Shown here in pieces: positions 1-64,000 of a DNA stretch of 64,000 nt. Numbering within the stretch: the first letter of the stretch is position 1; every line of letters begins with the position of its first letter. The position numbers were made by a program, and so were the translations under genes. Below the pieces are notes generated by a model. It searched no databases and had not been told where the DNA came from. It was given only the letters and a program-made list of their open reading frames with translations. Source of the stretch: a virus; IMG/VR virus record IMGVR_UViG_3300038451_000147, positions 1 through 64,000 of that record, one strand, 5' to 3'.

Positions 1-123
1 ATGACATCTGACCTGACAAGACGATGCAAGTCCTTCGCGCACATAAAGATGAGGACTCAGAATTGGTGGTTCGTAAGTTGGTCAGACCACTACATGATAG
101 CGAAGTGGGTGGCATACCCATGA
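1..123 (+). CDS. Small unknown protein, possibly 5'-truncated
   Basis: A 40-codon frame opens with ATG at the first base of the window and stops at TGA 121-123, overlapping the next start (ATG 120) in the ATGA arrangement used throughout this arm. The peptide is Trp-rich (NWWFVSWSDH). Because it begins exactly at the window edge, the true start may lie upstream. No family is recognised. Confidence 0.5.
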   Translation: MTSDLTRRCKSFAHIKMRTQNWWFVSWSDHYMIAKWVAYP

Positions 124-428
124 GCGAAGAGCGATTCCTCATAAAGTTCTCAGAACGCCTCAACACGGCACTAGGTACTGATGAGACGGGCATCTGGGAC
201 GGAGAGTTCCACACTAGCCTTGCTTACCGTCAGTGGACTGGCAAGAAGAAGTCCCGAATCTTACTTCCAGTCATAGCCACCTTCAAGAAGCGGGGATGGG
301 GATTCGAGATTGCCTACAGTGTCTACGTTGGCTCAGACGAAGACTTCTGGTCTTACGTTAAAGTCATGATTCCCAAGCGAACCAAGAGTATGTTCGACTC
401 AGCCCAAAGGAAGTTCCTGTGTGCATGA
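120..428 (+). CDS. Unknown 102-aa protein
   Basis: The start at ATG 120 (MSEERFLIKF) is chosen because it overlaps the upstream stop as ATGA; an in-frame ATG at 24 would overlap the upstream gene by 100 bases. The product mixes charged and aromatic residues (RGWGFEIAYSVYVG) and looks like a small alpha/beta protein. Not recognised. Confidence 0.65.
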   Translation: MSEERFLIKFSERLNTALGTDETGIWDGEFHTSLAYRQWTGKKKSRILLPVIATFKKRGWGFEIAYSVYVGSDEDFWSYVKVMIPKRTKSMFDSAQRKFLCA

Positions 429-562
429 GATTCCACCTTTACAGACGCGCCCCAGACGGCAGACTTTACACTAATAGGCTCCTAGTTATCGGCCTATTCG
501 GAAGGTTTGTCTACTTTGAACGGAGAGGGAAGAGCCTTGGAAAAGAGACAGAACCTTTATAA
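425..562 (+). CDS. Unknown 45-aa basic protein
   Basis: ATG 425 overlaps the upstream stop as ATGA. The peptide MRFHLYRRAPDGRLY... has a short hydrophobic centre (LLVIGLFGRFVYF). Its TAA stop lies inside the TATA box of the next unit. Not recognised. Confidence 0.55.
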   Translation: MRFHLYRRAPDGRLYTNRLLVIGLFGRFVYFERRGKSLGKETEPL

Positions 563-563
563 A
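556..563 (+). promoter_or_regulatory. TATA box for gene at 586
   Basis: CCTTTATAAACC lies about 23 bases before ATG 586, and AAGGGGCTAGC sits between box and start. Spacing implies a leaderless mRNA. Confidence 0.7.
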
Positions 564-585
564 CCATCAGGAGAAAGGGGCTAGC

Positions 586-726
586 ATGGACAAAGCAGAA
601 CTCGCACAAGTTCTACGAAAGGCCCGATATACTGAGTTAGGAGACTACGGGGAATGGGCCTACTACAAGATAGCAGACATTGACTCGGTTATCGCGGCTC
701 TCGAATCGGGGTTGGAGATAGCATGA
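586..726 (+). CDS. Unknown 46-aa acidic helical protein
   Basis: First gene after the TATA box at 556. MDKAELAQVLRKARYTELG... is helix-rich and ends in TGA overlapping the next ATG (723). Not recognised. Confidence 0.6.
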   Translation: MDKAELAQVLRKARYTELGDYGEWAYYKIADIDSVIAALESGLEIA

Positions 727-983
727 CCTACATCGCAACCTACAGGGATGGAAAGGCAATTCTCAAAGACGAGTTGCCATCTTCTGAGGCTTTCGACTTG
801 GAGACTGCTTACAAAGAGGCAAAGAAGATAGCCAAGAAGAACGGATGGACATTAGTAAAGGTCGAACCAAAGGTCTATCCACCTGTGCCTCAGATAGTCT
901 ACCCACCAAGTCGAGACCGAGACCCTTGGCCAGACCACATCAAAGCAGAGCCAAAAGCAGATAGAGGGTGCGCCTATGGGTAA
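723..983 (+). CDS. Unknown 86-aa protein with Pro-rich tail
   Basis: The N-terminal half (MTYIATYRDGKAILKDELP) resembles a small beta-strand/helix fold, followed by a Lys-rich helix and a proline-rich segment (VYPPVPQIVYPPSRDRDPWP). Overlaps the next gene by 8 bases. Not recognised. Confidence 0.6.
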   Translation: MTYIATYRDGKAILKDELPSSEAFDLETAYKEAKKIAKKNGWTLVKVEPKVYPPVPQIVYPPSRDRDPWPDHIKAEPKADRGCAYG

Positions 984-1161
984 GAAGACTCTAGAGGGCG
1001 AAGTCTATTGGGCCGGATACGATGCTGGCTATGACATCAATGGTGAGTCAGAGACACTTCAAGACCTTCTCGGATTCTTCAACAAGAAGAGGGTTCGCAT
1101 CACAGTGGAAGACCTAGAGCCACAGGAAGAGATACTAACTGTGGCAGAGATGAGACCATGA
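976..1161 (+). CDS. Unknown 61-aa acidic protein
   Basis: MGKKTLEGEVYWAGYDAGYD... ends VEDLEPQEEILTVAEMRP. The stop overlaps the start at 1158 (ATGA). Small beta-rich acidic protein of unknown role. Confidence 0.6.
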   Translation: MGKKTLEGEVYWAGYDAGYDINGESETLQDLLGFFNKKRVRITVEDLEPQEEILTVAEMRP

Positions 1162-1319
1162 AAGCCTCAAAAGGACTTGGGCTAGTAGCGGTATTCGAGT
1201 ATGCAGTTTGCATCCTCACAGCCATTGCTGGCATTCCAGTAGCACCCATAATTCTGGCTGGCTTTGCTGGATTCTTCACATGGGGAACACTTGAAGCATT
1301 GGATGATGAGAGAACATGA
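1158..1319 (+). CDS. Small membrane protein, 53 aa
   Basis: Two hydrophobic segments (about residues 7-28 and 29-44, rich in Ala, Ile and Gly), then an acidic tail EALDDERT. Likely a two-helix membrane protein. ATGA overlaps on both sides place it in the same operon. Confidence 0.6.
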   Translation: MKASKGLGLVAVFEYAVCILTAIAGIPVAPIILAGFAGFFTWGTLEALDDERT

Positions 1320-1486
1320 CTCTCGAACTTCACAACGTCCGTATAATCAGAGTCGTCTCACAACCAGACGGCTCTTGGTTCCTTGAACTTAGTGGCAAGA
1401 CCAAGAATGGAATGACAGCGATAGTTGGTGGGCGATTGGAACCTAATCCGACCCCAATCTTTATTAACCACAAGGAGAAGGGGTAG
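1316..1486 (+). CDS. Unknown 56-aa beta-rich protein
   Basis: MTLELHNVRIIRVVSQPDGS has alternating beta character. The C-terminal codons overlap the TATA element and the GGGGTAG motif of the following gene, and the TAG stop is itself part of that motif. Confidence 0.55.
   Translation: MTLELHNVRIIRVVSQPDGSWFLELSGKTKNGMTAIVGGRLEPNPTPIFINHKEKG
1459..1467 (+). promoter_or_regulatory. TATA box for gene at 1490
   Basis: AATCTTTATTAACC ends 22 bases before ATG 1490, with GAAGGGGTAGGAT immediately before the start. Confidence 0.65.
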
Positions 1487-1489
1487 GAT

Positions 1490-1621
1490 ATGGTATACGT
1501 CTTCCCAACGAAAGCAGAGCATGACCAGAACCATAAGGTTCTAGGAGCGACACCGCTAGAGGATTGCGTGTGGTGTGAATGGGAGTTTGAAGACATGGAA
1601 GACAGGACAAGGGGAGTCTAA
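1490..1621 (+). CDS. Unknown 43-aa protein with CxxC
   Basis: MVYVFPTKAEHDQNH... contains one CVWC pair near residue 30 with upstream His residues, so it may bind one metal. First gene after the box at 1459. Confidence 0.55.
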   Translation: MVYVFPTKAEHDQNHKVLGATPLEDCVWCEWEFEDMEDRTRGV

Positions 1622-1792
1622 ATGGGTCTCTACAGAATCAGTTTCATAATCGGGGAGCCACTGAAACCAGACACTCAGACCAAGATAAGCAAAATGATTG
1701 AGGTCGAGAACGATGCTGAAGCCATTGCCAAAGTCAAGGCTGACCATCCAACGGATTTGGTTAAGATAACAAGTGTGAGCCAGTTACGTTGA
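1622..1792 (+). CDS. Unknown 56-aa protein
   Basis: ATG directly abuts the upstream TAA. MGLYRISFIIGEPLKPDTQT then a helix NDAEAIAKVKADHP, a plausible small alpha/beta fold. Not recognised. Confidence 0.55.
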   Translation: MGLYRISFIIGEPLKPDTQTKISKMIEVENDAEAIAKVKADHPTDLVKITSVSQLR

Positions 1793-1956
1793 ACAGACTA
1801 AACAGAGTCCGAATGCTTGCTCTTAGAACCGATATTGAAAAGGCTCTAAAGAAAATGGATGCAAAAGAAGAAGGATGGATTAGTCAGGTTGACTATACTC
1901 TTTCTAATGCGCTCATCTTAGTAAAGGCTCTTGATAGAGAGATGAGGAAGAAATGA
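1789..1956 (+). CDS. Unknown 55-aa basic helical protein, TTG start
   Basis: Start at TTG 1789, overlapping the upstream TGA as TTGA, a junction type repeated many times here; an in-frame ATG at 1813 is the alternative. The product is helical (IEKALKKMDAKEEGW). Not recognised. Confidence 0.5.
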   Translation: MNRLNRVRMLALRTDIEKALKKMDAKEEGWISQVDYTLSNALILVKALDREMRKK

Positions 1957-2063
1957 GATACACAAGACTGTATTGGGATGGCGAATGGCACGATGTTACG
2001 CTCGACTCCAAGCCACCCTTCGCACAGCAAGCCCTTACCCAATTGGTGACATTCGACAAATGA
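1953..2063 (+). CDS. Unknown 36-aa protein
   Basis: MRYTRLYWDGEWHDVTLDSK, flanked by ATGA overlaps on both sides. Support comes mainly from the uninterrupted overlap chain. Not recognised. Confidence 0.45.
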   Translation: MRYTRLYWDGEWHDVTLDSKPPFAQQALTQLVTFDK

Positions 2064-2260
2064 AGAGAGAAGCATTCAAGCCTACCGTCTTCCTCAAGCC
2101 CAAGTCAGTGACCATCGAGAACCTAATGACAGGAGCGATGTGTCTAGTCGTGGATAGTAAGGGATGGACGCACACCTTCTTCACTCGCGTAGACACAATC
2201 TCCATAAGTGAACGGACAGACATCTCACACAAAATCAAAAAGGGGCGGTTGACCGAATGA
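2060..2260 (+). CDS. Unknown 66-aa basic beta-rich protein
   Basis: ATG 2060 overlaps the upstream stop as ATGA, so it is preferred over an in-frame ATG at 1973. MKREAFKPTVFLKPKSVTIE... looks like a small barrel (CLVVDSKGWTHTFFTRVDTI). Not recognised. Confidence 0.6.
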   Translation: MKREAFKPTVFLKPKSVTIENLMTGAMCLVVDSKGWTHTFFTRVDTISISERTDISHKIKKGRLTE

Positions 2261-2418
2261 TGGCCGAAGAGCAGATACAGTGCGGCAAGTGCGGTGGAAG
2301 GATGACGCACACAACAGCCTTGACCTACCCGCCCATCGAATGCTACAAGTGCCAAAAGTGTGGCCGTCACATAGACGACACCCCACTGTTGCCTAGCAAT
2401 GTGGTGATAATCAAGTGA
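2257..2418 (+). CDS. Zinc-ribbon mini-protein, 53 aa
   Basis: Two knuckles, CGKCGG near residue 9 and CQKCGR near residue 34, with another Cys just before the second. This is a classic zinc ribbon spanning nearly the whole protein. Role unknown; could bind nucleic acid or protein. Confidence 0.65.
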   Translation: MMAEEQIQCGKCGGRMTHTTALTYPPIECYKCQKCGRHIDDTPLLPSNVVIIK

Positions 2419-2555
2419 GCGTCTTCTCTACAAGGTGTCCGAAGTGCGGTAGTCCGGCCACTGAATGGAGAGGCGAACTTGGTGGTGGACACCTGAATTG
2501 CTCTAACGAAAGGTGCATCAACTACCACAACCCTGAATTGAGAGGGACACACTGA
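2415..2555 (+). CDS. Zinc-ribbon mini-protein, 46 aa, GTG start
   Basis: GTG 2415 overlaps the upstream TGA. CPKCGS at about residue 8 and CSNERC near residue 29 form a four-Cys ribbon. Adjacent to another zinc mini-protein in the same overlap chain. Confidence 0.6.
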   Translation: MSVFSTRCPKCGSPATEWRGELGGGHLNCSNERCINYHNPELRGTH

Positions 2556-2650
2556 TGCCTAGAGCCAAGAGTCCTCATAAGAGGGAATGGTGCAAGGAGC
2601 ATAGGAGACGGCACTGCCTCATCCACCATAAACACAAAAGGGGGAAATAA
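2555..2650 (+). CDS. 31-aa basic Cys/His peptide
   Basis: MPRAKSPHKREWCKEHRRRH has CxxH-x4-CxxH spacing (WCKEHRRRHCLIH). It lies immediately before an HNH reading frame in the +1 frame and could be that protein's N-terminal zinc knuckle, separated by a frameshift. Confidence 0.45.
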   Translation: MPRAKSPHKREWCKEHRRRHCLIHHKHKRGK

Positions 2651-3026
2651 GACGAAATATGTATCCAACTCAAAGAGAGCACTTCAGACCAAAACGTGGA
2701 AACAGAGGCACAGAACCAGAGTTAATGAAATCAATGCCAAGTCAAGGAACAAACTCAAACTTGAAGTCCTCATCCATTATTCTGGAACAGACCCGCCTCA
2801 GTGTGCCAACCCCTTCGGAGAACATAAGGAGCCTTACACCACCTTTGAGGCTTTATCTATTGACCATCCGAAAGGCAATGGAGCCAAGTTTAGAAAGAAA
2901 CATGGAATGCACATCTGTTGGTGGCTCAAGAAGCACAATTACCCAAAGGGATACCAATGTCTTTGCATGAACTGTCAGTGGATAAAGCGTCACCGAAACA
3001 AAGAGTGGGGAAAGAAACCCTTATAA
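2556..3026 (+). pseudogene. HNH endonuclease frame without a normal start
   Basis: The frame with codons at 2556, 2559... is open from TGA 2553 to TAA 3024-3026 and encodes a clear HNH core: YSGTDPPQCANPFGEHKE, LSIDHPKGNGAKFRKK, then NYPKGYQCLCMNCQWIKR. This matches the HNH proteins at 23031 and 25328. It has no ATG, GTG or TTG before the core. The nearest ATG (2659) and the 31-aa ORF at 2555 are in other frames. It may be a frameshifted remnant, use a rare ATA start, or need a +1 shift near the AAAAGGGGGAAATAA run at 2636-2650. Confidence 0.6.
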
Positions 3027-3027
3027 A
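3020..3027 (+). promoter_or_regulatory. TATA box for gene at 3050
   Basis: CCCTTATAAACCC, 23 bases before ATG 3050, with TAGGGGTCGCC just before the start. It overlaps the end of the HNH frame. Confidence 0.65.
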
Positions 3028-3049
3028 CCCTAATGCTGTAGGGGTCGCC

Positions 3050-3202
3050 ATGAGCGTTCAGCACCCGACCCAAGAAGAGATGAGAGGAATATATCGTGTA
3101 GTCCTCAGACTTGAACAATACTACAAACTCCATCCTGAAAGGAGAGAATCAAGTGCAACCAAATGGATGAACATTCACGGCAAGCACAAGAGAGGTCTCT
3201 AG
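3050..3202 (+). CDS. Unknown 50-aa basic protein
   Basis: MSVQHPTQEEMRGIYRVVLR continues into a Lys/His/Arg-rich tail (IHGKHKRGL). The start is set by TATA spacing; longer in-frame starts would lie inside the HNH gene. Possibly a nucleic-acid-binding helix. Confidence 0.55.
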   Translation: MSVQHPTQEEMRGIYRVVLRLEQYYKLHPERRESSATKWMNIHGKHKRGL

Positions 3203-3203
3203 A

Positions 3204-3377
3204 ATGCCCACCAAAGTCCGAAGTCCATACGAAGAGACCGAGCCGAGAATCATGCTTCAAATTCTCTACAATCTCATTGCATATTACAGTAAATATGGGT
3301 GGAGTAGCAAAGAAATAAGCCGATTAAAGCGATTGGCCAAGGTCTACGTCAAGAAGACAGGTGGCATCACCCATTGA
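3204..3377 (+). CDS. Unknown 57-aa basic helical protein
   Basis: ATG one base after the upstream TAG. A Tyr-rich helix (LQILYNLIAYYSKYGW) precedes a basic helix (KEISRLKRLAKVYVKK), possibly a small helix-turn-helix. Ends as TTGA overlapping the next TTG start. Confidence 0.5.
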   Translation: MPTKVRSPYEETEPRIMLQILYNLIAYYSKYGWSSKEISRLKRLAKVYVKKTGGITH

Positions 3378-3826
3378 CCGAGTTAGTTCTCTCAGCCAAG
3401 GGTAAGGCTCGGATGCTCAAGATGATAAAAGACACGCTAGGAGAGGAAGCATGGTGCAAGAAGCAGATGAAGCCTTTCATGGCTGGCAAGATGAAGACCG
3501 AAGTGATGTTCACTAGAGCCTATTGGACTGTCACTGATAGTTGCGCCGTCAACAAGGAGAAGCGCATAGGCCAGCCTTTCCTCACAAACAGTTACATAGT
3601 GGGTCACGATGGCAACGGCTATATGCACTATAGCAAACCAGATGCTCACTTCTTTGAAGTTCGCACCTGTCGGGGCTATCTGTATATGATGGGCGAGAAG
3701 ATGGTGATAGACACCTACCCTGACATCGGAAAAATAGCCAACACAGGAGTTGAGAAAGTCCAACTTGACAAAGTGAAGTTGGATGAGAACAACATCCACA
3801 TCATCTTGGGGCCAGCAATTTGGTAA
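3374..3826 (+). CDS. Unknown 150-aa protein, TTG start
   Basis: TTG 3374 overlaps the upstream TGA. A basic N-terminal helix (KGKARMLKMIKDTLGEEAWC) is followed by a beta-rich body ending VKLDENNIHIILGPAIW. Length and composition support a real folded protein. Not recognised. Confidence 0.65.
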   Translation: MTELVLSAKGKARMLKMIKDTLGEEAWCKKQMKPFMAGKMKTEVMFTRAYWTVTDSCAVNKEKRIGQPFLTNSYIVGHDGNGYMHYSKPDAHFFEVRTCRGYLYMMGEKMVIDTYPDIGKIANTGVEKVQLDKVKLDENNIHIILGPAIW

Positions 3827-4044
3827 TGATGGAAGTCTTCAGATATGACCGTAGGAAAGTGGAGTTAGAGCCAGTAGGGACTTTTGCTTTCTTTCAGAAG
3901 AATGGCAACTGTTCAGAGGAAGTCGTAGAATACCTAGAAACGATTGAGGTTTCGGACAGAGACTTAAAGGGATTTCATGCCATCAAAGACCTGCAAAAGA
4001 AGTATCAAGACCAAAAGAAATACAAGGCAAAAGGATACTTCTAA
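3826..4044 (+). CDS. Unknown 72-aa protein
   Basis: ATG 3826 overlaps TAA by one base (TAATG). MMEVFRYDRRKVELEPVGTF then Lys-rich helices ending KYQDQKKYKAKGYF. Not recognised. Confidence 0.6.
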   Translation: MMEVFRYDRRKVELEPVGTFAFFQKNGNCSEEVVEYLETIEVSDRDLKGFHAIKDLQKKYQDQKKYKAKGYF

Positions 4045-4208
4045 TGACCGATACAGTTGTAGACTATTGGCTCAACGGAAGACACTACCCACCCATCAGC
4101 GTAGAGGTTGCAGACGACTTCGAGTCACTGGCAAGAAGGTTAGGCCAGATTGTGGAACGCACCCCTCTCCAACTCAAGATAACACAGGGAAGCGGGAGAC
4201 TCTATTGA
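4044..4208 (+). CDS. Unknown 54-aa protein
   Basis: TAATG junction with the gene before. MTDTVVDYWLNGRHYPPISV then a helix (VADDFESLARRLGQIV) and a short strand. Small alpha/beta protein, unknown. Confidence 0.55.
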   Translation: MTDTVVDYWLNGRHYPPISVEVADDFESLARRLGQIVERTPLQLKITQGSGRLY

Positions 4209-4498
4209 TTCACACTTACAACAAACGGATAGCCGTCATCCTTCACCAACTGCTAGATGAATGTGAAGCCATCGTCTCAGTAGGTGACAATCAGATAAAA
4301 CAAGAACTCTGGAACTCGAAGGGCAACGTCAGAGGCATGAATCGGAACAAGGCTGGAAGACAGCAACGGATAGATTGGTTCAATGCTAGGTCGGATGCAG
4401 CAGTGGAAGTGGCCAAGACAATCCTTCAAGTCTCGCCCACCAAACTCCATGTGCCACCGACTCTCAAAGAGCATGGCGTAGGAAGGAAGTTCTTTTGA
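4205..4498 (+). CDS. Unknown 97-aa protein, TTG start
   Basis: TTG 4205 overlaps the upstream stop as TTGA. The helical N-terminus (KRIAVILHQLLDECEAIV) and basic middle (NRNKAGRQQRIDWF) could bind nucleic acid. Not recognised. Confidence 0.6.
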   Translation: MIHTYNKRIAVILHQLLDECEAIVSVGDNQIKQELWNSKGNVRGMNRNKAGRQQRIDWFNARSDAAVEVAKTILQVSPTKLHVPPTLKEHGVGRKFF

Positions 4499-4989
4499 CT
4501 TACTGGACTCGCACCGACTACTTCACTTGCAACCACATCTACAAGGTAGACTCTAACAACCGCGACCTACACCTTGAGAAATGCCCTCAGTGCAATGTGG
4601 GAGACTACCAATACTCTTCGATAGCGACTGATGAGAAGGAACGACCAGAGCCTAGACCGCAACCCGAATACTGGCCGAGCGCGGAAGGTGAGGGAACAGG
4701 ATACTGGACGCTCCAAGGCACACCTATCGAGCCACCCAATGTGACATCAGGAACAGGAGCCACAGTAAGCAACTGTGTTCGCTTCACTGATTACCCTACG
4801 ATTCAAGACGCTGGAAACCTCTACAGAACCATCCTAAGTAGCGGCTCATCCTATACCGAGAGTCTTTCAGAAGAGCATCCGTTTCCAGACTCTACTCACA
4901 ACCATGCCAACTGTCTAATATGCAGAAGGGCAACACAAAGAGACCATGAAGACGCTTCACACTTCCCAGAGGAAGAGCAACATGAATAG
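4495..4989 (+). CDS. Unknown 164-aa Cys/His-containing protein, TTG start
   Basis: An N-terminal C-x2-H...CPQC group (CNHIY, KCPQCNVGD) suggests a zinc knuckle; a Pro/Gly/Glu-rich low-complexity middle follows; the C-terminus has HNHANCLICRRATQRDH, a second metal-binding candidate. Last gene of its overlap chain. Role unknown. Confidence 0.6.
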   Translation: MTYWTRTDYFTCNHIYKVDSNNRDLHLEKCPQCNVGDYQYSSIATDEKERPEPRPQPEYWPSAEGEGTGYWTLQGTPIEPPNVTSGTGATVSNCVRFTDYPTIQDAGNLYRTILSSGSSYTESLSEEHPFPDSTHNHANCLICRRATQRDHEDASHFPEEEQHE

Positions 4990-4994
4990 CAACC

Positions 4995-5002
4995 TTTATA
5001 AA
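4995..5002 (+). promoter_or_regulatory. TATA box for gene at 5026
   Basis: CCTTTATAAACT, 24 bases before ATG 5026, with ACAAGGGGTAGGGAT between box and start. One of the clearest examples of the composite promoter in this window. Confidence 0.75.
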
Positions 5003-5025
5003 CTCTCAAGACAAGGGGTAGGGAT

Positions 5026-5250
5026 ATGGTAAAAGAAGACGTTGACAAGTTGAACGGACGCCAGATTCGCAGGGTTCGGCTCGAATGCGATTGGTGCAAC
5101 TGGAAGCGCATCGTGACTATGCTCGACATCGAAGATGCCATCCAACAGCACTACAAGTCTACCTACGGTGAGCAGATTCTAGGCGAGAAGGAAGCGCGAC
5201 ACTACGGCCACCCCTACATTCAGATACAAGTGGTGTCGGTCTGTGGGTAG
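5026..5250 (+). CDS. Unknown 74-aa protein with CxxC
   Basis: MVKEDVDKLNGRQIRRVRLE leads into CDWCNWKRI, a single knuckle, then an acidic helix. Could be a partial zinc finger. Starts a new transcription unit. Confidence 0.6.
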   Translation: MVKEDVDKLNGRQIRRVRLECDWCNWKRIVTMLDIEDAIQQHYKSTYGEQILGEKEARHYGHPYIQIQVVSVCG

Positions 5251-5350
5251 CGAGACCAAGAAGAAGCCAGTCTGCTGGCGATGTGGTGGAGAGATAGTCA
5301 CAAAGGGAGACTACCAAGTGTGCAAAAAATGTGGGGCGTTCTTTCCCTGA
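5243..5350 (+). CDS. Zinc-ribbon mini-protein, 35 aa, GTG start
   Basis: GTG 5243 overlaps the upstream gene by 8 bases. CWRCGGE and CKKCGAFFP, separated by 13 residues, make a minimal zinc ribbon. Confidence 0.55.
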   Translation: MGSETKKKPVCWRCGGEIVTKGDYQVCKKCGAFFP

Positions 5351-5361
5351 AGGGCAATATC

Positions 5362-5369
5362 CTTATAAG
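5362..5369 (+). promoter_or_regulatory. TATA box for gene at 5393
   Basis: ATATCCTTATAAGGG, 24 bases before ATG 5393, followed by ATGGGTAGGGCC before the start. Confidence 0.65.
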
Positions 5370-5392
5370 GGCGTTCTCACATGGGTAGGGCC

Positions 5393-5485
5393 ATGAGCCT
5401 AGAGGATTCGGAATTGGAAGAGGACATTGAAGACTTCGATGAGGACGGATGGGAAGAGGACATAGATGAAGAGGATGGGTTCTAG
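5393..5485 (+). CDS. Extremely acidic 30-aa peptide
   Basis: MSLEDSELEEDIEDFDEDGW and a similarly acidic tail: 18 of 30 residues are Asp or Glu, with no Lys or Arg. It has its own promoter. Could be a DNA-mimic or chaperone-like peptide, which is inference only. Confidence 0.5.
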   Translation: MSLEDSELEEDIEDFDEDGWEEDIDEEDGF

Positions 5486-5563
5486 ATGAGCATCTTCAAT
5501 CGCAAACCAAAGCCTATCGAGACTGAGAGAGGCCAAGTATGGTGGAGAGACTTCGCATGGTAA
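5486..5563 (+). CDS. 25-aa peptide resembling the portal N-terminal region
   Basis: MSIFNRKPKPIETERGQVWW ends RDFAW before TAA. The portal (14803) carries ERGEAWWRDFAW near its N-terminus, and DNA at both sites shares TGGTGGAGAGACTTCGC. ATG directly follows the upstream TAG. Possibly a duplicated fragment of the portal gene or a competing peptide. Confidence 0.45.
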   Translation: MSIFNRKPKPIETERGQVWWRDFAW

Positions 5564-5832
5564 CACTCAACAAGGTGACTATCCCAACGATGGCCAAAGC
5601 AATCGTTCAAGTCGAGTCAGCCGAGCCTCTAGTCGCATTGAAATGCTCTAGTTGCGGAGCGAACTTCAATCCATCTACAAAACACTGCGAGTATTGCGGC
5701 ACATGGTTCGGCCCACCTATTCAAAAGCGTGTGGCTAACACCATTGACAATGATGTAATCGTTGAAAGCCATTTCGCTGAGTTGATTCGTGCATCAAACA
5801 AGTTCAAATCCTTGGGGTTGCTATCAGGATGA
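5557..5832 (+). CDS. Double-Cys zinc-ribbon protein, 91 aa
   Basis: ATG 5557 overlaps the upstream peptide. CSSCGANF at about residue 29 and CEYCGTWFG near residue 43 form a compact zinc ribbon like those of double-zinc-ribbon proteins, followed by a helical tail. Likely a structural or adaptor zinc module; function unknown. Confidence 0.6.
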   Translation: MVTLNKVTIPTMAKAIVQVESAEPLVALKCSSCGANFNPSTKHCEYCGTWFGPPIQKRVANTIDNDVIVESHFAELIRASNKFKSLGLLSG

Positions 5833-5939
5833 AAGGGAAGAAACTAGAGAAGATACCATGCTTCTGCATCAAGCATCACATGACCGACTTCTGCTTATGG
5901 AGAAAACTTTCAGGGTTGCCACCAGTGGAGAACCCTTAA
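5829..5939 (+). CDS. 36-aa Cys/His basic peptide
   Basis: MKGKKLEKIPCFCIKHHMTD FC... has CFC-x3-HH-x4-C, a possible metal site. Its stop falls inside the next TATA box. Overlap ATGA with the gene before. Confidence 0.45.
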   Translation: MKGKKLEKIPCFCIKHHMTDFCLWRKLSGLPPVENP

Positions 5940-5943
5940 ATAG
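5935..5943 (+). promoter_or_regulatory. TATA box for gene at 5966
   Basis: CCCTTAAATAG, 23 bases before ATG 5966, with AGTAGGGGTAGCAAC before the start. Confidence 0.7.
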
Positions 5944-5965
5944 TCTTAGGAGTAGGGGTAGCAAC

Positions 5966-6277
5966 ATGAGCAAAGATGAAAAGGCAACGGCCATTCTCTC
6001 AACTCCCTTTGAAATAAGAGACTTCATGAAAGGATATTATAGAGAAGTCTATGTGACAGGGCAAGTGCTGTCCAGTTTGGTTAAGTGTATGACGGCTTAC
6101 CCTAGTCTGAGGCTAGGCCAGTTGCTCTATTGCGCTATTACCCGCAATTATCAGTTAGATGGAGTAAAAGACGTAACAGATGAAATGCTAGGATGCGCTC
6201 TTTTCACCATTTATGACGAGTCCCTAATAGAAGCCTTGGACAAGTTCACTGAGGCAAAGGAGAAGGGAAAGAAATGA
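5966..6277 (+). CDS. Unknown 103-aa helical protein
   Basis: The start is set by the promoter at 5935. MSKDEKATAILSTPFEIRDF and later segments are helical throughout, with QLLYCAITRNYQLDG and a Lys-rich C-terminus (FTEAKEKGKK). Not recognised. Confidence 0.6.
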   Translation: MSKDEKATAILSTPFEIRDFMKGYYREVYVTGQVLSSLVKCMTAYPSLRLGQLLYCAITRNYQLDGVKDVTDEMLGCALFTIYDESLIEALDKFTEAKEKGKK

Positions 6278-6498
6278 GTGAACCACAACACATCAATTTT
6301 AATCGGACAATCTATGTGGACGGTAGTATGGCGTGTCTCTGCACGAAAGACGATGCTCCATTCTTTGAGGCCGCTTACAAGAAGTTGTTTCCGACAGCCG
6401 CCATCCAAATCCTTACAACTCTACAGAACGTCAAGCGTAAGCAAGCACAAGCAGAGGAATTAGAAGTGGATGAGGTAGAAGCCTCAGAGAGTGCATGA
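6274..6498 (+). CDS. Unknown 74-aa protein
   Basis: ATGA overlap with the previous gene. A short beta region (TIYVDGSMACLC) is followed by helices and an acidic tail (EELEVDEVEASESA). Not recognised. Confidence 0.55.
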   Translation: MSEPQHINFNRTIYVDGSMACLCTKDDAPFFEAAYKKLFPTAAIQILTTLQNVKRKQAQAEELEVDEVEASESA

Positions 6499-6499
6499 C

Positions 6500-6598
6500 A
6501 TGGAACTAGACGGAGCATGGAATCGGAAGTTGACGGTAGCATTCATCGTGGCAGTTGCGCTTTTCGTCATAGGCTTAGTCGGCTTGGTGGTAACATGA
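6500..6598 (+). CDS. Single-helix membrane peptide, 32 aa
   Basis: After a charged N-terminus (MELDGAWNRK) comes one transmembrane segment (AFIVAVALFVIGLVGLVV). It pairs with a second membrane peptide at 6595 via an ATGA overlap, reminiscent of phage lysis or membrane micro-proteins. Confidence 0.5.
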   Translation: MELDGAWNRKLTVAFIVAVALFVIGLVGLVVT

Positions 6599-6693
6599 AT
6601 CAGAGACAGTTCTGGGCAATCATGTTTCTGATGCTACTGGCTATAGCCATCGTTATACTATTGGGGAATCCCTACGGGAGACCGTTGCCATGA
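6595..6693 (+). CDS. Single-helix membrane peptide, 32 aa
   Basis: MNQRQF then a hydrophobic span (WAIMFLMLLAIAIVILLG) and the short tail NPYGRPLP. ATGA overlaps on both sides. Role unknown. Confidence 0.5.
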   Translation: MNQRQFWAIMFLMLLAIAIVILLGNPYGRPLP

Positions 6694-6926
6694 CCGTAGG
6701 ACGAACCGAAATACTCGCTAACGAAATGCTCGTAAGCGAAGCCTTGAAAGCGCGAGACGCGGAGACTGCTGAGACAGTCGAAGAGCCGACAGTCGTTCAG
6801 TCCATCCATGAGTTGGAACTGGCCAAGATAGACGAAGAGTATGCCATCCATCCGAGTCAAACCCTATTAGACGAGAGGCTCAAGACTCTGATTCAGATGA
6901 TGAAAGAGAGGGGTCGGCATTGGTAG
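6690..6926 (+). CDS. Unknown 78-aa acidic helical protein
   Basis: MTVGRTEILANEMLVSEALK and the rest are helix-forming and Glu-rich, ending in a basic tail (MMKERGRHW). Probably a small coiled-coil protein. Confidence 0.55.
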   Translation: MTVGRTEILANEMLVSEALKARDAETAETVEEPTVVQSIHELELAKIDEEYAIHPSQTLLDERLKTLIQMMKERGRHW

Positions 6927-7093
6927 ACTGGAAGTTCTGGGAGAAGAAGAAGGACGCGCCTAAAAAGTCCAGAGTCTACTTCTCGATTGACACAACCACA
7001 CCTTCCGAGACCAAGAAGATTGACATCGAGATAGAAGCCAACGCACCATATGAAGACCTCATAGAAAAGGCAAAAGAGATGGCCGAGAGATGA
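6920..7093 (+). CDS. Unknown 57-aa protein, TTG start
   Basis: TTG 6920 lies 7 bases inside the upstream gene. A basic N-terminus (WKFWEKKKDAPKKSR) precedes a strand-helix segment (VYFSIDTTT, EDLIEKAKEMAER). Not recognised. Confidence 0.5.
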   Translation: MVDWKFWEKKKDAPKKSRVYFSIDTTTPSETKKIDIEIEANAPYEDLIEKAKEMAER

Positions 7094-7380
7094 TTAGCAA
7101 ACACACCCTCAAACTGAAAACAAAGACCGACCTCAAGGGTTCATTCGACTTCTACTTTGAGCAACAGTCTCTAAAGGAGATAGCCCACAGCATGATAGGC
7201 CAGCCCATTTATGATGGGAAGGGAACCTCAGTCGAGAACATCATAGGGAAGATTCTGAGCGCATGGGTCTCAGATGAGAAGGGAGACATCATCTATGAGG
7301 CCGAACTATCCAAAGAGGGTGAGGTCTTGCAGAAGGTCAAGAAGGGCTATCGTCCTGAGAACTCGGTAGGGTTGCCATGA
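7090..7380 (+). CDS. Unknown 96-aa beta-rich protein
   Basis: ATGA overlap. MISKHTLKLKTKTDLKGSFD and later strands (IIGKILSAWVSDEKGDIIYE) suggest a beta-barrel or virion-like fold. Not recognised. Confidence 0.55.
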   Translation: MISKHTLKLKTKTDLKGSFDFYFEQQSLKEIAHSMIGQPIYDGKGTSVENIIGKILSAWVSDEKGDIIYEAELSKEGEVLQKVKKGYRPENSVGLP

Positions 7381-7655
7381 AAGTCTATCACGGAACCGAC
7401 CAGTTCTACCAACATCTGAGAAGCGGAACCTTCGTCACCAAGAACAAGAGGGACGCTTGGAAGTTCGGCTTTAGACGAGCCTACGAAAGCGCGAGTCCAA
7501 TCGTCTTCATCTACACCCTTGAAGTAGACCGAGAGAATCTACAACCAGACCCCAACCGAAACAGAGCCTTTACCCTTGTCCGACCAATCTATGAGTTCAC
7601 AATGGAAACCAATCATACCTATGAAGTCCCATACAGCATGAGGCTCTACCCATGA
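7377..7655 (+). CDS. ADP-ribosyltransferase-like protein, 92 aa
   Basis: It begins MKVYHGTDQF, the YHGT strand typical of small ADP-ribosyltransferase-fold proteins (DUF3990-like), followed by KNKRDAWKFGFRRAYES, where such proteins place their Ala/Phe-Gly helix, and IVFIYTLEVD, a core strand. At 92 aa it is short for a full enzyme, so activity is uncertain. If active it could modify host proteins. Part of the early-type operon. Confidence 0.45.
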   Translation: MKVYHGTDQFYQHLRSGTFVTKNKRDAWKFGFRRAYESASPIVFIYTLEVDRENLQPDPNRNRAFTLVRPIYEFTMETNHTYEVPYSMRLYP

Positions 7656-8257
7656 TTCCTCTTCCCTGTCCAAAGACTCCTATTCCAGAAGACCTGATGA
7701 AGTTAGGAGTAGTCCAGTTCACAAGGGATTCCTACCCCAACCCACAGTATGACAGATTGGACTTCATCCTTTCCATGAGGGGCTATGAACTCTACACTAT
7801 GGAGAGTCTGAAGAGGGACTACAAGGAATGGAAGGAACCAAGGGAGTCACCCAAGAAGTGGCAAGACCTTCTTGAGCCGCTTCCTGCAAAATTCGGCATT
7901 CACGACAAACAGCCAAGGCACGACAAGTTCGAGATAGCCTACGCCAAGAGGGAGTTCAAGGAATACAAAGACGACCTCAAGAAACTGCCTACCCTTGAGA
8001 AGTGGGCCAAAGCAGAGATAGGCAAAGAGTTCTATCAGATGGTGTTGAATCACAGCAATCTCTACCATCTCATAAGATATGGAATGATGACAACCACAAC
8101 CAGTGGGGTTTCTATCGAAGCCATCGCCTCTATGCTAGAACGACAATACAACAAGATGAGAGAAGCGGCCAGAAAGAACTTTGTCGTTCTTGACCCCAAA
8201 CTAACGGCGTATGTTGGCAAGATTCCGCGTTTCCCACATTGGATAGTAGCACCATGA
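7652..8257 (+). CDS. Unknown 201-aa protein
   Basis: Largest unrecognised protein of this arm. After a Pro-rich start (MIPLPCPKTPIPEDLMKLG) it is helical and Lys-rich (AKREFKEYKDDLKKLPTLE) with a conserved-looking helical end (SIEAIASMLERQYNKMREAA). No catalytic motif seen. Confidence 0.65.
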   Translation: MIPLPCPKTPIPEDLMKLGVVQFTRDSYPNPQYDRLDFILSMRGYELYTMESLKRDYKEWKEPRESPKKWQDLLEPLPAKFGIHDKQPRHDKFEIAYAKREFKEYKDDLKKLPTLEKWAKAEIGKEFYQMVLNHSNLYHLIRYGMMTTTTSGVSIEAIASMLERQYNKMREAARKNFVVLDPKLTAYVGKIPRFPHWIVAP

Positions 8258-8421
8258 AACCTCTCAAAGCAGAACCAGATAAATGGGTTGAAAGAGTAGG
8301 ATGGACACGAACTCAACGACTGCTTGCGTGTTGCTGGACTTGCGATGAAGAGTTAGAAAACAGAGAAGAGATTCAAGAGCATCTCGACAAAAAACATTCA
8401 GTAGGTCAAGAGTGGCTTTGA
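8254..8421 (+). CDS. C2H2-type zinc finger protein, 55 aa
   Basis: ATG 8254 overlaps the upstream stop as ATGA. CWTCDEELENREEIQEHLDK followed by KH gives C-x2-C-x12-H-x4-H, a C2H2 finger. Similar fingers occur in the large proteins at 11916, 17383, 55338 and 56138. Confidence 0.6.
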   Translation: MKPLKAEPDKWVERVGWTRTQRLLACCWTCDEELENREEIQEHLDKKHSVGQEWL

Positions 8422-8876
8422 TAGTCGTCCACATAGATGGGATGTGTGCAGAGAAGAACCCTAACGGAGTAGGGACTTACGCTTGCATCATAAGAGACGG
8501 CAAGAAGCAAATCTACAGGGGTGCAGGATTCATCGGAGAGGGGCAGGGGATGTCTAGTAATACAAGTGAATACTGCGCTCTGATTGACGCTTTGGATACG
8601 CTAGAAAGGAAGGGCTTACTCAATGCAAATATAATCCTCTACACCGACTCTCAAGTGCTGGCCAAGCAGATGTCCGGCGAATGGAAGGCTGTCAAAGGCT
8701 ACTACTTGAAGTATTACCTTGAGGCCAAGGAACTGAGGAATAAGTTCACCCGTCTCGCGTTCCAGTGGATACCGAGAGAGGAAAACGAAGAGGCGGATGC
8801 CATCACCAATCAGGTCTATGAGGACTGGTGCAAAGCCAACGGTAGAAAGTTTATAAAGGCTGAGAACAAGGGGTAA
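8418..8876 (+). CDS. rnhA: Ribonuclease H (type 1/HI-like)
   Basis: Degrades RNA in RNA-DNA hybrids, e.g. primer removal. RNase HI active-site acidic residues are in order: Asp in VVHIDGMC near residue 7, Glu in SNTSEYCALIDAL, Asp in ILYTDSQVL, and the final Asp in EEADAITNQVYED. At about 152 aa it is full length for a stand-alone domain. TTG 8418 overlaps the upstream TGA; an in-frame GTG at 8412 is an alternative. It would serve the replication genes at 20011-32227. Confidence 0.85.
   Translation: MIVVHIDGMCAEKNPNGVGTYACIIRDGKKQIYRGAGFIGEGQGMSSNTSEYCALIDALDTLERKGLLNANIILYTDSQVLAKQMSGEWKAVKGYYLKYYLEAKELRNKFTRLAFQWIPREENEEADAITNQVYEDWCKANGRKFIKAENKG
8850..8857 (+). promoter_or_regulatory. 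TATA box for gene at 8881
   Basis: AAGTTTATAAAGG, 24 bases before ATG 8881, with ACAAGGGGTAAGAGT before the start. Lies inside the end of the RNase H gene. Confidence 0.7.
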
Positions 8877-8880
8877 GAGT

Positions 8881-9102
8881 ATGACAACACCACCGAAGCC
8901 AAAGGTAAAGTGGACTCTGAGCATGGCGTTCTTTGTTGTGTTCATCGCTACGTTCTGCTCCTTGATAGTGACAGGTCTAGCGTGGTTCATTCTATGGGCG
9001 TTCTCTTACGGTATAGAGGTCGGAACGATAGGAACCTTTGGACTGGTATGTGTCGTGAGTTTCCTCTTGTGGCTCATAGCGGAGAACGTGAAGGGAAGAT
9101 AG
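8881..9102 (+). CDS. Two-helix membrane protein, 73 aa
   Basis: After MTTPPKPKVKW come two hydrophobic spans, about residues 12-40 (SMAFFVVFIATFCSLIVTGL) and 48-68 (GTFGLVCVVSFLLWLIAENV). Basic N-terminus inside. Heads a new unit. Role unknown. Confidence 0.6.
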   Translation: MTTPPKPKVKWTLSMAFFVVFIATFCSLIVTGLAWFILWAFSYGIEVGTIGTFGLVCVVSFLLWLIAENVKGR

Positions 9103-9106
9103 AGAT

Positions 9107-9229
9107 TTGACCTTTGCAAGACGCAAGAAGTGGAATGCAATCAGGAAGCGCAGGGAGATTTCGCATCAGCACATCCTTTCAGAACGGGCTAGAAAGGGAG
9201 AGAAGAAAGAGGGGAAGAAAGAGAAATGA
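9107..9229 (+). CDS. Highly basic 40-aa peptide, TTG start
   Basis: LTFARRKKWNAIRKRREISH... about 40 percent Lys/Arg, ending EKKEGKKEK. Could bind nucleic acid. TTG start 4 bases after the upstream stop; ATGA overlap with the next gene. Confidence 0.4.
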   Translation: MTFARRKKWNAIRKRREISHQHILSERARKGEKKEGKKEK

Positions 9230-9366
9230 GTTACTCAGCAAAGGAAACCTTCAAAAACGGGTTTGGCTGTGACTTCTGTTTGTTGAAAGGTGAGGACTCG
9301 GATTTCGAGTGCGAGTGCTTGAAGCCTTGCGGAGAACCGTGTTGCCAATCAGAGGTAGAAGAATGA
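9226..9366 (+). CDS. Cys-rich 46-aa protein
   Basis: Seven Cys in 46 residues: CDFC then ECECLKPCGEPCCQ. Likely binds one or two metal ions. ATGA overlaps on both sides. Confidence 0.55.
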   Translation: MSYSAKETFKNGFGCDFCLLKGEDSDFECECLKPCGEPCCQSEVEE

Positions 9367-9569
9367 GCCATAAGGAATGTAGCATTGCCAGCCACCGACA
9401 CGGAGCAAAGATTAGAGAAGGGATGACCGAATGTATGCCACCACACGGAAAGAACGGTTTCCACCTGTTCAATGGTCGTGAAGTCAAACTTTGGGGAAAC
9501 CCGATACCGCTTGTCATCTGCTCGAAATGCGGTCTCGTTGGCGCATACTACGGGTGCAATAACGTATGA
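9363..9569 (+). CDS. Small Cys/His protein, 68 aa
   Basis: ATG 9363 is chosen by ATGA overlap. ECSIASHRHG, CMPPHGKNGFH and VICSKCGLVGAYYGC form several potential metal ligands. The strand-like ICSKCG resembles a zinc ribbon half. Function unknown. Confidence 0.55.
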   Translation: MSHKECSIASHRHGAKIREGMTECMPPHGKNGFHLFNGREVKLWGNPIPLVICSKCGLVGAYYGCNNV

Positions 9570-9955
9570 CCTGTGGATGCGGTTACAAGGGGCCAGAAAT
9601 CAAGATGGCCTTTGATGTTGATGAAGCGTATGACTACCTCAGAAAGAACGGGTTTGTCTACACCGTTAGACCGTCAACTGGATGGACGAAAGGCCCATAC
9701 AAGAGACTCGTTCATCTTCATCGTAAGCACAAATGGACAGGAGAGACAGCCATGAAGGAAGGGGTTGACTTCGGAACTGGTGGCGGCAACCTTATGTTAT
9801 CAATGGGAACATGGATTGCCGACAAGAACCTTCATAGGATAGACGCAAGCGGGTTCAAGACACCGGAAGATTGGTATGCCAAACTCGTTGAATGGCATAG
9901 AGAGGAAATCACTTCCTTCAGGTGGGCTATCTTTGAGGTTACTCTAGTAAAATGA
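9566..9955 (+). CDS. Unknown 129-aa protein, possibly ASCH-like
   Basis: MTCGCGYKG is a short Cys cluster; the rest could start at an internal Met (MAFDVDEAYDYLRKNGFVYT). The pattern YTVRP...R..VHLHRKHK...GTWIADKN...ASGFKTPEDWYAKLVEWH is reminiscent of small RNA-binding ASCH-type barrels, but this is a weak resemblance. Confidence 0.55.
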   Translation: MTCGCGYKGPEIKMAFDVDEAYDYLRKNGFVYTVRPSTGWTKGPYKRLVHLHRKHKWTGETAMKEGVDFGTGGGNLMLSMGTWIADKNLHRIDASGFKTPEDWYAKLVEWHREEITSFRWAIFEVTLVK

Positions 9956-10050
9956 GCGAATGTGATATGGATACAGATGCCAACGCGCCCGAATGGTGCG
10001 AGAAGTGCAAAGCCATCTATCCTAAGAGATGTGAAAAGCATTCAAAATGA
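9952..10050 (+). CDS. 32-aa zinc-knuckle peptide
   Basis: CDMDTDANAPEWCEKCKAIY then CEKH: a Cys-rich peptide with CEKC and CEKH knuckles. ATGA overlaps with both neighbours. Confidence 0.45.
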   Translation: MSECDMDTDANAPEWCEKCKAIYPKRCEKHSK

Positions 10051-10793
10051 AAGTCATGGTAATGTCGGACATCCATTACGAGAAGGACTTCCATCATCGA
10101 ATATGGGAAGGAGACGCTCTCAAGTGGATACTCTCGATGGTTGAGCAACACTACCCATCAGACTTAGTGCTTCTCGGAGATACAGGTTATTCGTGGGACG
10201 AAGAAGAATGGGAGACCTTGCTAGAGAAGATTAGAGTCCACGCTATCTACGGCAATCACGACAATGTGCAAATGATGAAATCTCTTCGGAACGTAGACCG
10301 AAGTAAGGTATGGGCCAAAGACGGCGAAGTGCGCGAAATCCAAGGATTGAAGTTCGGCTTCATCAACAGCATCATGGGGTTCGATAAAGAACGAAGACGT
10401 AGAAGGAACTATAAGGAAGTTTACCAAGGGCATACAACCGACATAATGTGGGTTCCAAGACTCTTCCCTGAAGAGTATCTACAGTATGCCAACATTCTTG
10501 CCGAGAAGCGGATAGACGCGCTTTGCACCCATGCCAGTATTCCATTCCCATCTGATGGCAAGAGATTCCATCCTTCTGAAGAGTTCGATACCCTCAACCA
10601 AGTCCTCAATATAATCAAACCACATATATGGTTTAGCGGCCATCTCTCTGGCCCTTATGCTGTAAGTTGGGCGCAAGACAGCATATTTATCAGAGTAGAT
10701 TCATCGCCACAAGAGAAGCACTATCTCTTAGTTGCAGACAAAATCCTTATCTACCATGACCATGACCTAATAGAACAGGTAGACTATTCATGA
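10047..10793 (+). CDS. Calcineurin-like metallophosphoesterase
   Basis: All metallophosphoesterase signatures are present in order: SDIHYE near residue 7 (D-x-H), LLGDTG near 43 (GD), GNHDN near 70 (GNHD), CTHASIP near 160 and SGHLSGPYA near 198 (GH-x-H-like, with the last His replaced by Gly-Pro-Tyr). It probably hydrolyses a phosphodiester or phosphoester with two metal ions. At 248 aa it is typical for a phage or archaeal member. ATGA overlaps with the nucleotidyltransferase after it. Confidence 0.8.
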   Translation: MKVMVMSDIHYEKDFHHRIWEGDALKWILSMVEQHYPSDLVLLGDTGYSWDEEEWETLLEKIRVHAIYGNHDNVQMMKSLRNVDRSKVWAKDGEVREIQGLKFGFINSIMGFDKERRRRRNYKEVYQGHTTDIMWVPRLFPEEYLQYANILAEKRIDALCTHASIPFPSDGKRFHPSEEFDTLNQVLNIIKPHIWFSGHLSGPYAVSWAQDSIFIRVDSSPQEKHYLLVADKILIYHDHDLIEQVDYS

Positions 10794-11440
10794 AGACCCT
10801 CTTCAAGACCGTAGTGGGAGCGCACATCTGGCACATGGAACATGAGGGTTCCGATACAGATATCTTTGAATGCTATCAGACTCCTACCATAGACCTACTA
10901 AGAGGAAAGGGCGGGATACGGAGTTTCTTCGAGCCTCATCAGACGGGCAACAGAGACATAGCCCAACACGAACTACAGACTGTAGTGAACCAACTCCTGA
11001 AGGGCAACCTCAACTTTGTCCTTGGTGTGATGTCTCCGATAAGAGAATGCTCTAGTGATACCCATATACAACTGATTGACCTCTTTTTAAAGCACCCACC
11101 CAAGAACCTCTACCATTCACTGAGAGGCATGGCCATCCATAATGTGAAACTCTATCAGGACGAGTTGGACTACCGCACCAAGAAGGTCAACACCATACTC
11201 CGAATCCTGAGATTGGGGATTGCCTATCTCACATCAGGAGACCTGAAGTTTGAACCCTACTATGGAACTAGGTCTGAGATAGACTCCAACATCAAGGCTC
11301 TCGATGAAGCCTACAAAGTCTCTGCACTCGAAGAGAAACTCCCTGAAGACAAACTTCGCAACATCCTCTACAACGCAAGAATCAAAGACCTGAACGAAGA
11401 GAACGACTGTTCCTACATCTGCGATAAGTATGAACCTTAA
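10790..11440 (+). CDS. RlaP-like predicted nucleotidyltransferase
   Basis: An N-terminal nucleotidyltransferase motif HEGSDTDIFECY (GS-x-x-D-x-D type) at about residues 19-30 is followed by a long helical region, as in the RlaP/DUF4269-like branch of polymerase-beta-fold enzymes linked to RNA repair. Overlaps the metallophosphoesterase by ATGA, so the two are co-translated; a phosphatase/nucleotidyltransferase pair suggests end-processing of RNA. Substrate unknown. The gene ends convergently against 11437. Confidence 0.6.
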   Translation: MKTLFKTVVGAHIWHMEHEGSDTDIFECYQTPTIDLLRGKGGIRSFFEPHQTGNRDIAQHELQTVVNQLLKGNLNFVLGVMSPIRECSSDTHIQLIDLFLKHPPKNLYHSLRGMAIHNVKLYQDELDYRTKKVNTILRILRLGIAYLTSGDLKFEPYYGTRSEIDSNIKALDEAYKVSALEEKLPEDKLRNILYNARIKDLNEENDCSYICDKYEP

Positions 11441-11655
11441 GATACTAGCATAGGCACTTTCTTCTCAATAGGCTTGCACTGGCACAAGCCTACAGGGTTA
11501 TTGCAACCATAACAATTCTCTGGTTCATTAGCACTGAGGCGAAAGGTTGTCCGACCGCACCAACAGGGTGATAGATACCTCTTAGTTATCTGAGCCACTT
11601 CGTTCTTCGAGATGTCCTTCCTCTCGATTCGCCCCTTCAGTATCCGCTTACTCAT
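11437..11655 (-). CDS. Zinc-binding 72-aa protein
   Basis: A basic N-terminus (MSKRILKGRIERKDISKNEV) precedes CWCGRT, CYGCNN and CQCK, a six-Cys metal centre. It has its own promoter. Ends tail to tail with the nucleotidyltransferase with a 4-base overlap. Confidence 0.6.
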   Translation of the reverse strand: MSKRILKGRIERKDISKNEVAQITKRYLSPCWCGRTTFRLSANEPENCYGCNNPVGLCQCKPIEKKVPMLVS

Positions 11656-11679
11656 AAGCAGACTCTCACTTCATCACCT

Positions 11680-11687
11680 TATAAGGA
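11680..11687 (-). promoter_or_regulatory. TATA box for gene 11437-11655
   Basis: On the minus strand AATCCTTATAAGG lies about 25 bases before ATG 11655. Confidence 0.6.
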
Positions 11688-11692
11688 TTGTG

Positions 11693-11938
11693 CTAGAGCC
11701 TCAGAAGGTATTCCCAGAGGTTGTAAGTAAGGAAGGTTGTAACGGCGGCAACCAAAATGCTCTCTCCCCACAACTTCCAATCATAAGTTATGTATGCTAC
11801 ACCTACCAAAACAAGACCAAGAGCAAAAGAAAGGTAGGTGGGCGCGTGGACGAAAGTAAGTTCTATAAGACTATAGATGATACCAAACACAAAGGCAGTA
11901 GCGAGAACAAACGCATCATCGCTGTCCATGCTTCTCAA
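11693..11938 (-). CDS. Membrane protein, 81 aa
   Basis: Three hydrophobic spans (AFVFGIIYSLIELTF, YLSFALGLVLVGVAYITY, ESILVAAVTTFLTYNLW). A TTG start at 11938 overlaps the end of the ATPase gene; ATG 11929 is an alternative. Probably co-transcribed with the ATPase. Confidence 0.6.
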   Translation of the reverse strand: MRSMDSDDAFVLATAFVFGIIYSLIELTFVHAPTYLSFALGLVLVGVAYITYDWKLWGESILVAAVTTFLTYNLWEYLLRL

Positions 11939-14162
11939 CGATATGATTCAGGTAGTCTTTTTCGTATTTGTAGGCTTCAGGGCATTGGTCGCACTTGAAT
12001 GGACGTTCCTCTGCCTTCTCCATAGTCCCTTCTATCACACCCGAATCTCCTGTCTCCTTCTGATGGTTGTGTAGTTCTCTTCCAGTCGGAAACTGGCCAC
12101 CGCAACCCGCGCACCACTGCACCCGTTCCTTCTCTTCATACTTTGGCCCCTTTGTTGTATTGCACTTAGGACAATACTTTATCTGAGATTGGTTCCCTTT
12201 CGGGCCTATAGTTGCAATCTTTAATTCCGTTCCACATCTATCGCAAACCTCACCTTGTTCGGTCTTCTCTGGCTCTTTTGGGGCTTCTTCGGGTGGCTCT
12301 TCTGCTGGCTCCTCTTCAGGTGGTTCTGTTTCAGGTTCCTTTGGTTCCTCTGGTTCCTTTGGCTCTTGAGGCTCCTTGCCACCCCCGCCATCTACTGGCG
12401 TGGGTTCCTTCTCCTTTGGCTTCTCCTTGTCCTTATCTTTGTTCTTGCCCTTACCCTTCGGTGGTCTGGGCTTGGCAGTGGGCTTGGTCGTGGGCTTCTC
12501 TGGAACCTTGCCTACCCATACCTGTTCACCGTCCTTAAAGAGAATGGCCTCATACTCCTGTAGGTCTCTGAAAACCTCTTCAGGTTGGGCGAACCAATCA
12601 ATCAGAACGTCTAGGTCTTGAGGTAGGATGTGCTGGAACGTGAAGATGAAAGGCGAATTGGCCAAGATGTCCTTACTGACATCAGCCGTTCTCCGAGCCG
12701 CGAAAATGCCACCAACCCCATAGTTGCGCCCAAGGTTGACCAACTCGTTCACCATCGAACCGGGCTTGGATTTATAGCGGTCAATCTCATCCATTACCAC
12801 CATACAGTTCCCTTTTTCAAGTGCCGAGTAGATTATATCGTCTACAGTCGCCTCATCAGTCGGAGTGACTTGGTGATACTCCACATTGGAATTTCCCTCA
12901 TACTCAGAGAAGTTGCCCAAAGCATCCAAAAGGACGAACTGATAGTCCTTAAGGACATCTGAAATGAGGACTTTGATGAGGTTAGTCTTGCCCGAACCAC
13001 TCTTCCCAAGAATGGCTATCTTGTCAGAAATGTCTACCTCTATCTTGGGCATCGCCTTTGCTTTGGCTTCGACACTCTTGGGGTCAGTGCCAGCAATCTT
13101 CTGAGCCTCTGGCGACATAGGTGTTCCTTTCTCCTTCTCTTTGTCTATCTCAATGCGTGGGTCTTTGAGTTCCTCATCCAAATCACTAAAGTCTGCCCTT
13201 GCTCCTCTTCCGATACAAGCCATACAGTCTCCGCAATCGCAACCGCCTTCGTCCTCTATATCGCAACAATTAGGCCCACAATCCTCTGGCAAGTCCTCTA
13301 GAGTCGTATCGTCTATATCTCCACCCTCTTCAGGTTTGAACTGTTTCTGTATAGGTGAAATCGTCTCGGTTCCAGAAGGCATATATTGGCCTTGGCTGAA
13401 AGGCGTGACATTCTGTTGGGTAGTAGGATTCAACTGTTGAGAGGGGTCTTGCTGTTGCTGTTCCTTTTTCTTTTGAAGGTCGTATCCACAAAAGCCACAT
13501 CTCCAATGCCCTGTGTTATCGTCAACAAATCTCTCTTCCCCATAGTTTAGGTCTTTGCCACAGTCGGGGCATATGTCTCGCTCTTCCTCTTTAGAAGTCT
13601 GAGGAGTGCAAAGTCCAGACTCAATGAAGGACTGAGCCAGCCGTTGGTAGGAACCCTGAAGGTGTTCGATGACCCCTGAATCAATGAGAAACTGGACATC
13701 TACAGCCATGTCTTCTGAGGTCGGGTAGTCTTCTCCACCCTCTATCCTATTGATTATCTCAAGCACCTTCGGGTCGTAAGGCCCGGTCTCTTCAAAGGCT
13801 GTCTTGCTCTCCATCATTCCTGTTCCACCACAATACTCGCATTCATACTCTCCACCTTTGAATGGGTCTTTCCTGAACTGGTCTTTCAAGACCCCAGACC
13901 CCAGACACTTGGGGCATAGCACATCGGTTCCATCCTCTTTCTTGTCAGGGTCAATGACATCCTCATCCAACTCGTCCAGAGAATGCTCATTGTAAGGCTT
14001 GTGATGGACATCGCACTCTTCATCTCCCATCGCTTCCAGCCCTTCACTTATCGCGGGGTCGAACTCTCTACCTTCGTCTTCAAATCGGATGGGGTCTGTA
14101 GGTGAGGAGCCTACACGATGGTTTGGCCAGTCAAGGGTCTTCGTAACCGACTTGTCGGACAT
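11916..14162 (-). CDS. HerA/FtsK-like ATPase with multiple zinc modules
   Basis: A 748-aa multidomain protein. In order: an acidic N-terminus; a DnaJ-type CPKCLGSG...CEYCGGTG module; a small helical module with VQFLIDSGVIEHL; a CPDCGKDL...CGFCGYD ribbon; a Cys-rich CNCCD-like cluster; then a P-loop ATPase with Walker A GKSGSGKT, Walker B CMVVMDEID, and GGIFAARRTADVSKDI as in HerA/FtsK translocases. A Pro/Glu/Lys-rich linker of about 100 residues, another zinc ribbon and a terminal C2H2 finger follow (CDQCPEAYKYEKDYLNHIVE). Start at 14162 is set by TATA spacing, against an in-frame extension to 14342. It could be a DNA translocase in packaging, injection or recombination. Confidence 0.7.
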   Translation of the reverse strand: MSDKSVTKTLDWPNHRVGSSPTDPIRFEDEGREFDPAISEGLEAMGDEECDVHHKPYNEHSLDELDEDVIDPDKKEDGTDVLCPKCLGSGVLKDQFRKDPFKGGEYECEYCGGTGMMESKTAFEETGPYDPKVLEIINRIEGGEDYPTSEDMAVDVQFLIDSGVIEHLQGSYQRLAQSFIESGLCTPQTSKEEERDICPDCGKDLNYGEERFVDDNTGHWRCGFCGYDLQKKKEQQQQDPSQQLNPTTQQNVTPFSQGQYMPSGTETISPIQKQFKPEEGGDIDDTTLEDLPEDCGPNCCDIEDEGGCDCGDCMACIGRGARADFSDLDEELKDPRIEIDKEKEKGTPMSPEAQKIAGTDPKSVEAKAKAMPKIEVDISDKIAILGKSGSGKTNLIKVLISDVLKDYQFVLLDALGNFSEYEGNSNVEYHQVTPTDEATVDDIIYSALEKGNCMVVMDEIDRYKSKPGSMVNELVNLGRNYGVGGIFAARRTADVSKDILANSPFIFTFQHILPQDLDVLIDWFAQPEEVFRDLQEYEAILFKDGEQVWVGKVPEKPTTKPTAKPRPPKGKGKNKDKDKEKPKEKEPTPVDGGGGKEPQEPKEPEEPKEPETEPPEEEPAEEPPEEAPKEPEKTEQGEVCDRCGTELKIATIGPKGNQSQIKYCPKCNTTKGPKYEEKERVQWCAGCGGQFPTGRELHNHQKETGDSGVIEGTMEKAEERPFKCDQCPEAYKYEKDYLNHIVEKHGQR

Positions 14163-14187
14163 ACTAAGGTTTAAAAGGGGTTGGTTG

Positions 14188-14194
14188 TATATAA
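14188..14194 (-). promoter_or_regulatory. TATA box for the HerA-like ATPase gene
   Basis: Minus-strand GCTTATATAC, 26 bases before ATG 14162. A second AT-rich CTTTTAAAC lies only 8 bases from the start, too close for a TATA box. Confidence 0.55.
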
Positions 14195-14200
14195 GCCTTG

Positions 14201-14288
14201 GGATGGGTAGCGACTTAGTGACACTCTTGCTACCACAAACAAACAAGGGCGGGTCTGTCTCGGAAGAACAGACGGTTGCTACCCATCC
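14201..14288. repeat. Inverted repeat between divergent promoters
   Basis: GGATGGGTAGC (14201-14211) is the reverse complement of GCTACCCATCC (14278-14288). Nested inside are GTCTGT/ACAGAC (14253-14258 and 14268-14273) and a competing GCTACC (14229-14234) that could pair with the left arm instead. The block separates the ATPase promoter from the HNH promoter. It could be an operator or a folded RNA element. Confidence 0.5.
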
Positions 14289-14297
14289 TAAAGAATC

Positions 14298-14306
14298 CTT
14301 AAATAG
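14298..14306 (+). promoter_or_regulatory. TATA box for HNH gene at 14328
   Basis: GAATCCTTAAATAG, 22 bases before the GTG start at 14328. Confidence 0.6.
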
Positions 14307-14327
14307 AGCAGAACACTTACATTTACT

Positions 14328-14771
14328 GTGCCAAGTTGTCACATTTGCGGAACAGAACTAACCGAAGAGAACTGGACAGATTCCAAACGTAAGAGGCTTG
14401 AGCGTATTTGCAAGATGTGTGATGTTAAGAGAGCAAGAGCATGGCGGAAAGCCCATCCAAATGGTGCGTATCATAAGTATCGGATTGGTGCAAAGGCATA
14501 CATGAGGAACTACATGAGAGGCTATCGCCAAAAGCATCTGGAAAGGATGCAAGAACTTGGTAGACTTGAGAAGCATAGAAGGACTAGGGAACTCCCGACA
14601 TCCACCATTCTCAACAAATCCTTCAAAGGAGCGCATCTCCACCATATAACCCCTTCTGTGGCTATCTACATCCCAAAGGGGCTACATAGAAGCGTGTTCC
14701 ACAATCTGAAGACAGGAGAGGGTATGGACGAAATCAATGCTAAAGCGTTAGCATGGGCTAAATCCTTATAA
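14328..14771 (+). CDS. HNH-like endonuclease with zinc knuckles
   Basis: The N-terminal CHICGTEL...CKMCDVK zinc pair is followed by a basic helical linker and a His-rich core HLHHITPSVAIYIPKGLHRS then VFHNLKTGEGM, matching a free-standing HNH family. 147 aa, GTG start at the expected promoter distance. Probably a homing-type or packaging-associated nuclease. Confidence 0.65.
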   Translation: MPSCHICGTELTEENWTDSKRKRLERICKMCDVKRARAWRKAHPNGAYHKYRIGAKAYMRNYMRGYRQKHLERMQELGRLEKHRRTRELPTSTILNKSFKGAHLHHITPSVAIYIPKGLHRSVFHNLKTGEGMDEINAKALAWAKSL

Positions 14772-14790
14772 GGCCGAGAATGTTTAAATA
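14764..14790 (+). promoter_or_regulatory. TATA elements upstream of the portal gene
   Basis: AATCCTTATAAGG (box at 14764-14771) lies 31 bases before ATG 14803; a second AT-rich GTTTAAATA (14782-14790) lies only 12 bases before it. The first has the usual spacing. Confidence 0.55.
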
Positions 14791-14802
14791 CCTTCGATAA
14801 GG

Positions 14803-16683
14803 ATGTCTGCGGCACAAGATTCCAATAAGGACGAGAACGCTGTAGTTCGTGCATTACGAGCCACAAGGATACTCGGCCCAAGGCAAGCAGGTTCTCCAAG
14901 GAGCCTTGATAACCCTACCCTTTCTGCATCCTACAAGCCACCCTTAGAGACACAGATAGGGCAAATCGAGAGGGGTGAGGCTTGGTGGAGAGACTTCGCT
15001 TGGGAAGAGTATGCGACTAAAGAGTTGCCCGGACTTGGACTTGGGTTCACAGTCTATCCTTACGTTGCTGTATGGGAGAAGATATGGGGCGCAGTCCCAA
15101 CAGAAGACTACCAGAAGTATAAACAATACTACGTTCAGGAACCGTTCATTCGGGCCACCATAGACTTCCACACTCAGATGACCATCTCACAGGGTTACGA
15201 ATTAGACTATCCACTAGCGACTGTAGTTCAGGATGTCAAACAGTTTCTTGATAGACACGACTTCCTCAATCTACTCAAGATAATGGTGAAGGATATGCTA
15301 GTCTTCGGCAACTCCTACACAGAGGTTGTGAGAACATGGTATTGCCACGAAACTGGCCACGACCTTGAAGCCCTCAGAATTTCTTATGAGGTCGAAGGCA
15401 AGGACGGAAAGGATAGTTACTGGTGGACAGACAGAGTGGACATTGCGGCTAGGCATGACAAGATGTATCCCACCCACAAACTGGAGAATCCCTACGGAGA
15501 GATTACCAGATTCAAGCCTCTTGACCCCATGTATATGCGAGTGAGAAGGGATGCCTATGGAACCATCCTTGGATACGTCCAATACTATGTATTCCCTCTA
15601 GTCACCTTCCTAGCAGATGAGATGATTCATCTCCGCTATATGCCTACTTCTTGGACGTATGAATCGGTCTATGGTGTCTCGATGCTACGCCCCATCCTCT
15701 TCCATCAGGAACTCATGAAGAACTATGAGGAGACGATGGGAGCCATCATGAACGTCTTCCTCAAGCCCATGTTCCTTGTCCATGTCGGCATCAATAGTGC
15801 GGGTGTCGTAGGACAGGAAGTGACTACGGCGCAGTATCAATCAGTGAGGAAATACTTCCAGACTGCACAGCCCGGACAGTCTATTGTAGTAAGAGCCGCC
15901 ACCCCGATAGCGATAGAACCAATCAACCCACCCATTGACAGAATGCAGTCTACGTCCTTCTGGCTTCAATGGTTGCACAACATGAGAACCTACGCTCTCT
16001 CAGTGCCGAAGTTCTTCACCGACCCTGCTGGACTGAACAGAGCCACAGCCCAGACCGTAGAGAGAGGATACTTCACATTCATCAACAGCAACAGACAGTC
16101 CCTCAACAGCCAACTAGAGAGGACGGTGATGATACTGGTCATGAGGTCTCTGTATGGCAAAGTTGCCGATGAACTGATTCATGAGTATGACGTTCCGAAG
16201 TTCATCTGGAAGCCAGTCAAAGAGGATTCCTTAGAAGACAAGGCCAAGACCTATATGCCCCTGTATGCTAGTCGCATCCTAACTAGAGACGAAGTGAGAA
16301 AGGCACTCGGCTTCGAGCCTCTAGATGTGGACGAGTTGACGGAAGAGATAGGCGAATCCGTTCCACCAATGCAAGGCGCAGGTACAGGTGCATTTGGGAT
16401 GACCAAAGAAGGAAGTCCGACCTTCGGAAGCCCAGACCGTGAGATGGCAACAAGACCCTCTCCAATGGGAGCAGAACTTGGTCGAGAGGGGCAACCGCCA
16501 GAAGAGAGACTGCCAGAGTACGGAGAAGACATCTTCTCCAAGACAGAACAGGACGCTAGAATAGAGGAACTTGAAGAGGGCATAGAAGACCTCAAGAGAC
16601 GGTTCCTGAAGGAAGAGCCGTTCACAGAAGAGACGATTAAAGACGAGATAGAGAGGCTCAAGATGCACACCCCGAAGAAGTAG
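14803..16683 (+). CDS. Portal protein
   Basis: A 626-aa protein with portal features: an N-terminal region followed by QEPFIRATIDFHTQMTISQG, a helical stem region, DEMIHLRYMPTSWTYESVYG, and a central MRTYALSVPKFFTD segment, then acidic low-complexity and a C-terminal coiled coil (ARIEELEEGIEDLKRRFLKE). Portals form the dodecameric DNA gate at one capsid vertex. The terminase lies 30 kb away, so head genes are split. Near the N-terminus ERGEAWWRDFAW is shared with the peptide at 5486. Confidence 0.75.
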   Translation: MSAAQDSNKDENAVVRALRATRILGPRQAGSPRSLDNPTLSASYKPPLETQIGQIERGEAWWRDFAWEEYATKELPGLGLGFTVYPYVAVWEKIWGAVPTEDYQKYKQYYVQEPFIRATIDFHTQMTISQGYELDYPLATVVQDVKQFLDRHDFLNLLKIMVKDMLVFGNSYTEVVRTWYCHETGHDLEALRISYEVEGKDGKDSYWWTDRVDIAARHDKMYPTHKLENPYGEITRFKPLDPMYMRVRRDAYGTILGYVQYYVFPLVTFLADEMIHLRYMPTSWTYESVYGVSMLRPILFHQELMKNYEETMGAIMNVFLKPMFLVHVGINSAGVVGQEVTTAQYQSVRKYFQTAQPGQSIVVRAATPIAIEPINPPIDRMQSTSFWLQWLHNMRTYALSVPKFFTDPAGLNRATAQTVERGYFTFINSNRQSLNSQLERTVMILVMRSLYGKVADELIHEYDVPKFIWKPVKEDSLEDKAKTYMPLYASRILTRDEVRKALGFEPLDVDELTEEIGESVPPMQGAGTGAFGMTKEGSPTFGSPDREMATRPSPMGAELGREGQPPEERLPEYGEDIFSKTEQDARIEELEEGIEDLKRRFLKEEPFTEETIKDEIERLKMHTPKK

Positions 16684-16688
16684 AAGGG

Positions 16689-16697
16689 CTTAAATAG
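16689..16697 (+). promoter_or_regulatory. TATA box for gene at 16725
   Basis: GGCTTAAATAGCC, 28 bases before ATG 16725; a second CCTTATATG sits 14 bases before the start. Confidence 0.6.
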
Positions 16698-16724
16698 CCC
16701 CGGCCTTATATGTTTTGATAGAGT

Positions 16725-17324
16725 ATGGCTGGAAACTCAGAATATGAGGCTACATTCGTTTCCGATGGAGTCACTCGATGGCTTTCTAAACCCGGCCCCG
16801 GCACTCCGCTTTCTTCGGTAAATACAACCTTCCTTATTCTCAAAGGGACTCAGATACAACCTGCCGACCCAACGCCAACCGCTTCTAAAACTCCATATGT
16901 AATGATGGGCTTTGGCAAGGATGCTACTAATCCAGTAATCTTTACTCCTGCGGGAACAGCCTTGTCATTCACACTAGACGGAGAATCTGTTTGCAGTGAC
17001 GCAAGTTCTGGAATAAACATGAGATTCAGATATGGAACAGGAACTCCGCCAAGTAATGGAGACGCAGAAACAGGCACTCTTATTGCTGGCCCACCTGTTG
17101 ACATTGCAAACGGTGGTTTGGTAATTCAGTCTGGCATTCCTTTCGCCAAAACAAGGCTTATCACTGGTCTCACTCCCGGCGTTCCAATCTGGATAGATTG
17201 TGCAGTGGAAGTGATAACAAGTGGAACCGCAGGGCCAGTAGGTGTGAGTTTCTTCATACTGGATTCCAACGTCTGGTCAAGACTGGTCACAGTAACGGGC
17301 GGAGTCATATCATCAGTCACTTAG
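16725..17324 (+). CDS. Putative virion decoration or capsid-associated protein
   Basis: 199 aa, Gly/Thr/Pro/Val-rich with few charged residues and beta-strand character throughout (LTPGVPIWIDCAVEVITSGT). Such composition is typical of secreted or virion surface proteins. Immediately downstream of the portal with its own promoter, so a head decoration role is inferred. No family recognised. Confidence 0.5.
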   Translation: MAGNSEYEATFVSDGVTRWLSKPGPGTPLSSVNTTFLILKGTQIQPADPTPTASKTPYVMMGFGKDATNPVIFTPAGTALSFTLDGESVCSDASSGINMRFRYGTGTPPSNGDAETGTLIAGPPVDIANGGLVIQSGIPFAKTRLITGLTPGVPIWIDCAVEVITSGTAGPVGVSFFILDSNVWSRLVTVTGGVISSVT

Positions 17325-17343
17325 ACTGATGCCTTGGCATCAC

Positions 17344-17353
17344 CTTTAAATAG
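17344..17353 (+). promoter_or_regulatory. TATA box for gene at 17383
   Basis: CACCTTTAAATAGACC, 29 bases before ATG 17383. Confidence 0.6.
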
Positions 17354-17382
17354 ACCTTTGGTTCATATAGTCTCTGATAGGT

Positions 17383-18000
17383 ATGGTATACCCCTCATCT
17401 TTGCAAAAGGCTGAAGAGGCTGTAAAGAAAGCAGAGGACTTCTACAGCCGAGACGACCCGATGACGGAGATAGACAAAGTGAGAGGAGTCGAACACGCCT
17501 ATTACGATGAAAAGGTATTTAAGGAAGCAGAAGAGGCTATCGCCAAATTAGAAGAGGAAGCGCGTTTTCCATGTCCAACTTGTAAGAAACCTCTGCCCAC
17601 AGACCCTGAAAAGAGGACTCATCATGTGAGCCAGCATGGTGCTGAGACAGGAGACTTTGCGACCAAGAGGACTCCGTTCACAGCCCCAGAAGATATACCT
17701 ATGAGAGAAGAGGAAGTAACGCCTCTTGACGCTGGCATGGTCAAACAAGCCTTGGACAAAGCCTTTGTAGACGCAAGCGACCTTGTTAAAGGGATTGAAG
17801 AGTTCGTGAAGGACGTTGAAACTCTAGATATGAGCAAGATAGATTCAGCCATCGAACTCATCAACAACATCTCAGAAACGCTCAAAGATGCTAAAGAAAT
17901 GGGCTATCCGATTGAAGAAGACTCTGGCTCATATGGAGTTGAAACTTGGACACCGAGAGCCGGAAGAGGAGAAGAGGAACCTAAGAAAGGTGAGGCATGA
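17383..18000 (+). CDS. Helical protein with C2H2-like zinc finger, 205 aa
   Basis: An acidic coiled-coil N-terminus (AEEAVKKAEDFYSRDDPMTE) is followed by CPTCKKPLPTDPEKRTHHVS then QH, a C-x2-C...H-H finger at about residues 66-90. A helical bundle (LVKGIEEFVKDVETLDMSKI) and acidic tail end it. Downstream of the portal; could be scaffold-like or a minor virion protein. The proteins at 46600 and 55338 have a similar layout. Confidence 0.55.
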   Translation: MVYPSSLQKAEEAVKKAEDFYSRDDPMTEIDKVRGVEHAYYDEKVFKEAEEAIAKLEEEARFPCPTCKKPLPTDPEKRTHHVSQHGAETGDFATKRTPFTAPEDIPMREEEVTPLDAGMVKQALDKAFVDASDLVKGIEEFVKDVETLDMSKIDSAIELINNISETLKDAKEMGYPIEEDSGSYGVETWTPRAGRGEEEPKKGEA

Positions 18001-18257
18001 TGAACGACGAAGATATTGCTGACATCAGAGTAAACATAGCGTGTATACAAAAAGACATCGAGTTCATCAAAGATAGTCTTGGTGTCTTGAATCACAATAG
18101 CACAACGATGTCAGAACGCATCAGTGCGCTTGAGACAGCCCATAAGACCACTTCAGACTACAAGGACTTTGTTAAGAAACTCGCTTCGACTCTAGGTGGG
18201 ATGGCAGTCTTCGTTGCTACCCTTCTAGCGATACTCCGTTATCTCACCATTCTCTAG
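17997..18257 (+). CDS. Coiled coil plus C-terminal membrane helix, 86 aa
   Basis: Heptad-like N-terminal half (IRVNIACIQKDIEFIKDSLG) and a C-terminal transmembrane segment (GGMAVFVATLLAILRYLTIL). This architecture resembles XhlA-type holin partners and other phage membrane proteins. ATGA overlap with 17383; converges on 18254 with a 4-base overlap. Confidence 0.55.
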   Translation: MMNDEDIADIRVNIACIQKDIEFIKDSLGVLNHNSTTMSERISALETAHKTTSDYKDFVKKLASTLGGMAVFVATLLAILRYLTIL

Positions 18258-18907
18258 AGGCTCTTTCTCCATCTGTAGATTAAGGCAACAAGAAGTGCTA
18301 TGAGGAACAAGGTGAGACCTATAACAAGTATGAACCAATCTGGAACAGATGTAGAAGACGCTGTAGACGGCGTGACTGTCGTGGTCACTGTCTGAATAAC
18401 CGTGTTTGTGACTACTGGCAAAGTCAGGGTTATGGTAGTTGCAACAGTCTCAATCTGAGTAACACCGATTTGGACTATCTGTATCTCAGTTTGAGTTGTA
18501 GTGACACTTTGCATTTCTGTCGAAATCTGCGTAATTGTCACTGTAATAGGTGGAAGCGTCTTTGTATGAATCTTAGTCTGGGTCTGAGTTGTGGTGACAC
18601 TTTGCGTTTGTGTCTCAGTTTGTGTGTTTGTCACCGTAACTGGAAGTGTCTCCGTTTGAGTCTGGGTCTCAGTGGTGGTGAAATTCTGAGTCTGTGTTGA
18701 GGTCTGAGTCTCGGTATTGGTCTGCGTCTGAGTCACTGTAATAGTCGTTGGTGATATTACTGTGGATGTCGTTGTAACTGTGACCGTCTTAGTTGGGGTA
18801 GTAGATGTGGTAGTAGTGCAAGCCAATACTGGTGAGAGACTGATTGATAACGCAAGAGCGATGAGCGTCAGAACTAGGGCGTAGAATGCGAGACTCTTTG
18901 ACCTCAT
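18254..18907 (-). CDS. Secreted Thr/Gln-rich stalk protein with C-terminal anchor
   Basis: 217 aa. A signal-like N-terminus (MRSKSLAFYALVLTLIALAL), then about 140 residues dominated by TQT/TET/TVT repeats, and a C-terminal transmembrane anchor (WFILVIGLTLFLIALLVALI) with basic tail RWRKSL. This is the plan of a heavily O-glycosylated mucin-like surface protein. Probably displayed on the host envelope or used in adsorption or superinfection control (inference). Confidence 0.6.
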   Translation of the reverse strand: MRSKSLAFYALVLTLIALALSISLSPVLACTTTTSTTPTKTVTVTTTSTVISPTTITVTQTQTNTETQTSTQTQNFTTTETQTQTETLPVTVTNTQTETQTQSVTTTQTQTKIHTKTLPPITVTITQISTEMQSVTTTQTEIQIVQIGVTQIETVATTITLTLPVVTNTVIQTVTTTVTPSTASSTSVPDWFILVIGLTLFLIALLVALIYRWRKSL

Positions 18908-18929
18908 AGCACACCCCTTGTCTTGAGGC

Positions 18930-18938
18930 TATATAAAG
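18930..18938 (-). promoter_or_regulatory. TATA box for stalk protein gene
   Basis: Minus-strand CCTTTATATAGCC, 23 bases before ATG 18907, with ACAAGGGGTGTGCT before the start. Confidence 0.65.
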
Positions 18939-18944
18939 GTTCTG

Positions 18945-19319
18945 TCAAATAAACCAAACGACCAAACGACAATTATGGTCGCTGTATATCTCACCCAAGA
19001 CACCCATGAGAGAGAAGACCACACTCCATCCCTTTGTTATCTTCTTCACTTGGAAGACCTTGGCCACTTCAGAGGGCCGAATCCAAGTGTCAAAGTGCGC
19101 CCATTCCTTCGATTTCTCGTAGTCCATAGTCGTTTCATCTGAAATGTCGTGCGGTATACCCCTATTGCTTGCTATGGGCTTCACGCCCTCTAGATTGTCT
19201 ACATCGAACAGGACAGCCGTTACATCTGGGGCTTGAGGGACTAGAGCCGTTATCCTCATGACAGAGTGCCAGTAGTTGTCTGCTTCACGGATTTCAATCC
19301 ACCCTTGGCATATCTTCAC
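18945..19319 (-). CDS. Unknown 124-aa protein, GTG start
   Basis: GTG 19319 lies about 30 bases after minus-strand CTTTATATAGG. MKICQGWIEIREADNYWHSV has a beta start; the rest (VTAVLFDVDNLEGVKPI, DTWIRPSEVAKVFQVKKI) looks like a compact alpha/beta or OB-like fold. Not recognised. Confidence 0.55.
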   Translation of the reverse strand: MKICQGWIEIREADNYWHSVMRITALVPQAPDVTAVLFDVDNLEGVKPIASNRGIPHDISDETTMDYEKSKEWAHFDTWIRPSEVAKVFQVKKITKGWSVVFSLMGVLGEIYSDHNCRLVVWFI

Positions 19320-19393
19320 AATACTCCATGCAGACAGAGATACTGACCTATATAAAGTTTACTGAGAAAAAAATACAGGTGAGGGCTTGGTCT

Positions 19394-19651
19394 CTAAGAG
19401 ACTGGTTTCCTCATCCGTAAGATGAAGGCGGTGGCGAACCCAAGTGTCGCTCCCAATACTGGAAGTGCGTATATGGGTGTAGTCATCAGGTCGGGAGGAA
19501 GGACGCTAGTTACAACGGGGATTTGACTAAATTCCCCAAGGAACCAGTTAGTCACAACTCCTACGATGCCACCTACCACTGTGTAAAGGAACGTAGAGCC
19601 AAGGAATTTGGCTTGCTCCTTTATATAGTTCATTATGTCTTTGAAGGACAT
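19394..19651 (-). CDS. Two-helix membrane protein, 85 aa
   Basis: Two hydrophobic spans (FLYTVVGGIVGVVTNWFLG and YALPVLGATLGFATAFILRM) after an amphipathic N-terminus. Its gene set (stalk protein, unknown, membrane protein) is a run of separately promoted minus-strand genes. Role unknown. Confidence 0.6.
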   Translation of the reverse strand: MSFKDIMNYIKEQAKFLGSTFLYTVVGGIVGVVTNWFLGEFSQIPVVTSVLPPDLMTTPIYALPVLGATLGFATAFILRMRKPVS

Positions 19652-19673
19652 AGTAGACCCTTCCCATCCATGT

Positions 19674-19681
19674 CTTATAAG
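19674..19681 (-). promoter_or_regulatory. TATA box for gene 19394-19651
   Basis: Minus-strand ATACTTATAAGAC, 23 bases before ATG 19651, followed by GGGAAGGGTCTACT. Confidence 0.6.
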
Positions 19682-19692
19682 TATTCGCTTTT

Positions 19693-19729
19693 AGAGGGGA
19701 TATAGGGGTATATCCCCATATACCCCTCT
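19693..19729. repeat. Imperfect 37-base palindrome
   Basis: AGAGGGG (19693-19699) pairs with CCCCTCT (19723-19729); inside, GGGG (19705-19708) pairs with CCCC (19714-19717) around TATAT, and the arms are linked by ATATA on both sides. Lies in the largest gene-free stretch, directly beside the phased CT tract. Could be part of a replication origin or a protein-binding cruciform. Confidence 0.65.
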
Positions 19730-19746
19730 CCCTTCGTGATTCGCAT

Positions 19747-20010
19747 CTGGGCTTGTCTGACCTTTTCTGTGCTACTCGCCTCTCTTCTCCTCTAATGCTT
19801 GGCTTGTCTTGGCTTGGCTAGTCTATACCTTTCTGAACTATTCTGTGCTCCTCTTTTCTGATGCTAGTCTAATCTGTTCTTCTCTTTGCTTCTCTGCATT
19901 TGTCTACACCTTTCTATGCCTATCTGTTCTGCTACTTGTCTGAACTTTGCTTTTCTTCTCTTATCTTCTCTATGCTAATCTAGCCCGTTCTTCTCTCCTC
20001 TTCTGCTAGT
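19747..20010. repeat. Pentanucleotide-phased CT tract
   Basis: About 260 bases without a plausible gene. CT (or at least C) recurs every 5 bases: positions 19747, 752, 757, 762, 767, 772; then 19798, 803, 808, 813, 818, 823; 833 to 858 in steps of 5; 864 to 894; 904 to 929; 940 to 19980. The phase slips by one base near 19793-19798, 19859-19864 and 19930-19935. The intervening three bases vary, so this is not a simple repeat. The top strand is pyrimidine-rich. Candidate origin, partition or packaging site. Confidence 0.7.
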
Positions 20011-20574
20011 CTAGACTTCTTCGATGCTGAAGTGACCGAACATTGTCTTGTATGAACCAACGCCAGCGAGACCTAATCGTTGCATTGCCTCTTGAACGTG
20101 GACTCGTTTGACCGGACTCATGTATTCGATTGTTGCTTTGGTTGACCAAGGAAGTTCTAAGATGGGTCGGCAGATGAGCATTTGACTGCCCTTCTTACCA
20201 CCAACATTGATTCTGTCCCAACGAAGCGTGTATTTGCATGTTCTTGGTTCAAGAGGTAGATAGGGTTCTCGAATGGTCACAATGTTATCTTGCACAAATT
20301 TCTTCAGGGCCGTGAATCCTTTCACTTGGATTGCGCCGCCAATACCTTCTAGTCCCTTCCGTATGTTGATACTAGGGATTGCTGGACGATTTTGGAAGAA
20401 ATGGCCCTTAGACTTGATGATGGCAGTCTTTTGCGCTTCTGTGAGGTCTCGTATTCCTTCCTCTAGTTTGCTCATAGCGAATGGTATAGAAATGTTGGGG
20501 TCTAAGTTGTTCCAAATTATGGGGTCAGTGCCAATGAGTTTGAAGGTCGCTGATTCTATCGTTGTATTTGTCAA
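20011..20574 (-). CDS. Conserved-looking viral protein of unknown function, 187 aa
   Basis: Ends with a Gly-rich motif GLAGVGSYKTMFGHFSIEEV of the GxGxxxxxFGxFxIEE kind that I associate with uncharacterised phage proteins near recombination or replication genes. The body has a basic beta-rich segment (RTCKYTLRWDRINVGGKKGS). It overlaps the exonuclease-like gene by ATGA and so is its translational partner. It lies beside the phased CT tract and could bind DNA. Confidence 0.6.
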   Translation of the reverse strand: MTNTTIESATFKLIGTDPIIWNNLDPNISIPFAMSKLEEGIRDLTEAQKTAIIKSKGHFFQNRPAIPSINIRKGLEGIGGAIQVKGFTALKKFVQDNIVTIREPYLPLEPRTCKYTLRWDRINVGGKKGSQMLICRPILELPWSTKATIEYMSPVKRVHVQEAMQRLGLAGVGSYKTMFGHFSIEEV

Positions 20575-21509
20575 ATTTTTCTTTTCACCCCCTTGTGTCG
20601 AAAGGACTCAAATACGGACATCCTGTCTTGCACAAACATAATCGGTTTTGCACTTGATTGTGATGGTTTGAATCTACCAAACACAGATTTCAAGTCGGGC
20701 GTGTAGTCAACACTTCCTATTGTTCTCGATACTATGAATTTGGCTATCTCCTGTTTAGAGAGAAGAATAGGTTTACCTTCATCCATTTTGCTATCATTCG
20801 GGTAGAGGTCAAAGACAGTGAGCCTATTCAATTTGCGAATGTGCTTACTCAGAAAGTCAATCTGTCGAAGGTTTGCCTCTAAGCAAGTCCGGTTTCTTTC
20901 GTCTCTGATTCTCCGTCTCAACCTCAGAACCTCACTTCTACTAAGACCTTCATTTTCACCAAGAGTCGCTCTTCGCCACAACTCTTCTGAGAGATGGCCC
21001 TTTTCAATACCCAAGCCAAAATGGAACGCCAAATGCTCTTGACTTGCACTTACTCCCGTTCCACTACGGCCTTTGAATGGGGTCATTATGTCAATCGCTA
21101 CCTCTGGTAATCTTATTCCAAGATTGGCTCTTATTCCGTAGTCCTTGAGAGCAGTAACATCCCACTCTACGAAATGGCCAATTATTCCGTCAGAGTTTTT
21201 AAGGTATTCATAACCCAACCTAGTCAAGTCTAGAGTCGTCCTTCCGTCTATTCCCAAAACAAACTGCTTCGGCGGCTTTGCAGTGAATTTGTTGTTCTCA
21301 AATATCAACTTTTGAATCCCTATCACTAGCAAAGACTTGTCTGGTTTCCTCATCATTTCGCCGGGTGCGTATGCTTCCAAATCAACTGAAGCCAAAGTCA
21401 GTCTCTTTCCTGTCTCAATACACTCTAGAACCTTGGGACAGAAGGTCTTCTTCAGACCTGAACTCATGGATGCGACTGTCAACCCAAGCAGAAACTCCTT
21501 TGCATTCAT
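20571..21509 (-). CDS. DEDD-type 3'-5' exonuclease-like protein
   Basis: 312 aa. An Exo I-like LASVDLEAYAP (D-x-E) near residue 42, Exo II-like GHFVEWDVTALKDYG near residue 110, and a late LEANLRQIDFLSKH that could hold the last Asp. This is the RNase H-fold exonuclease pattern of DnaQ/PolB proofreaders without a polymerase. Heads an operon with 20011 and has a strong promoter. A role in replication or end processing is inferred. Confidence 0.55.
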   Translation of the reverse strand: MNAKEFLLGLTVASMSSGLKKTFCPKVLECIETGKRLTLASVDLEAYAPGEMMRKPDKSLLVIGIQKLIFENNKFTAKPPKQFVLGIDGRTTLDLTRLGYEYLKNSDGIIGHFVEWDVTALKDYGIRANLGIRLPEVAIDIMTPFKGRSGTGVSASQEHLAFHFGLGIEKGHLSEELWRRATLGENEGLSRSEVLRLRRRIRDERNRTCLEANLRQIDFLSKHIRKLNRLTVFDLYPNDSKMDEGKPILLSKQEIAKFIVSRTIGSVDYTPDLKSVFGRFKPSQSSAKPIMFVQDRMSVFESFRHKGVKRKI

Positions 21510-21530
21510 GGCCTACCCCTTCTCGCCAAC

Positions 21531-21540
21531 CTTTATAAAG
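21531..21540 (-). promoter_or_regulatory. TATA box for the exonuclease-like gene
   Basis: Minus-strand AATCTTTATAAAGG, 22 bases before ATG 21509, with AGAAGGGGTAGGCC before the start: a full match to the composite promoter. Confidence 0.75.
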
Positions 21541-21549
21541 ATTATGGTT

Positions 21550-23034
21550 CTACCCCACAAGCCGTCTCTCGTTACAATGAAGGTGGAACGGAATCTGCAA
21601 TTTGAGAGGGGTCTTTTTGGTCGAATACTCTTCGGGAATATCGGGCCTTCCCTTGATTCCTAGCCCTTTCACAAGGTCTTCGATGGGCCAAGTCTCTTCC
21701 ACGATGTTCAGTTCCACGTTGTCCACTACATTGGTGAGGATATTGGCCACCGTCCTGTCGGATTCCTCTGCCCGATACCATATAAAGCCTAGACCTTCAG
21801 CCAGCATCCCCATGTCAGACTGCTCAAAGTTGTCCGAAATCTCGTCTCCATAGTCTCCCTCTGCTGAGAATGGGGTCTTGAAGAAGATGTTGATGGACTT
21901 GTCGGCTCCCACCACTAGCATAACCTTCTCGTTCTCATCGTTCATGTAACCTGCTACATCGCCAGTGCTGGCTGTCGGAGTGACGGGGTGCATATGGACA
22001 GTCCCTATCAATTCCTCTCCTTCATGTAGTTGCTCGTTAGGCTCCAGAACAATCTCTCTGTCCTTGCCGAACTGCTCCCCTACAACTCCCAATTCACCGT
22101 GTTTGGCTTTGATGAGAAAACCACCCGCTTCATTGTCATTGGTAGTCGAGTATTCAATCATCATCATAAGGTCGTTGTAGAGCCTTTCAGGTATCTCAAT
22201 CTTGTCTGGCACTTCAAGCCCTTCTGCTGTGATAGGGCGGTCTTTGTCTGGCTCTTCTGGTTCTGGGATGTCGGGGTCTGGATTCAGTTCTCTGTCTGGA
22301 TTGCTAGGGTCTGGCTCTCCTTTCTTTGTCGTTGGTTGCATCCAACCACAATCTATACATCTGAAAGCACTTTCACCTGCGGGAACCATCCACATCGAAC
22401 CACAAGCAGGACAAACACGATGACCACTACTTGTGAGGCTAGGGTCTGGCTCATCCTTCACACTCCCACTTCTATCAGCATCGCAACCACATTCCAAGAA
22501 GGTGCATATATCACTCACATCCACTCCTTCATCCCGAAAGAGACCTTCTTCTGCTTCGTGGTCACAATCGCATTCCTTCCCTTCCTCTCCCTTTGAATGA
22601 CCATAATACTTCTTGCCCTTGTGAGTGTGATACTCCTCAATGGGGTCTATCAATTCGCCACAATACTCACATCTCTTGTAGTTGATGGCTTCACCTTTAG
22701 GAAGAGTTTCTGTTATGGTGTGCCACGCATGAGGGCCATCTTCAAAGGTAGATACAGGAAAGGTTACTCTACATTCTACACAATACCACATTTTTTCTTC
22801 CTCTTCATCGGACTTTCTATAAGTGCCACCTGTCGCTGGCCCTTCTTTGCCAGCCTCATTGCAATCCTTACAGTTGTTTGGGCAGACATCGTGCTCCATA
22901 ATGCACTCTATACAAGAAGGTTCGCAATCCAAAGAATACGATTCCTCATTGAACTTCTCGATGTTGGGATAGTTCTTTTGGCCTACCTTCGGTGCTGGCT
23001 CTTGAGGCGATGCTGGCGCGTAGGGTGGAATCAT
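21550..23034 (-). CDS. JAMM/MPN+ metalloprotease-like protein with zinc-finger N-terminus
   Basis: 494 aa. Residues 1-230 hold many Cys pairs (CEPSCIECIMEHDVCPNNCK, CVECRVTFP, CEYCGEL, CPACGSMW, CIDCGW). An acidic Pro-rich linker follows. The C-terminal domain carries the JAMM signature: Glu in DNEAGGFLIKAKHG, then TVHMHPVTPTASTGD giving H-x-H-P-x5-S-x2-D. JAMM enzymes remove ubiquitin-like proteins or act as viral tail-associated peptidases (NlpC/Mov34 tail proteins). Which applies is unknown; the gene lies in the replication arm. ATGA overlap with the HNH gene upstream. Confidence 0.7.
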   Translation of the reverse strand: MIPPYAPASPQEPAPKVGQKNYPNIEKFNEESYSLDCEPSCIECIMEHDVCPNNCKDCNEAGKEGPATGGTYRKSDEEEEKMWYCVECRVTFPVSTFEDGPHAWHTITETLPKGEAINYKRCEYCGELIDPIEEYHTHKGKKYYGHSKGEEGKECDCDHEAEEGLFRDEGVDVSDICTFLECGCDADRSGSVKDEPDPSLTSSGHRVCPACGSMWMVPAGESAFRCIDCGWMQPTTKKGEPDPSNPDRELNPDPDIPEPEEPDKDRPITAEGLEVPDKIEIPERLYNDLMMMIEYSTTNDNEAGGFLIKAKHGELGVVGEQFGKDREIVLEPNEQLHEGEELIGTVHMHPVTPTASTGDVAGYMNDENEKVMLVVGADKSINIFFKTPFSAEGDYGDEISDNFEQSDMGMLAEGLGFIWYRAEESDRTVANILTNVVDNVELNIVEETWPIEDLVKGLGIKGRPDIPEEYSTKKTPLKLQIPFHLHCNERRLVG

Positions 23035-23411
23035 TCGGCTTCACCATTTACACATCTTTTAACCCAATTGCAATTAGCACAAAGCACTTGATAACCCTCT
23101 GGATAGTTATGACGAATAAGCCACGCAAAGAGTGTGCTTCCTTTATGGCTCTTTCTTTCTTTGTTCCCACCACCGTTTATATGGTCAATTTGAAGGTCAC
23201 GAATGTCTGCAAGAAAAGGGTCATTCGGTAGGTGTTTGTGGAAGGGGTCAGCACAAGCCATAGTGCCATTGGAATAATGGTCAATAACCAGTCTTTTGAA
23301 CTCTTTCCTTTTTGCTCTATAGTATGCTGGATTGTTATTTCCATTTGGAAGACGCGCCCTTACACCATACTTACCCAATTTCCTATTGCGTTCAGACTTA
23401 GGCGGTTGCAT
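23031..23411 (-). CDS. HNH endonuclease, 126 aa
   Basis: HNH core LQIDHINGGGNKERKSHKG (catalytic His after Asp), then NYPEGYQVLCANCNWVKR with CxxC; an upstream CADPFHKHLP provides further zinc ligands. ATG 23411 is chosen from promoter spacing over 23429. Probably a homing-type nuclease inserted ahead of the JAMM gene. Confidence 0.75.
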   Translation of the reverse strand: MQPPKSERNRKLGKYGVRARLPNGNNNPAYYRAKRKEFKRLVIDHYSNGTMACADPFHKHLPNDPFLADIRDLQIDHINGGGNKERKSHKGSTLFAWLIRHNYPEGYQVLCANCNWVKRCVNGEAE

Positions 23412-23435
23412 ACTACATGGATTTAGCACTACCGA

Positions 23436-23445
23436 CTATTTAAAG
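23436..23445 (-). promoter_or_regulatory. TATA box for HNH gene 23031-23411
   Basis: Minus-strand CACCTTTAAATAGTC, about 25 bases before ATG 23411. Confidence 0.6.
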
Positions 23446-23470
23446 GTGTCAGAAAGAAGAGGCCCAAGCC

Positions 23471-24292
23471 TTATTTCTGAGGCTTGAGCGTATACAGAAT
23501 CCCTTGGCTGTCGGTGTATCTCTTGTCCAGAAGAGGCAGAACGTCCTCTAACTTGAGTTTGAGATTGTTCTCGACATACATCTTCACTTCGTTTTCAAAG
23601 ATGGGCTTGTTCTGAACAGCCATCCAAGTCTGGAACGCCTTGAGTTTGGGTGCGGCAACCGAAGTGGCTGGCGAGACGGATGGGTTGGGCAGACCTTCTG
23701 GCCCCTCTCCCAATGGGGTTGGCAATGGTTCCTTCTCTACCTTTGCAACAGGGCCGGGTTCGGCTCCAAGGCCATCTCGTATGTCAGAGACTATCTTCAG
23801 GTCTCTCACCATGATGACTGGCGTTTTGCCCTTGACCTCTCCGTTCACCTTCTGGTCTCTCAAGGCTGTGACGTTGCCTTTGATGCTTACAACTTTGGCA
23901 ACCAGAGCGTTGCCATCGGTGAGTTTGAAACCGAAGGGCGGGAAGTCCAGTATGGCCTTTGTGGTCTCGTCTCCGGCCAGCATAGACCATCTTGGGAGTT
24001 TGGTTGCGACCCTTTGCACCTTGCACCTATCACTAGGACAGTCGAAAGCGACACCCTCTTCCATGCCGTCCTTCTTGGTGAAACAGGTCGGGCATCCTAT
24101 GTAGAAGGATTCGTTCATAACCCCTACAATAAGGACTTCGGCTCCGTTCACGAACTCGCCCTCTACCAGACCACTGAGGTCTTTCTTTGGATTGAGTTTT
24201 GCGTAGACTGTGCGGATTGCTTCTGGATTGCCCTCATATCGCTTGAGAGCAGGGACTTTCTTGAGGATTTCCTCAATTGTCAGTGTTGTCAT
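23471..24292 (-). CDS. RPA-like single-stranded DNA-binding protein
   Basis: 273 aa. After a helical N-terminus comes an OB-fold region (GLVEGEFVNGAEVLIVGVMN) with an inserted zinc site CPTCFTKKDG...CPSDRC, a second barrel-like stretch (ALVAKVVSIKGNVTALRDQK), a Pro/Gly-rich linker and a C-terminal winged-helix-like domain (LEDVLPLLDKRYTDSQGILY). This is the archaeal/eukaryotic RPA plan. It would coat single strands for the primase and helicase encoded just upstream. Confidence 0.65.
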   Translation of the reverse strand: MTTLTIEEILKKVPALKRYEGNPEAIRTVYAKLNPKKDLSGLVEGEFVNGAEVLIVGVMNESFYIGCPTCFTKKDGMEEGVAFDCPSDRCKVQRVATKLPRWSMLAGDETTKAILDFPPFGFKLTDGNALVAKVVSIKGNVTALRDQKVNGEVKGKTPVIMVRDLKIVSDIRDGLGAEPGPVAKVEKEPLPTPLGEGPEGLPNPSVSPATSVAAPKLKAFQTWMAVQNKPIFENEVKMYVENNLKLKLEDVLPLLDKRYTDSQGILYTLKPQK

Positions 24293-24441
24293 GGCTTACC
24301 CTCTGTCTTGACGGTATTTAAGGATTCAGGCTCCTCACCTGTCCCATGACAGTTTGGACAAGGGATGAAGTAGGGTGAATGCACTTCGTCTGGCAGAAGG
24401 GTGATGAGTTGACCGTGACCACGACACTTCTTACACTTCAA
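24289..24441 (-). CDS. DnaJ-type zinc mini-protein, 50 aa
   Basis: LKCKKCRGHGQLITLLPDEV then CPNCHGTGEEPES: two CxxCxGxG knuckles as in the DnaJ central domain, without any J domain. TTG start; the stop overlaps the RPA start as ATGA. The same kind of module occurs in the ATPase at 11916. Confidence 0.6.
   Translation of the reverse strand: MKCKKCRGHGQLITLLPDEVHSPYFIPCPNCHGTGEEPESLNTVKTEGKP
24313..24323 (-). promoter_or_regulatory. Internal TATA box for RPA-like gene
   Basis: Minus-strand GAATCCTTAAATACC, 21 bases before ATG 24292, with AGAGGGTAAGCC before the start; it lies within the upstream mini-gene. Confidence 0.65.
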
Positions 24442-24595
24442 CGTGACCACCAAGACAGCACCCACATATCGGACAGTCAGCTATGAGAGACACTAGAAAA
24501 GCGGCCTCTTCAAAGGAGAGAGCACACTGATGAAACCTACAAGCGTAGAAGGTCTCCTCTTCTGGTTTTACCATATCCGCATCCCTACGGGCCAT
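24431..24595 (-). CDS. Small zinc protein, 54 aa
   Basis: MARRDADMVKPEEETFYACR then FHQCALSFEEAAF and CPICGCCLGGH. Four or more Cys/His ligands in two groups. Overlaps the primase end by 11 bases and the next mini-gene by 11, so it is part of the primase operon. Confidence 0.55.
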   Translation of the reverse strand: MARRDADMVKPEEETFYACRFHQCALSFEEAAFLVSLIADCPICGCCLGGHVEV

Positions 24596-25334
24596 GCCTT
24601 AATAAAGATTCCTGTAGAACAAGGTGTGGGCTTTTAAGGAAGATTCTCCAATCCAAGGGTTCTACGGGCCTTTCATATAGCCTCAGAAAGTCGTCCTTGA
24701 AGTTGGTCGGGAACTGGCTATACCTCAGAATCTCAGTCATGCTCATCTCAGGAGTCACTGGCACTTTCCAGCGTATCGGGGTTGGGAAGTCGGGGTCTAC
24801 GGAATGCTTGGTCAGAGTTATCCGGCAGACTCTATCCAGACTTATGAAGGTTCTCTTGTCTATAAGAGATTGAACCCATGTGCTCAGATTCCAATAGAGC
24901 GTTTCCCTCTGTTTGCGTAGTTCGCCATAGGTTGTTGGATTGATGTGGATATAGAAGTGGAACCCCTTGCCAGCACTGAAGAAGAAGTCTATGTTGGGCC
25001 AGAACTTCTTAGCAAAGAATTGTGCCTTTTCCCAGATTTCTTCAAAGGTGTCCTTCGTGCCGTCTTCTTTCTCTCGCACATCTATGTCTATAAAGAGCCG
25101 ATTTATGATGACCTTTTCCTTCTGCTCTTCGAGCCACTCTTTTGTTCTCATTGGAGTATAGAAGGGAAAGTAGGCATCCTCAACCATCGCCATTCTATCA
25201 AGGATGTAATCATAGTAGTCGGCCTTCGTCTGTGCGTTATACCGATATTGCCCTATGTTGTCTGAAGGGAAGGAAGAGAAGTCTCTGTCCCACCACAAGC
25301 GGCAAATCTCTAAGAAAGGAAGAGTCGTCACCAT
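24585..25334 (-). CDS. Archaeo-eukaryotic primase, PriS-like catalytic subunit
   Basis: 249 aa. The catalytic D-x-D is in RLFIDIDVREKED near residue 77, the S-x-H signature in FFFSAGKGFHFYIHI near residue 117, and a third acidic position in ISLDRVCRIT near residue 170. It synthesises RNA or DNA primers. It is shorter than cellular PriS (about 330-360 aa), so the zinc-stem region may be reduced. ATG 25334 (MVTTLPFLEI) overlaps the HNH stop. The PriX-like protein at 29703 could be its partner. Confidence 0.75.
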   Translation of the reverse strand: MVTTLPFLEICRLWWDRDFSSFPSDNIGQYRYNAQTKADYYDYILDRMAMVEDAYFPFYTPMRTKEWLEEQKEKVIINRLFIDIDVREKEDGTKDTFEEIWEKAQFFAKKFWPNIDFFFSAGKGFHFYIHINPTTYGELRKQRETLYWNLSTWVQSLIDKRTFISLDRVCRITLTKHSVDPDFPTPIRWKVPVTPEMSMTEILRYSQFPTNFKDDFLRLYERPVEPLDWRIFLKSPHLVLQESLLRHGP

Positions 25335-25783
25335 TTGTTGGTCTCCCACTCTTTTATCCATTGACAGTTGAAACACAATACCTGCCATCCCTCTGGCCAT
25401 CCTTCTTTCTTGAGTTGCTCGTATAACTTGGTTCCATAAGGAAGTCCCTTTTTCTTATGTCCACCATCAACCAAATCTAACGTGAGAGCGCGAATGTCTT
25501 TGAAATGGCATTTAGAGCACTCCATTAATCCTTTAGAGTAATGAGCAACGGCTTCTCCTTTCATTCGTAATGCTCTTTTCTTATGATACTTCTTCTGAAG
25601 TTTCAACCACTGAGACCGATTTACTCTACGAAAGTTCTTCATTGCCTTTCCACTCTCATAATTGTGGTCTTTTTTGCACAAATAATGATACAGTTTTACA
25701 CAAGATGGATACCAATTCTCTCCTTCAATTAAGGGAACTCCGCAACTTCGGCACTTTGGATTGGAAGGACGAGTTCGTGGCAT
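25328..25783 (-). CDS. HNH-family protein lacking the core His
   Basis: 151 aa. CRSCGVPL and a basic helical region lead to the core LTLDLVDGGHKKKGLPYG and WPEGWQVLCFNCQWIKEW. Relatives here read IDH or VNH at the position that is DL here, so the general-base His is missing and the enzyme may be inactive or use the nearby GGH. Has its own promoter; overlaps the primase start. Confidence 0.65.
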   Translation of the reverse strand: MPRTRPSNPKCRSCGVPLIEGENWYPSCVKLYHYLCKKDHNYESGKAMKNFRRVNRSQWLKLQKKYHKKRALRMKGEAVAHYSKGLMECSKCHFKDIRALTLDLVDGGHKKKGLPYGTKLYEQLKKEGWPEGWQVLCFNCQWIKEWETNKW

Positions 25784-25803
25784 AGGACTATATCCACATA
25801 TCC

Positions 25804-25812
25804 TCTATATAA
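25804..25812 (-). promoter_or_regulatory. TATA box for HNH gene 25328-25783
   Basis: Minus-strand AATCCTTATATAGAGG, about 22 bases before ATG 25783. Confidence 0.6.
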
Positions 25813-25827
25813 GGATTGTTATGAGGA

Positions 25828-27174
25828 TTAAGAGAGCGTGTAGTCAATCGAGTTAACATTGATTTGTTTGAGTTTTTGTGCATAGACTTCAGCATCTTCA
25901 AGCACTCGGTCAACAATCCTATCCAAATCGTCCATCATTAGAATATCTATCATTGCCAATTCTGGCAAGTGGTCAGATAGCGCGGCATTAACGCTACCGC
26001 CTCTAGTGTGTGGATACGAATGCGCGTAGTGGGCAAGGAAGAACGACCTAACCTCTACAGTGTCGCACGCCTCTATCTTGTCATACAGAGAGGGGTCGTA
26101 GATGGGTTGGTTGCAATACGTCTTAATCTTAGGATGGAGCCAGAACCTCTGAAGGGTGTCCGTCAGCCTCTCCTCTAAAGCCCTATAGGTGTCTACCAGT
26201 CTCCGATGCTCGACATCATCATAGCCCTTGTCCACAAGCGGGGTGTAGGCTCCATAGTTTATGATTCCAAACCTTCTGCCCATAGCGTAACTATTGCGAC
26301 AGAGGAAGCCCAAGATGTCGCGCATAATAGCAGTATGACTTCCAGACAGAGCAAGTGGATTGGCCGTTATAATTAAGGGACACGCACCCTGAACCATCAT
26401 CTCTCCACCACCACCCGCCACTCTGGACTTCCCAGATTCCAAATGGCCTAGAAGGAATCCAGCCATGTTCTCAATGGTCTGACTCTCAATCTGGTCTATG
26501 GCAAGCGCATAGTATTGGTCAGCGAACAATCCAGCCGCCTTGTCGTCTGTCCACTTTACAGAACCCAATAGGGTGTTCTTGGTGGCCTTGTCCACGTTCT
26601 TGCCTATGAGGTCGAAGAAGGTGCTCTTCCCCGTATTAGGTGGCGTGATTTGCAACTCATGTGGCTGATACCGCATCACATAGCCTCTCGCTAAAGTGGC
26701 CTTATTGGAAAGGGCTAGAGCAGGGTCACGGACACAGTTGTATTCGATGATGTCAGCCACAAGTTTAGTCCAGTCTTCCGTCACCTGTCCAGTCGAGACA
26801 TCGAGCCACTTGCCTAAAGTGAGGTCGTTGAACGAGTAATCTGTCCCGAAAGTGTAAAGTCCCAAATCGTCCCACCCTTTGATTCGTGGGTCATCCCCTA
26901 TCCGCTTTGTGATGTAGTCTCTGTCTTTGAGGTCAAAAATCTCGTCCAGTTTTTTGATGTCCATCTCCATCAAAGGGAGAGAAATCTTCTTGCTATGGAT
27001 GATGTTCTTCGTGTCCACGATGTAGATTGGAGAAGCAATCGTAGTAGGAAAGGCAACGTAAAGTTTTGCTCCTACGCTAATCGTGATACCTTCCGGCGTG
27101 TTCTCAACATCAGACCTCTGATAGAGAGCGCGAATCTGTTGAAACGTATTCAGAACCCGATTGTTCTCAGACAT
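25828..27174 (-). CDS. AAA+ replicative helicase, MCM/SF3-like
   Basis: 448 aa. Walker A is PPNTGKSTFF near residue 180; a Walker B-like YYALAIDQIES follows about 40 residues later with Gln in place of the usual Glu; sensor 1 is CPLIITANP; an arginine-finger-like AMGRRFGIINYG comes next. Motif order and spacing fit MCM or superfamily 3 viral helicases. The N-terminal 170 residues would be the DNA-binding or oligomerisation region. It should unwind the fork with the primase and PolB. Start abuts the upstream stop. Confidence 0.65.
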   Translation of the reverse strand: MSENNRVLNTFQQIRALYQRSDVENTPEGITISVGAKLYVAFPTTIASPIYIVDTKNIIHSKKISLPLMEMDIKKLDEIFDLKDRDYITKRIGDDPRIKGWDDLGLYTFGTDYSFNDLTLGKWLDVSTGQVTEDWTKLVADIIEYNCVRDPALALSNKATLARGYVMRYQPHELQITPPNTGKSTFFDLIGKNVDKATKNTLLGSVKWTDDKAAGLFADQYYALAIDQIESQTIENMAGFLLGHLESGKSRVAGGGGEMMVQGACPLIITANPLALSGSHTAIMRDILGFLCRNSYAMGRRFGIINYGAYTPLVDKGYDDVEHRRLVDTYRALEERLTDTLQRFWLHPKIKTYCNQPIYDPSLYDKIEACDTVEVRSFFLAHYAHSYPHTRGGSVNAALSDHLPELAMIDILMMDDLDRIVDRVLEDAEVYAQKLKQINVNSIDYTLS

Positions 27175-27426
27175 TTACATATTCGCCCAATCTTCATCAG
27201 TCATATGAACGTAAACCGCGCATCCACATTTATGGCATTGACCCGGCCCATACTGTGAATAAGGGCCAAGAAGGGCTATCCAAACTTCGTCCTTTGGACA
27301 ATCGCATTCACAACCTGCATTAGACCGAACAAAGAGGTCTGTGAGTTTGTTATAGTTGATAGTTGTTATCGGCTTTCCATCATGAAGACCAATTCTCAGA
27401 AACAGACTGAAACAATTCTTACACAT
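27175..27426 (-). CDS. Cys-rich zinc protein, 83 aa
   Basis: CKNCF at the N-terminus, CECDCPKDE in the middle and CHKCGCAVYVH near the end; seven or more Cys and a His. Transcribed ahead of the helicase from its own promoter with no gap, so both are probably on one mRNA. Confidence 0.6.
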   Translation of the reverse strand: MCKNCFSLFLRIGLHDGKPITTINYNKLTDLFVRSNAGCECDCPKDEVWIALLGPYSQYGPGQCHKCGCAVYVHMTDEDWANM

Positions 27427-27447
27427 AACTTACCCCTACCTTTCATA

Positions 27448-27458
27448 GTATAAAAGGA
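27448..27458 (-). promoter_or_regulatory. TATA box for the zinc protein-helicase unit
   Basis: Minus-strand ATCCTTTTATACT, about 22 bases before ATG 27426, with GGTAGGGGTAAGTT before the start. Confidence 0.65.
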
Positions 27459-27481
27459 TTTTGAGACAAGTTGAATATGAA

Positions 27482-27692
27482 TACGGGGTGGGGATGCGTG
27501 TCCACCCCGACGACCCCGAATGAGGGCATCACTCCTCACTTGTACCGCAGGTTATTGACGGCGGATGCCGTAGGTCGGAGCGAGTTTTCTCGGCCAACCC
27601 ACGCGGTTATTCACTACGTTGTTGCAACCCCTTCGAGAAGGCCCGTCTCGCTTGCGCGGGATAAGGATTCTCCTCTGGAATCGCACCATCCC
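27482..27692 (-). ncRNA. Candidate structured non-coding RNA
   Basis: A GC-rich island of about 210 bases inside a gene-free interval. On the minus strand it reads through at least six stems: GATTC/GAATC (27666-27682), CCCG...CGGG (27642-27660) enclosing a CGC-GCAA-GCG hairpin with a GNRA loop, CCTT/AAGG (27630-27641), GGTTGG/CCGACC (27573-27599) enclosing CGAG-AAAA-CTCG, ACGGC/GCCGT (27558-27571), TGAGG/CCTCA (27521-27538) and a final GGGGTGG/CCACCCC (27485-27508). The G-U pair and GNRA loop only form on the minus strand, and a consensus TATA box (27707-27715) points the same way. No match to RNase P, SRP or tRNA consensus. Ends are approximate. Confidence 0.6.
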
Positions 27693-27706
27693 TATGGTTT
27701 TGACAT

Positions 27707-27715
27707 CTTATAAAG
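27707..27715 (-). promoter_or_regulatory. TATA box for the candidate ncRNA
   Basis: Minus-strand GCAATCTTTATAAGATG has the same flanks as protein-gene promoters here. The predicted start is about 25 bases downstream, near 27685-27692, where no protein frame begins. Confidence 0.55.
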
Positions 27716-27730
27716 ATTGCGGAACCTAGT

Positions 27731-27740
27731 GTTTAAATAG
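27731..27740 (+). promoter_or_regulatory. TATA box for gene at 27762
   Basis: AGTGTTTAAATAGGCC, 22 bases before ATG 27762. Confidence 0.65.
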
Positions 27741-27761
27741 GCCGTTGGCCATAGTTTGCCT

Positions 27762-28442
27762 ATGGCAGAGCCGACAGAAAACCCGAAGCCAGCAGAGGGA
27801 AAGGTCGCAACGAGCGAGATGGAAGACCGCTTCCCAGACGTAGACAAGCCGCATCTAGAGGCCATAGTCCAATTGCTCTACCATCTGGGTGTCAATGTAG
27901 ACGACATCCATAATGTGAATGCCACTCCATATGTCGAAGTCGAAGTGGGCAATGAGACATGGATAATCATGAGCGACCAAGAGGCCGATGAGTTTGCTGA
28001 AGAGAATGTGATAAACACCTTTGAAGAAATGGGAGAGGAAGGCTTCACTGTAGAGTGGAAGGACTTCGTTCTGAATGAGGGAGACTTCGATACGTCTCTT
28101 CAAGAAACGGTTGACAATTACATCGAGAACATAAGAGAGGAAGTGTCCGATGACCCCACAACCTTCAGTAACAGACTAGATGAAGAGATGGTAGCTCACA
28201 ACGTAGCATCAGAGGAAGAGTTTGCCGACCAACTCAGAGAGGACTGGCTTGGAGACAGCACTCCAATCGAATGGTATATCAAAGAGTTCGGAAGTGAGGC
28301 GTTCAAAGAGTTCGCACAGGTTGACACCACCAAACTGGCCAAGTATGTCATTGAGTCAGATGGGCGTGGCTCGGTCATTGCTGGATATGACGGAGATGAA
28401 GTAGAACTCGGAAAGGACTACTACGCTTACAGAACCAACTAG
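27762..28442 (+). CDS. Acidic conserved phage-type protein, 226 aa
   Basis: Very acidic. IIMSDQEADEFAEENV in the first third and RGSVIAGYDGDEVELGKDYY followed by AYRTN at the end match a recurrent layout I associate with uncharacterised phage proteins (a DEEAD-A helix, then a terminal SYDGxE...YYxYR). Function unknown. Start at 27762 is set by the promoter; an in-frame TTG lies 6 bases upstream. Confidence 0.6.
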   Translation: MAEPTENPKPAEGKVATSEMEDRFPDVDKPHLEAIVQLLYHLGVNVDDIHNVNATPYVEVEVGNETWIIMSDQEADEFAEENVINTFEEMGEEGFTVEWKDFVLNEGDFDTSLQETVDNYIENIREEVSDDPTTFSNRLDEEMVAHNVASEEEFADQLREDWLGDSTPIEWYIKEFGSEAFKEFAQVDTTKLAKYVIESDGRGSVIAGYDGDEVELGKDYYAYRTN

Positions 28443-28446
28443 AATG

Positions 28447-28455
28447 CTTAAATAG
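28447..28455 (+). promoter_or_regulatory. TATA box for gene at 28476
   Basis: GAATGCTTAAATAGCC, 21 bases before ATG 28476. Drives the ATPase-PriX-PolB operon. Confidence 0.65.
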
Positions 28456-28475
28456 CCTCAAAACGAAGGTAGACC

Positions 28476-28619
28476 ATGAAAAGACAAATTGTGGCTTATC
28501 CCAAGTCAAAGGGGATGTATGCCGACATGAAGCGAGTCAACGGGAACACTGTAGACATCTCTGTTTCCAAAACACCCTTTAGGAAGGACGCTCTAAAGGT
28601 GAGGGTGGTAGTGAAATGA
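28476..28619 (+). CDS. Unknown 47-aa basic protein
   Basis: MKRQIVAYPKSKGMYADMKR is basic with beta character (NTVDISVSKTPFRKDALKVR). First gene of the ATPase-polymerase operon, ATGA overlap with the ATPase. Might bind nucleic acid. Confidence 0.5.
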   Translation: MKRQIVAYPKSKGMYADMKRVNGNTVDISVSKTPFRKDALKVRVVVK

Positions 28620-29596
28620 AGTTTCTCGAACTAGACGAACCAATGATTCCCTACATTGTAATGGGAACGTGCGGCAAGAAGCAAGCCGGAAAGAGCCTCT
28701 ACTCGCGTGAGTTGGGCTATAAGATAGTGAAAGAAGAGGGTGGTGAGATTCTGTGGATTTCGACAGAAGAGCCTACCGACTTCATGTTCACAATCGCAAT
28801 AGACGAACATCCGGGGTGGGATAAGGTCTTCGCAAAGAAGTATGGTGTTGAGCCAATAGTCCATTGGGAATGGTGTCCGACTGCCGAAGACATGATGCGC
28901 TTCATAGGAGACGAAGGGAAGGTCATAATCACCGAAGCAAGCGTGTCCACACCAAAGCCCTTGAAGGACATAAAAGGAGAGACCCCGGAAGACAGAGCCA
29001 AGAGAGAGGAAAAGGCAAAGAAGGACGCAGAAGAGAAGCAGAAGGGTAGCACACTCGCTTTCAAGACCATCAAAGTGGACACCGAGAACTCGCCTCTGCT
29101 CAAGATGCTTCAGTCACACGACATCCGATACATCGTGGTTGACTCCTTCACCAACCCCTTTGACGAACTGATAAGCGGTGGGAGACAGAACTTCAACATC
29201 AGAGCGCAACTTGAAGAGACATTCCTCAACACCTTGCAACGCCTAGTCACCAGATATGGCCAATCGGTAAAGAAGAACACCTACATCATGACTACCAACC
29301 ACATCAGCAACAATCCAACAGACCCCTTCACAGCCACAATGATTGAGAAAGAACTCCATGAGAAGGGCGGTGGAGTAGTGGGTTACAACCACAAAGTCTT
29401 CTATGGCTTCAAGCCGAAGCAAACGCCTCACGGCGCGAGAGAAGTCTGGGTGATAAGGTTTCCAAATCTGCCAGACTTTGGCAAGATGTATAACCTTCTC
29501 ATCACCGACAAGGGCTTCGTCAGAACGTCAGCCGCAGAACTCAAGGTCGTGAAGGAAGAGCAAAAGGCTGAGAGACAAGAGGCAAAGGAGTCTTGA
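28616..29596 (+). CDS. RecA/RadA-like ATPase
   Basis: 326 aa. Walker A is MGTCGKKQAGKSLYS (GxxxxGKS) near residue 17 and Walker B is IRYIVVDSFT near residue 168, with an inserted charged helix (TPEDRAKREEKAKKDAEEKQ). MTTNHISNNPT fits the sensor strand. The fold matches RecA/RadA/KaiC ATPases such as viral recombinases or Sak4-like proteins, though it lacks an N-terminal HhH domain. In the PolB operon, so a recombination-dependent replication role is inferred. Confidence 0.65.
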   Translation: MKFLELDEPMIPYIVMGTCGKKQAGKSLYSRELGYKIVKEEGGEILWISTEEPTDFMFTIAIDEHPGWDKVFAKKYGVEPIVHWEWCPTAEDMMRFIGDEGKVIITEASVSTPKPLKDIKGETPEDRAKREEKAKKDAEEKQKGSTLAFKTIKVDTENSPLLKMLQSHDIRYIVVDSFTNPFDELISGGRQNFNIRAQLEETFLNTLQRLVTRYGQSVKKNTYIMTTNHISNNPTDPFTATMIEKELHEKGGGVVGYNHKVFYGFKPKQTPHGAREVWVIRFPNLPDFGKMYNLLITDKGFVRTSAAELKVVKEEQKAERQEAKES

Positions 29597-29706
29597 GCGA
29601 ATCCTGTGAGCATAAGAAGGTAAACGCTTGGGGATATTGTATGAAGTGCCACCGTCAAGTAGGTATTGACACTTCGATGCTCTTCGATGGTGGTCGGCCA
29701 ATATGA
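29593..29706 (+). CDS. 37-aa zinc-knuckle peptide, TTG start
   Basis: CEHKKVNAWGYCMKCHRQVG has C-x-H and CxxCH ligands, like a short treble clef. TTGA overlap with the ATPase and ATGA overlap with the next gene. Confidence 0.5.
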   Translation: MSESCEHKKVNAWGYCMKCHRQVGIDTSMLFDGGRPI

Positions 29707-30101
29707 GTGAAGACAAGTTCAATACAGAGAATTTCAAGGCCCAATTCCACAAGGACGTAGAGTTCGGAAAGAGTAGCGGTGGCAGTAGTGAGGGCTATAC
29801 CTACATAGCGAAACTCCTTCTTGTGCCAGTCACAGATGGCCGCAATAGACTCCTCTGGCTCGTCTTGGCTCCCTACGCCATAAGCATCCTGAAGATGAGT
29901 AGAGAGAGCGCGATAGATATGATAACGGAATACTTCAAAGCGTGTAACAAACTGAGTCCCTGTCCCAAAGTCCTCAGTCTGGTCGAGCAGTATGTGGACT
30001 ATGTGCCGACCATCGAAGGCGGTCTCAAGCCGCCCAAACAGGAAACACTTATGGCCAGCGACCCCGACTTATGGGCTATCATTTCTAAGGCGATAGCATG
30101 A
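29703..30101 (+). CDS. PriX-like or primase C-terminal accessory protein
   Basis: 132 aa. The core DGRNRLLWLVLAPYAISILK, then MSRESAIDMITEYFKACNKL, resembles the helical domain of the archaeal non-catalytic primase subunit PriX and the PriCT regions of viral primases (GR-x-R...LAPYL...A...W...CN). It overlaps PolB by ATGA. It would supply substrate binding for the PriS-like primase at 24585. Identification rests on motif resemblance only. Confidence 0.45.
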   Translation: MSEDKFNTENFKAQFHKDVEFGKSSGGSSEGYTYIAKLLLVPVTDGRNRLLWLVLAPYAISILKMSRESAIDMITEYFKACNKLSPCPKVLSLVEQYVDYVPTIEGGLKPPKQETLMASDPDLWAIISKAIA

Positions 30102-32227
30102 TACCATTCGAGTCGGCCAACTACTTCACTGAGGTAGGGAAGGTCAAGATGAAGATATACAGGAACGGGGTGATTGAGGTAATAGACCCCACGCCTCTGC
30201 CCTATTGCTTCGCCCCGACCAAGTATGAGATACAGACGCAAGCCAAGATGGAAAGAACGGACATGAAGGCTTTCGACACAGGAGAGAGCGTGAAGAGATA
30301 CACCTTCAACGTGCCTCAGAACGTCAAGTTCTTCAGGAACTTTCAAGAGGCGAAGAGCGTGTCCGTCTATGAGGCCGACAAGAAGTATGTAGGAGTCTGG
30401 ATGCTAGACAACGACTTCGTATGTAGCGATTATGAGAATGAAGCATCGTGGGACACAGAAGAGGACGACTCAGGAGTGAAGCCCGACCCAGAGACGGCCA
30501 ACGTCCCGATAACAGCCATAGGCATCATCTACAAGGGGCAGAAGTATGCTTGGACAGGGGCAGAGAAGGGCATCTTACAGGGTGCGGTAGACTTCATCGG
30601 GGAGAACAAGATTGGTCTGCTGAAGGGTTGGAACAGCAAGTTCTGGGACGTTCCCTTCTTCATGAAGAGGATGGCCTACAGCAACGTGCGATTCGATTAC
30701 AGTTCGACTAGGTTCCTAGACCTCTCGCTGGCCTACCGTTTCATGGAAAAGAACTTCCGAAGCCAGTGGTCTCTAGAGAAGGTGGGCAAGAGGTTCTTCG
30801 CCATGAAGAAGCCCTTCACCAACATAAGGCTCAGTTCTTTGCCAGTAGAGCAACTGAAGGAGAGGGTGCTGTGGGATGCCGAAGTGACGGAGATGATAGA
30901 CACGGCCAAGAACCTGTTGACCAACGCGCCCAAGGATTATAGCAAAGTATGTATCCAGATGGCGAAGCAGGGCCACATCTTCCCAGACCAAATCTTCGGA
31001 GTCCATCCGGTCAAGAAGACCATCACAGTCACGCCAGTTCTCGACCAATACTTCCTGAAGTATGCACACAAACTAGGCTATGTATTGCCCTGCAAGAGTG
31101 GATACAACCAAAGACCCAAGTATACAGGAGCGTGGGTTGAGGTCTACGAGAGGGGCTTCTTCAACGATGTCCTTCAGTTCGATGTTGACTCTCTGTATCC
31201 CAACGTGATACTTGCATACAAACTGGCTCCGCAAGGCCGCTTCGACCTCATAGAACCTATAGTCCGAGACCTCTTGGCTGGCAAACGGAACGCCAAGGAC
31301 AAGGTAGAAAGATGGGCCTACAAGATTTCGGTCAACGCCCTCTATGGTATCTTCGCCAGCACCTACTACAGATTCAAGGCGGTAGAGGTCTCCGACCAGA
31401 CCTGCTTTCACGGAAGGGACATTCTCACTCACACGGCTGAGTTCCTGAGAAGTCTGGGCTATGTGGTCTACTATATGGACACAGACTCCATCTTCGTTCA
31501 TGGAACATGGGAAGAGAGGGAGACCATTCAGAATCTAATCAACGACTTCGTGAAGCGCACCTACAATCTTGACAACATCAAATTCGGATTGGAGAACCAC
31601 TGGAAAGTGATAGGCTTCCCAAGAAGCACGAAGGGTGAGAAAGCCAAAAAGAAGTATTACGGCATAGTGTATAGAGACAAGACAGGAGCAGAGGTCAACA
31701 GATTTGAAGAGGCTGGAATGGAGACGCTTCGTGGCGATTGGACTGAACTGGCCCAGATGGTTCAAGAGGCTCTGAAGAAGATGCAGGTCTCTGGGGTTCC
31801 TAAAGAGAGGATGCTGAACTTCTATGAGGTAACGAAGGTCAACCTCTACAAAGGGCAATATGACCCCTTGTTAGTGCTTGAGAAGCACATGAGTAAGGAT
31901 GTCTCTGAGTATGGTCTAGAGAAGATAGGGAAGAGTGGAAAGATGCACAAAGCAGGGATTCCACAGCACGTTAAGGCTTTCAAGAACGCCTTAGAGACGG
32001 GATGGGTTCCCAACGACATGGTGCAGTATGGTGTCGTCCAGTTCGTTATGACAAGAGGCGGGATACCGAAACTCACCAATCTAGTCAAGCCCGGAGAGAT
32101 AGACTACCAATGGTATGTGACGAAACAGATAGACCCCATCGTGTGGAGACTTGGTATTATCGAAGCTGTCACCAAGTATAAGAAGGAGAAGCCGACCAAG
32201 GAAAAGACGAAGCAGACGACCCTCTAA
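30098..32227 (+). CDS. polB: Family B DNA polymerase
   Basis: 709 aa. Polymerase motif A LQFDVDSLYPNVIL near residue 363, motif B AYKISVNALYGIFAS near 407 and motif C VYYMDTDSIFVHG near 450 are intact. Only about 45 residues separate A and B, so the fingers are short and there is no TPR1 insertion of protein-primed enzymes. Exonuclease: VWMLDNDFV near residue 93 in place of D-x-E, GWNSKFWDVPFF for Exo II and LWDAEVTEMI for Exo III, so proofreading may be altered. It is the main replicative polymerase candidate. The stop overlaps the minus gene at 32224. Confidence 0.9.
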   Translation: MIPFESANYFTEVGKVKMKIYRNGVIEVIDPTPLPYCFAPTKYEIQTQAKMERTDMKAFDTGESVKRYTFNVPQNVKFFRNFQEAKSVSVYEADKKYVGVWMLDNDFVCSDYENEASWDTEEDDSGVKPDPETANVPITAIGIIYKGQKYAWTGAEKGILQGAVDFIGENKIGLLKGWNSKFWDVPFFMKRMAYSNVRFDYSSTRFLDLSLAYRFMEKNFRSQWSLEKVGKRFFAMKKPFTNIRLSSLPVEQLKERVLWDAEVTEMIDTAKNLLTNAPKDYSKVCIQMAKQGHIFPDQIFGVHPVKKTITVTPVLDQYFLKYAHKLGYVLPCKSGYNQRPKYTGAWVEVYERGFFNDVLQFDVDSLYPNVILAYKLAPQGRFDLIEPIVRDLLAGKRNAKDKVERWAYKISVNALYGIFASTYYRFKAVEVSDQTCFHGRDILTHTAEFLRSLGYVVYYMDTDSIFVHGTWEERETIQNLINDFVKRTYNLDNIKFGLENHWKVIGFPRSTKGEKAKKKYYGIVYRDKTGAEVNRFEEAGMETLRGDWTELAQMVQEALKKMQVSGVPKERMLNFYEVTKVNLYKGQYDPLLVLEKHMSKDVSEYGLEKIGKSGKMHKAGIPQHVKAFKNALETGWVPNDMVQYGVVQFVMTRGGIPKLTNLVKPGEIDYQWYVTKQIDPIVWRLGIIEAVTKYKKEKPTKEKTKQTTL

Positions 32228-32472
32228 TGGATATAGTAAGTAGTTTCTGGGTCTAATCCCTTCTTCACTACGGCTTCTTGATTCATCTTCAGGAACTCGT
32301 CAAAATCGTGGACATTGAGCAGAACCATCTCCAAATCGGCCTTGTAGTTGGCTATCAGAAGCCCCTGACCCCTCACAGCGTCCTTGAGCAATCCAACAAG
32401 TCCCACTATGAGAAGAGTCTCAATCACAACTGCTACAGCAAGCCCTATCGTGATTACCAAATTCCACTCCAT
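32224..32472 (-). CDS. Small membrane-anchored protein, 82 aa
   Basis: An N-terminal transmembrane helix (LVITIGLAVAVVIETLLIVG) is followed by a soluble helical tail with acidic residues. Converges on PolB with a 4-base overlap. A TATA-like CTTATTAAGG at 32496-32505 lies 24 bases upstream. Confidence 0.55.
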   Translation of the reverse strand: MEWNLVITIGLAVAVVIETLLIVGLVGLLKDAVRGQGLLIANYKADLEMVLLNVHDFDEFLKMNQEAVVKKGLDPETTYYIH

Positions 32473-32495
32473 ATATAGGGATATATCCCCTTCCT

Positions 32496-32505
32496 CTTAT
32501 TAAGG
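32496..32505 (-). promoter_or_regulatory. TATA box for gene 32224-32472
   Basis: Minus-strand GAATCCTTAATAAGAGG, 24 bases before ATG 32472. GGGATATATCCC lies between box and start. Confidence 0.55.
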
Positions 32506-32510
32506 ATTCT

Positions 32511-32888
32511 TCAACCATCGGTCTGGGTCAGGGTCACATCTACAGTGTAGAGGTAGGGCTTGCCACCAGTATGCACATCGCTAATCTGGCCAATCCTCAC
32601 ATTATGAGACACACCTTCGACATCCGCAAGTATCTGGTCTAAAGGTTGCATGGCCGCAAGCAGAGTCTCGATGTCTTCAGCATTGGTGAAGTCTTGTGGA
32701 ACGATGATGTTCAACGTGAACTCTGAATTATAGACCCCAACAATCAAAGAAGTGTCAGAAAAGGCTTGGACTCTCGAATAAGTCCTCAATTTGGCCTTCT
32801 GCGATTCATCAAAAGAAGCGACTTCCAGAGGAATGGGACTCCCTTGAGGAACGCCAGCAATGACGGGTTGAAGCGTAATCTGGGTCAT
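32511..32888 (-). CDS. Putative tail-associated protein, 125 aa
   Basis: Beta-rich (LQPVIAGVPQGSPIPLEVAS, PYLYTVDVTLTQTDG) with a central helix. Sits at the distal end of the tail gene cluster. Not recognised beyond its virion-like composition. Confidence 0.45.
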   Translation of the reverse strand: MTQITLQPVIAGVPQGSPIPLEVASFDESQKAKLRTYSRVQAFSDTSLIVGVYNSEFTLNIIVPQDFTNAEDIETLLAAMQPLDQILADVEGVSHNVRIGQISDVHTGGKPYLYTVDVTLTQTDG

Positions 32889-32910
32889 CGGATAGTAAAG
32901 ACCAAAAGAG

Positions 32911-32920
32911 CCTTATAAGG
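32911..32920 (-). promoter_or_regulatory. TATA box for gene 32511-32888
   Basis: CCTTATAAGG, a perfect palindrome, 23 bases before ATG 32888. Confidence 0.6.
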
Positions 32921-32924
32921 GCTT

Positions 32925-34982
32925 CTATGGCACATTAAAGACGAATGCTTTCGCCATGTAAGGAGTCGTATTCGCACAATATATGAGTAAGATTTGACCA
33001 AGGGACGACACCTGCTCCGAAATAGAGAAACAATCACGGGAAATTACAATCCCTTGAGGGTCGGTAAAGAGTGTTGTAGGCGCACTCCACACGCCACCCG
33101 AATACTTGGAGTAATAGAACTTGGTCGCATCATACCAAAAGACGTAAAGATAGCCAGTTGCCGGGTCTACCGTTATCATTGGCATTATGTCATGCGAACC
33201 AGTGCTGACTCCAATTGATACGGGCGTTGTAGCCGTTTGTGTCGAATACGAATATTGCGAAAACATAATGTCAGTCGTGGTCAAATCTGTCCATACCATA
33301 TAAGCAGTATCGCTACCATACGTCATCATAGACGCGGCCAATGAATCATTAGCAGAAACTACTCTGATAGTGCCTTGAGAGGGATTCCAAGACACAACTC
33401 TGAGAGAGGATTTGGTTGCATTCACTCTCATAGCATAACTCGAAACTATTACTCCGCCAGTGAGAGGCGCAACGGTTCCATACACGCCAAAACTGCTACT
33501 AAAGTAATCGAATCCAAGTTTAGGAAAGCCAGAAGCGTCTACCCATGTTCCATCGGTTGTTGACGACTTGGTGATAGAAATTGCCGCACTTCCATTGCAG
33601 AACATTACCCAAGGGTGATTAGTAGAATCAACAGTAACAGAAGGAGCACCGTCTACACCTATACTATATAAATGTTGTTCTGGTTTGCTCCATGTTATTA
33701 TACCAGTAATATTAGGGATGCCCCGTCTGTAGAAAAGGGTATGACTGCTCTCGCCTTCAGCCACATAATGGACATACGTTCCGTCAAAATGAGTTGAGAA
33801 ACACTCAGCCGCAACTCCCGACAATGCCAAAACTGTTCGGATTTGAGTCGGTGTTGCCCAATTATATCCATCAGCACTCGAAGTGTATGACATCCAATTT
33901 GGCGGAGTAAGAATGAATGCCCAATACCGACCATTGGCAAAAAAGACCTTACGTTGGGAAACTTTACCAACAGTTCCGACTGTGACTGAAATTGGTTGTG
34001 GCGGAACTACAATCACTGGACAGGTGAGGTCTATATTCACTTCATTGTCTGCCTTTATCAGAGAGAAGGAAGTGTCATACAACTGTTGTCCTTGAGCAGT
34101 GACAGCAAGAGAGTCATCCGTTGGAATGGGATTTCCGACCCATCCAGCCTCAGTATGCCTCTTTATGTCACTGAGGTATCCAGTGGCTTGCTGAGTCGGA
34201 GAGACGACCTCTAGAGGGATACTCCTATTCATTTTGTCCTTCAACCAAGTATAGGCTGTAGTAGAAATCTTTGGTATCATCACAGCTTTAGACCTGCTTG
34301 AGATGCCCAACTGCTGGATTATGTCTGTCGTCATGGGTCTGGTCTGTTTGTCGGTCTTCTTGGGTATAGTGATGTTCAAACTTTGGCCACCCTGATTGAT
34401 GTAATCAGAAGAGGCGAGAGCCACATAGTCTACGATGGCTCCATTGCTACAATACATTCCAACTCCCCAAACAGGGCCGTCAGCATAGTGTCCAGCAAGA
34501 TAGAAAGCGGGAATCGAGTAATGGGTATACAGAGAAGAGTCCAGAGTGAAGGAAAAGGTTCCATCAGGAAGTGCAGAGAGAGTGCTATCCAAACAAACAA
34601 CGTAAAGGGTAGAGGTTCCAAGGCCAGCGTTCTTTGCCCTAACTCTCACATAGCCAATAAGGTCAGTTGGAATCCCAACTGGAAAGTCCTTCTCTACCGC
34701 AATGTTGGTCGGAAGATAGAGTTCATCTCCATTTGTGATGGCCGAACTCTTAAGACCGAATACTCCGGGCGTGACCACTCCACCATACACAGGGTCGCTA
34801 GTTGTAATAACACCACTACCAGTATTGGAGAAGGTGATAGCATTTCCGCCCGGAACGATGATGTCCCACCATCCAAGCGTCCCATATCCGGGCGCAGGTG
34901 CGTGGTCGGCTTGTCTGAAGGAATCGTCTTTCCAGACCAGTCTCCTTATCTCAAGCCCAAGTGGTATTGTGGTAGAGGCCAT
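32925..34982 (-). CDS. Beta-propeller tail fibre/host-recognition protein
   Basis: 685 aa. N-terminal 300 residues look like a tail-attachment region (ITIPKKTDKQTRPMTTDIIQ). The C-terminal half has repeated Ser/Asp-Gly-x-x-W blades of sialidase/BNR type (SADGYNWATPTQ, SSTTDGTWVDASG, TVDSTNHPWVMFCNG, TVDPATGYLYVFWYD). Such propellers commonly bind host surface glycans. Two further genes upstream form the same tail-tip block. Confidence 0.6.
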   Translation of the reverse strand: MASTTIPLGLEIRRLVWKDDSFRQADHAPAPGYGTLGWWDIIVPGGNAITFSNTGSGVITTSDPVYGGVVTPGVFGLKSSAITNGDELYLPTNIAVEKDFPVGIPTDLIGYVRVRAKNAGLGTSTLYVVCLDSTLSALPDGTFSFTLDSSLYTHYSIPAFYLAGHYADGPVWGVGMYCSNGAIVDYVALASSDYINQGGQSLNITIPKKTDKQTRPMTTDIIQQLGISSRSKAVMIPKISTTAYTWLKDKMNRSIPLEVVSPTQQATGYLSDIKRHTEAGWVGNPIPTDDSLAVTAQGQQLYDTSFSLIKADNEVNIDLTCPVIVVPPQPISVTVGTVGKVSQRKVFFANGRYWAFILTPPNWMSYTSSADGYNWATPTQIRTVLALSGVAAECFSTHFDGTYVHYVAEGESSHTLFYRRGIPNITGIITWSKPEQHLYSIGVDGAPSVTVDSTNHPWVMFCNGSAAISITKSSTTDGTWVDASGFPKLGFDYFSSSFGVYGTVAPLTGGVIVSSYAMRVNATKSSLRVVSWNPSQGTIRVVSANDSLAASMMTYGSDTAYMVWTDLTTTDIMFSQYSYSTQTATTPVSIGVSTGSHDIMPMITVDPATGYLYVFWYDATKFYYSKYSGGVWSAPTTLFTDPQGIVISRDCFSISEQVSSLGQILLIYCANTTPYMAKAFVFNVP

Positions 34983-34990
34983 ATTCTCAC

Positions 34991-36481
34991 CTAATTGGCG
35001 GCTGTCACCACCGTATACGATGAGACAGATACGTTATTGGTGTCAGTTCCTATCAGTTCAAACAAAGCATGATTGTTGGTCGGAATCGCGGGGTCGTATG
35101 GAAGCGTGCCAGAAGCAACTAGATAGAGAGTCACTACAACAGGATTCGAGATGGCATCTCTAGTGATTGTAGGGGTTGTCGGAATGACAATCTGTTGAGA
35201 GTATGTATTGAGAGGTATGGGTGTGACAAAGCCCGGACTGTAGGCTAGAGTGGTATTAGCATAATCTATCAGTCTGCTAACGGTATTCACTGTAATGGTG
35301 ATAGGATACGGCACAGATGCCTTGGGTTCAATAGGATAGAAGTAGTAGAAGAGCGTGATATATCCGGCTCTAAGAAGGTCTACAGAGTTACAGAAGGCCA
35401 TGTTTCCAGCCACAGGGTCAGCATCGGTCTTCAAGTGTGTATACGTCAAAGCCGCATCGAGAGCCAAGAACGACACTGGATGTGAGTTGAGCGCACCAAT
35501 GGTGGCAGGTTCCATCCTTGAAGTATTCGCTCCTATGACTATCTGCTGTCCCACCGCAAATCCTGTGACCGACTTCACGAAGAGGATAAAGGTTCCGGTA
35601 TTGCTGTCCTTGTTTACAACAGTGTTGGCTGTTGCTATCTTCTGCACCACTCCTAATCCATAGGTCGCTATGCTAGGCAGAACTACAAGCGTGAAATCGC
35701 ACACCGCATAGGTGTTGGTTATGGAGTCGTAAGCGAAGACGTTGACTTTGTATGAAGGCGGTAAGGTAGGGTTGATGACGTTACCTGTGCCTTCTGGATT
35801 TATGAAGAGCGTCTGGTAGTTCTGAGTTGTGTAAGTGTTGAGAGCGTTGCCAGAATTGGGAGCAAGCGTGGAACTGAGAAGACCTTTCCATCCACTTTCA
35901 CCCGAACTCAAAGTCGTGAAAGTGCCAGTAGTCCAAGCGGATGGAGATGAGCCTATCTTCCCTACCCAAGTGGCGGTAGTCGCATTGACAGAGGATATGT
36001 TGGGGTCTACAGCAGAGTCAATCTTCTGAAGGAAGAAAGAGAGCGTCAGAGGGTTGTTGAACCCCTTGATTGCAGAGACATAGATTGTAACACTGTCCTT
36101 TGTGGTCGTAGTGCCACTTACGGTGGGCGTGGCGTAGAGTATCTGAAAAGTATCACCACTGTCATCTGGCGCAGGTGAAAATGCGTTGGTGGTTATTGTG
36201 GTTGCTGTATTCGATAGAATCGCCCTAATCTGGTTAATTGCAAGACCAGAAGTGTATTTCAGGTAGTAACCGACCCAATGGTTCACAGTCCATAACGCAC
36301 CCGAATCCTGTAGCACTGTCGCTGTCGTGCCAGTTGTTGTTGTGTCTGAAAACGACACAGTGTTGACGGGCGGGTTTGGTATTGAGGGCGGATTGGCCGG
36401 AACAGTGTAGTTCTGAGGCACTTGAATCAGAGCATTGTCTACCCCTATCCAGAAGACATTTGAGACCGTAGGCGCGACCAT
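34991..36481 (-). CDS. Beta-rich tail/fibre protein with shared 60-aa module
   Basis: 496 aa from ATG 36481 (MVAPTVSNVF), selected by promoter spacing over an in-frame extension to 36559. Ig-like or fibronectin-like composition. Early in the protein a module beginning TTTTGTTATVLQDSGALWTV also occurs in 36523-39936 and in the tail tube protein. Likely a tail or fibre component. Confidence 0.55.
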   Translation of the reverse strand: MVAPTVSNVFWIGVDNALIQVPQNYTVPANPPSIPNPPVNTVSFSDTTTTGTTATVLQDSGALWTVNHWVGYYLKYTSGLAINQIRAILSNTATTITTNAFSPAPDDSGDTFQILYATPTVSGTTTTKDSVTIYVSAIKGFNNPLTLSFFLQKIDSAVDPNISSVNATTATWVGKIGSSPSAWTTGTFTTLSSGESGWKGLLSSTLAPNSGNALNTYTTQNYQTLFINPEGTGNVINPTLPPSYKVNVFAYDSITNTYAVCDFTLVVLPSIATYGLGVVQKIATANTVVNKDSNTGTFILFVKSVTGFAVGQQIVIGANTSRMEPATIGALNSHPVSFLALDAALTYTHLKTDADPVAGNMAFCNSVDLLRAGYITLFYYFYPIEPKASVPYPITITVNTVSRLIDYANTTLAYSPGFVTPIPLNTYSQQIVIPTTPTITRDAISNPVVVTLYLVASGTLPYDPAIPTNNHALFELIGTDTNNVSVSSYTVVTAAN

Positions 36482-36506
36482 ACTAAGATTTTTAGGGGCT
36501 TGACGG

Positions 36507-36515
36507 CTTATAAAG
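36507..36515 (-). promoter_or_regulatory. TATA box for gene 34991-36481
   Basis: Minus-strand GCAATCTTTATAAGCC, 26 bases before ATG 36481. Confidence 0.65.
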
Positions 36516-36522
36516 ATTGCCT

Positions 36523-39500
36523 CTACGGTGAGACGTAAGGATGGGGCTGATACACCCACTGTTGAGTGGGGTCGAACACCACCGCATTGTTGGGATTGGC
36601 TGTCTGAGCGTTGACGATGGCCTTGGTGAACTTGGGATTGGCTTGGTAAGAGTAGTTGACATAGACAGTGTAAGCGTTGTTCGCAGGGCTAATGGTGTAA
36701 GAGACAGGTGGATGAGTTGAAGTATCAAGTGTGTATGTAAGCCCATCGTCTACTATCTGTAGTGGAGCCATAACGCCTTGGACGAGCAAATCATAGTTAG
36801 TGGCTTTCAAGGGAGTTCCAGAAGTGGAAGTGGGCATCGTGTTACTTGTGCCACCATCGGCTCTGTAGACATTGTAACTCTGTGCATATGGGACTGAAGG
36901 CCAAGTGATGACAATCTCCGATGACACAAGCGTATAGGTATCGCCACTACCATTCGGTGCAGGTGAGAAGGCGGCAGTGGTTATCGAAGTTGCGGTATTG
37001 GAAAGAATCGTCCTCTCCTCTCCGATGGCAGGGCCACTGGTATATTCCAGAGTAAATCCTACCAAGGCGTTCACAGTCCACGCCTTACCGCTATCCTGTA
37101 GCACTGTTGCCGTTGTGCCAGCCGTAGTCGTTCCAGTGGTCTGAGCGACAGTGTATGTTCCACCCTCTGGCACAGAGTTGTTGTAAGGCTCTGGCTGAGT
37201 GTTCGTATTAGTGTTCGAGAGAGGAAGATTGAACGGGGTGCATACTTGAGAAAGCGCGGTCTCGTTGTTGTCTGGGTCTATAGCCGTTATGAGATACCAA
37301 TACTGATGCCCCAATGCGAGTTGCGAACCTGCCCCTACAGGAGTTCCATCATACACTACATTCAATCCCGGCGGAGTTTCAGGAGCAGATGTATCGAGAG
37401 ACTGAACAAAGGGTTGAGTATTCGCATCTCCGCCTAGAGTGCCGTTATCCTCATAGGAGTTTGTAGCGGTGAAGTCTAGGTAAATCAACTGAAGTATGTT
37501 CAATGTGAGTATATCCGCTATTCCAAGCACCGCCCTGTAGACATTGTAACGAGTGACAGCACTTCCCGTAGTCGGGTCTATCACTGCTGGCCAACTGAGA
37601 AAGATGTGACTGCCCGGAGTCGCAACATACCCCGATATTGAGTAATTAGACAGGGCAAACTCGTTGCCGTAAGAATCAACAGGGCAATAGAGGTATTGGC
37701 TTCCTTCCGGTGGAAAGGGAGCAGTGCCACCCGTAATTGATGCCGCAGGTAGAGTAGAAAACAGAGGGTCTGGACACCAAGAAATCGCCCCTGTGTTGCG
37801 GATTACTACCATGTATTTCCCACTTACATTGGCATTCCCACCGTCATCAGTGAGAAAGGGAGCAGAACTGGTAAGAGTTGGCGGAGAGGCGTGCGACTTG
37901 GAGATTAGCGAGAGGATGTCTGCCAGTTGGTTGAGGTTGATTACTTTGTCATAGATGGCCATTCCATCTGGTTGGATGACCGTCAAGTAGACACTGTTCG
38001 GTGCGCTACTGGCAGTGACACCCAAAGTCGTAATCTGATTTGCCGATGAAGAGTTTGAGGCATCCACTTCGACTCCGAACTGATACAAAAGGATGTCGTC
38101 TGCCTTCACTGGATTGCCAGCCGTGTCTATGGCGTTCATAGTATTGGGTATGGACTGAGCGTATACAGGGATGGCTTGAGCCTCTGCATCTGGATATACA
38201 GTCCCACTGTCTTCGTAGTCCTCACATCTCAACTGAAAGGGAGTGGCCCTGTTGGTGATGAAGTCTCCGCCACCCTGATGGATGGCCCCACCTTCTGCTT
38301 GTCTTCCCCTTCCCAACAGAGTCTTAGAGGCCGGATTGACTGTGGTATACATGAACTGCATCGCCCCACCATAAGAACCCTGTTCTTGGAAACTATGGAC
38401 GGCGTTCCATTGCTCTATCGGGACGTTCTGAACAGGGAAGGTCAGAGTGAGTGTGATGTCTTCGCCTTGGTCTGGACTCCATGTTATGTCTATAGTCTTG
38501 ATTCTAGCCGTGAAAGCGGCTGTTATGAGACCACCAGTCGGATTGTAAGAGCCTATCAAGGGGTTGCCATTGCTGTCCTCTATCACGCCACTAAGACTTG
38601 GAGCATTCACTAGAATGTAATCGCCCGGATACATCGTATGTGTGCTTGCGTAAACGTAGTCCGGCTTCAAGATGATGTTAGGAATGGGGTGCTGGAAGAA
38701 GTTGATACTGGTTCCAACATACCTCTGTATCTCGCCTTGGTCTACCACGTTGTTGAGCGTCTGGTTGGTCTGCTTCAGACCATACTCAGCGATACTTCTC
38801 TGATTGTCTATCGGAATGGCGACTACATCTGAGCCTTGGAAACTGCCACCTGTAAGGACGAAACTGTTGTTCATTGAGATGTAATCGCTAGTGAATTTGA
38901 TTGAAACGATGTTATCACCTTCTGAGAACACTATAGTATCTATAGGGTCGTATCCATTGTATACCCCAAATTCCACATAAGCCATAGGCGAATAGATGGG
39001 GTCGCTCCCTAGGAGAGTGGGGTCGTTTGCGAGTTTGGCAGAGATGTTGCAACTATTGTCTCCCAAGTGTATTCCAGTTCTGTTGTTACCATTGCCCAAG
39101 GCACTATGAACAGGGTCGAAAAGCATAACTGTTGCAGTTGGTAGTTTGGGAGCAAAGGTGTCAGTCAAAGACCCACTTGGACGGGGCGGAATGGTGTAAG
39201 GAAAGTCTCCTATATCCAACCTATACTCTGCCAAGAAAGGTTGGTTCTGGCTCGGATTGAAGAGTGCAGACGTTACCAGTCTGTCTATCGTAGCGGAGAT
39301 GTTCTGATATTGGACATTCAAATTGTCGTTCACCACAATGTTGTCAAAGTCAGTGAAATACATAATATCCGGATTCAAAAAGGTCGTCTGATGAGTGGTA
39401 GGATTCACATACCCATTGTCAGCGAAATTGGCCAACTGGAAGGCTGGCAGATGTCCAGTAGAATAAGACGTTTGGAACGCAGTTACAAGGATGTCTGCCC

Positions 39501-39936
39501 AAAGTTGACCAAACCTCAAACCTAGTGTCGGATTGAGATACACTAAATAGGGATTGGTATTGGGTTGAAGAGGCGGTGGACTCTTCCCGGCTATCTGGAA
39601 AAGCCTTGTCGCAAGCATATACCATAGACTGTTGACCTGAAAGGTGGTCACAAGTTCTGCGTCTGAAACATCATATTCTGGATTCGTGGTCATCCCTCTG
39701 AATTTGAGAGTGTAAGTTCCATCAGAATTGACACGGTAGATGTAGATTTCTCTAGCCGAAACAATCTTCTGTATCCCTGCAAGAGTGATGGTCACGTTGT
39801 CCTCTGAAGGAGCGATGTTCCTTTGGAACACTAGATTAGTCACATTCGCAAGGACGATGGCCGAAGGGTTTACTGACCCATCTGGCATCAGATAGTCCGA
39901 GTCGTATGAAACGATGTAATTGATGGTGTTAGACAT
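36523..39936 (-). CDS. Large tail tip/hub protein, 1137 aa
   Basis: The N-terminus (LVFQRNIAPSEDNVTITLAG, KIVSAREIYIYRVNSDGT) resembles tail hub or baseplate proteins. The middle is beta-rich; then fibronectin type III-like repeats follow (SWPAVIDPTTGSAVTRYNVY, YWYLITAIDPDN, ITWPSVPYAQSYNVYRADGG) and a TTTAGTTATVLQDSGKAWTV module. Located directly after the tape measure gene, as tail-tip genes usually are. It probably forms the tail tip with adhesion domains at its C-terminus. Confidence 0.6.
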   Translation of the reverse strand: MSNTINYIVSYDSDYLMPDGSVNPSAIVLANVTNLVFQRNIAPSEDNVTITLAGIQKIVSAREIYIYRVNSDGTYTLKFRGMTTNPEYDVSDAELVTTFQVNSLWYMLATRLFQIAGKSPPPLQPNTNPYLVYLNPTLGLRFGQLWADILVTAFQTSYSTGHLPAFQLANFADNGYVNPTTHQTTFLNPDIMYFTDFDNIVVNDNLNVQYQNISATIDRLVTSALFNPSQNQPFLAEYRLDIGDFPYTIPPRPSGSLTDTFAPKLPTATVMLFDPVHSALGNGNNRTGIHLGDNSCNISAKLANDPTLLGSDPIYSPMAYVEFGVYNGYDPIDTIVFSEGDNIVSIKFTSDYISMNNSFVLTGGSFQGSDVVAIPIDNQRSIAEYGLKQTNQTLNNVVDQGEIQRYVGTSINFFQHPIPNIILKPDYVYASTHTMYPGDYILVNAPSLSGVIEDSNGNPLIGSYNPTGGLITAAFTARIKTIDITWSPDQGEDITLTLTFPVQNVPIEQWNAVHSFQEQGSYGGAMQFMYTTVNPASKTLLGRGRQAEGGAIHQGGGDFITNRATPFQLRCEDYEDSGTVYPDAEAQAIPVYAQSIPNTMNAIDTAGNPVKADDILLYQFGVEVDASNSSSANQITTLGVTASSAPNSVYLTVIQPDGMAIYDKVINLNQLADILSLISKSHASPPTLTSSAPFLTDDGGNANVSGKYMVVIRNTGAISWCPDPLFSTLPAASITGGTAPFPPEGSQYLYCPVDSYGNEFALSNYSISGYVATPGSHIFLSWPAVIDPTTGSAVTRYNVYRAVLGIADILTLNILQLIYLDFTATNSYEDNGTLGGDANTQPFVQSLDTSAPETPPGLNVVYDGTPVGAGSQLALGHQYWYLITAIDPDNNETALSQVCTPFNLPLSNTNTNTQPEPYNNSVPEGGTYTVAQTTGTTTAGTTATVLQDSGKAWTVNALVGFTLEYTSGPAIGEERTILSNTATSITTAAFSPAPNGSGDTYTLVSSEIVITWPSVPYAQSYNVYRADGGTSNTMPTSTSGTPLKATNYDLLVQGVMAPLQIVDDGLTYTLDTSTHPPVSYTISPANNAYTVYVNYSYQANPKFTKAIVNAQTANPNNAVVFDPTQQWVYQPHPYVSP

Positions 39937-40853
39937 CAGTATACACCCCTCTGTTTCTGTGAGGCCAACAGGGTCTTAGCCAAAGCATTCTCCACTTCCT
40001 GTCTCACTCTAGCCAAGTCTACGTTGCTTGTAGCGTGAATATGAATCTCAACATTAGATGCTCCGACTACTCCACCACCTGTTGCTCCTTTTGGAACCAC
40101 CGTCTCGCCAGCGTGAACTAGAGCAAGACCAGTTTTAGGAACGAAACCACCAGACTGGTAAATACCTGCAAATGCAACAGCAGGAAGAACTTTCTCTGCG
40201 ACTGAAACCAAACCACCTGCACCTTCCGCACCAGCAAGTCCGACTTGGGCGGTTGTCTCCGCTTCTGTCGTTGCAATAGCCCCAAGTTGGGCTACTCTTA
40301 AAGCCGACAGAGCCACTACAAATGTATCCACTGTGGTTGCTATCTCTGTAAAGGCCGTCATAATCTTGGCCGCATTACTGAAACTCGCTGTCACATACGC
40401 ATTTGCGGCAACCATCTCATTCACCTTGCTCTGCTTGTAGAGAGCACCAACATAATTTGCGGCCACAGTTGCCCTTGTTGCCTCTTCTGAACCTTTACCA
40501 TAGACTTGGGTAGCAACAGACTGCAAAGCAATTCCCTGTGTGTAGACATTCTGAGCGCGAATCATCTTGATTTGAGCATTATACAAGTCAACCAATTCAT
40601 TGATATTGCCAGCCGCCAAATCTGCCAAAGCCGCAAAAGAAGAGTTCCATGCTGACATAACAGTAGAGAACGTCTTGACTCCTTGGATACCTATAGACAT
40701 AGCCGCAGACATCCCGGCTTGTGCTTCTGCTTCTTCTTTTATTGCTGATGTTAGTTGCTTTGAAACATCATAGCCTTCTGCCATTGCTATCCGTAAATCG
40801 CCTACACCTTCAGCAAGTTCAAGAATATCCTTCTTACTCATCACCGTTGCCAT
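39936..40853 (-). CDS. Tape measure-like protein, short
   Basis: 305 aa. Helical, Ala-rich body (AVMSAWNSSFAALADLAAGN) with the C-terminal signature GGFVPKTGLALVHAGETVVP, which is typical of tape measure proteins. It follows the gpG/gpGT locus, as expected. By the usual 0.15 nm per residue it would specify a tail of only about 45 nm. TATA-like CTTATAAGG at 40859-40867 is 6 bases from the first ATG and about 20 from a second (MSKKDIL), which may be the true start. Confidence 0.65.
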   Translation of the reverse strand: MATVMSKKDILELAEGVGDLRIAMAEGYDVSKQLTSAIKEEAEAQAGMSAAMSIGIQGVKTFSTVMSAWNSSFAALADLAAGNINELVDLYNAQIKMIRAQNVYTQGIALQSVATQVYGKGSEEATRATVAANYVGALYKQSKVNEMVAANAYVTASFSNAAKIMTAFTEIATTVDTFVVALSALRVAQLGAIATTEAETTAQVGLAGAEGAGGLVSVAEKVLPAVAFAGIYQSGGFVPKTGLALVHAGETVVPKGATGGGVVGASNVEIHIHATSNVDLARVRQEVENALAKTLLASQKQRGVY

Positions 40854-40867
40854 ACTATCTTATAAGG

Positions 40868-41427
40868 CTACGTCTGGGTTAATAAGGTTGTCGGACTTGT
40901 CAGAATTTGCTCTCTTTGATGCTTCTTCTCAAGTCTCTTCCTTTCAGCTTCGACAACGAACCTATAGGCTAGAAGCAGTTCTCTTATCTCAAGAGCCGTC
41001 ATTTTAAGGGCTTCCTCTCTGGGAATGCCCAAAAGGTCTTGAAGCGTCTTCAGAACAGCATACTTGTCATACTTACCAAGTATGGTTTTGACTTCGTTTA
41101 GAGTCTCTTCGTCTTTGGTGTTGGTGACTCCTGTGACGGTGAGTTCTTTAAGAGTGATAAAAAACTGGTTTCATAGACGTTGAATCTCTGTAGTTCAACC
41201 CAAAGATGGAGAACCGTTTCTTTGTCTACCGCTTTCACAGCCTCTATAGACTCGAACTTAGGCTCGACTGTCCCATAGAAGACCATAATGGCTTGCTGTT
41301 CCACAAGTTTGTCCTTGTTAGACGCGATAAGCCTATCTACAAGACTGCCCTCTTCAAGATTGAAGCGTTTGATGGTATACTTCGTGCCTCTAACTGTTAC
41401 TTGCTTGGTTTCAGTAGTCACAAGCAT
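40868..41427 (-). CDS. gpGT-like tail assembly chaperone, -1 frameshift product
   Basis: The minus-strand frame of 41098-41427 contains the slippery heptamer T TTT TTA at 41164-41158. A -1 shift there enters a frame that is open for 96 codons to TAG 40870-40868 and has no early start codon of its own. The extension begins ITLKELTVTGVTNTKDEETL and continues with a helical region (LLAYRFVVEAERKRLEKKHQ). Total about 186 aa. This is the G/GT arrangement of tail assembly chaperones that load the tape measure protein, encoded next. Confidence 0.75.
41098..41427 (-). CDS. gpG-like tail assembly chaperone
   Basis: 109 aa. MLVTTETKQVTVRGTKYTIK then a helical body (LWVELQRFNVYETSFLSLLK). The unshifted product of the frameshift locus, ending shortly after the slippery site. 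Upstream is a membrane protein, then the tail tube, giving the canonical tube-chaperone-tape measure order. Confidence 0.65.
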   Translation of the reverse strand: MLVTTETKQVTVRGTKYTIKRFNLEEGSLVDRLIASNKDKLVEQQAIMVFYGTVEPKFESIEAVKAVDKETVLHLWVELQRFNVYETSFLSLLKNSPSQESPTPKTKRL

Positions 41428-41442
41428 TAGAAGGGTAAGAGA

Positions 41443-41452
41443 CTATATAAAG
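41443..41452 (-). promoter_or_regulatory. TATA box for the chaperone-tape measure unit
   Basis: Minus-strand AATCTTTATATAGTC, about 16-25 bases before ATG 41427. Confidence 0.55.
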
Positions 41453-41453
41453 A

Positions 41454-41774
41454 TTACTGGCCGAGTATCCTTCTTTCGTTCTCATCCAGTCGGTGTCTGA
41501 GGTCTTGGGCTTGCTCCTGATTCCTGAGATTCATGACCTCACTAGCGGCAGTTCCATACACGACATTCGGGTAAGGAGCGTCTCTAAGAATCCCTTGGAC
41601 ATCCGCGCCATTGAGGTTAACACCCCAAAGAGCGGCCACAACCCCTGTTAAGAACATCACTCCCATACTATCAGCGAATGCCGATGCCATGTCTAACCCT
41701 AGCAGAGAAAGCCCTGCAAACGACCCTATGAGTGCCAGTATCATAAGCCCCAAGATTCCCTTTTGTCCTATCAT
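41454..41774 (-). CDS. Membrane protein with charged C-terminal tail, 106 aa
   Basis: Two or three hydrophobic segments (GILGLMILALIGSFAGLSLL, MGVMFLTGVVAALWGVNLNG) followed by a basic/acidic coiled tail (EQAQDLRHRLDENERRILGQ). Unusual in the middle of a tail gene cluster. Confidence 0.55.
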   Translation of the reverse strand: MIGQKGILGLMILALIGSFAGLSLLGLDMASAFADSMGVMFLTGVVAALWGVNLNGADVQGILRDAPYPNVVYGTAASEVMNLRNQEQAQDLRHRLDENERRILGQ

Positions 41775-41796
41775 ACCTTGTGGATAGTCTGTAACC

Positions 41797-41804
41797 TTTA
41801 TAAA
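41797..41804 (-). promoter_or_regulatory. TATA box for gene 41454-41774
   Basis: Minus-strand GGTTTATAAAGG, 23 bases before ATG 41774. Confidence 0.65.
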
Positions 41805-41824
41805 CCTTTCTGGCTAACCGTCAA

Positions 41825-43048
41825 CTAGATAGTCTTCACGGCGGCTCCGGTGGCAGTCCAAGGCAGGTCTACGGCAACCCTGTCTGCAATTGGAAGGGTG
41901 AGGTCTATCTTGGGTAGCACCGCACCTGTGTAGTCTATTGCGACAGTGTAAGTCGGAGAAGTGGCACTTGGCAGACCTTCTTTCCCAAGGATGATACGAA
42001 TGGTCTGTTGGGCTAGACCGGACAGAGTGGTATCAAAATCAACAACATACACATCACCACTAGCATCTGGCGCAGGACTGAATGCGGCTGTCGTTATTGA
42101 GTGTGCGCCATTTGCTGTGATTGTCTGTTGTAAACCAGCCGCAGGGCCAGTAATGTAAGTCAGTATACCACCAATCAAAGCACTAGCAACGAAAGTCTGG
42201 GTAGTGTCGGCCAGCACTGTTGATGTAGTGCCAGTTGTAGTTGTGCTTTGAAGATTAGGAACGTAGCCCTCATAAGTCACATCAGAAAGGGTGGCAAAGG
42301 TGGCCGTCATATCACCATCGGCCTTGCGCGTCAGTGTAGGCATACTTCTGATGACATCTGTGCCAAACTGAGGCACACGCGACAGGTTGTTGGTGATAGT
42401 GCCAGTGAAGGTCAAGGTTTGTGGTGCAACGGTTGGCGAAGACTGTTGGTTAAATATGACGCTCTCTTGGGAGAAGTAGAACGGGACGTTGCCGGGGTCG
42501 CTTGGGAAGGTCACATAGGCAGGAAGCACTCGCATGATGTTTTGACACCAGTAGTCTACTCTAACCTCAAGTGCGGCATTCGTCTTGCCACTGATTGTCA
42601 CAGTGTTGGCAATTGCTCCTGTGACAGTGTAGACAGCACCAGTGTCGAAGTCCTTGATGATGAAAGCGTGGGAGATACCAGTCACAGGTGGTGAAAGAGA
42701 CCCGCCAGCCGGAGTTCCGATAGCGTTAATCATGTCCCACAAGATGCCTTGTGTATGGTCTCCACTTGTCCCACCACCAATGTTCTGTGGCCAGTAGGTT
42801 ATCGTGAACTCCACGTTTCGTTGGCCTTTCAAAAGATAGGCCGGGAAGGAAGTGCTACCGTCCATCCTGTAAACAAAGATGGGTTGCTTGTCTACCGTTC
42901 CTCTCATCTGTTGCACCGCGCCAACCCAATTGTATGCCTTTGGTGTGTTTATAGTTCCCGCAGGAGCCATACCATAATCTACCTCTGCAAGCCACCCTAC
43001 GGCGGCTCTCCATCCTGCCGCTACAAGCGGGAATGTGGTAACGCTCAT
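41825..43048 (-). CDS. Major tail tube protein-like, with inserted module
   Basis: 407 aa. N-terminal AGWRAAVGWLAEVDYGMAPA and later strands (RNVEFTITYWPQN, RADGDMTATFATLSDVTYEG-like) are typical of siphovirus tail tube proteins. A TTTTGTTSTVLADTTQTFVA module of about 65 residues (around 42030-42250) is inserted late, as in the two tail proteins at 34991 and 36523; it is known as a surface-exposed add-on in phage tail proteins. The gene is directly upstream of the chaperone and tape measure genes. Confidence 0.6.
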   Translation of the reverse strand: MSVTTFPLVAAGWRAAVGWLAEVDYGMAPAGTINTPKAYNWVGAVQQMRGTVDKQPIFVYRMDGSTSFPAYLLKGQRNVEFTITYWPQNIGGGTSGDHTQGILWDMINAIGTPAGGSLSPPVTGISHAFIIKDFDTGAVYTVTGAIANTVTISGKTNAALEVRVDYWCQNIMRVLPAYVTFPSDPGNVPFYFSQESVIFNQQSSPTVAPQTLTFTGTITNNLSRVPQFGTDVIRSMPTLTRKADGDMTATFATLSDVTYEGYVPNLQSTTTTGTTSTVLADTTQTFVASALIGGILTYITGPAAGLQQTITANGAHSITTAAFSPAPDASGDVYVVDFDTTLSGLAQQTIRIILGKEGLPSATSPTYTVAIDYTGAVLPKIDLTLPIADRVAVDLPWTATGAAVKTI

Positions 43049-43088
43049 GACAAGGAGATTAATGTGCTAGGAGTATTTAAGGGTGTTG

Positions 43089-43541
43089 TCACAGAACGCA
43101 GGACATGAGCCAACCGTCCTCTTCAGGATTCGTGTAGTATTGAGGTATCTTCATATTGATGAAATAGCCGAGTTTCTCATACATACGGATGGCCGCCTCA
43201 TTGCTCTTCCGAACCTGAAGACAAGCCATAGGGATGTTCCTCTCTCTCATAGCTCTGTGAGCCTCATACATCAGTTTACACCCTATCTCTTGGCCCTTGT
43301 GCGCGGGGTCTACTGCGACAGAGATGACCAGACCCATACGAATGTAGTTAACTGTTTCCTCTCTACACATGACATAGCCTATCACCTTCCCATCCAATTT
43401 GGCCACATAGAACATATCCCCGAACTGGTTAAGATGATGCGTCCAGAAGGATGGCACATAGATTTCGGGCATACTGGCCGCATTGAGAGCCATCATAGCA
43501 GGAAGGTCTGTCCTAAGAGGGTGCTGGATTATGAGACTCAT
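43089..43541 (-). CDS. GNAT acetyltransferase, RimI/Ard1-like
   Basis: 150 aa, one GNAT domain. Motif A is VISVAVDPAHKGQEIGCKLM; the acetyl-CoA loop normally reads R-x-x-G-x-G, here K-G-Q-E-I-G. Motif B is LQVRKSNEAAIRMYEKLGYF as in N-terminal acetyltransferases. It may acetylate host or viral protein N-termini. ATGA overlap with the XPF gene. Confidence 0.75.
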   Translation of the reverse strand: MSLIIQHPLRTDLPAMMALNAASMPEIYVPSFWTHHLNQFGDMFYVAKLDGKVIGYVMCREETVNYIRMGLVISVAVDPAHKGQEIGCKLMYEAHRAMRERNIPMACLQVRKSNEAAIRMYEKLGYFINMKIPQYYTNPEEDGWLMSCVL

Positions 43542-44242
43542 GAAAATAGCACCTGAAATATCTCAGTGGCTTTGGCCTCTCCAATACGTCTTCCAGATTG
43601 AAGTTTAAGAGTGGAAAGCATAAAGATAACATCTTCTTTGGAATATTGTAGTTTCCAATACAGACATATCTCATAGAAGCGTTGTCGAAGTGCTTTACCT
43701 GTTTCATGTCCAAAAGCGTCAAGAAGATATTCACGTTTCTTCTCTACAGACCAATCCCTACGGAAGCCCCTTCGCTCTGGGAACTCCTTCTTCTCCTTCG
43801 GCTTGCCCAACTTGAAGTTCTGATGAGTGAGATAGAGAGCCGTGTCTGCCTTGTCCATAGTGATAACAAGACCAACACCAAAAGCCCGGAACGCTGTAAG
43901 AGCCTCATAGAAGGACACCTTTCTCTCTGGATGGGCCACAAAGTAGTCGTCAAGACGCATCCACTTCTTGATAGTCCAGTCGTAGAATCCTAACCCTTCC
44001 AGAATGACGAAAGGCTCGTAAGCGTTCTTGTTGTTCGAGAGGTCTTTCAGTTGCTCGAAGATGCGGCCATCGTGAACAGATGCAAGAAAGTCCTTCAGTT
44101 CCTTCCTCTCATACATCCTGCTCTTCTCCACACCCTGAATGACGTTATCCGTTCCAATCTCTTCGGCCTTAACTATAACGACATCGGGCGGGAGCAAGCC
44201 CTTCAGAGTTTCGGCCTCTTGCTTGTTGATATACCAGACCAA
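43538..44242 (-). CDS. XPF/ERCC4-type structure-specific nuclease
   Basis: 234 aa. The ERCC4 signature is YERKELKDFLASVHDGRIFE (ERKxxxDFxxS) near residues 44-63, with preceding acidic Asp in VEKSRMY. A C-terminal helical region (LQSGRRIGEAKATEIFQVLF) resembles an HhH pair. Cleaves branched DNA, e.g. stalled forks or recombination intermediates before packaging. Uses a TTG start at 44242 four bases after the upstream stop. Confidence 0.75.
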   Translation of the reverse strand: MVWYINKQEAETLKGLLPPDVVIVKAEEIGTDNVIQGVEKSRMYERKELKDFLASVHDGRIFEQLKDLSNNKNAYEPFVILEGLGFYDWTIKKWMRLDDYFVAHPERKVSFYEALTAFRAFGVGLVITMDKADTALYLTHQNFKLGKPKEKKEFPERRGFRRDWSVEKKREYLLDAFGHETGKALRQRFYEICLYWKLQYSKEDVIFMLSTLKLQSGRRIGEAKATEIFQVLFS

Positions 44243-44245
44243 GGA

Positions 44246-44470
44246 CTATCCCTTGCTCCTCTGCCTTAATAAAGATTTTAACTGTTTGAGGGTAGTGTCC
44301 TTGTCCCAACTCACGTTCCTTTTGATGGCTTTGTCATAACACATCTCACCCATTGGGAACGACATTCCAGTGACGCTCAGTGTGGCCAATTCCTTGCCGT
44401 TACAGAAAGCACAGAGTTTGCTGTCGAACTCTGGCACATTGCTCAACGGATTAGATGTTCCTTTCGTCAT
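44246..44470 (-). CDS. Unknown 74-aa protein with CxxC
   Basis: ATG 44470 (MTKGTSNPLS) overlaps the upstream TGA as ATGA. One CAFCNGKEL knuckle and a basic tail (LKQLKSLLRQRSKG). Heads into the XPF gene. Confidence 0.55.
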   Translation of the reverse strand: MTKGTSNPLSNVPEFDSKLCAFCNGKELATLSVTGMSFPMGEMCYDKAIKRNVSWDKDTTLKQLKSLLRQRSKG

Positions 44471-44631
44471 GATGACGCTAACCTTGTCCAAGTAGGATGA
44501 AGACACCAAATACACTCCTTGAGAAGTATATAGCGATTGGGTTCTCCATACATAGGTCTTACCTTTATCTCTGAACTCTGATGCAGTCCCAGATGGCAGA
44601 GATAGTTTATGTGGAGTTGAGCCTTATCCAT
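44467..44631 (-). CDS. 54-aa Cys/His protein
   Basis: MDKAQLHINYLCHLGLHQSS then LLKECIWCLHPTWTRL. Metal-binding candidate. Its start is supported by a full promoter: TTTATAAA 23 bases upstream and ACAAGGGGTATGGC before ATG 44631. Confidence 0.6.
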   Translation of the reverse strand: MDKAQLHINYLCHLGLHQSSEIKVRPMYGEPNRYILLKECIWCLHPTWTRLASS

Positions 44632-44653
44632 GCCATACCCCTTGTCCACAACC

Positions 44654-44661
44654 TTTATAAA
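44654..44661. promoter_or_regulatory. Palindromic TATA box shared by divergent genes
   Basis: TTTATAAA lies exactly 23 bases from ATG 44684 (+) and 23 bases from ATG 44631 (-). No other TATA-like sequence occurs in the 52-base gap, so one symmetric box probably serves both directions. Confidence 0.65.
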
Positions 44662-44683
44662 CCTTCCTGCCATTGGGTTGACT

Positions 44684-44830
44684 ATGGCCAAAAAGAAGCA
44701 GTATACGCTGGCAGACTTCCCAGAACTTCGAGAGTATGTCACTGAGCAGATACGGCTTCATGAGGCGGCTCGGAAGGTTTCTCTTCATCCTCAAGAGTCT
44801 CAAGGACAGCAATCCAGTCTAGAAATGTGA
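44684..44830 (+). CDS. Unknown 48-aa helical protein
   Basis: MAKKKQYTLADFPELREYVT, then basic and Gln-rich. Starts 23 bases from the shared box. Its 3' two-thirds overlaps the minus gene 44739-44972 antisense. Confidence 0.5.
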   Translation: MAKKKQYTLADFPELREYVTEQIRLHEAARKVSLHPQESQGQQSSLEM

Positions 44831-44972
44831 TGCTTCCGTCTGCTTCGGTTCGATAGTAGGGCGGTTCACCAAGCGAGAACGGTAAGAAAGTCAGTTCGCC
44901 TTTGGCCTCTATCCCTTCCTCTGGGATGTCACAAATGAGTCCGTAATAGACCACCTTTACTGCCTTTCCCAT
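44739..44972 (-). CDS. Unknown 77-aa acidic protein
   Basis: MGKAVKVVYYGLICDIPEEG, beta-rich then acidic (LETLEDEEKPSEPPHEAVSA). Has its own promoter (GTTTATATAGG) 22 bases upstream. Overlaps 44684-44830 by 92 bases in antisense. Confidence 0.55.
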   Translation of the reverse strand: MGKAVKVVYYGLICDIPEEGIEAKGELTFLPFSLGEPPYYRTEADGSITFLDWIAVLETLEDEEKPSEPPHEAVSAQ

Positions 44973-44977
44973 GAATG

Positions 44978-45004
44978 CTTATTAAGCACACAACCTATAT
45001 AAAC
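44978..45004. promoter_or_regulatory. Interleaved divergent TATA boxes
   Basis: CTTATTAAG (44978-44986) lies 25 bases before the terminase ATG (45011); CCTATATAAAC (44994-45004), read on the minus strand as GTTTATATAGG, lies 22 bases before ATG 44972. Each box lies within the other's transcript. Confidence 0.55.
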
Positions 45005-45010
45005 ATTGCA

Positions 45011-46564
45011 ATGAGTAGTTCCAATGAGCGTCTTCTGAAGAGTCTGGAACAGGAGTTCGACAAAATTAAGGCGAAGGAACCCAAAGACGTTACTCTAGAC
45101 CTCAGTGACCCTATGACATTTGTTGAGAACTACGTCAAACTTCCAGAGAAAGCTCCACCAGAGCAGAAGACTTGGTTCGAGCAACGGCCTTGGCTTTCAG
45201 AAATCTACAGAGATGGGAACAAGAGAATTGTTATAGTGAAGGGCCGACAGATGGAAGTCTCCGAGTATGCCGTGAATATGCTGTTCTATTGGGCCGCAAA
45301 ATGGCCGGGGAAGTATATCTACGCCTCTTCGTCAGGTGACAAGGCAGATGTCTTCAGCCATGACCGCTACCAGAAGCAACTCTCTCGAAGCCCTACGCTC
45401 CAAGCCCTTGTGCGAGACGAAGCCGTTAGAAGGGTGCAATATGCGAAGTCCGAAGTCTACTTTATGACAGCCTATGAAGACACCAAGACTCTGAGAAGCA
45501 TTGACGCTGATGGCATCATCCTTGATGAGTTCCAAGACTACAGGGCCAACGCCATCCCCATCGCTGAAGAGGGTCTGGCTCACAGTCAACTCAAGAGGCT
45601 TTGGGTGATAGGAACTCCCTATCTCACAGGAACCAACTTCTCTAGTAAGTGGGACGAAAGCACAAAGAAGGAGTGGAACAAAGAGAAACAGATGTGGGAA
45701 GTAACCAACCCTAAGTCAGATGGGATGTGGCAAGGCTATCACATCAGTCAGGAGATGGCAGTAGGGGTATGGCTTACCCCAGAGGAGTTCGAGTATAGGA
45801 GAGCACACAAGCCAGCACAGGAGTTTGCGAATGAGTGTCTAGGATTATTCTATGCTGGACTCGGAAGACCGACAGACTACGGTTACATGAGTTCACTCTT
45901 CAGCCCGTCTTTAATGAAGGGCCAATTCGGAAAGGGTGAACTTCTGATTTCGGGTATAGATTGGGGTATCTCCAAGTCTAATACGGTCTTCTACTTGATT
46001 CGACCAAGACTTCTAGAGTTGCCAGACCTCTATACAATAGACACTCTTTATGTTGAAAAGGTAGACAATCCAGATATAACCAAACAGATTGCAAGAATCG
46101 CGCAACTCCTCACTACCTTTCCCACTGTAATCAATGTGCTAGACTACGGCACTGGTTTCGTGCAAAATCAGGAACTCTACAAACAGTTCGGAAACCGAGT
46201 GATACAGATAGAATTAGGCAGTGGAAAACTAGGCAAGCCCATAACGGTAGAGCAAACCGCCTTTGGCCCGATAGCCAAAGTCAACAGAACGTGGGCTATA
46301 GACACGGCTATGGATTACGTCACTAGACCAGACAGATTCAGATTTTACAACGAGACAGACAAAGGCACAAAGGACTGGATTATCAGAGACTTTTTGGCTG
46401 AATACCCTGAAACGAGCAAAACCACCGAAAAGAAGATTTGGATTCACAGTTCCGATGCCACAGACGACTGCCTCATCGCCTTCGTGAATGCTATGATTGG
46501 CTTCCAACTTCAGAAGTCGGCTAGTATGCCGGAGCGCGTGGAAGATATGATTAGTTTCGTGTGA
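45011..46564 (+). CDS. terL: Large terminase subunit (TerL)
   Basis: 517 aa. Packages DNA into the head. The ATPase shows IVIVKGRQMEVSEYA where Walker A normally reads GRQxGKT, i.e. without the P-loop Lys; Walker B is IDADGIILDEFQDY; motif III WVIGTPYLTG. The nuclease has Asp in ISGIDWGISKSNT, INVLDYGTGF and ATDDCLIAFV, the RNase H-like triad. ATG 45011 (MSSSNERL) fits promoter spacing better than ATG 44975. Confidence 0.85.
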   Translation: MSSSNERLLKSLEQEFDKIKAKEPKDVTLDLSDPMTFVENYVKLPEKAPPEQKTWFEQRPWLSEIYRDGNKRIVIVKGRQMEVSEYAVNMLFYWAAKWPGKYIYASSSGDKADVFSHDRYQKQLSRSPTLQALVRDEAVRRVQYAKSEVYFMTAYEDTKTLRSIDADGIILDEFQDYRANAIPIAEEGLAHSQLKRLWVIGTPYLTGTNFSSKWDESTKKEWNKEKQMWEVTNPKSDGMWQGYHISQEMAVGVWLTPEEFEYRRAHKPAQEFANECLGLFYAGLGRPTDYGYMSSLFSPSLMKGQFGKGELLISGIDWGISKSNTVFYLIRPRLLELPDLYTIDTLYVEKVDNPDITKQIARIAQLLTTFPTVINVLDYGTGFVQNQELYKQFGNRVIQIELGSGKLGKPITVEQTAFGPIAKVNRTWAIDTAMDYVTRPDRFRFYNETDKGTKDWIIRDFLAEYPETSKTTEKKIWIHSSDATDDCLIAFVNAMIGFQLQKSASMPERVEDMISFV

Positions 46565-46568
46565 AGGG

Positions 46569-46577
46569 CTTAAATAG
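46569..46577 (+). promoter_or_regulatory. TATA box for gene at 46600
   Basis: GGGCTTAAATAGAGG, 23 bases before ATG 46600; a second CTTATAAAC sits 5 bases from the start. Confidence 0.55.
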
Positions 46578-46599
46578 AGGAACTTCCTTATAAACTGTG

Positions 46600-47685
46600 A
46601 TGTCAGAAGACCAATGGCTACCAGACCTCTTCAATCCGGCTCAAGCCCCAGAGCCAGAGCCAAGTGAGCCATCTGAACCTGCTACACAGCCAACCGTGTC
46701 TGCCCCTTATGATACAATAGACGTTGCCTTGGACGGCTGGACTTACCGCCTTTGGAGACAATGGTTAGGACAGGACGAGCAAGAGCAAAGGAAGAATGTA
46801 GACCTACTCACCGATATATTCCAACAGTATGACCCTTCTGCAACATCGCTTCTGGAAGTGTCGAAGTCGCAACCGGATTCTCCCGACCCCTACTCATGGG
46901 TATTCCGCTTCGGTTTGTTTGGAGACCCTGCAAAAGTAACGGAAGCCATCGAAAACATTGACTCTCAACTCCTTAAGATAGCCGAAAACTTCAAGGTTAT
47001 AGCAGGAACAGCAAAGGCACTTGTGACAAGAATGGATGGGACGCAAGAGGCCGTTGAACTTCCGAAGGATTTGGTGGCCTCAGACATCGCTACTACTATG
47101 TATAGACTTCTCGACCTAGTTCAGACTGGCGGTGTTAAGGAGTCTCCTGAGACCGAATCAAGGGCTTCGGAACTCCGTCAAATCACATCTCCAGCATCCG
47201 GTGAGTATTGCACTATACACGGAAAGACAGGCGAAGAACATACCGATGAAGAAAGAGAGGCAGATATATGGGGAACAAAAGGAGAGGAAGAGAAGGCATG
47301 GACTCCCGACTACCAATATATCCCAAAGGCTCTCGCTGAAGAGGGACGATGGAACGAATGGGCAGATGAAGTAAAAGAGGCCATAAGCGGAATAGATAAA
47401 GTGGCTGAAGACGTAAAGATGCTGAGAACTACGAAAACTAGCACCCCTGAACAGACTATCAACACTCTTAACGCGGTCAAAGAGTTGGTTGAGACCACAA
47501 GAAGTTGGTTCTATGAAATCGCCACCCAAGTAGACCAAGAGCCTATCGGAGAGGAAGACAAAGCCCTTGCAGGTGAATTGAAACGGGTATTCAAAGACGA
47601 GACCATGAAGACGGTTTTCGACAACCTCTCGTCTATGATTGAGAAGGTCATCGCTGAGAAGCAGACAATGGTTATACCGAACTAG
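46600..47685 (+). CDS. Scaffold-like or minor virion protein, 361 aa
   Basis: A Pro/Glu-rich N-terminus (APEPEPSEPSEPATQPTVSA), a helical body (ENIDSQLLKIAENFKVIAGT), a small CTIHGKTGEEH metal-like element and a helical C-terminus with coiled-coil segments. It directly follows the terminase. No family recognised; portal-associated or internal scaffold functions are possible. Confidence 0.5.
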   Translation: MSEDQWLPDLFNPAQAPEPEPSEPSEPATQPTVSAPYDTIDVALDGWTYRLWRQWLGQDEQEQRKNVDLLTDIFQQYDPSATSLLEVSKSQPDSPDPYSWVFRFGLFGDPAKVTEAIENIDSQLLKIAENFKVIAGTAKALVTRMDGTQEAVELPKDLVASDIATTMYRLLDLVQTGGVKESPETESRASELRQITSPASGEYCTIHGKTGEEHTDEEREADIWGTKGEEEKAWTPDYQYIPKALAEEGRWNEWADEVKEAISGIDKVAEDVKMLRTTKTSTPEQTINTLNAVKELVETTRSWFYEIATQVDQEPIGEEDKALAGELKRVFKDETMKTVFDNLSSMIEKVIAEKQTMVIPN

Positions 47686-47689
47686 AATG

Positions 47690-47698
47690 CTTAAATAC
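47690..47698 (+). promoter_or_regulatory. TATA box for gene at 47720
   Basis: GAATGCTTAAATACT, 22 bases before ATG 47720. Confidence 0.6.
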
Positions 47699-47719
47699 TA
47701 AGCCACATCTACTTCACTC

Positions 47720-48058
47720 ATGAGCCAAGAAGAAGAGTCTATCCCTCATGAAACACAGGTAATGGAAGTCATGCGGAACCTATTCTCCACAGAGTATGGG
47801 CTTGACGAAGAGGACAGAGACCTTGCCAACCGATTGGTTCAATACGGAAGCGACAAAACAGGACTAAGTGAGAAGGAGATAGCCGTCTTCATAAAGATGG
47901 GCATAATGGATAACGAGAAAGACCTTCTCGTTCCAGACCAGTTCTTCTTCAGGGGTCTGGTGCTTCCTTCCTTCTGGATGAAGTGTCTGCTTGCTTATCA
48001 TGGGATGATGGACTTTTCTAATAAAAGTGAGAACAATGAGAAAACTCAGACCAAATGA
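47720..48058 (+). CDS. Unknown 112-aa helical protein
   Basis: MSQEEESIPHETQVMEVMRN then EEDRDLANRLVQYGSDKTGL; all-helical with acidic N-terminus. Overlaps the next gene. Not recognised. Confidence 0.55.
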   Translation: MSQEEESIPHETQVMEVMRNLFSTEYGLDEEDRDLANRLVQYGSDKTGLSEKEIAVFIKMGIMDNEKDLLVPDQFFFRGLVLPSFWMKCLLAYHGMMDFSNKSENNEKTQTK

Positions 48059-48395
48059 CATCGTAACAGTCGTAGCAATCGCATCCGAACTTGTAGCAAT
48101 TTTACTCTTTCTGCTCCAAATATGGCTCTTGGGCGCAATCTATTGTTTCGCTTCTGTTGTAGCAATAGTCTTCCTAAACCACAATCTGAACGGAATCTAC
48201 AAAAAGGGAAGCACGATTAGATGGCTCGACTATCTGAGAATCAGAGACCTAATGGCTCACGGTCACAACTATGAAGCGGTCATTTACACCATGAAGGTAG
48301 CCTATGGGATGGATGAAGCGCAAATTCAAGCCCTAAAGCCAGAAGACCTAAATACTCTCATGGAGAAACTGAAGGTGAATAAAGAAAATGTCTAA
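48036..48395 (+). CDS. Two-helix membrane protein with soluble tail, 119 aa
   Basis: Two hydrophobic spans (VVAIASELVAILLFLLQIWL and AIYCFASVVAIVFLNHNLNG), then a helical cytosolic region (LDYLRIRDLMAHGHNYEAVI) with a late helix (EDLNTLMEKLKVNKENV). ATG 48036 overlaps the upstream gene by 23 bases. Role unknown; could be a holin-like or envelope protein. Confidence 0.55.
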   Translation: MRKLRPNDIVTVVAIASELVAILLFLLQIWLLGAIYCFASVVAIVFLNHNLNGIYKKGSTIRWLDYLRIRDLMAHGHNYEAVIYTMKVAYGMDEAQIQALKPEDLNTLMEKLKVNKENV

Positions 48396-48669
48396 CTTCT
48401 ATGACGAACTGAATACCCTAGAATGGGAGAAGTATGTCTACGTCAAATGCTTAGTGTGTCACGGAGTCTACAGATACGGCATCTACGGTTTCCAAGAAGG
48501 TGGGATAAACTGCGTCCTCTGTGGAGCCGTCACTTGGAACCCCATCATCGTAGACAAGGAAGAATACCGGAAGTTCCTAGAAAAACAGAAGAACCCCTAC
48601 GGCCTACAGACTTTCCAGCAAAGGGTCTGGGGAACTGCACCCAACGATGAGCCTTATCAAAGACGTTAA
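48388..48669 (+). CDS. Zinc-ribbon protein, 93 aa
   Basis: CLVCHGVYRYG and CVLCGAVTWNP form a zinc ribbon near residues 20-45, followed by a basic helix (EEYRKFLEKQKN). ATG overlaps the upstream stop by 8 bases. Confidence 0.6.
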   Translation: MSNFYDELNTLEWEKYVYVKCLVCHGVYRYGIYGFQEGGINCVLCGAVTWNPIIVDKEEYRKFLEKQKNPYGLQTFQQRVWGTAPNDEPYQRR

Positions 48670-48675
48670 GACTAT

Positions 48676-48882
48676 CTAAGGAGTAGGAGCGACCTGTTCT
48701 TGCGTAGTAAGATACGCGACTACTGCCCCTGCAATAGCCGCTACGAAAATAACAACCGCGCCCTCTGTAGTCAGGTCAGGGATGTATTTAGGGAGTATTG
48801 CCGTAATAAGGGCAGATGCCGCACTTACCACTGCGATGATTAGAGCAAGCACTGATTTGCTTACCGTAAGGATTGTGGTCAT
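48676..48882 (-). CDS. Two-helix membrane protein, 68 aa
   Basis: Ala/Val/Ile-rich spans (SVLALIIAVVSAASALITAI and GAVVIFVAAIAGAVVAYLTT) joined by LPKYIPDLTTE. Holin-sized with a holin-like layout, but no family assigned. ATGA overlap with the next minus gene. Confidence 0.55.
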   Translation of the reverse strand: MTTILTVSKSVLALIIAVVSAASALITAILPKYIPDLTTEGAVVIFVAAIAGAVVAYLTTQEQVAPTP

Positions 48883-49289
48883 ACCTTCTTCTTAGACTTC
48901 TGCCCCTTATAAGCCTTCTTCTTCGGAAGGTAACTAGGAATGTTCATCAGTTCCTTTGGAAGCAAGCCTCTCTCAATCATCTCCTCAACGTGGATGATAC
49001 AAGCGATGTTCCAAGCGGAAGCGGCCAAATGGTCTTCGTCCCTCAAACCCTCTCTATACTCATTGAGATGGCGTATCGCACTGTCAAGAAATCTTCCAAT
49101 GGGTATCCCTTTCTCCCAATTGCGGTCTCCATACTTGACAGCCCCGTTCTCATAGTGTCTAGCCAGTCTACGAAGGAAGATAGGGCTTATGAGGTCGAAC
49201 CTTCCCTTTCCCTGTTGGATGTCCCGCACCGCACCTGTCTTGAACTTCTGCCTTGTTCCACTGTCCTTGACTTTCTTGTAGTCCATCAT
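48879..49289 (-). CDS. dATP/dGTP diphosphohydrolase-like protein (DUF5664 type)
   Basis: 136 aa. TGAVRDIQQGKGRFDLISPI then RHYENGAVKYGDRNWEKGIP and HLNEYREGLRDEDHLAASAW match the phage family annotated as dATP/dGTP diphosphohydrolase N-terminal domain, some members of which are linked to modified-base genomes. The conserved Lys-Gly-Arg-Asp, Tyr-Gly-Arg-Asn-Trp and EDHLA positions are present. Probably removes a dNTP from the pool. Overlaps the deoxyribosyltransferase-like gene. Confidence 0.7.
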   Translation of the reverse strand: MMDYKKVKDSGTRQKFKTGAVRDIQQGKGRFDLISPIFLRRLARHYENGAVKYGDRNWEKGIPIGRFLDSAIRHLNEYREGLRDEDHLAASAWNIACIIHVEEMIERGLLPKELMNIPSYLPKKKAYKGQKSKKKV

Positions 49290-49774
49290 TTCCTCTTCAT
49301 CACTTTCGATTGGTTGAAGGAATGGATGAACTCATCAACACTGGTGAAGATTGCTGTTGCATGATACACCAACCAAGGATGTCCCATTTTAGTCCTATCT
49401 TCTATTATGAGATAGGTCGGATGCTTGACAACGTGACTATTGTAGAAGACTTCCATCGGGGTTCCAACAGAAATCTTATCGGTAAAGAAGGCTAACACAC
49501 CATCTGCCCTTCTTATGATTTTGAGGTCGCGCTCCACCACTTCCTTTGGGATATTGGTTGCCAGACCCCATGTTGAAATCCACTTTTGGCGTTCCTCTTT
49601 GTCCTTGAACTTCTTGTCCTGAGACAACCTATCGAACTTCTTCACATCATGCCTACCTTCTACATCATAAAAGGGATTGACTAGATTCAATCCTGTCTTC
49701 CTTTCTATCTTCTTCTCTTCTATACGGAGCCGAAGTCTGTCTCCAAACGGGTGCGCCATGTAGTAACTAAGCAT
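49286..49774 (-). CDS. Nucleoside 2-deoxyribosyltransferase-like protein
   Basis: 162 aa. MLSYYMAHPFGDRLRLRIEE gives the Rossmann-like first strand; VNPFYDVEGRHD and DLKIIRRADGVLAFFTDKIS, then GTPMEVFYNSHV (G-x-P-x-E, with the catalytic Glu) match NDT/DUF4406 proteins that swap or hydrolyse nucleoside bases. Adjacent dNTP hydrolase supports nucleotide-pool editing. GTG 49783 is an alternative start. Confidence 0.7.
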   Translation of the reverse strand: MLSYYMAHPFGDRLRLRIEEKKIERKTGLNLVNPFYDVEGRHDVKKFDRLSQDKKFKDKEERQKWISTWGLATNIPKEVVERDLKIIRRADGVLAFFTDKISVGTPMEVFYNSHVVKHPTYLIIEDRTKMGHPWLVYHATAIFTSVDEFIHSFNQSKVMKRK

Positions 49775-49925
49775 GGATTTCACCCCTGATTATCTCAAAG
49801 ACCTCATCCTGAGAGACCATCGTAATGGGGCCAGCGTATCCTTGAACCATATATCCAGTCAACTTCCTGATACAGTTAATAAGGATTTCGGCCTCTTCCT
49901 CAGTCAAAGACTTCACCATTTTCAT
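49767..49925 (-). CDS. Unknown 52-aa helical protein
   Basis: MKMVKSLTEEEAEILINCIR then a short strand region (GPITMVSQDEVFEIIRGEIH). Overlaps the gene before by 26 bases and the next by 8. Not recognised. Confidence 0.45.
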   Translation of the reverse strand: MKMVKSLTEEEAEILINCIRKLTGYMVQGYAGPITMVSQDEVFEIIRGEIHA

Positions 49926-50193
49926 GGCACTTCACGTTCTCATAACGAGCAACCACCTTCCTATAGAACTCCTGTTGAACAGCCGCTAAGATACCCATCA
50001 TCTCATTTAGAGTCTTATAGTTGCGTGGTAGAAACTCTGTCTCCTTGTAGACCTCAAGAAGCACTCGCGTTAGAGCATAGTTGGTCATACCCTCTCTACT
50101 TACATCCATAGAGACCAAATTGTTGATTTTATCGGCCAACATCCGAATGTTGTCATCCAATTCTCTTCGTTGCTTTTGTTTGATGTAAGGCAT
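49900..50193 (-). CDS. DUF6899-type phage protein, 97 aa
   Basis: Begins MPYIKQKQRRELDDNIRMLA and ends with MGILAAVQQEFYRKVVARYE then NVKCHENGEV. This MPYIxxxxR...YEDxKxxENGDV layout is a small conserved phage family of unknown role, often near nucleotide-metabolism genes. Confidence 0.7.
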   Translation of the reverse strand: MPYIKQKQRRELDDNIRMLADKINNLVSMDVSREGMTNYALTRVLLEVYKETEFLPRNYKTLNEMMGILAAVQQEFYRKVVARYENVKCHENGEVFD

Positions 50194-50214
50194 ACCAACC
50201 CCTTGCTCTCAACT

Positions 50215-50224
50215 CTATTTAAGG
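50215..50224 (-). promoter_or_regulatory. TATA box for gene 49900-50193
   Basis: Minus-strand GAATCCTTAAATAGAG, 22 bases before ATG 50193, with GCAAGGGGTTGGT before the start. Confidence 0.65.
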
Positions 50225-50248
50225 ATTCTACGATTTAGACCTTGAAAC

Positions 50249-50258
50249 CTTTATATAG
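50249..50258 (+). promoter_or_regulatory. TATA box for gene at 50282
   Basis: AACCTTTATATAGTCC, 24 bases before ATG 50282. Confidence 0.65.
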
Positions 50259-50281
50259 TCCAAGACGCTAGAGTAGTCTTA

Positions 50282-50482
50282 ATGACTACAGAATGGAAGA
50301 AACTTCAATCGGTTGGCCACGCCACCACTCGCATTACTCACATCAGAGCCGACCTCATCAGAGACCTCTTGCCCAACGCTTCTGCTAAAACCATCATCGG
50401 TGGTAAGTGGACGTTTGACAGTGACAAGAAGGTTCTGGTTCTCGAAATCAAAGAGTTCTCTGAATGGCCGCCAAAAGAGTGA
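50282..50482 (+). CDS. Unknown 66-aa basic protein
   Basis: MTTEWKKLQSVGHATTRITH; a central helix (IRADLIRDLLPNASAKTIIG) and strands (KWTFDSDKKVLVLEIKEF). Not recognised. Confidence 0.55.
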   Translation: MTTEWKKLQSVGHATTRITHIRADLIRDLLPNASAKTIIGGKWTFDSDKKVLVLEIKEFSEWPPKE

Positions 50483-50488
50483 GAGTAG

Positions 50489-50791
50489 ATGTCTGAAGAT
50501 AAAGAGGAAGAGAATGATGGAAAAGGCCGTCATTACAAGCCTCAAGAACGGACTCTCTTCCTTGATATAGAGGGTCTCGACCTCAACACCCCAGAAGGGC
50601 AGGATGAGATGCTGAAACGGTTGCAGATTCTCATAGCCACAACAAACCACAATGCTCTAGACCTGAAAGCCTTTGCCACCCTCAAGGATACCGTCAGGAT
50701 TAAAACCGACCTCAATGTTCTAAGACTCTTCACCCAAATGAAGAAGAAAATGGACGAATGGGAGACCGCACAGATAGCCAAGAATCCTTAA
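50489..50791 (+). CDS. Helical 100-aa protein
   Basis: An acidic/basic start (MSEDKEEENDGKGRHYKPQE), then long helices (DEMLKRLQILIATTNHNALD, LNVLRLFTQMKKKMDEWETA). Size and shape could suit a small terminase or scaffold component, but no motif proves it. Confidence 0.55.
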   Translation: MSEDKEEENDGKGRHYKPQERTLFLDIEGLDLNTPEGQDEMLKRLQILIATTNHNALDLKAFATLKDTVRIKTDLNVLRLFTQMKKKMDEWETAQIAKNP

Positions 50792-50795
50792 ATAG
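50787..50795 (+). promoter_or_regulatory. TATA box for gene at 50819
   Basis: GAATCCTTAAATAGCC, 24 bases before ATG 50819, within the end of the upstream gene. Confidence 0.6.
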
Positions 50796-50818
50796 CCTAG
50801 AAACGTAGGTGGTTGACT

Positions 50819-50926
50819 ATGGGAGAAAAAGAAGGAAAGCGGTACTACTTTTGGAGAACGGTGACAGGAACGATTTCTGCTGTAGGCACAATAATCATCC
50901 TGCTAAAGGTCTTTAATCTGATTTAG
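50819..50926 (+). CDS. Single-helix membrane peptide, 35 aa
   Basis: MGEKEGKRYYFWRTVTGTIS then AVGTIIILLKVFNLI: a basic N-terminus and one transmembrane span. Promoter-supported. Converges on 50923. Confidence 0.5.
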   Translation: MGEKEGKRYYFWRTVTGTISAVGTIIILLKVFNLI

Positions 50927-51426
50927 GCTTCGTTGAGGAAAGGAACTCCCATCTCATCCTTATCCTTGTCTTCGTCTGAAGGCTCAAGTTCATATTCCTC
51001 TGAGGTCTCGTCTGCCGGATTGCCTTTGTGCTTCTCGGACTCGTAGGTGTCTCCTAATTCGGCTTGAGTCTCTGGTTCTCGCACCATCTTCTCTCCCTCT
51101 TCGGTTGCGACATAGCCGCCATACTCGGTCTCGACTATCAGTCCTTGGTCTACCAGACTCTTGAGGGCTGGCTTGACCTTCGTTGTTCCTTCCTTCACCG
51201 CGTCCATAATGGCATCATGCAGTTCAGAATCCTTCTCCTGAATCTCAAAGGCGATGTCAGCCATACTTGCTGGCCCACCATATTCCTCTTTGTAATGGGC
51301 TACCTGAAAGAGAACTTCGGCCTCTATATCTAACTCTCCACTGTCCAAAGCCGTTTCTGGGGCCGTCTCAGGCTCTTCTACTGGCTCTGGATTCGGCTCA
51401 GTCTCAGAGTCGGTTGCTATAGCCAT
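50923..51426 (-). CDS. Acidic winged-helix-like protein, 167 aa
   Basis: Acidic Pro/Glu-rich N-terminus, then a winged-helix pattern (IEAEVLFQVAHYKEEYGGPA, VKPALKSLVDQGLIVETEYG with GGYVATEEGEKM wing), then an acidic tail. Possibly a regulator or a virion component with a DNA-binding module. Confidence 0.5.
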   Translation of the reverse strand: MAIATDSETEPNPEPVEEPETAPETALDSGELDIEAEVLFQVAHYKEEYGGPASMADIAFEIQEKDSELHDAIMDAVKEGTTKVKPALKSLVDQGLIVETEYGGYVATEEGEKMVREPETQAELGDTYESEKHKGNPADETSEEYELEPSDEDKDKDEMGVPFLNEA

Positions 51427-51448
51427 AGGATAGGAAAGGGGCTAGGAG

Positions 51449-51458
51449 TATTTAAATA
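51449..51458. promoter_or_regulatory. Palindromic TATA box shared by divergent genes
   Basis: TATTTAAATA is a perfect palindrome, 23 bases from ATG 51426 (-) and 27 bases from ATG 51485 (+). The minus side also shows CCCCTTTCC; the plus side has no GGGGTAG. Likely drives both genes. Confidence 0.6.
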
Positions 51459-51484
51459 TAGCGACTTGCTCTATCTACTATAGT

Positions 51485-51964
51485 ATGAGCATCGTTCCAC
51501 CTGCGATAGTCCAATACTGCAATACACAGGACATCGTGAGACTACTCAATCTGCAACAGTCCAGCACAGACCCCAACAAGTATCTCGTCTGGCAGATTCC
51601 GACCTCAGTAGACATCATAAACACCTTTGTCCGGTATGGGAACGAACAGACTACTGCTACATGGGGAGACCTCACCCAAAGTTCATTATTGCCTCTCGCA
51701 AGGCAGTATGCCGTCTTCACAGCCGCCCTAAATATGATAGAGACGATGACAGTAAATTGGGTGATTTCCGGTCTACCAGTGACCATCGGTGATGTCAGCA
51801 TCAACAGACTCCAAGCCATGCAAGCGGCAACAGTTGAAGTCAAAGAGAGGTTCAAAGAGGAGATAGGCATACTCTACGTCAAGTTGTCAGAAATCTCGTT
51901 CCCCAACAACTATCAGAGTCCAAGTCCATACGTTGACTTCGGTGGGAGTCCGTATTGGAGTTAG
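51485..51964 (+). CDS. Head-tail adaptor-like protein, 159 aa
   Basis: All-helical core (ARQYAVFTAALNMIETMTVN, VEVKERFKEEIGILYVKLSE) as in gp6/gp15-type connectors. Assigned mainly from position: it precedes a stopper-like domain and a terminator-like gene. N-terminus MSIVPPAIVQYCNTQDIVRL. Confidence 0.45.
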   Translation: MSIVPPAIVQYCNTQDIVRLLNLQQSSTDPNKYLVWQIPTSVDIINTFVRYGNEQTTATWGDLTQSSLLPLARQYAVFTAALNMIETMTVNWVISGLPVTIGDVSINRLQAMQAATVEVKERFKEEIGILYVKLSEISFPNNYQSPSPYVDFGGSPYWS

Positions 51965-51974
51965 GTGATTAAAA

Positions 51975-54038
51975 ATGGCTCCGCCTTTCACACCTGTAAC
52001 TGTAACAGATTCTACAACAGGAGTAGATACCATCGGCCCTTTACAACGAAATTTGATAGCGACTTGGACAACGCCTCAAACAACCACAAGCGGAACTACC
52101 ACAGACCTCTGCAATCAGCCAAAGACATTCGTTGGCAACGATGGCTACTACTACGCCTTCTATGCAGACGACATGGACGAGATAAGTTACTCCTACACCA
52201 CCGATGGAACCATTTGGACAGAGGTTCAAAATATATTCGGTAGCAAGGACACATCAGATGCCGCAGATTTCGTGGTCTGGTATGACGATGCAAGTGACAA
52301 AGTGGCAATCGCACGAATCTCGGAAGGTGACTTCACAGCCTTCTATTGGAGCATTGGCACACCATACCAAGGAGCCATAACTTGGGACTATTTTGATGAG
52401 ACGAAGATGGTGCTTTACCAATCCTACATAGAGTTTCCTAGCGTCTACATAGGCTCCAACCACGATTCCACTGGCACATATCTCTGGGTATCTGTGACAA
52501 CTGAAGACAATTCCAACAACTACTACAATGAGGTCTGGCGATACACCTACAGCGACATTTCACCTAGTTGGACTGAGATTCTGGTTACCCCAACCGACTT
52601 TTCCAGCCACGCCCTTACAGTAATCGTGGGAACTCCAACAAGCCATGATTTGGTTTTGTTCAGAGGCGGATTCACTGCATGGAGCGATGTAGTGACATTC
52701 TACTCCTCAATAAACGATGGAACATCATTTACTGCTGGCTCTCCAACATCCGGCACTTACACTCTTGAATGGAGTGGATACACGGTCTATGACGACACAG
52801 TGTATATCTCAGCAGTAGGCCCGACTGGAGAAGGCGGTGGTAGCCTATCCTTGGTAGCATATAACGCGAATACAGATTCGGTAACTGAAAACAATCTCAT
52901 ACCTACCTTCCCCATACTTTGGAGCATGGTATTCGATGGCGGAGCAACCATCTCAGTAAATCTGTATGGTTTCACCATCCTATGTGCAGGCTCAGATGAG
53001 ACCATTTCAATCACCCAAAGTCAGCCTTGGTATGAGTTCAATCCTGCCCTAATGACATGGATGGCCCCAACAACACTGTGGACAGGAAGCGAAGTCGCGC
53101 CCCAATATCCTCAGATATACTACAAGGAAGTGCCGGGTAGCCCACTATCAGCAGTAGCAGAATGGACGACCTTCGCTCCCACAAACACATGGGCCACTAT
53201 CCTGTATCCGTCAATGCTCATAGGTGGAGTCATTGGTATATTAGATACTACAAGTGATATGGAATTTATTAGTCACTACAACGCTTCCTTCTATGTATCT
53301 GATAGCGCGATTGCGATTGAGTCTCTCGGCCATCTCATTCATGAAGGAGATGCGGCTCTTGCATTAGAGTATCTCGGCTTGCTAACCAAACGTGGTATAC
53401 TAGATAGCACAACAGACATTGAATCTATCATTGTAAACATTAGCACTCTCCACAAGACCATACAGGATTACGCTTACGCAGTTGATTGGGCAGTAGGTGG
53501 AAATCTTGTAGGTCTTTTCGACATGGCCTACGCAGAAGACAAGATTTCGGTGCAAAAGTTCTGCACATACAGTCCCATCTCTGGAGCCATCCCTCTAACA
53601 GCTATGGACACCGATTACATAGCCCTTACCTACCGCCAGATGATAGACATGACTGGAATCCCCATCACCTACAGGACTCAGCATATAGTTGGCCACGATG
53701 CCTATGAGCACCCCATAATCAAATACACCGATTCCATACTCACCGCCTTCATCACCATCTTCACCAACGTAGAATACGAGTATGTTGAAGAGGGCTTCCT
53801 GCCTAACCACTACGCCAGTATGTGGATATACTGTGTAGCCCCACAGGTAGGAGACCATGTAGTGTGGCAAAGCATAGAGTGGGAAGTAAGGAACTCCATA
53901 CCGAAGGTCATCGGCAACAAGACCGTCTACTATCAGACCATCCTCAGAAGGGTGCTTGCGAATGTACCGCCAGCCGCACCTGACCCGAATACACTTAATA
54001 GTGGCGGAGTAGCAAGTCTCCCCACAGGCGACCCGTAG
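51975..54038 (+). CDS. Beta-propeller protein fused to a head-closure-like domain
   Basis: 687 aa. Residues 1-420 show blade-like repeats (FVGNDGYYYAFYADDMDEIS, TDGTIWTEVQ, SLSLVAYNANTDS) as in the tail propeller at 32925. Residues 570-680 (VGDHVVWQSIEWEVRNSIPK) match the small barrel of stopper/head-closure proteins. Gene order adaptor - this - terminator supports that. The middle has IESLGHLIHEGDAALALEYL repeats. Confidence 0.5.
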   Translation: MAPPFTPVTVTDSTTGVDTIGPLQRNLIATWTTPQTTTSGTTTDLCNQPKTFVGNDGYYYAFYADDMDEISYSYTTDGTIWTEVQNIFGSKDTSDAADFVVWYDDASDKVAIARISEGDFTAFYWSIGTPYQGAITWDYFDETKMVLYQSYIEFPSVYIGSNHDSTGTYLWVSVTTEDNSNNYYNEVWRYTYSDISPSWTEILVTPTDFSSHALTVIVGTPTSHDLVLFRGGFTAWSDVVTFYSSINDGTSFTAGSPTSGTYTLEWSGYTVYDDTVYISAVGPTGEGGGSLSLVAYNANTDSVTENNLIPTFPILWSMVFDGGATISVNLYGFTILCAGSDETISITQSQPWYEFNPALMTWMAPTTLWTGSEVAPQYPQIYYKEVPGSPLSAVAEWTTFAPTNTWATILYPSMLIGGVIGILDTTSDMEFISHYNASFYVSDSAIAIESLGHLIHEGDAALALEYLGLLTKRGILDSTTDIESIIVNISTLHKTIQDYAYAVDWAVGGNLVGLFDMAYAEDKISVQKFCTYSPISGAIPLTAMDTDYIALTYRQMIDMTGIPITYRTQHIVGHDAYEHPIIKYTDSILTAFITIFTNVEYEYVEEGFLPNHYASMWIYCVAPQVGDHVVWQSIEWEVRNSIPKVIGNKTVYYQTILRRVLANVPPAAPDPNTLNSGGVASLPTGDP

Positions 54039-54506
54039 ATGGTAATCATAAGTCAACCGCCAAACGGGGTAGACCCCATCCTTTTCCTACAGGGCTTGCT
54101 AGTAGGTCAAATCAGAGACGACTCAGGAACTATCGTGCGAATAACGGTAGTCTATCCGAAAGAGATACAAGGGATAACCATGCCTCTGATAATAATCAAC
54201 CAGAAGCCAGAAGAGATGAGATTCATCAGCATCCCCGCCTTGAGACGCAGATGGACTACGCCTTTCACCCTTGAGATTTGGGCCAAAAGCGTGGAGCAGA
54301 GATACGCCATAAAAGAGAGCCTGATGGCTAGACTGGATGCCATCACTGGCCCTGCAAACCAACTCGCAGATAACTATGTGTATATGTGGTTCAAGGTCAA
54401 CGAGCCGAAAGACCAACAGAAGAAGTTCGGACAGCCCATATTCACAATCGGATTCCAAGTCACACTGGTCTACGACACCCTCACAGCACAAGTGCCACCG
54501 TTATGA
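54039..54506 (+). CDS. Tail terminator-like protein, 155 aa
   Basis: MVIISQPPNGVDPILFLQGL, a strand-helix core (PFTLEIWAKSVEQRYAIKES with LMARLDAI) and C-terminal GFQVTLVYDTLTAQ have the layout of gpU-type tail terminators (the ring that caps the tube before joining to the head). Starts one base after the upstream stop. Confidence 0.5.
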   Translation: MVIISQPPNGVDPILFLQGLLVGQIRDDSGTIVRITVVYPKEIQGITMPLIIINQKPEEMRFISIPALRRRWTTPFTLEIWAKSVEQRYAIKESLMARLDAITGPANQLADNYVYMWFKVNEPKDQQKKFGQPIFTIGFQVTLVYDTLTAQVPPL

Positions 54507-54583
54507 TAACAAGAGAGAACTTAGGTAGCAGAAGTAACGAACAGGTCGTCAATGTCGGTGCTCTGTTCTATCCAGCCTTCTAG
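54503..54583 (+). CDS. 26-aa peptide
   Basis: MITRENLGSRSNEQVVNVGA LF...; the ATG overlaps the terminator-like stop as ATGA and the stop overlaps the minus gene at 54580. Support is only the overlap chain. Confidence 0.35.
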   Translation: MITRENLGSRSNEQVVNVGALFYPAF

Positions 54584-54897
54584 CCTTTTAGTAGATTGAC
54601 ATCCTCTACTGAAAGCAGTGCTTCAGAAAGTTTATCGAAGAAGGGACTTTGCACCAGTTCACCCATCAGACTATACTTGTCGGCCAGTTCAGCAACAAGG
54701 GTCAGAACGTCTTGGTCTTCCACAATCTCTGCCCCACAGTAGATGGCGATGGGAGCCTTGGTCTCCTTACAGAAGATGAAGGTGTAGTCTAAGACACGCG
54801 CAACGTGCTTGGTGTGTTTGCAGTTGGTAGAAGTGTGGTCGCCCTCAAAGAGTAGAACATATTTCCCGTCACTAGCCTTGGCCCCTGTTAGAAGCAT
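54580..54897 (-). CDS. Unknown 105-aa protein
   Basis: MLLTGAKASDGKYVLLFEGD, TSTNCKHTKHVARVLDYTFI, APIAIYCGAEIVEDQDVLTL: alternating strands and helices with Cys/His residues. ATG 54897 is chosen by promoter spacing over 54945. Not recognised. Confidence 0.5.
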   Translation of the reverse strand: MLLTGAKASDGKYVLLFEGDHTSTNCKHTKHVARVLDYTFIFCKETKAPIAIYCGAEIVEDQDVLTLVAELADKYSLMGELVQSPFFDKLSEALLSVEDVNLLKG

Positions 54898-54920
54898 CTT
54901 AATCCTTATAAGGAAGAAGC

Positions 54921-54930
54921 CTTTATTAAG
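54921..54930 (-). promoter_or_regulatory. TATA box for gene 54580-54897
   Basis: Minus-strand GCTTAATAAAGG, 24 bases before ATG 54897. Confidence 0.5.
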
Positions 54931-54946
54931 CATTGCGACCAACACG

Positions 54947-54956
54947 CTTAAATAAG
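54947..54956 (+). promoter_or_regulatory. TATA box for gene at 54979
   Basis: ACGCTTAAATAAGCC, 23 bases before ATG 54979, with GATAGGGTGGAGC before the start. Confidence 0.6.
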
Positions 54957-54978
54957 CCGAGTTAGATAGGGTGGAGCA

Positions 54979-55293
54979 ATGGTGTATTCCAAGAAAATGG
55001 ACGAAATCTACGGGGAGACGATGTATCCAAAGTCACTGCCAACAGTCGCCTTTTCAATCACACCCACCCTCAAGGAAGTCGTTACGAGCAGAGGAATTGT
55101 AACGGAAGGGGTAAAGAGGATGGGCATCAAAATCAAAGGCACTCACTTCAAGTTGGACACCCCTATCGGGAAACTAGGAATCAAGGAGATTTCAGTTATC
55201 CATGCGAGAGACGATGGTGACTTCACCAACATCTACACGCATAGGTATTCCGTCCTAGCCATTCCCCTTCCCAAACAGCCCCGTAAGAAGTAA
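54979..55293 (+). CDS. Unknown 104-aa basic beta-rich protein
   Basis: MVYSKKMDEIYGETMYPKSL then strands (VAFSITPTLKEVVTSRGIVT) and a basic tail (LPKQPRKK). Possibly nucleic-acid binding. Promoter-supported. Confidence 0.55.
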   Translation: MVYSKKMDEIYGETMYPKSLPTVAFSITPTLKEVVTSRGIVTEGVKRMGIKIKGTHFKLDTPIGKLGIKEISVIHARDDGDFTNIYTHRYSVLAIPLPKQPRKK

Positions 55294-55304
55294 CTAGGGA
55301 CAAC

Positions 55305-55313
55305 CTTAAATAG
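55305..55313 (+). promoter_or_regulatory. TATA box for gene at 55338
   Basis: AACCTTAAATAGTCC, 25 bases before ATG 55338. Confidence 0.6.
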
Positions 55314-55337
55314 TCCCTTCCCCTTTATTAATTCAGT

Positions 55338-56096
55338 ATGCCATTCGCAGACTACAAGGACTTTACCGACTGTGTGTCTAAGAACAAGTCAAAAGACGAC
55401 CCGTCAGCCTACTGTGGCTATATAAAACACCAAGTTGAGGGTGGCAAGAAGAAAGAAGAAATCATGGATTTCCCAGAGCACCAACTCTTCCATCTCGAAG
55501 AGGCAGAGAGGTCGCTTAACACAGGGCCAAGCGGAAAGAAACTTCCCTATCCCTGTCAGTATTGCACACAACAGTATCCAAGTTATTACGCTCTCTCCGA
55601 ACACATGGGTATAGACCATCCAGACAAGTTCCAACATCAAGAAGAGTCTCATGGTGGAGACCGCCAGACCAGACTACCAAAAGGAGTTCAACACACTATA
55701 AAGAGGATGGGTGGGCCTGAATCGTGGAATCCAGAAGGAATAGAGAAGGAGACTGAGAATATCAAAGAGGCTACTGCTTTCCTCAACACACTGAAGGCAA
55801 CGATTGATGAGGTCACGCTCATAGCAAAGGATACTGGTTACATGGGTGTCTCTAATAAGGTAAGTCCTACAGCACCCACCTACAGTTTCCCCGTCTCAGG
55901 AGACCTTGTAGATACCGTAGTCCATGAGGTAAAGGGCTTTGACGTTCAGACCAACTTCTACAACCAGACTATGGCTGAACTCAAAGACATCGTAAAGGAT
56001 GCCGACAAGTTCTTCATAGACGCTGGCTGGAACTCCAAGGAAACCGTCAAGGAGTATGCGAAGCACATAAAGAAGAACGGAAAGGATTTCGATTAG
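55338..56096 (+). CDS. Helical protein with C2H2 zinc finger, 252 aa
   Basis: An N-terminal MPFADYKDFTDCVSKNKSKD followed by DPSAYCGYIKHQVEG, a segment resembling small phage proteins, then a C2H2 finger (YPCQYCTQQYPSYYALSEHM then GIDH) near residues 74-96, and a helical C-terminal half (TFLNTLKATIDEVTL-like, FNQTMAELKDIVKDADKFFI). Similar layout to 17383; possibly an internal virion protein. Confidence 0.55.
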   Translation: MPFADYKDFTDCVSKNKSKDDPSAYCGYIKHQVEGGKKKEEIMDFPEHQLFHLEEAERSLNTGPSGKKLPYPCQYCTQQYPSYYALSEHMGIDHPDKFQHQEESHGGDRQTRLPKGVQHTIKRMGGPESWNPEGIEKETENIKEATAFLNTLKATIDEVTLIAKDTGYMGVSNKVSPTAPTYSFPVSGDLVDTVVHEVKGFDVQTNFYNQTMAELKDIVKDADKFFIDAGWNSKETVKEYAKHIKKNGKDFD

Positions 56097-56104
56097 AAGT
56101 CAGC

Positions 56105-56113
56105 CTTATATAG
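56105..56113 (+). promoter_or_regulatory. TATA box for gene at 56138
   Basis: GCCTTATATAGCCC, 24 bases before ATG 56138. Confidence 0.6.
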
Positions 56114-56137
56114 CCCCACTACTCTAATTACTACAGT

Positions 56138-58153
56138 ATGGCCAAACCAGAGGCTTACGGTAAGACATCGCCCGTCTCCACCTGCCCCATTTGTCATGAC
56201 TTCATGCTACCCGAAGAGTATGACAAGCACGTTATGACCGAGCATACCAAAGACCAACGAGAGCGACACGGAGTCAAAGTTGAGGAGAAACCGGGGCCAA
56301 AAGGCCACTTCTACGGAGATGTCTGGTCTAAATATGACGAGCAACAGCCCTACCAATTCACTCAAACCGAGTTTGATGCCATCACTAAAGATGCGTGGGA
56401 AGCAGATTGTGAGCAATGTCGAAGCATAATCGAGAACACAGAGATGGACGGCTCTGAATATGCCATCCATCCGACCTCAGAACAGAAGGCGCACATGACC
56501 GACCTCTTTGGCTATTCGGCAGAACGCGCTCAAAAGCCAACGGGCTATCTAGACCCTGAAGACCCACAATGGCAAAAGTCCGTTGAGCACATTCAAGAGA
56601 GACAAAAGAAGCCGGGTAACATAGGAACCTTCGGGCCACAATCCGGTATGCGGAGAGGAGAGCCGACTAGAGACGAGTGGCAAATCGCCAGTTATCTAGA
56701 CTCGATTGGACTGGAATACATTCACAAGATGAAACTCGGAGAGATAGACCCTACAGTTGGGAAGCCAAAGGTAGAATATGACTTCTTCATTCCATCGCTT
56801 CTGATAGCCATCGAGACCAGTCCGAGCTGGCATGAAGGTGGGCCTAGTGAACTCGCAAGGGTAGCCGAGAACGACAAGTTCAAAAGGAAGTTCGCCAAAG
56901 AGAACGGGATAGAACTCTTCGTCTACGACCCCGATGAGAAGTTCGGCAGTGCGGAGTTCATAAACACGGTCTTGGCTCCTGAACTGAGGACGCATGGTGT
57001 GGATGCCCCAGATGTGCCAGCAGGAGAAATTCCGGCTCCATCTGAGAAAGATGAAGACCTTTCGATAGAAGGGCGAACCTATGGCGACCCACGCTTCAAC
57101 GAGTGGGACACCCCGTTCATCTACAGAGAAGAAGAGGAAGATAAGAGACCAGAAAGTTGGGGAAGAGTCAAGCACAGCACTTGTGTTTGTCATGACCCAC
57201 CGAATAACAAGACTTCTTTTTGTGATGAATGTGATATGCACCATCATGATAACGATTGGATGGAAGACCATCTAGAGATACAAAGTATGCGAGAGGTTGA
57301 AGCGGATTTTGGTAAAAGAGATGAACAGAAGGGAGTAGGTTACGATTGGAACTACAACACCAAGTATCGAGAGAAACCCATTCTTGAAGAAGAAGGTGAG
57401 CCAGTCGGAGACAGTTGGAAAGTCAAAGGAAAGCACAACATATGTAAGAAGTGCGGCAAAGAAACGGAACTATGTGACATCTGCAACTATCATCACCATT
57501 TGGACAACTTTGCAGGTGAGCATGAGAAGTTCCAGATGATTGTCAACTCTGGTGGTTTTGACTGGAACAAACTGCCGCCCCAACTGCAAACCTTTGAGAG
57601 CAAGTATGGAACCGCCTTCCCTTGCCCTATGGACATAGACCCTGAAGACATGGGAACCTTCCAAAAGGAAGAGCAAACTGATGTTCCAAAAGGCGTGGTT
57701 CCACCTGAAGGATATGCAAGACAGACTACAGAAGAAGCGGCTTTGGGCGTGCTAGACCATCTGATAAAGGGTGGAGTGGAGAGTTTCGATTCGTGGGACG
57801 AAGTGATAGAGCACCTTCAGTTCTTGGTGGATACTGGTTACATCGCCAACTTCCAACCGCCCAACATCTCTGAAGAGGAGTTTGAGGTATGGAAGCCTCT
57901 CATACAAGGTATGATGAGACAGCAGACAAGATGGCCCGACCTCAAAGAGCAATCTGGGATACCCCAAAACATCCCCACTGGCGCATATACCCGACTGGAA
58001 CCCTTGACCCAAGACCAGTCTCAGAACTTTCCTAGATTCCCAGAGCGTGGGAAGGTCAACACCATAGAACAGCAGAGTGGTGGAGAAGAGTTAGAGGCCC
58101 AGAACATCCTCAAACTAGAGGAAGAGATTAAGAAACTGGAATCCCAAGTTTAG
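56138..58153 (+). CDS. PD-(D/E)XK nuclease-like protein with repeated zinc modules
   Basis: 671 aa. N-terminal C2H2 finger (CPICHDFMLPEEYDKHVMTE then H); a Cys pair (CEQCRSII); then a restriction-like core (EWQIASYLDSIGLEYIHKMK, KVEYDFFIPSLLIAIETSPS, KFKRKFAKENGIELFVYD), i.e. E...YDF...E-x-S then a helix-strand, like Vsr/DUF559 nucleases. Two paralogous zinc units follow: CVCHDPPNNKTSFCDECDMH then HHDNDWMEDHLE, and CKKCGKETELCDICNYHHHL then DNFAGEHEK. A helical module (IEHLQFLVDTGYIANF) also occurs in the ATPase at 11916. Could be a virion-carried nuclease. Confidence 0.6.
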   Translation: MAKPEAYGKTSPVSTCPICHDFMLPEEYDKHVMTEHTKDQRERHGVKVEEKPGPKGHFYGDVWSKYDEQQPYQFTQTEFDAITKDAWEADCEQCRSIIENTEMDGSEYAIHPTSEQKAHMTDLFGYSAERAQKPTGYLDPEDPQWQKSVEHIQERQKKPGNIGTFGPQSGMRRGEPTRDEWQIASYLDSIGLEYIHKMKLGEIDPTVGKPKVEYDFFIPSLLIAIETSPSWHEGGPSELARVAENDKFKRKFAKENGIELFVYDPDEKFGSAEFINTVLAPELRTHGVDAPDVPAGEIPAPSEKDEDLSIEGRTYGDPRFNEWDTPFIYREEEEDKRPESWGRVKHSTCVCHDPPNNKTSFCDECDMHHHDNDWMEDHLEIQSMREVEADFGKRDEQKGVGYDWNYNTKYREKPILEEEGEPVGDSWKVKGKHNICKKCGKETELCDICNYHHHLDNFAGEHEKFQMIVNSGGFDWNKLPPQLQTFESKYGTAFPCPMDIDPEDMGTFQKEEQTDVPKGVVPPEGYARQTTEEAALGVLDHLIKGGVESFDSWDEVIEHLQFLVDTGYIANFQPPNISEEEFEVWKPLIQGMMRQQTRWPDLKEQSGIPQNIPTGAYTRLEPLTQDQSQNFPRFPERGKVNTIEQQSGGEELEAQNILKLEEEIKKLESQV

Positions 58154-58196
58154 CCTTGAGAGCCGTCATGTGCCAACATTTTTGGTTATTGAACCA

Positions 58197-58667
58197 TTAT
58201 TTCCATTTGATAACAAAGGGCAATGGCCCAAACTTCAACTCAAGATAATGCCTAGCATTACAAGGTCTGCAAGTTACTTCCAAATCTTCTATTGACCTCT
58301 CGCCAGAGAGGATTTTTTTGTAAAAGGTCGTAGTTTTACTGCTACCATTATGCTTGTGTTTGTAATCAGTCTTATTTCCGCCACCCTTCTTATGATTAAC
58401 CTCAAGCAATCGAATATCATCGCATCCACAATAGACACATTTTGGAACTTCAAAACCAGATACCTTCTGAAAGACCTTCAGACGATGCTCAAGATACCAC
58501 TTATGAAGACGTTCAGCATATCCTGTTTTTTCTCGCCAACTTTTGTTCTTTCTGTTCATCTCATCTCTATGCACTTCACGATAGTTTCTGTCATACTTAC
58601 ATTGGCAATCTTTACATCGGCTTTGTCTTGGAGCGTCTATCTCTTTTCCACAAGAACAATGAGGCAT
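58197..58667 (-). CDS. HNH endonuclease, 156 aa
   Basis: N-terminal CSCGKEIDAPRQSRCKDCQC zinc pair, then CVYCGCDDIRLLEVNHKKGG with GNKTDYKHKH, a core with His after Asn, and CRPCNARHYLELKFG with the last Cys pair. A canonical HNH with treble-clef zinc. Promoter-supported. Converges on 56138-58153. Confidence 0.75.
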   Translation of the reverse strand: MPHCSCGKEIDAPRQSRCKDCQCKYDRNYREVHRDEMNRKNKSWREKTGYAERLHKWYLEHRLKVFQKVSGFEVPKCVYCGCDDIRLLEVNHKKGGGNKTDYKHKHNGSSKTTTFYKKILSGERSIEDLEVTCRPCNARHYLELKFGPLPFVIKWK

Positions 58668-58688
58668 ACTTCCTTATTAGAGGATTGT

Positions 58689-58698
58689 GGTATTTAAC
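58689..58698 (-). promoter_or_regulatory. TATA box for HNH gene 58197-58667
   Basis: Minus-strand GAGTTAAATACCAC, 22 bases before ATG 58667. Confidence 0.55.
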
Positions 58699-58909
58699 TC
58701 TTGTGACTGCTAACATCATTCACATACGCAAGAAGAAGAGTCATATGACGACAATGCCTATGAACCCAAAAACCCAGACAGTCGCACGACCCCACATTCG
58801 CTTCTCTACTGTAGAAGAGGTTGTGTGGTAGGTCTTCGGGATGAGACTTGGATTTGACTGTAGCGAACACTAAACCACCTTCATCTTGCAATATAGTTAC
58901 TTCAGACAT
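58694..58909 (-). CDS. SWIM-type zinc finger protein, 71 aa
   Basis: CDCLGFWVHRHCRHM is a C-x-C-x(8)-C-x-H SWIM finger; the preceding FATVKSKSHPEDLPHNLFYS is strand-rich as in other SWIM proteins. ATG 58909 overlaps the upstream HNH stop by 8 bases. SWIM domains bind DNA or protein in recombination factors and transposases; no other domain here. Confidence 0.6.
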   Translation of the reverse strand: MSEVTILQDEGGLVFATVKSKSHPEDLPHNLFYSREANVGSCDCLGFWVHRHCRHMTLLLAYVNDVSSHKS

Positions 58910-59432
58910 TTCTCTTTCTCCCATAATATTCTTGAAGCAAAGGTTCTACAATGCTTCTAATGTTACTCCAACGCCTACCCACTTTAACTTCATAAGCGAC
59001 TTGGCAATTCATACAACAGGTTTCCAAATCGTCTGTCTTCCTCTTTCCAGATACTATCATTCTATAAAGGTCGTTGCCTTCTAGTTTTAGAGCCTTTCTT
59101 TCAGAATTGCCGCCCCCGTTCTTATGGTTGATAGATAAAATCAAAGGATTTGCTTCACCACAATACACACACTTTGTCCCAACAATTCTCAACGCCTTGC
59201 TTTTTACTCTCCAATTATAATTGCCAGCATATTCGGGATGCTCTCGAAGATAATGTCTATGATAGCCTTCGTAAGACAAACCCTTTATCTGTCGCTTTCT
59301 TGCTGTCTCAATTGAGCATTTTTTACATTGTGTGCGATACCAAAATTTGCCAGTCTTTGTGTTCCTATTAACATAGAACTCAGAAAGAGGTCGCTCTACT
59401 CCACATTTAGTGCAAACCTTAGAAGTTATCAC
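58902..59432 (-). CDS. HNH endonuclease, 176 aa, GTG start
   Basis: N-terminal CTKCGVERPLSEFYVNRNTK and CKKCSIETARKR zinc pair; core CVYCGEANPLILSINHKNGG with GNSERKALKLEG, then CCMNCQVAYEVKVG. Strongly resembles the HNH at 58197 in the core, so a recent paralogue pair flanking the SWIM gene. GTG start 22 bases from a minus-strand GTTTTTATAG. Confidence 0.75.
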   Translation of the reverse strand: MITSKVCTKCGVERPLSEFYVNRNTKTGKFWYRTQCKKCSIETARKRQIKGLSYEGYHRHYLREHPEYAGNYNWRVKSKALRIVGTKCVYCGEANPLILSINHKNGGGNSERKALKLEGNDLYRMIVSGKRKTDDLETCCMNCQVAYEVKVGRRWSNIRSIVEPLLQEYYGRKRNV

Positions 59433-59453
59433 AGTAGCATTATAGCATTTCTA

Positions 59454-59463
59454 CTATAAAAAC
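59454..59463 (-). promoter_or_regulatory. TATA box for HNH gene 58902-59432
   Basis: Minus-strand ATGTTTTTATAGTAG, 22 bases before GTG 59432. Confidence 0.5.
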
Positions 59464-59494
59464 ATTTTGGTAGAAATCCTGTAGAACCTCTACC

Positions 59495-59755
59495 TCATTT
59501 GGACTTTGGTTGCTCTGGATAGCCAAGTTGCTTCCGCCTCTTCTCCCTCTCTTCCTTCGTGTCGTAAGGAAGTATTGTTCCCGACTCGAAGCCTATCTCA
59601 TTCTGCATTATGGCGGGAGCGTTGGTGACTGGCTCGATGCTTCCCAAGCCGCTTCCTGTTGAGTAGATGACGCATTCTGGTCTCATATGTGCCAAATCGT
59701 CCTCTTCAGTCAGGATAGTGACATGATGAGTTGTGCAGACTCTTTCTATTCCCAT
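59495..59755 (-). CDS. Unknown 86-aa protein
   Basis: MGIERVCTTHHVTILTEEDD then a Gly/Ser region (STGSGLGSIEPVTNAPAIMQ) and a Lys/Arg-rich acidic tail. Not recognised; promoter-supported. Confidence 0.5.
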   Translation of the reverse strand: MGIERVCTTHHVTILTEEDDLAHMRPECVIYSTGSGLGSIEPVTNAPAIMQNEIGFESGTILPYDTKEEREKRRKQLGYPEQPKSK

Positions 59756-59763
59756 GCTACCAC

Positions 59764-60039
59764 TTACTGGCTCTCTGCCCTATATAAAGATTCGTTGAAA
59801 CCTTTGACCAATGCTTCAAGTCTTCTCTTGCCTACCCTCTGATAATCAGTCTCTAAATCTTCAAGTGCTCTCGTCACTTCAAGAATGGTGTAGTTTATAG
59901 CTTTGTGCGCCCAAAACTCGCACTCGGATTCAGGAACGGGTTTGCTTAGATTGTCTGTCTCTGTCATCCCATTGATTGAATCCAAGTAATCCATATAGGC
60001 TTGATTGCTTGCATCAAGACACTTCTGGCAGAAGTTCAT
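59764..60039 (-). CDS. Unknown 91-aa helical protein
   Basis: MNFCQKCLDASNQAYMDYLD begins with one CxxC; the remainder is helical (HKAINYTILEVTRALEDLET). ATG 60039 is chosen by ATGA overlap with the membrane gene; a longer frame to 60165 lies within that gene. Confidence 0.55.
   Translation of the reverse strand: MNFCQKCLDASNQAYMDYLDSINGMTETDNLSKPVPESECEFWAHKAINYTILEVTRALEDLETDYQRVGKRRLEALVKGFNESLYRAESQ
59780..59789 (-). promoter_or_regulatory. TATA box for gene 59495-59755
   Basis: Minus-strand AATCTTTATATAGGGC, 25 bases before ATG 59755. Confidence 0.6.
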
Positions 60040-60272
60040 TGCTTCATCCCTCTGAATACTGCTACAATCCACCAGACGGCGGCTTGAAGCATCAACGTGG
60101 CTGTAGTTATGAGGAGTCCTTCTTCGTAGAAACATGGAACCATGAACGTGAGCAAGGCCGAACACGGAATCGAAGTCTTTCGTGGAACTTGGGCGTTCTT
60201 ATTCCATGCAGTAGGCATCGTAGTAAGTGCTAATCCGAATGACGCTATTGCTATCAGTAAATCCCATATCAA
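60036..60272 (-). CDS. Three-helix phage-type membrane protein, 78 aa
   Basis: TTG 60272 overlaps the upstream TGA as TTGA. Three hydrophobic segments (LIWDLLIAIASFGLALTTMP, SALLTFMVPCFYEEGLLITT, MLQAAVWWIVAVFRGMK). This size and spacing match a small membrane protein widespread in phages, of unknown role. Confidence 0.6.
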   Translation of the reverse strand: MIWDLLIAIASFGLALTTMPTAWNKNAQVPRKTSIPCSALLTFMVPCFYEEGLLITTATLMLQAAVWWIVAVFRGMKQ

Positions 60273-60526
60273 AGAGACCCCACCCTCTCGATACCGCCAA
60301 AGTCTTGCATTAGAAGGTAAGTGCCTTCTGGTGTAAGTGGCCACGCCTTTGATTCGTAGACAAGTTTGTATGAGTCTTGGTCTGGGTCGTAGACAACACC
60401 AACAAGTTTCGCGTCAGAAGGGAGATGGGACTTAATCCTGTAAACCCCATTCAACTTGAACATCTCTTGCATTCCTTCCCTAGTCACCAAAAGGAACTTC
60501 TTGCCAGTCATGGGTTGAGGCATCAT
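60269..60526 (-). CDS. Unknown 85-aa protein
   Basis: MMPQPMTGKKFLLVTREGMQ; strands and loops (KLVGVVYDPDQDSYKLVYES) with an aromatic core suggest a small beta-barrel. Overlaps uS2 by 4 bases (ATGA). Not recognised. Confidence 0.55.
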   Translation of the reverse strand: MMPQPMTGKKFLLVTREGMQEMFKLNGVYRIKSHLPSDAKLVGVVYDPDQDSYKLVYESKAWPLTPEGTYLLMQDFGGIERVGSL

Positions 60527-61233
60527 TCTTCCTCACCCTCTTCCTCTTTCTCTGGCATCTTGGTCTCGAAGTCTTCGATGGTAAGAGGCTCCTTTGTCTC
60601 ATACTTGCAGATGTCTTCCATCTTCATCTCCTCTAGCCAGCCACTATGGAGTAGGATAGACCGGGCCAGAAGGTAGTAAACGGTGGCGATGGCCTTGGCT
60701 CCCACGTTGTTAGCCGGAATAGCGATATCCACATCCTCAAAGGTGGCGTTGGTGTTGCAGATGGCTATGACAGGGATGCCTATGCTAGAGGCTTCATACA
60801 TGGCTCGTCTGTCTCCTCTCATGGCTTCCCCTATCTTCTGTGGGACTCCATTAGTAGGGTCTGAGACCACCAGACAGTCAGCATCCACATAACTCTTGAT
60901 TTGAGAGTTGGTGAGGCTTCCCGCAACGAGACGGTGCATAACTATTGGGATGAGGGTAGCGGCATTGAAAGACTTGAGGGCATTGTCGAATCTGGGGTCT
61001 GTAGCATAGAACAAGGGTCTCATTGCAGGGTCTTGTCCATGTCGGCTTATGTGTTTGCCCACCACATCCAGTTTGTTCAGAATGGCGTTGATGTCCATCA
61101 ATGGATTGCCAGCCGGAGAAACCTCAGAGACATAGATGGCCATGTCTTTGGTGACACCGCCCTTTACCCCGATGTGGATGCCAGTGGCTCTGAGAGCGTC
61201 CTCTGTCAGCATCTTGGGAAGGATGAGACTCAT
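60523..61233 (-). CDS. rps2: Ribosomal protein uS2, archaeal type
   Basis: 236 aa. The diagnostic uS2 run is present: RATGIHIGVKGGVTKDMAIY (GxHIG..KDM), RLVAGSLTNSQIKSYVDADC (GTLTN...D), VVSDPTNGVPQKIGEA, GIPVIAICNTNATFEDVDIA, then IPANNVGAKAIATVYYLLAR. It lacks any bacterial-type insert and ends in an acidic tail (EKEEEGEEE) as in archaea and eukaryotes. uS2 is a small-subunit body protein near the mRNA exit/Shine-Dalgarno region. Here it overlaps DHH upstream and a small gene downstream by ATGA, so it is an integral operon member, not a passenger. Confidence 0.9.
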   Translation of the reverse strand: MSLILPKMLTEDALRATGIHIGVKGGVTKDMAIYVSEVSPAGNPLMDINAILNKLDVVGKHISRHGQDPAMRPLFYATDPRFDNALKSFNAATLIPIVMHRLVAGSLTNSQIKSYVDADCLVVSDPTNGVPQKIGEAMRGDRRAMYEASSIGIPVIAICNTNATFEDVDIAIPANNVGAKAIATVYYLLARSILLHSGWLEEMKMEDICKYETKEPLTIEDFETKMPEKEEEGEEE

Positions 61234-62435
61234 GCAAAACTCTCCTCTACCGCCCTCACCAACTCGTCCAGAACGGCTTCTGGATTGTTGATGTGGGCCT
61301 TGGCAGACCCCGCTTCTCTCAAACCGCCACCTTCCATGATGGTTGGATTGGCCGTTCTGAAGACCTTTCCGATGTGAATCGGACTATCCGCTTGGCCGTT
61401 CCTTCCTGAGACATGGATACCATACTTAGGAATGGTGTTGATGACGAACCAAGGCTTCTTGTTCTGGCCACCCAACTTGTTCGCCATTGCCGAGCCGATG
61501 TTCCATTCGTGGCTGATGACGGAGACTCCGTAGTTTCCAGTGACCATCGGGAACTCCAACTTCACGTTATTCTTCCAGTCCTCTGAGACCTTCTTGAACT
61601 CCGGCTTATACTTGATGTGGTTCATGGCCATCATCTGAGTATTGGGATTCTTCCCATCTGTAAAGAGAGGAGATGCCAAACTCCCCTTGGTTATCAGAGT
61701 ATAGAGTTCCAACCAGTTGGGTATCTGCTCCAACTCCTTCATGGCCTCATAACAGAAAGGTGGTGCGGCATTGAAGACCATCCTACGTTGGACATGGAGC
61801 AACTGAGCATAGAAGTCTATGAGACCCCAATCATAGCCTAAATTCGCTTGTGTCGCTAAAAGCCCCTTGAGGCCAGCGTGTCTTGAAAGGATGTCCTGAT
61901 AGATTGGGCCACCCTCTTGGCTGTCGCTTGCTACATCGCCTCTGAGTCCGAGCAAGGCCCACTTCTCCATGTTGGCGATTGGCCATTCCAATCTCTTGGC
62001 CCACTTGTAGACGATTCCAGTGGTGCAGTTCTCAGTAGTTGATTCATAGACAAAGGTGGTGTTACCAACAGGTTCGGTCTTGTAACTAGACAAAAGTGCT
62101 TTGTATGTTGCGTAGTCTTCTGGGGTCTCCACTTCTGAGTCGGGCGGATGGTTGTCCCAAAGCACTACATTGATACCAGACTGCATAAGACTCATGGCCT
62201 TTGAGAGCATATCTAGGCCGCTTCCCAAGTCTAGAAGGTAAGCGGTTTCTGGCTTCAGAGCCTTGATTGCCGCTACATTCGCATCCGTCACCCCAAAAGT
62301 ATCCCAATCTTGCCAGATGATGGTGTGCTTCGAGTTGGGCTTCGTTTGGGTGAGTGCATTGTGGACTATCCTAGTGGCGCACATCCCATCGGTATCTTCA
62401 TCGGTCATAATGACCGTATCCTTGTTCTCGCTCAC
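61230..62435 (-). CDS. DHH/DHHA1 phosphoesterase (RecJ/GAN-like)
   Basis: 401 aa. Motif I IMTDEDTDGMCATRIVHNAL (D-x-D-G), motif III INVVLWDNHPPDSE (DNH in place of DHH), motif IV GLRGDVASDSQEGG, and a DHHA1 half with TIMEGGGLREAGSAKAHIN (GGG-x-x-x-AG). This is the plan of archaeal RecJ/GAN 5'-3' exonuclease and of nanoRNases. Could be part of replisome, repair or short-RNA recycling. Co-translated with uS2. Confidence 0.75.
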   Translation of the reverse strand: MSENKDTVIMTDEDTDGMCATRIVHNALTQTKPNSKHTIIWQDWDTFGVTDANVAAIKALKPETAYLLDLGSGLDMLSKAMSLMQSGINVVLWDNHPPDSEVETPEDYATYKALLSSYKTEPVGNTTFVYESTTENCTTGIVYKWAKRLEWPIANMEKWALLGLRGDVASDSQEGGPIYQDILSRHAGLKGLLATQANLGYDWGLIDFYAQLLHVQRRMVFNAAPPFCYEAMKELEQIPNWLELYTLITKGSLASPLFTDGKNPNTQMMAMNHIKYKPEFKKVSEDWKNNVKLEFPMVTGNYGVSVISHEWNIGSAMANKLGGQNKKPWFVINTIPKYGIHVSGRNGQADSPIHIGKVFRTANPTIMEGGGLREAGSAKAHINNPEAVLDELVRAVEESFA

Positions 62436-62653
62436 GCCTTTTCACCCGCTACAGCCCCGACCCCAATCTTGAGACCGAAACCGTTTTCGAGTTTGAACAT
62501 GACAGCATGGTTCACTGTCATCTCTTCTGGCATCTCAACAGTCTTCGAGAACTTCTCTCTGGTGCGCTCGTCTGTCACAGTTAGCGCAAGAGTTCCATCT
62601 TTGCTTATCTTGTAGGGGCCGAAATCTCCTTCCCACAATGTTTCTGTTTTCAT
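62432..62653 (-). CDS. Unknown 73-aa protein
   Basis: MKTETLWEGDFGPYKISKDG then VTDERTREKFSKTVEMPEEM and GFGLKIGVGAVAG: a small alpha/beta protein. First gene of the uS2 operon. Not recognised. Confidence 0.6.
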   Translation of the reverse strand: MKTETLWEGDFGPYKISKDGTLALTVTDERTREKFSKTVEMPEEMTVNHAVMFKLENGFGLKIGVGAVAGEKA

Positions 62654-62672
62654 GGCCTACCCATTCGTTTGA

Positions 62673-62683
62673 AGGTATTTAAG
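62673..62683 (-). promoter_or_regulatory. TATA box for the DHH-uS2 operon
   Basis: Minus-strand GAATCCTTAAATACC, 20 bases before ATG 62653, with GAATGGGTAGGCC before the start. Confidence 0.7.
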
Positions 62684-62687
62684 GATT

Positions 62688-63344
62688 CTAGACAGACTTC
62701 CTTACCCCTTTCATGAAGGTCTCTAGTTTCTTGTGGACTTCCTCTAGAACGATGACATCCTGCTTGTTGTGTTGAACGATGTATCGCATCGAGTTTGGAT
62801 TGACCATCGCCGTCTTCCAGATTGTGGGTTCTAGGGGTGTCTTCTCTTCCACATGGAGCAAAGAGGCAACAGAAGCCAGTCTGTTGGAGTGCAATTGGAG
62901 TTTGGCCTTGACCAGATAGTAGAGGTCAACGTGCTGAACCTCACCATAGGCCGGGAAGTCTAGACCCCAATCCAAGGCGCGAGTCCTTATCATGGGAAGG
63001 TCGAAGCCAGTCCCATAGTAGGTGTAGAGAACGTCATATTGTCTCATCGCGTCTATACACGCTTGGACTGTCCTCTTGTCAAAAGTCTCGGCAAGCGGCT
63101 CATCTGGGACTCTCATGCAGTCCCAAACCATCTCCCTACTGTCTCTAGTCTTGATGGCCCAACTGTAGATAATGTTGAAGTCTCCCTGAAGACCGTTGGC
63201 TTCAATATCTAGATAGCCAACCTTCATGTCCTTATTCATATAGTCATCAAGGAACTTCTTCCAACAGTTCGGGTGTCCTACGCCAGTGTGCGCGTGTTCG
63301 CACTTCCACAGCGCGGGACTGATTAGTGGTTTCTTACCTTTCAT
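62688..63344 (-). CDS. RNase H-fold 3'-5' exonuclease (YprB/DnaQ-like)
   Basis: 218 aa. Exo I VGYLDIEANGLQGDFN (D-x-E), Exo II YTYYGTGFDLPMIRTR (GxxFD), Exo III RYIVQHNKQDVIVLEEVHKK (Y...H-N...D): the full DEDD set missing from the polymerase's first motif. Stand-alone relatives are predicted DNA or RNA 3'-5' nucleases. It may supply proofreading in trans, but that is a guess. Confidence 0.75.
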   Translation of the reverse strand: MKGKKPLISPALWKCEHAHTGVGHPNCWKKFLDDYMNKDMKVGYLDIEANGLQGDFNIIYSWAIKTRDSREMVWDCMRVPDEPLAETFDKRTVQACIDAMRQYDVLYTYYGTGFDLPMIRTRALDWGLDFPAYGEVQHVDLYYLVKAKLQLHSNRLASVASLLHVEEKTPLEPTIWKTAMVNPNSMRYIVQHNKQDVIVLEEVHKKLETFMKGVRKSV

Positions 63345-63364
63345 AGCATACCCACCATCGCAAT

Positions 63365-63375
63365 GGTATTTAAGG
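63365..63375 (-). promoter_or_regulatory. TATA box for gene 62688-63344
   Basis: Minus-strand GAATCCTTAAATACC, about 21 bases before ATG 63344, with ATGGTGGGTATGCT before the start. Confidence 0.65.
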
Positions 63376-63449
63376 ATTCGCTCATTTTCGCGTCTACTAG
63401 ATGTGTATACGCGAACAGTCTACTTAAGCGTTGTCGTTGATAAAGTTGT

Positions 63450-64000
63450 TTATAATGTTCCAACAGTCACATACCCCTTTGCCGCTTCCAGACCGTCAGG
63501 AGTCCCACAATCGAAGAACTTGCTCTTCGTCTTGATGACATCGAACTTCGTTCCCTTCTGAATCATCTGAAAGAGGACTTGGTTCATGTTCCCATATCGC
63601 AACTGGCCATTCTCCAAAAGTCTCTTGGTAGTCGTCTTCATCAGGTCGGTGAAGATGTCATCCGCGATGTAGGTATCCGCCGTAACATAGGCGTGCTCCT
63701 TAGAGATGAACTCATCCATGAAGTTGTAGTTATCGAAGTAGGAGTCAATCGCACCAAAGACGACCTCTTTGAACTTGGTGTTGACGGTCATAGCCGGGAT
63801 GCCGCTAGTCATCCAAAGAGAGGGGTTGTTAACCTGTCCCTTGCTTCCATTGGTGTCCAGAAAGAGTGTGATGGTCTTATCACTAAAGGTGCTGTGAGCA
63901 TTGTCATTATACCACTTGTTCCACCAACCCTGATTGATTCGGTTGTGGACTATCCAAACCGTATCGGCTGGAACAGCACTGATTGTCCTCTCAAAGAGGC
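63450..64000 (-). CDS. Sugar-nucleotide transferase-like protein, 5' part outside window
   Basis: The frame is open through the window end (at least 182 codons). The C-terminal segment DVIKTKSKFFDCGTPDGLEA then AKGYV matches the D-x-G-T-P-D-x-L-x-x-A end of glucose-1-phosphate nucleotidyltransferase family proteins; the upstream LFERTISAVPADTVWIVHNR could belong to the nucleotide-binding half. Might build sugar nucleotides for glycosylation of virion or host surface. Confidence 0.55.
   Translation of the reverse strand, partial: LFERTISAVPADTVWIVHNRINQGWWNKWYNDNAHSTFSDKTITLFLDTNGSKGQVNNPSLWMTSGIPAMTVNTKFKEVVFGAIDSYFDNYNFMDEFISKEHAYVTADTYIADDIFTDLMKTTTKRLLENGQLRYGNMNQVLFQMIQKGTKFDVIKTKSKFFDCGTPDGLEAAKGYVTVGTL

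Follow-up and report, generated by a model that had tools for sequence, protein, structure and literature searches.

The tract at positions 19747-20010 of the window (the whole stretch of 64,000 nucleotides analysed, positions 1 to 64,000 of IMG/VR record IMGVR_UViG_3300038451_000147) is very probably a VIPR guide-RNA (vrRNA) array with about four gapped guides, lying behind the gene of its partner protein. The evidence consists of the periodicity of the tract, its strand and position, the profile-based family membership of the neighbouring protein, the sense-strand arrays of that protein's relatives and the fact that the nearest related virus lacks all parts of the module together. VIPR is a newly described relative of CRISPR and has been proposed as its ancestor. 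As described in the main text of a 2026 preprint (PMC13142463), it combines the RAMP protein Vipr with guide RNAs built from 9-16 pentamers, each made up of a conserved triplet (GGY or a related one) and a hypervariable NN. In SUSP1, a phage, double-stranded DNA is recognised by the NN pairs jointly, with one target base left out between successive pairs, and transcription is repressed; the natural targets suggest that the system is directed against competing phages and satellites (PMC13142463, main text). The same text reports seven types from phages and archaeal viruses, some with staggered arrays of overlapping guides and some with nuclease or helicase accessories. No further VIPR paper was found in a literature search.

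Phasing and units of the tract

The tract contained 62 CT dinucleotides. Pairs of CT at a distance of 5 numbered 38, compared with 14.1±3.0 in 2000 dinucleotide-preserving shuffles, none of which equalled this count. Similar excesses were found at distances 10 (38 pairs), 15 (30), 20 (28) and 25 (26), where the shuffles gave about 13-14 (sd 3) and again 0 of 2000 was as high as the tract. A preliminary description, made from the letters alone, had placed CT on a five-base grid over about 260 bases, and the autocorrelation, with phasing far above that of the shuffled controls, bore this out. The best single period of the grid was 5.07 (power 18.4, versus 2.4 at a period of 5.000 without slips) rather than 5 because of one-base slips at 19794, 19860, 19931 and 20002. 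The size of the slips and their spacing (66, 71 and 71 bases) had been described correctly, but there were four of them and not three.

Across both strands of the 105,335-bp record the grid was unique to this tract, with 12-13 of 14 positions occupied; the runner-up reached 8 and lay within a coding gene. The true extent of the phased tract was about 19739-20017, wider than the coordinates given above. It is non-coding and has stops in all six frames, and therefore shows no codon pattern; the stops also ruled out coding pentapeptide repeats as its source. The pentamers are diverse, which ruled out a tandem repeat or microsatellite. The preliminary description had dismissed a codon pattern, a tandem repeat and a microsatellite on inspection.

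The genes on both sides of the tract are on the minus strand. Read on that strand, the tract had the consensus AG-M-NN, with A in 49 of 55 pentamers, G in 54 and M (A or C) in 46. Entropies by pentamer position were 0.6, 0.13, 1.49, 1.90 and 1.90 bits, NN being nearly random. Single extra bases shift the register and split the array into 3 (partial), 14, 14, 13 and 11 pentamers, listed here in the direction of reading:

19739..20017, minus strand: putative vrRNA (guide RNA) array, about 55 AG-M-NN pentamers with four one-base register shifts; assigned from periodicity, composition, position directly behind the vipr homologue and non-coding character
20003..20017, minus strand: unit B0, partial, three pentamers (AGTCT AGACT AGCAG), overlapping the vipr stop codon
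19932..20001, minus strand: unit B1, 14 pentamers, NN = GG GA AC CT TT AT GA TA GA AA AA TC CA AG
19861..19930, minus strand: unit B2, 14 pentamers, NN = AC TA AT AA GT CA GC GA AA GA AC TT CT AT
19795..19859, minus strand: unit B3, 13 pentamers, NN = AA GG AC AT TC AA AT CT CA CA CA CA AT
19739..19793, minus strand: unit B4, 11 pentamers, less regular, NN = GG AG GG GT AC AA TC CA CC TG AT

The first pentamers of the array overlap the final codons of the 187-aa ORF at 20011-20574. Before the shifts a unit end of the form AGAC(T/A)AG(C/T)A(G/T) recurred. The last ten on-grid bases of the four units that precede a shift were 7.7/10 identical, compared with 5.5/10 for random pairs of neighbouring pentamers (P=0.0013, a value that is indicative only, as the comparison was chosen after the sequence had been seen). 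Since the unit ends were more alike than expected by chance, the register shifts look like unit boundaries rather than accidents. Between the units we found no hairpin, hammerhead or common structured 3′ tail, just this short recurring end.

The neighbouring protein and its relatives

The ORF that runs into the array was assigned as follows:

20011..20574, minus strand: vipr homologue, RAMP-family, 187 aa, TTG start; family HMM, phrog_4652 and C-terminal alignment

An HMM of 14 family members, built without the window, placed this ORF first among the 415 ORFs of the genome, over its full length (E=4.5e-7); the runner-up scored 0.007 over a short stretch. When the genome was searched with the public PHROG 4652 model, this ORF was the sole match (E=0.0014), and among the PHROG profiles its best match was again PHROG 4652, weakly (0.012). 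The glycine-rich C-terminal segment, GVGSYKTMFGHF, aligned with the family, for which a fold with an RRM core, a glycine-rich loop and a thumb is expected. The Vipr family profile matched the PDB entry 36pp, "SUSP1 Vipr protein" (E=6.6e-79), an entry not reached in a pairwise search with the 187-aa protein alone. Identity between the window protein and the family was 18-27%; membership rests on profiles, and the family profile is dominated by phage sequences. Close relatives of the protein, archaeal ones included, were not detected in IMG/VR, phages or genome contigs.

A scan of IMG/VR for (AGNNN)x9, that is nine AGs at five-base spacing, returned at least 120 stretches. Among the matches listed, many were coding pentapeptide repeats, and several were long, diverse, non-coding stretches that follow a same-strand ORF of 190-210 aa. 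These ORFs belonged to PHROG 4652 (E 1e-20 to 1e-41). A protein-alignment search yielded 11 loci, one of which was the L074 contig found earlier by the AG scan. At all 11 an RG-phased array lay directly behind the gene, on the sense strand, with 9-10 of 10 grid positions occupied. None of 1426 control windows reached 9 grid positions, and neither did the upstream stretch or the antisense strand. The loci are close to each other, and therefore they do not represent 11 independent cases. Independent support came from L095, L109 and named phages of the family: GGYNN-type or related arrays were seen by eye beside the family gene in wV8, Medea1, LESphi2, LittleE, MakoManhole and prophiBWHA-1. In Gordonia phage Trine, the stretches read contained no array.

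Five-base phasing in related viral DNA, which the preliminary description had proposed to look for, was thus present behind the family gene at each of the 11 loci. The description had also offered a phased purine RNA on the minus strand as one of its readings and had named the product of 20011-20574 as a possible binding partner. The AG-M-NN reading of that strand, the Vipr/RAMP neighbour and the RGYNN-type arrays behind its relatives support both predictions, and judging from this homology the 187-aa protein probably binds the array.

Candidate accessory gene, virus and nearest relative

Three further features flank the gene and the array:

20571..21509, minus strand: candidate accessory (vap) gene, 312 aa, overlapping vipr by 4 bp; weak DEDD/DnaQ-like 3′-5′ exonuclease signal
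21533..21539, minus strand: TATA-like sequence (TTTATAA) at -30 relative to the 312-aa gene; sequence and genome-wide TATA enrichment
19694..19729, minus strand: strong hairpin after the array; a similar palindrome occupies the same site in a relative without the module

The 312-aa protein matched phrog_192, "DNA polymerase exonuclease subunit" (E=0.007), and, over overlapping residues, the NCBIfam models for pol III epsilon (0.06) and 3′-5′ exonuclease (0.11). These signals were weak but consistent, all within residues 101-172. Close relatives of the protein were absent from IMG/VR and phages. An HMM of six small DNA-binding accessories of the SUSP1 type had its best match (E 0.19) elsewhere in the genome, and such a gene was absent at the locus.

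Archaeal promoters with short leaders have a TATA box near -30. TATA-like boxes were found upstream of 15 of the 86 large ORFs, against 1.5 expected, clustering near -30 of the start codons, and the TTTATAA box is the probable promoter of the module. The record encodes a family B DNA polymerase, and the virus looks like an archaeal one of the tailed type, the host being suggested by the TATA boxes. Relatives of its portal were not found in phages or genome contigs. Positions 1-82 of the window recur as the final 82 bases of the 105,335-bp record; given this 82-bp direct terminal repeat, the genome is probably complete or circular. Two different ORFs had terminase-like signals, 11916-14342 (minus strand) and 44975-46564 (plus strand), the profiles being phrog_2666 and Pfam GpA_ATPase. 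A 217-aa protein at 18254-18907 (minus strand) carries long T/Q-rich low-complexity repeats between signal-like and membrane segments, and only its first 35 residues matched the relative at the cut-off used.

The nearest relatives of the virus were several near-identical IMG/VR contigs with a portal 90% identical, in which gene order was kept. When positions 4154-5970 of one of them (L007) were compared with 19394-23034 of the window, the 312-aa gene, vipr and the array were all missing together, which on comparison of the two sequences appears as a clean joint gain or loss. The hairpin has its counterpart in this module-less relative and is therefore a feature of the site, not of the module; it is a possible terminator or operator. 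The preliminary description had noted a palindrome next to the tract; it is not part of the tract, since it is partly shared with a virus lacking the tract. The relative also kept the neighbouring replication genes, namely a homologue of the helicase at 25828 (91% identical) and the gene at 24585. The protein of 25828 had likewise been put forward as a partner of the tract, but it is not part of the module and its homologue persists where the array is absent.

These findings also bear on the idea that the tract acts as double-stranded DNA, offering sites on alternate helix faces to a replication initiator or segregation protein. Its best period of 5.07 is half of 10.14 bp, and a local maximum of cumulative GC skew lies near 18-19 kb, as would suit such an array. 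However, the phase moves in sharp one-base steps at the unit ends and not smoothly, the strand is fixed relative to vipr at 11 of 11 loci, and the array is missing from the relative, in which the helicase and the gene at 24585 are retained. We regard this reading as extremely improbable. The link to replication drawn in the preliminary description, which compared the tract with initiator-helicase sites such as the GAGGC pentamers of SV40, is not supported in view of the same observations, sense-strand arrays behind the gene at all 11 loci and absence of the array where replication genes are kept.

Proposed guides, targets and known systems

Under the VIPR reading, minus-strand transcription would start at the promoter before the 312-aa gene and pass through vipr into the array, and the product would be a largely unstructured RNA of AG-M-NN pentamers. 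Each AG-M triplet would be held by one 187-aa Vipr subunit, so that every unit would carry a filament of 13-14 subunits. The NN pairs left exposed would jointly define a gapped DNA target (two bases read, one skipped, two read and so on), and each one-base slip with its recurring end would mark the border between consecutive guide units. By analogy with characterised VIPRs, the complex would silence genes of competing viruses or plasmids, and the exonuclease-like 312-aa partner may degrade the target. RNA binding, NN pairing, the one-base skip and silencing are known for other VIPR members (PMC13142463, main text); for this array we infer its transcription, loading and targeting, as well as what the slips mean and what the 312-aa protein does. 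By analogy with the characterised members, the array probably silences or degrades competing elements.

Units B1-B4, read with a one-base skip, had no match above shuffled guides in the virus's own genome or in the relative virus. Seeds of eight dinucleotides found 33 sites for B2 and 16 for B1 in IMG/VR, with flanks matching at the random rate (0.23, 0.25). The best of the IMG/VR sites (L163) matched at 24/28, a score that 33 seeds would produce by chance about 0.09 times; we consider this to be about chance and do not claim it as a target. Absence of targets from the searched collections says little about function.

Two other readings draw on this result. In one, the tract is a VIPR array that was inherited but has decayed or lost its activity, to which the irregular pentamers of B4 (CGAGT, AGGTC and CGAAT) would also correspond. 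The G and A of the triplet are nevertheless kept in 54 and 49 of 55 pentamers, and the reading frames of vipr and its partner gene are uninterrupted and preceded by a TATA box; we consider decay very unlikely. The other takes the RNA as a protein-binding scaffold instead of a guide, a RAMP oligomer coating the pentamers as TRAP does and controlling its own mRNA, with NN as spacers. In TRAP sites, two conserved bases and their spacers recur every 5 nt, and TRAP rings coat (G/U)AG-NN repeats, as in the Bacillus trp leader. The tract has a similar layout, AG and two spacer bases repeating at 5-nt intervals in the RNA, and the array is contiguous with the stop codon of vipr. The protein does not fit a TRAP-like ring site, however: it belongs to the unrelated Vipr/RAMP family, and the neighbouring ORFs had no TRAP-family match in Pfam, NCBIfam or PDB sequences. 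TRAP also has about 11 repeats per ring, compared with 55 here, and regulates tryptophan genes. A long multi-unit array with unit boundaries exceeds the need of one binding site, and, within the Vipr family, experiments on SUSP1 demonstrated that NN pairs with DNA (PMC13142463, main text). We therefore consider a scaffold improbable and retain the VIPR guide array as the preferred reading.

Among known systems, the locus is most usefully set beside the VIPRs of SUSP1/Felixounavirus and of the Pseudomonas fulva prophage. Like them, it is virus-borne and encodes a small RAMP-family protein (about 20 kDa) together with a single accessory gene; it also shares a non-coding sense-strand pentamer array beside the vipr gene, in which a conserved R-G-(Y/M) triplet alternates with variable NN. 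Its units of 11-14 repeats are inside the published range of 9-16. Unlike the VIPRs described in the main text of the preprint, it has AG-M in place of GG-Y, and unlike the characterised ones it has archaeal-type promoters. It differs from the SUSP1 type in having one-base register shifts only, without structured tail, hairpin or ribozyme between units, and in its 312-aa exonuclease-like accessory in front of vipr, the small accessory being absent. The lack of a structured tail speaks against the SUSP1 type only, because other array designs are reported in the paper.

The AG-M triplets, the tail-less shifted units and the exonuclease-like partner may make the locus a VIPR variant by comparison with the main-text descriptions. 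Tentatively, it could even be a separate archaeal-virus type, with a tail-less continuous array, guides delimited by one-base shifts alone, an AG-M/NN code and a DEDD exonuclease partner, although we think this rather less likely than not being one. If it were, the DEDD partner would turn target recognition into target degradation between viruses.

A RAMP filament on a guide RNA, with periodically interrupted pairing, is also the backbone of Class 1 CRISPR-Cas (Cas7/RAMP on crRNA). The period there is 6-nt and not 5-nt, the guides here have a conserved code of their own, and neither CRISPR repeats nor cas genes were seen at the locus. We know of no five-base grid in TIGR-Tas. That system (PMC12045711) is likewise virus-borne, RNA-guided and compact, but it has another protein family and interspaced guide arrays. 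The locus would add a divergent member to VIPR, with archaeal-type promoters, another triplet, a one-base-shift array and a possible nuclease partner, and would widen the comparison of how RAMP proteins came to read guides. The decoded NN strings would directly predict gapped DNA targets in co-occurring viruses.

Some observations concern phased DNA elsewhere. In LittleE (L141, 4142-4507) and MakoManhole (L143, 2884-3236), stretches resembling a tRNA T-arm/acceptor (GGTTCGACTCC, GTTCGATTC) lie between pentamer units, which are perhaps processed by tRNA enzymes. In the array region of Felixounavirus wV8 (L139, 2759-2816 and 4152-4209) the record annotates just 58-bp direct repeats, DR_4. AG-phased tracts were also present in L018 (about 8193-8292), L050, L070, L080, L098 and L106, viruses with no Vipr by profile; these may be stand-alone arrays, fragments, companions of more distant Viprs, or other things. 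Pentapeptide repeats of the RLGKD type in phage proteins of 250-300 aa (L044, L128, L035 and many others) place AG every five bases in coding DNA and are a confounder for array scans.

Follow-up and report, generated by a model that had tools for sequence, protein, structure and literature searches.

The uS2 gene and its operon

A minus-strand open reading frame at 60523..61233 of the window (the 64,000-base stretch analyzed here, positions 1 to 64,000 of IMG/VR record IMGVR_UViG_3300038451_000147) encodes a 236-aa protein with an ATG start. The Pfam Ribosomal_S2 model, PF00318, matched this protein at 49.5 bits (cut-off 26.1 bits). A phmmer search of PDB chains returned 141 matches to archaeal and eukaryotic uS2 of solved ribosomes, the best of which was an archaeal uS2 (E=3e-24, residues 9-193). 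TIGR01012, the NCBI model of archaeal/eukaryotic uS2, was matched at E=1.7e-34 across model positions 6-183 of 196. An AlphaFold2 model built from a 32-sequence alignment that included cellular uS2s reached a pLDDT of 88.9 and a pTM of 0.87, and Foldseek placed archaeal uS2 first among PDB structures (E=1.8e-18, TM 0.90), with matches that include the Pyrococcus, Saccharolobus, and Methanosarcina ribosomes. A search of a predicted viral structure library gave nothing at E<0.01. Coordinates, strand, PF00318, phmmer, and predicted fold all agree with the original prediction of an archaeal uS2 at this position, and confirm from sequence and modeling a full-length uS2 of the archaeal/eukaryotic type whose fold is a predicted one.

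The gene lies within a minus-strand operon in which a TATA box is followed by a 73-codon gene (62432..62653), a gene for a DHH/RecJ-like phosphoesterase (61230..62435; 401 aa, GTG start), the uS2 gene, and an 85-codon gene (60269..60526), with successive overlaps of 4 bases. The start codon of uS2 overlaps the DHH stop codon as ATGA, and co-translation of the two is therefore likely. The archaeal TATA box, CTTAAATA (62676..62683, minus strand, with GAATC before it), is located approximately 23-30 bases upstream of the ATG of the 73-codon cistron, a spacing typical of leaderless transcripts. A box is present upstream of the operon in three of the four large genomes described below, and two relatives have a similar box ahead of DHH. 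The proposal that uS2 and DHH are co-translated under a viral promoter thus holds for co-translation, whereas the promoter precedes the 73-codon cistron and not uS2 or DHH directly. On the same strand, an RNase H-fold exonuclease-like protein (62688..63344) has its own TATA promoter and is a conserved neighbor in relatives.

TTWAWA located 20-38 bases upstream of a start codon is the archaeal TATA-box position of leaderless transcripts. This core was found at -38..-20 of 17 of the 106 genes of the window's genome that are conserved in relatives (0.8 expected), and the same scan of three related genomes identified 25, 28, and 14 genes (approximately 1 expected). SD-like motifs were enriched as well (34% vs 18%), as expected for internal cistrons. 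The virus had been suggested to remodel ribosomes so as to favor its leaderless or TTG-start mRNAs; the leaderless-type promoters fit such a mechanism, but TTG starts are a minority, at 10 of the 106 conserved genes as called.

An archaeal tailed virus and its relatives

The complete IMG/VR record comprises 105,335 bases, and its two ends share an 82-base repeat, which indicates that the genome is probably complete. Virus hallmarks on the plus strand of the window include the terminase large subunit (44975..46564) and the portal protein (14803..16683), together with a family B DNA polymerase (30098..32227). The genome also encodes an HK97-type capsid protein and replication-type genes for PriX, archaeal-type SSB/RPA-like, and Rad51-like proteins. 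Terminase, portal, HK97 capsid, and archaeal TATA promoters identify the record as an archaeal tailed virus (Caudoviricetes), and the uS2 gene, unusual for a virus, belongs to a genuine archaeal virus as predicted. A tRNA and Rfam search of the window gave no match, and Pfam and NCBIfam scans of another 90 proteins gave no other ribosomal protein family (for NCBIfam, among the first 25 of 29 families listed). These results argue against a chromosomal island carrying ribosomal operons, an objection raised with the prediction that does not apply here.

An IMG/VR search using the uS2 protein and an alignment that included cellular uS2 identified four other viral contigs and none beyond them, each carrying uS2 beside DHH; such a search of other viral genomes had been proposed as a check. 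Their uS2 proteins are 79% (L005), 66% (L006, in record G002), 61% (L007, in G003), and 53% (L088, in G004) identical to that of the window. No match was obtained when INPHARED phages were searched with the window uS2. A search of IMG/VR with DHH recovered the same contigs alone. Relatives without uS2 were sought in IMG/VR with terminase and DHH, and these searches gave only the same group, several fragments of which are too short to include the locus. Two terminase matches looked as if they contained in-frame stops, but these codons apparently lie immediately beyond the open reading frame and are not defects.

The four large genomes are 105, 106, 91, and 107 kb in length, and two of them carry terminal repeats, of 82 and 123 bases. 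Compared with the other large genomes, the window shows identities of 59-74% for terminase, 50-68% for uS2, and 45-56% for DHH; between genomes, uS2 is intermediate, under terminase or polymerase and over DHH. The dN/dS of uS2 was 0.14-0.17 in two unsaturated pairs, and the DHH gene gave similar values. The intermediate identity and low dN/dS are the behavior of a core gene kept by selection, and by these sequence measures uS2 is a core gene under purifying selection in a family of archaeal tailed viruses of roughly 105 kb.

Other genes in these genomes

A GNAT acetyltransferase gene (43089-43541, minus strand) is nearest to archaeal NatA/Ard1 (SSO0209, E=1e-15) and scores 80 bits for rimI, against a cut-off of 86 bits. 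The corresponding position in G002 and G004 holds an ORF of equal size, and this is possibly another protein-modifying or translation-linked gene. A conserved block at genome positions 96413-102708 (L003 15413-18634; L004 650-3708) includes a glutamine amidotransferase domain, a 290-aa ORF that is probably a RimK-like ATP-grasp match, and two large ORFs of unknown family. A SET-domain protein (L002 17018-17533, minus strand; genome 80018-80533; E=1e-11) is a putative lysine methyltransferase. At 10047-11440 (plus strand) of the window, a calcineurin-like phosphoesterase adjoins an RlaP nucleotidyltransferase of an RNA repair family.

Of two capsid-like genes (L002 12544-13479 and L003 6524-7435; genome 75544-76479 and 87524-88435), one is clearly of HK97 type and the other is a divergent copy. 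A 1236-aa protein of short repeats resembling SGSIGxxxSGxxxITHQxV (L002 7192-10902, minus strand; genome 70192-73902) is possibly a fiber, and its length varies from 517 to 929 aa in relatives. Small Cys/His-rich, HNH endonuclease-like ORFs (14328-14771, 25328-25783, 58197-58667, and 58902-59432 of the window) are numerous, and their placement varies among relatives.

Phylogeny, origin, and host

A tree was constructed from the five viral uS2s and the 80 best cellular uS2s among the matches listed, a sample that may lack a closer cellular relative. The viral proteins group together in a single clade (100/100 support), whose stem measures approximately 1.2-1.9 changes per column. Strong support places this clade on the Nitrososphaeria side, a placement open to long-branch effects; a grouping with Bathyarchaeia was not rejected (AU p 0.11). 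The highest identity in the alignment between a viral uS2 and any of these 80 cellular uS2s was approximately 41%. Monophyly on a long stem and this low identity point to an old acquisition and not to contamination, so the concern that phylogeny might reveal a host copy does not apply. We infer that uS2 was captured once, from a host in the Nitrososphaeria/Bathyarchaeia part of the archaea.

Viral metagenomes are known to be prone to contamination with cellular DNA, as PMC6375957 cautions, and host contamination, a chimeric assembly, or a recent, useless passenger gene was considered as an explanation. The same locus nevertheless occurs in five contigs whose source datasets differ, two genomes carry terminal repeats (82 and 123 bases), the viral clade stands apart from the cellular uS2s sampled, no other ribosomal genes were found, and dN/dS is well below 1. 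This explanation, whose probability is negligible, was ruled out.

The host may be guessed to lie within the same Nitrososphaeria/Bathyarchaeia region. For CRISPR evidence of the host, a 20-kb stretch of the virus was compared with 300 Nitrososphaeria-class and 257 Bathyarchaeia-class genomes; only short partial matches resulted, and none of the six Nitrososphaeria loci that were checked was a spacer array. A provirus search of both classes found terminase relatives (25-34% identity) that share nothing but terminase. In the Nitrososphaeria-class set, a 3.2-kb contig (L147, G280:C67) carries a gene for an ERCC4-type nuclease, with 50% identity to window 43538-44242, next to a gene with 36% identity to genome 81593-82057; this contig is possibly from a related virus within a Nitrososphaeria bin.

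Divergence of viral uS2 from cellular uS2

All five viral uS2s scored 108-133 bits on TIGR01012, below its equivalog cut-off of 211.5 bits, whereas a cellular control (L009) scored 230 bits. A 12-residue insertion (codons 127-138; 60820..60855, minus strand) is present in 5/5 viral and 0/80 cellular archaeal uS2s; it follows the DP motif and reads TNGVPQKIGEAM in the window. Near-invariant columns were defined as those at least 95% conserved among the 80 cellular archaeal uS2s (n=39). The window protein keeps 25 of these and the five viral proteins 24-28, compared with 92% in the least typical cellular uS2. Ten of the 39 are altered in every viral uS2. The DP and PxNNxG motifs are among the near-invariant residues retained, and virus-specific residues are also conserved across the viral proteins. 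The original description of the signature residues as intact is therefore right for most near-invariant columns and wrong for the ten changed throughout, and it does not cover the insertion.

Basic positions are altered as well. Positions 26, 37, 39, 79, 177, and 179 are K/R in 82-100% of cellular archaeal uS2s, and this basic character is lost in all five viral proteins. Charge is reversed at position 79 (Asp in 5/5, within an alignment that is gapless around it) and at position 37 (Glu in 4/5). The net charge of the core is -1 to +3, compared with a cellular mean of +6.3. Nearby K24, R81, R142, and R143 might compensate. In E. coli uS2, positions 26, 39, and 79 are basic as well and 37, 177, and 179 are not, so conservation of the lost positions is only partly universal. 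Their conservation suggests that the lost residues may be rRNA contacts.

An unchanged predicted fold with altered surface chemistry would suit a dominant-negative decoy, which would occupy the protein partners of uS2 or its place on the 30S subunit while functioning incompletely, and would stall host 30S maturation or shut off host translation. Competition could naturally act on a protein that joins late (PMC10931766). Tailed viruses, however, need host translation throughout infection, and purifying selection suggests more than a blocking surface; a decoy is quite improbable.

The same losses, together with the conserved virus-specific insertion and residues, would also fit exaptation of the uS2 fold to work off the ribosome, where it would partner a RecJ/GAN-like DHH nuclease or serve as its nucleic-acid-binding subunit in viral DNA/RNA metabolism. 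DHH and uS2 are neighbors in all five contigs known to span the locus, overlapping in the window, and IMG/VR searches, at the sensitivity applied, recovered neither gene from any other contig. The DHH motifs (DEDTDG in the window; DEDTDG or DEDSDG, DNH, and GGG overall) are kept in 5/5 viruses. By profile and by the fold of a predicted model that is good in its N-terminal part only, DHH is nearest to RecJ/GAN/Cdc45, far under equivalog cut-offs, and the exonuclease-like gene adjoins the operon. The pair is nevertheless parted by an HNH-like gene in L007/G003 and by approximately 170 bases in L088/G004, the retained near-invariant residues (DP and PxNNxG included) speak against exaptation, and we know of no uS2-nuclease complex. 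Such a change of function is a serious alternative, if less likely than action on the ribosome.

Proposed action on the small subunit

The most likely reading, at about an even chance (probability roughly 0.5) and with a pure decoy counted in addition, is that this virus-owned, long-diverged uS2 targets the host small subunit, by replacing or competing with host uS2. Full-length homology, predicted fold, conservation, selection, operon position, and leaderless promoters are evidence for such targeting; the lost conserved basic residues, the lower charge, and scores beneath the equivalog cut-off are evidence against it. uS2 would be made from a leaderless operon jointly with the RecJ-like nuclease and would take the place of host uS2, or compete with it, at a late step of 30S assembly. 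In bacteria, uS2 joins the 30S subunit among the last proteins, touching both head and body (PMC10931766), and incorporation of viral bS21 and bL12 into the ribosomes of the host has been shown (PMC6375957). By analogy with those proteins, a late, outer-surface protein may be exchangeable, which favors ribosome targeting. On this reading, viral uS2 would be expressed in infection, bind ribosomes, and affect translation.

A more specific form of ribosome targeting would have viral uS2 replace host uS2 in new 30S subunits, with the insertion reshaping the mRNA exit chamber so that ribosomes prefer viral leaderless mRNAs. The archaeal exit chamber ends at uS2, and E. coli ribosomes without bS1 and uS2 favor leaderless mRNAs (PMC7531240; see also PMC3296737). 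bS1 is a bacterial protein, so this effect may not transfer to archaea. The specific form is unlikely.

Viral uS2 offers a concrete handle on the question of whether specialized ribosomes are produced by viruses, and its natural variation can be used to test the role of uS2 at the mRNA exit site of archaea dependent on leaderless transcripts. If it acts off the ribosome, it would clearly exemplify the recruitment of a universal ribosomal protein to a new function. A universal small-subunit protein as a specialized virus core gene would extend virus-encoded ribosomal proteins past small, easily exchanged ones, and into archaea.

Comparison with known systems

An earlier description of a virus-encoded uS2 was not found in the open-access literature, which was incompletely covered. 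The viral proteins resemble cellular archaeal/eukaryotic uS2 (TIGR01012; PF00318) in full-length homology, predicted fold, and about two-thirds of the near-invariant residues, but differ in the insertion, the ten changed residues, lower charge, and sub-cut-off scores. Bacterial viruses likewise carry one or a few ribosomal genes that evolve under purifying selection and are considered to alter the ribosomes of the host, among them bS21, bL12, and others (PMC6375957) and the six ribosomal proteins of phage PhiMa05 (PMC13157829); the term "uS2" is absent from both main texts. Archaeal tailed viruses also carry ribosomal protein genes, namely eL21 in haloarchaeal Hafunaviridae (PMC8651126) and bL19 in Kunpengvirus of Bathyarchaeia (PMC10848311); according to the latter paper, L21e was the sole earlier archaeal-virus ribosomal protein. 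Both are large-subunit proteins, whereas the uS2 described here belongs to the small-subunit head-body hinge, is strongly diverged, and occurs in every group member found.

Another parallel is provided by the Borg elements of Methanoperedens, archaeal extrachromosomal elements that carry rpL11 and, in some cases, ribosomal protein S2 (PMC9605863). Borg uS2 groups beside that of its host and Borgs have not been shown to be viral, whereas the viral uS2 is far from any cellular uS2 examined. The presence of uS2 on an archaeal extrachromosomal element therefore has a precedent in Borgs, and what is new is a divergent uS2 fixed in archaeal tailed viruses.
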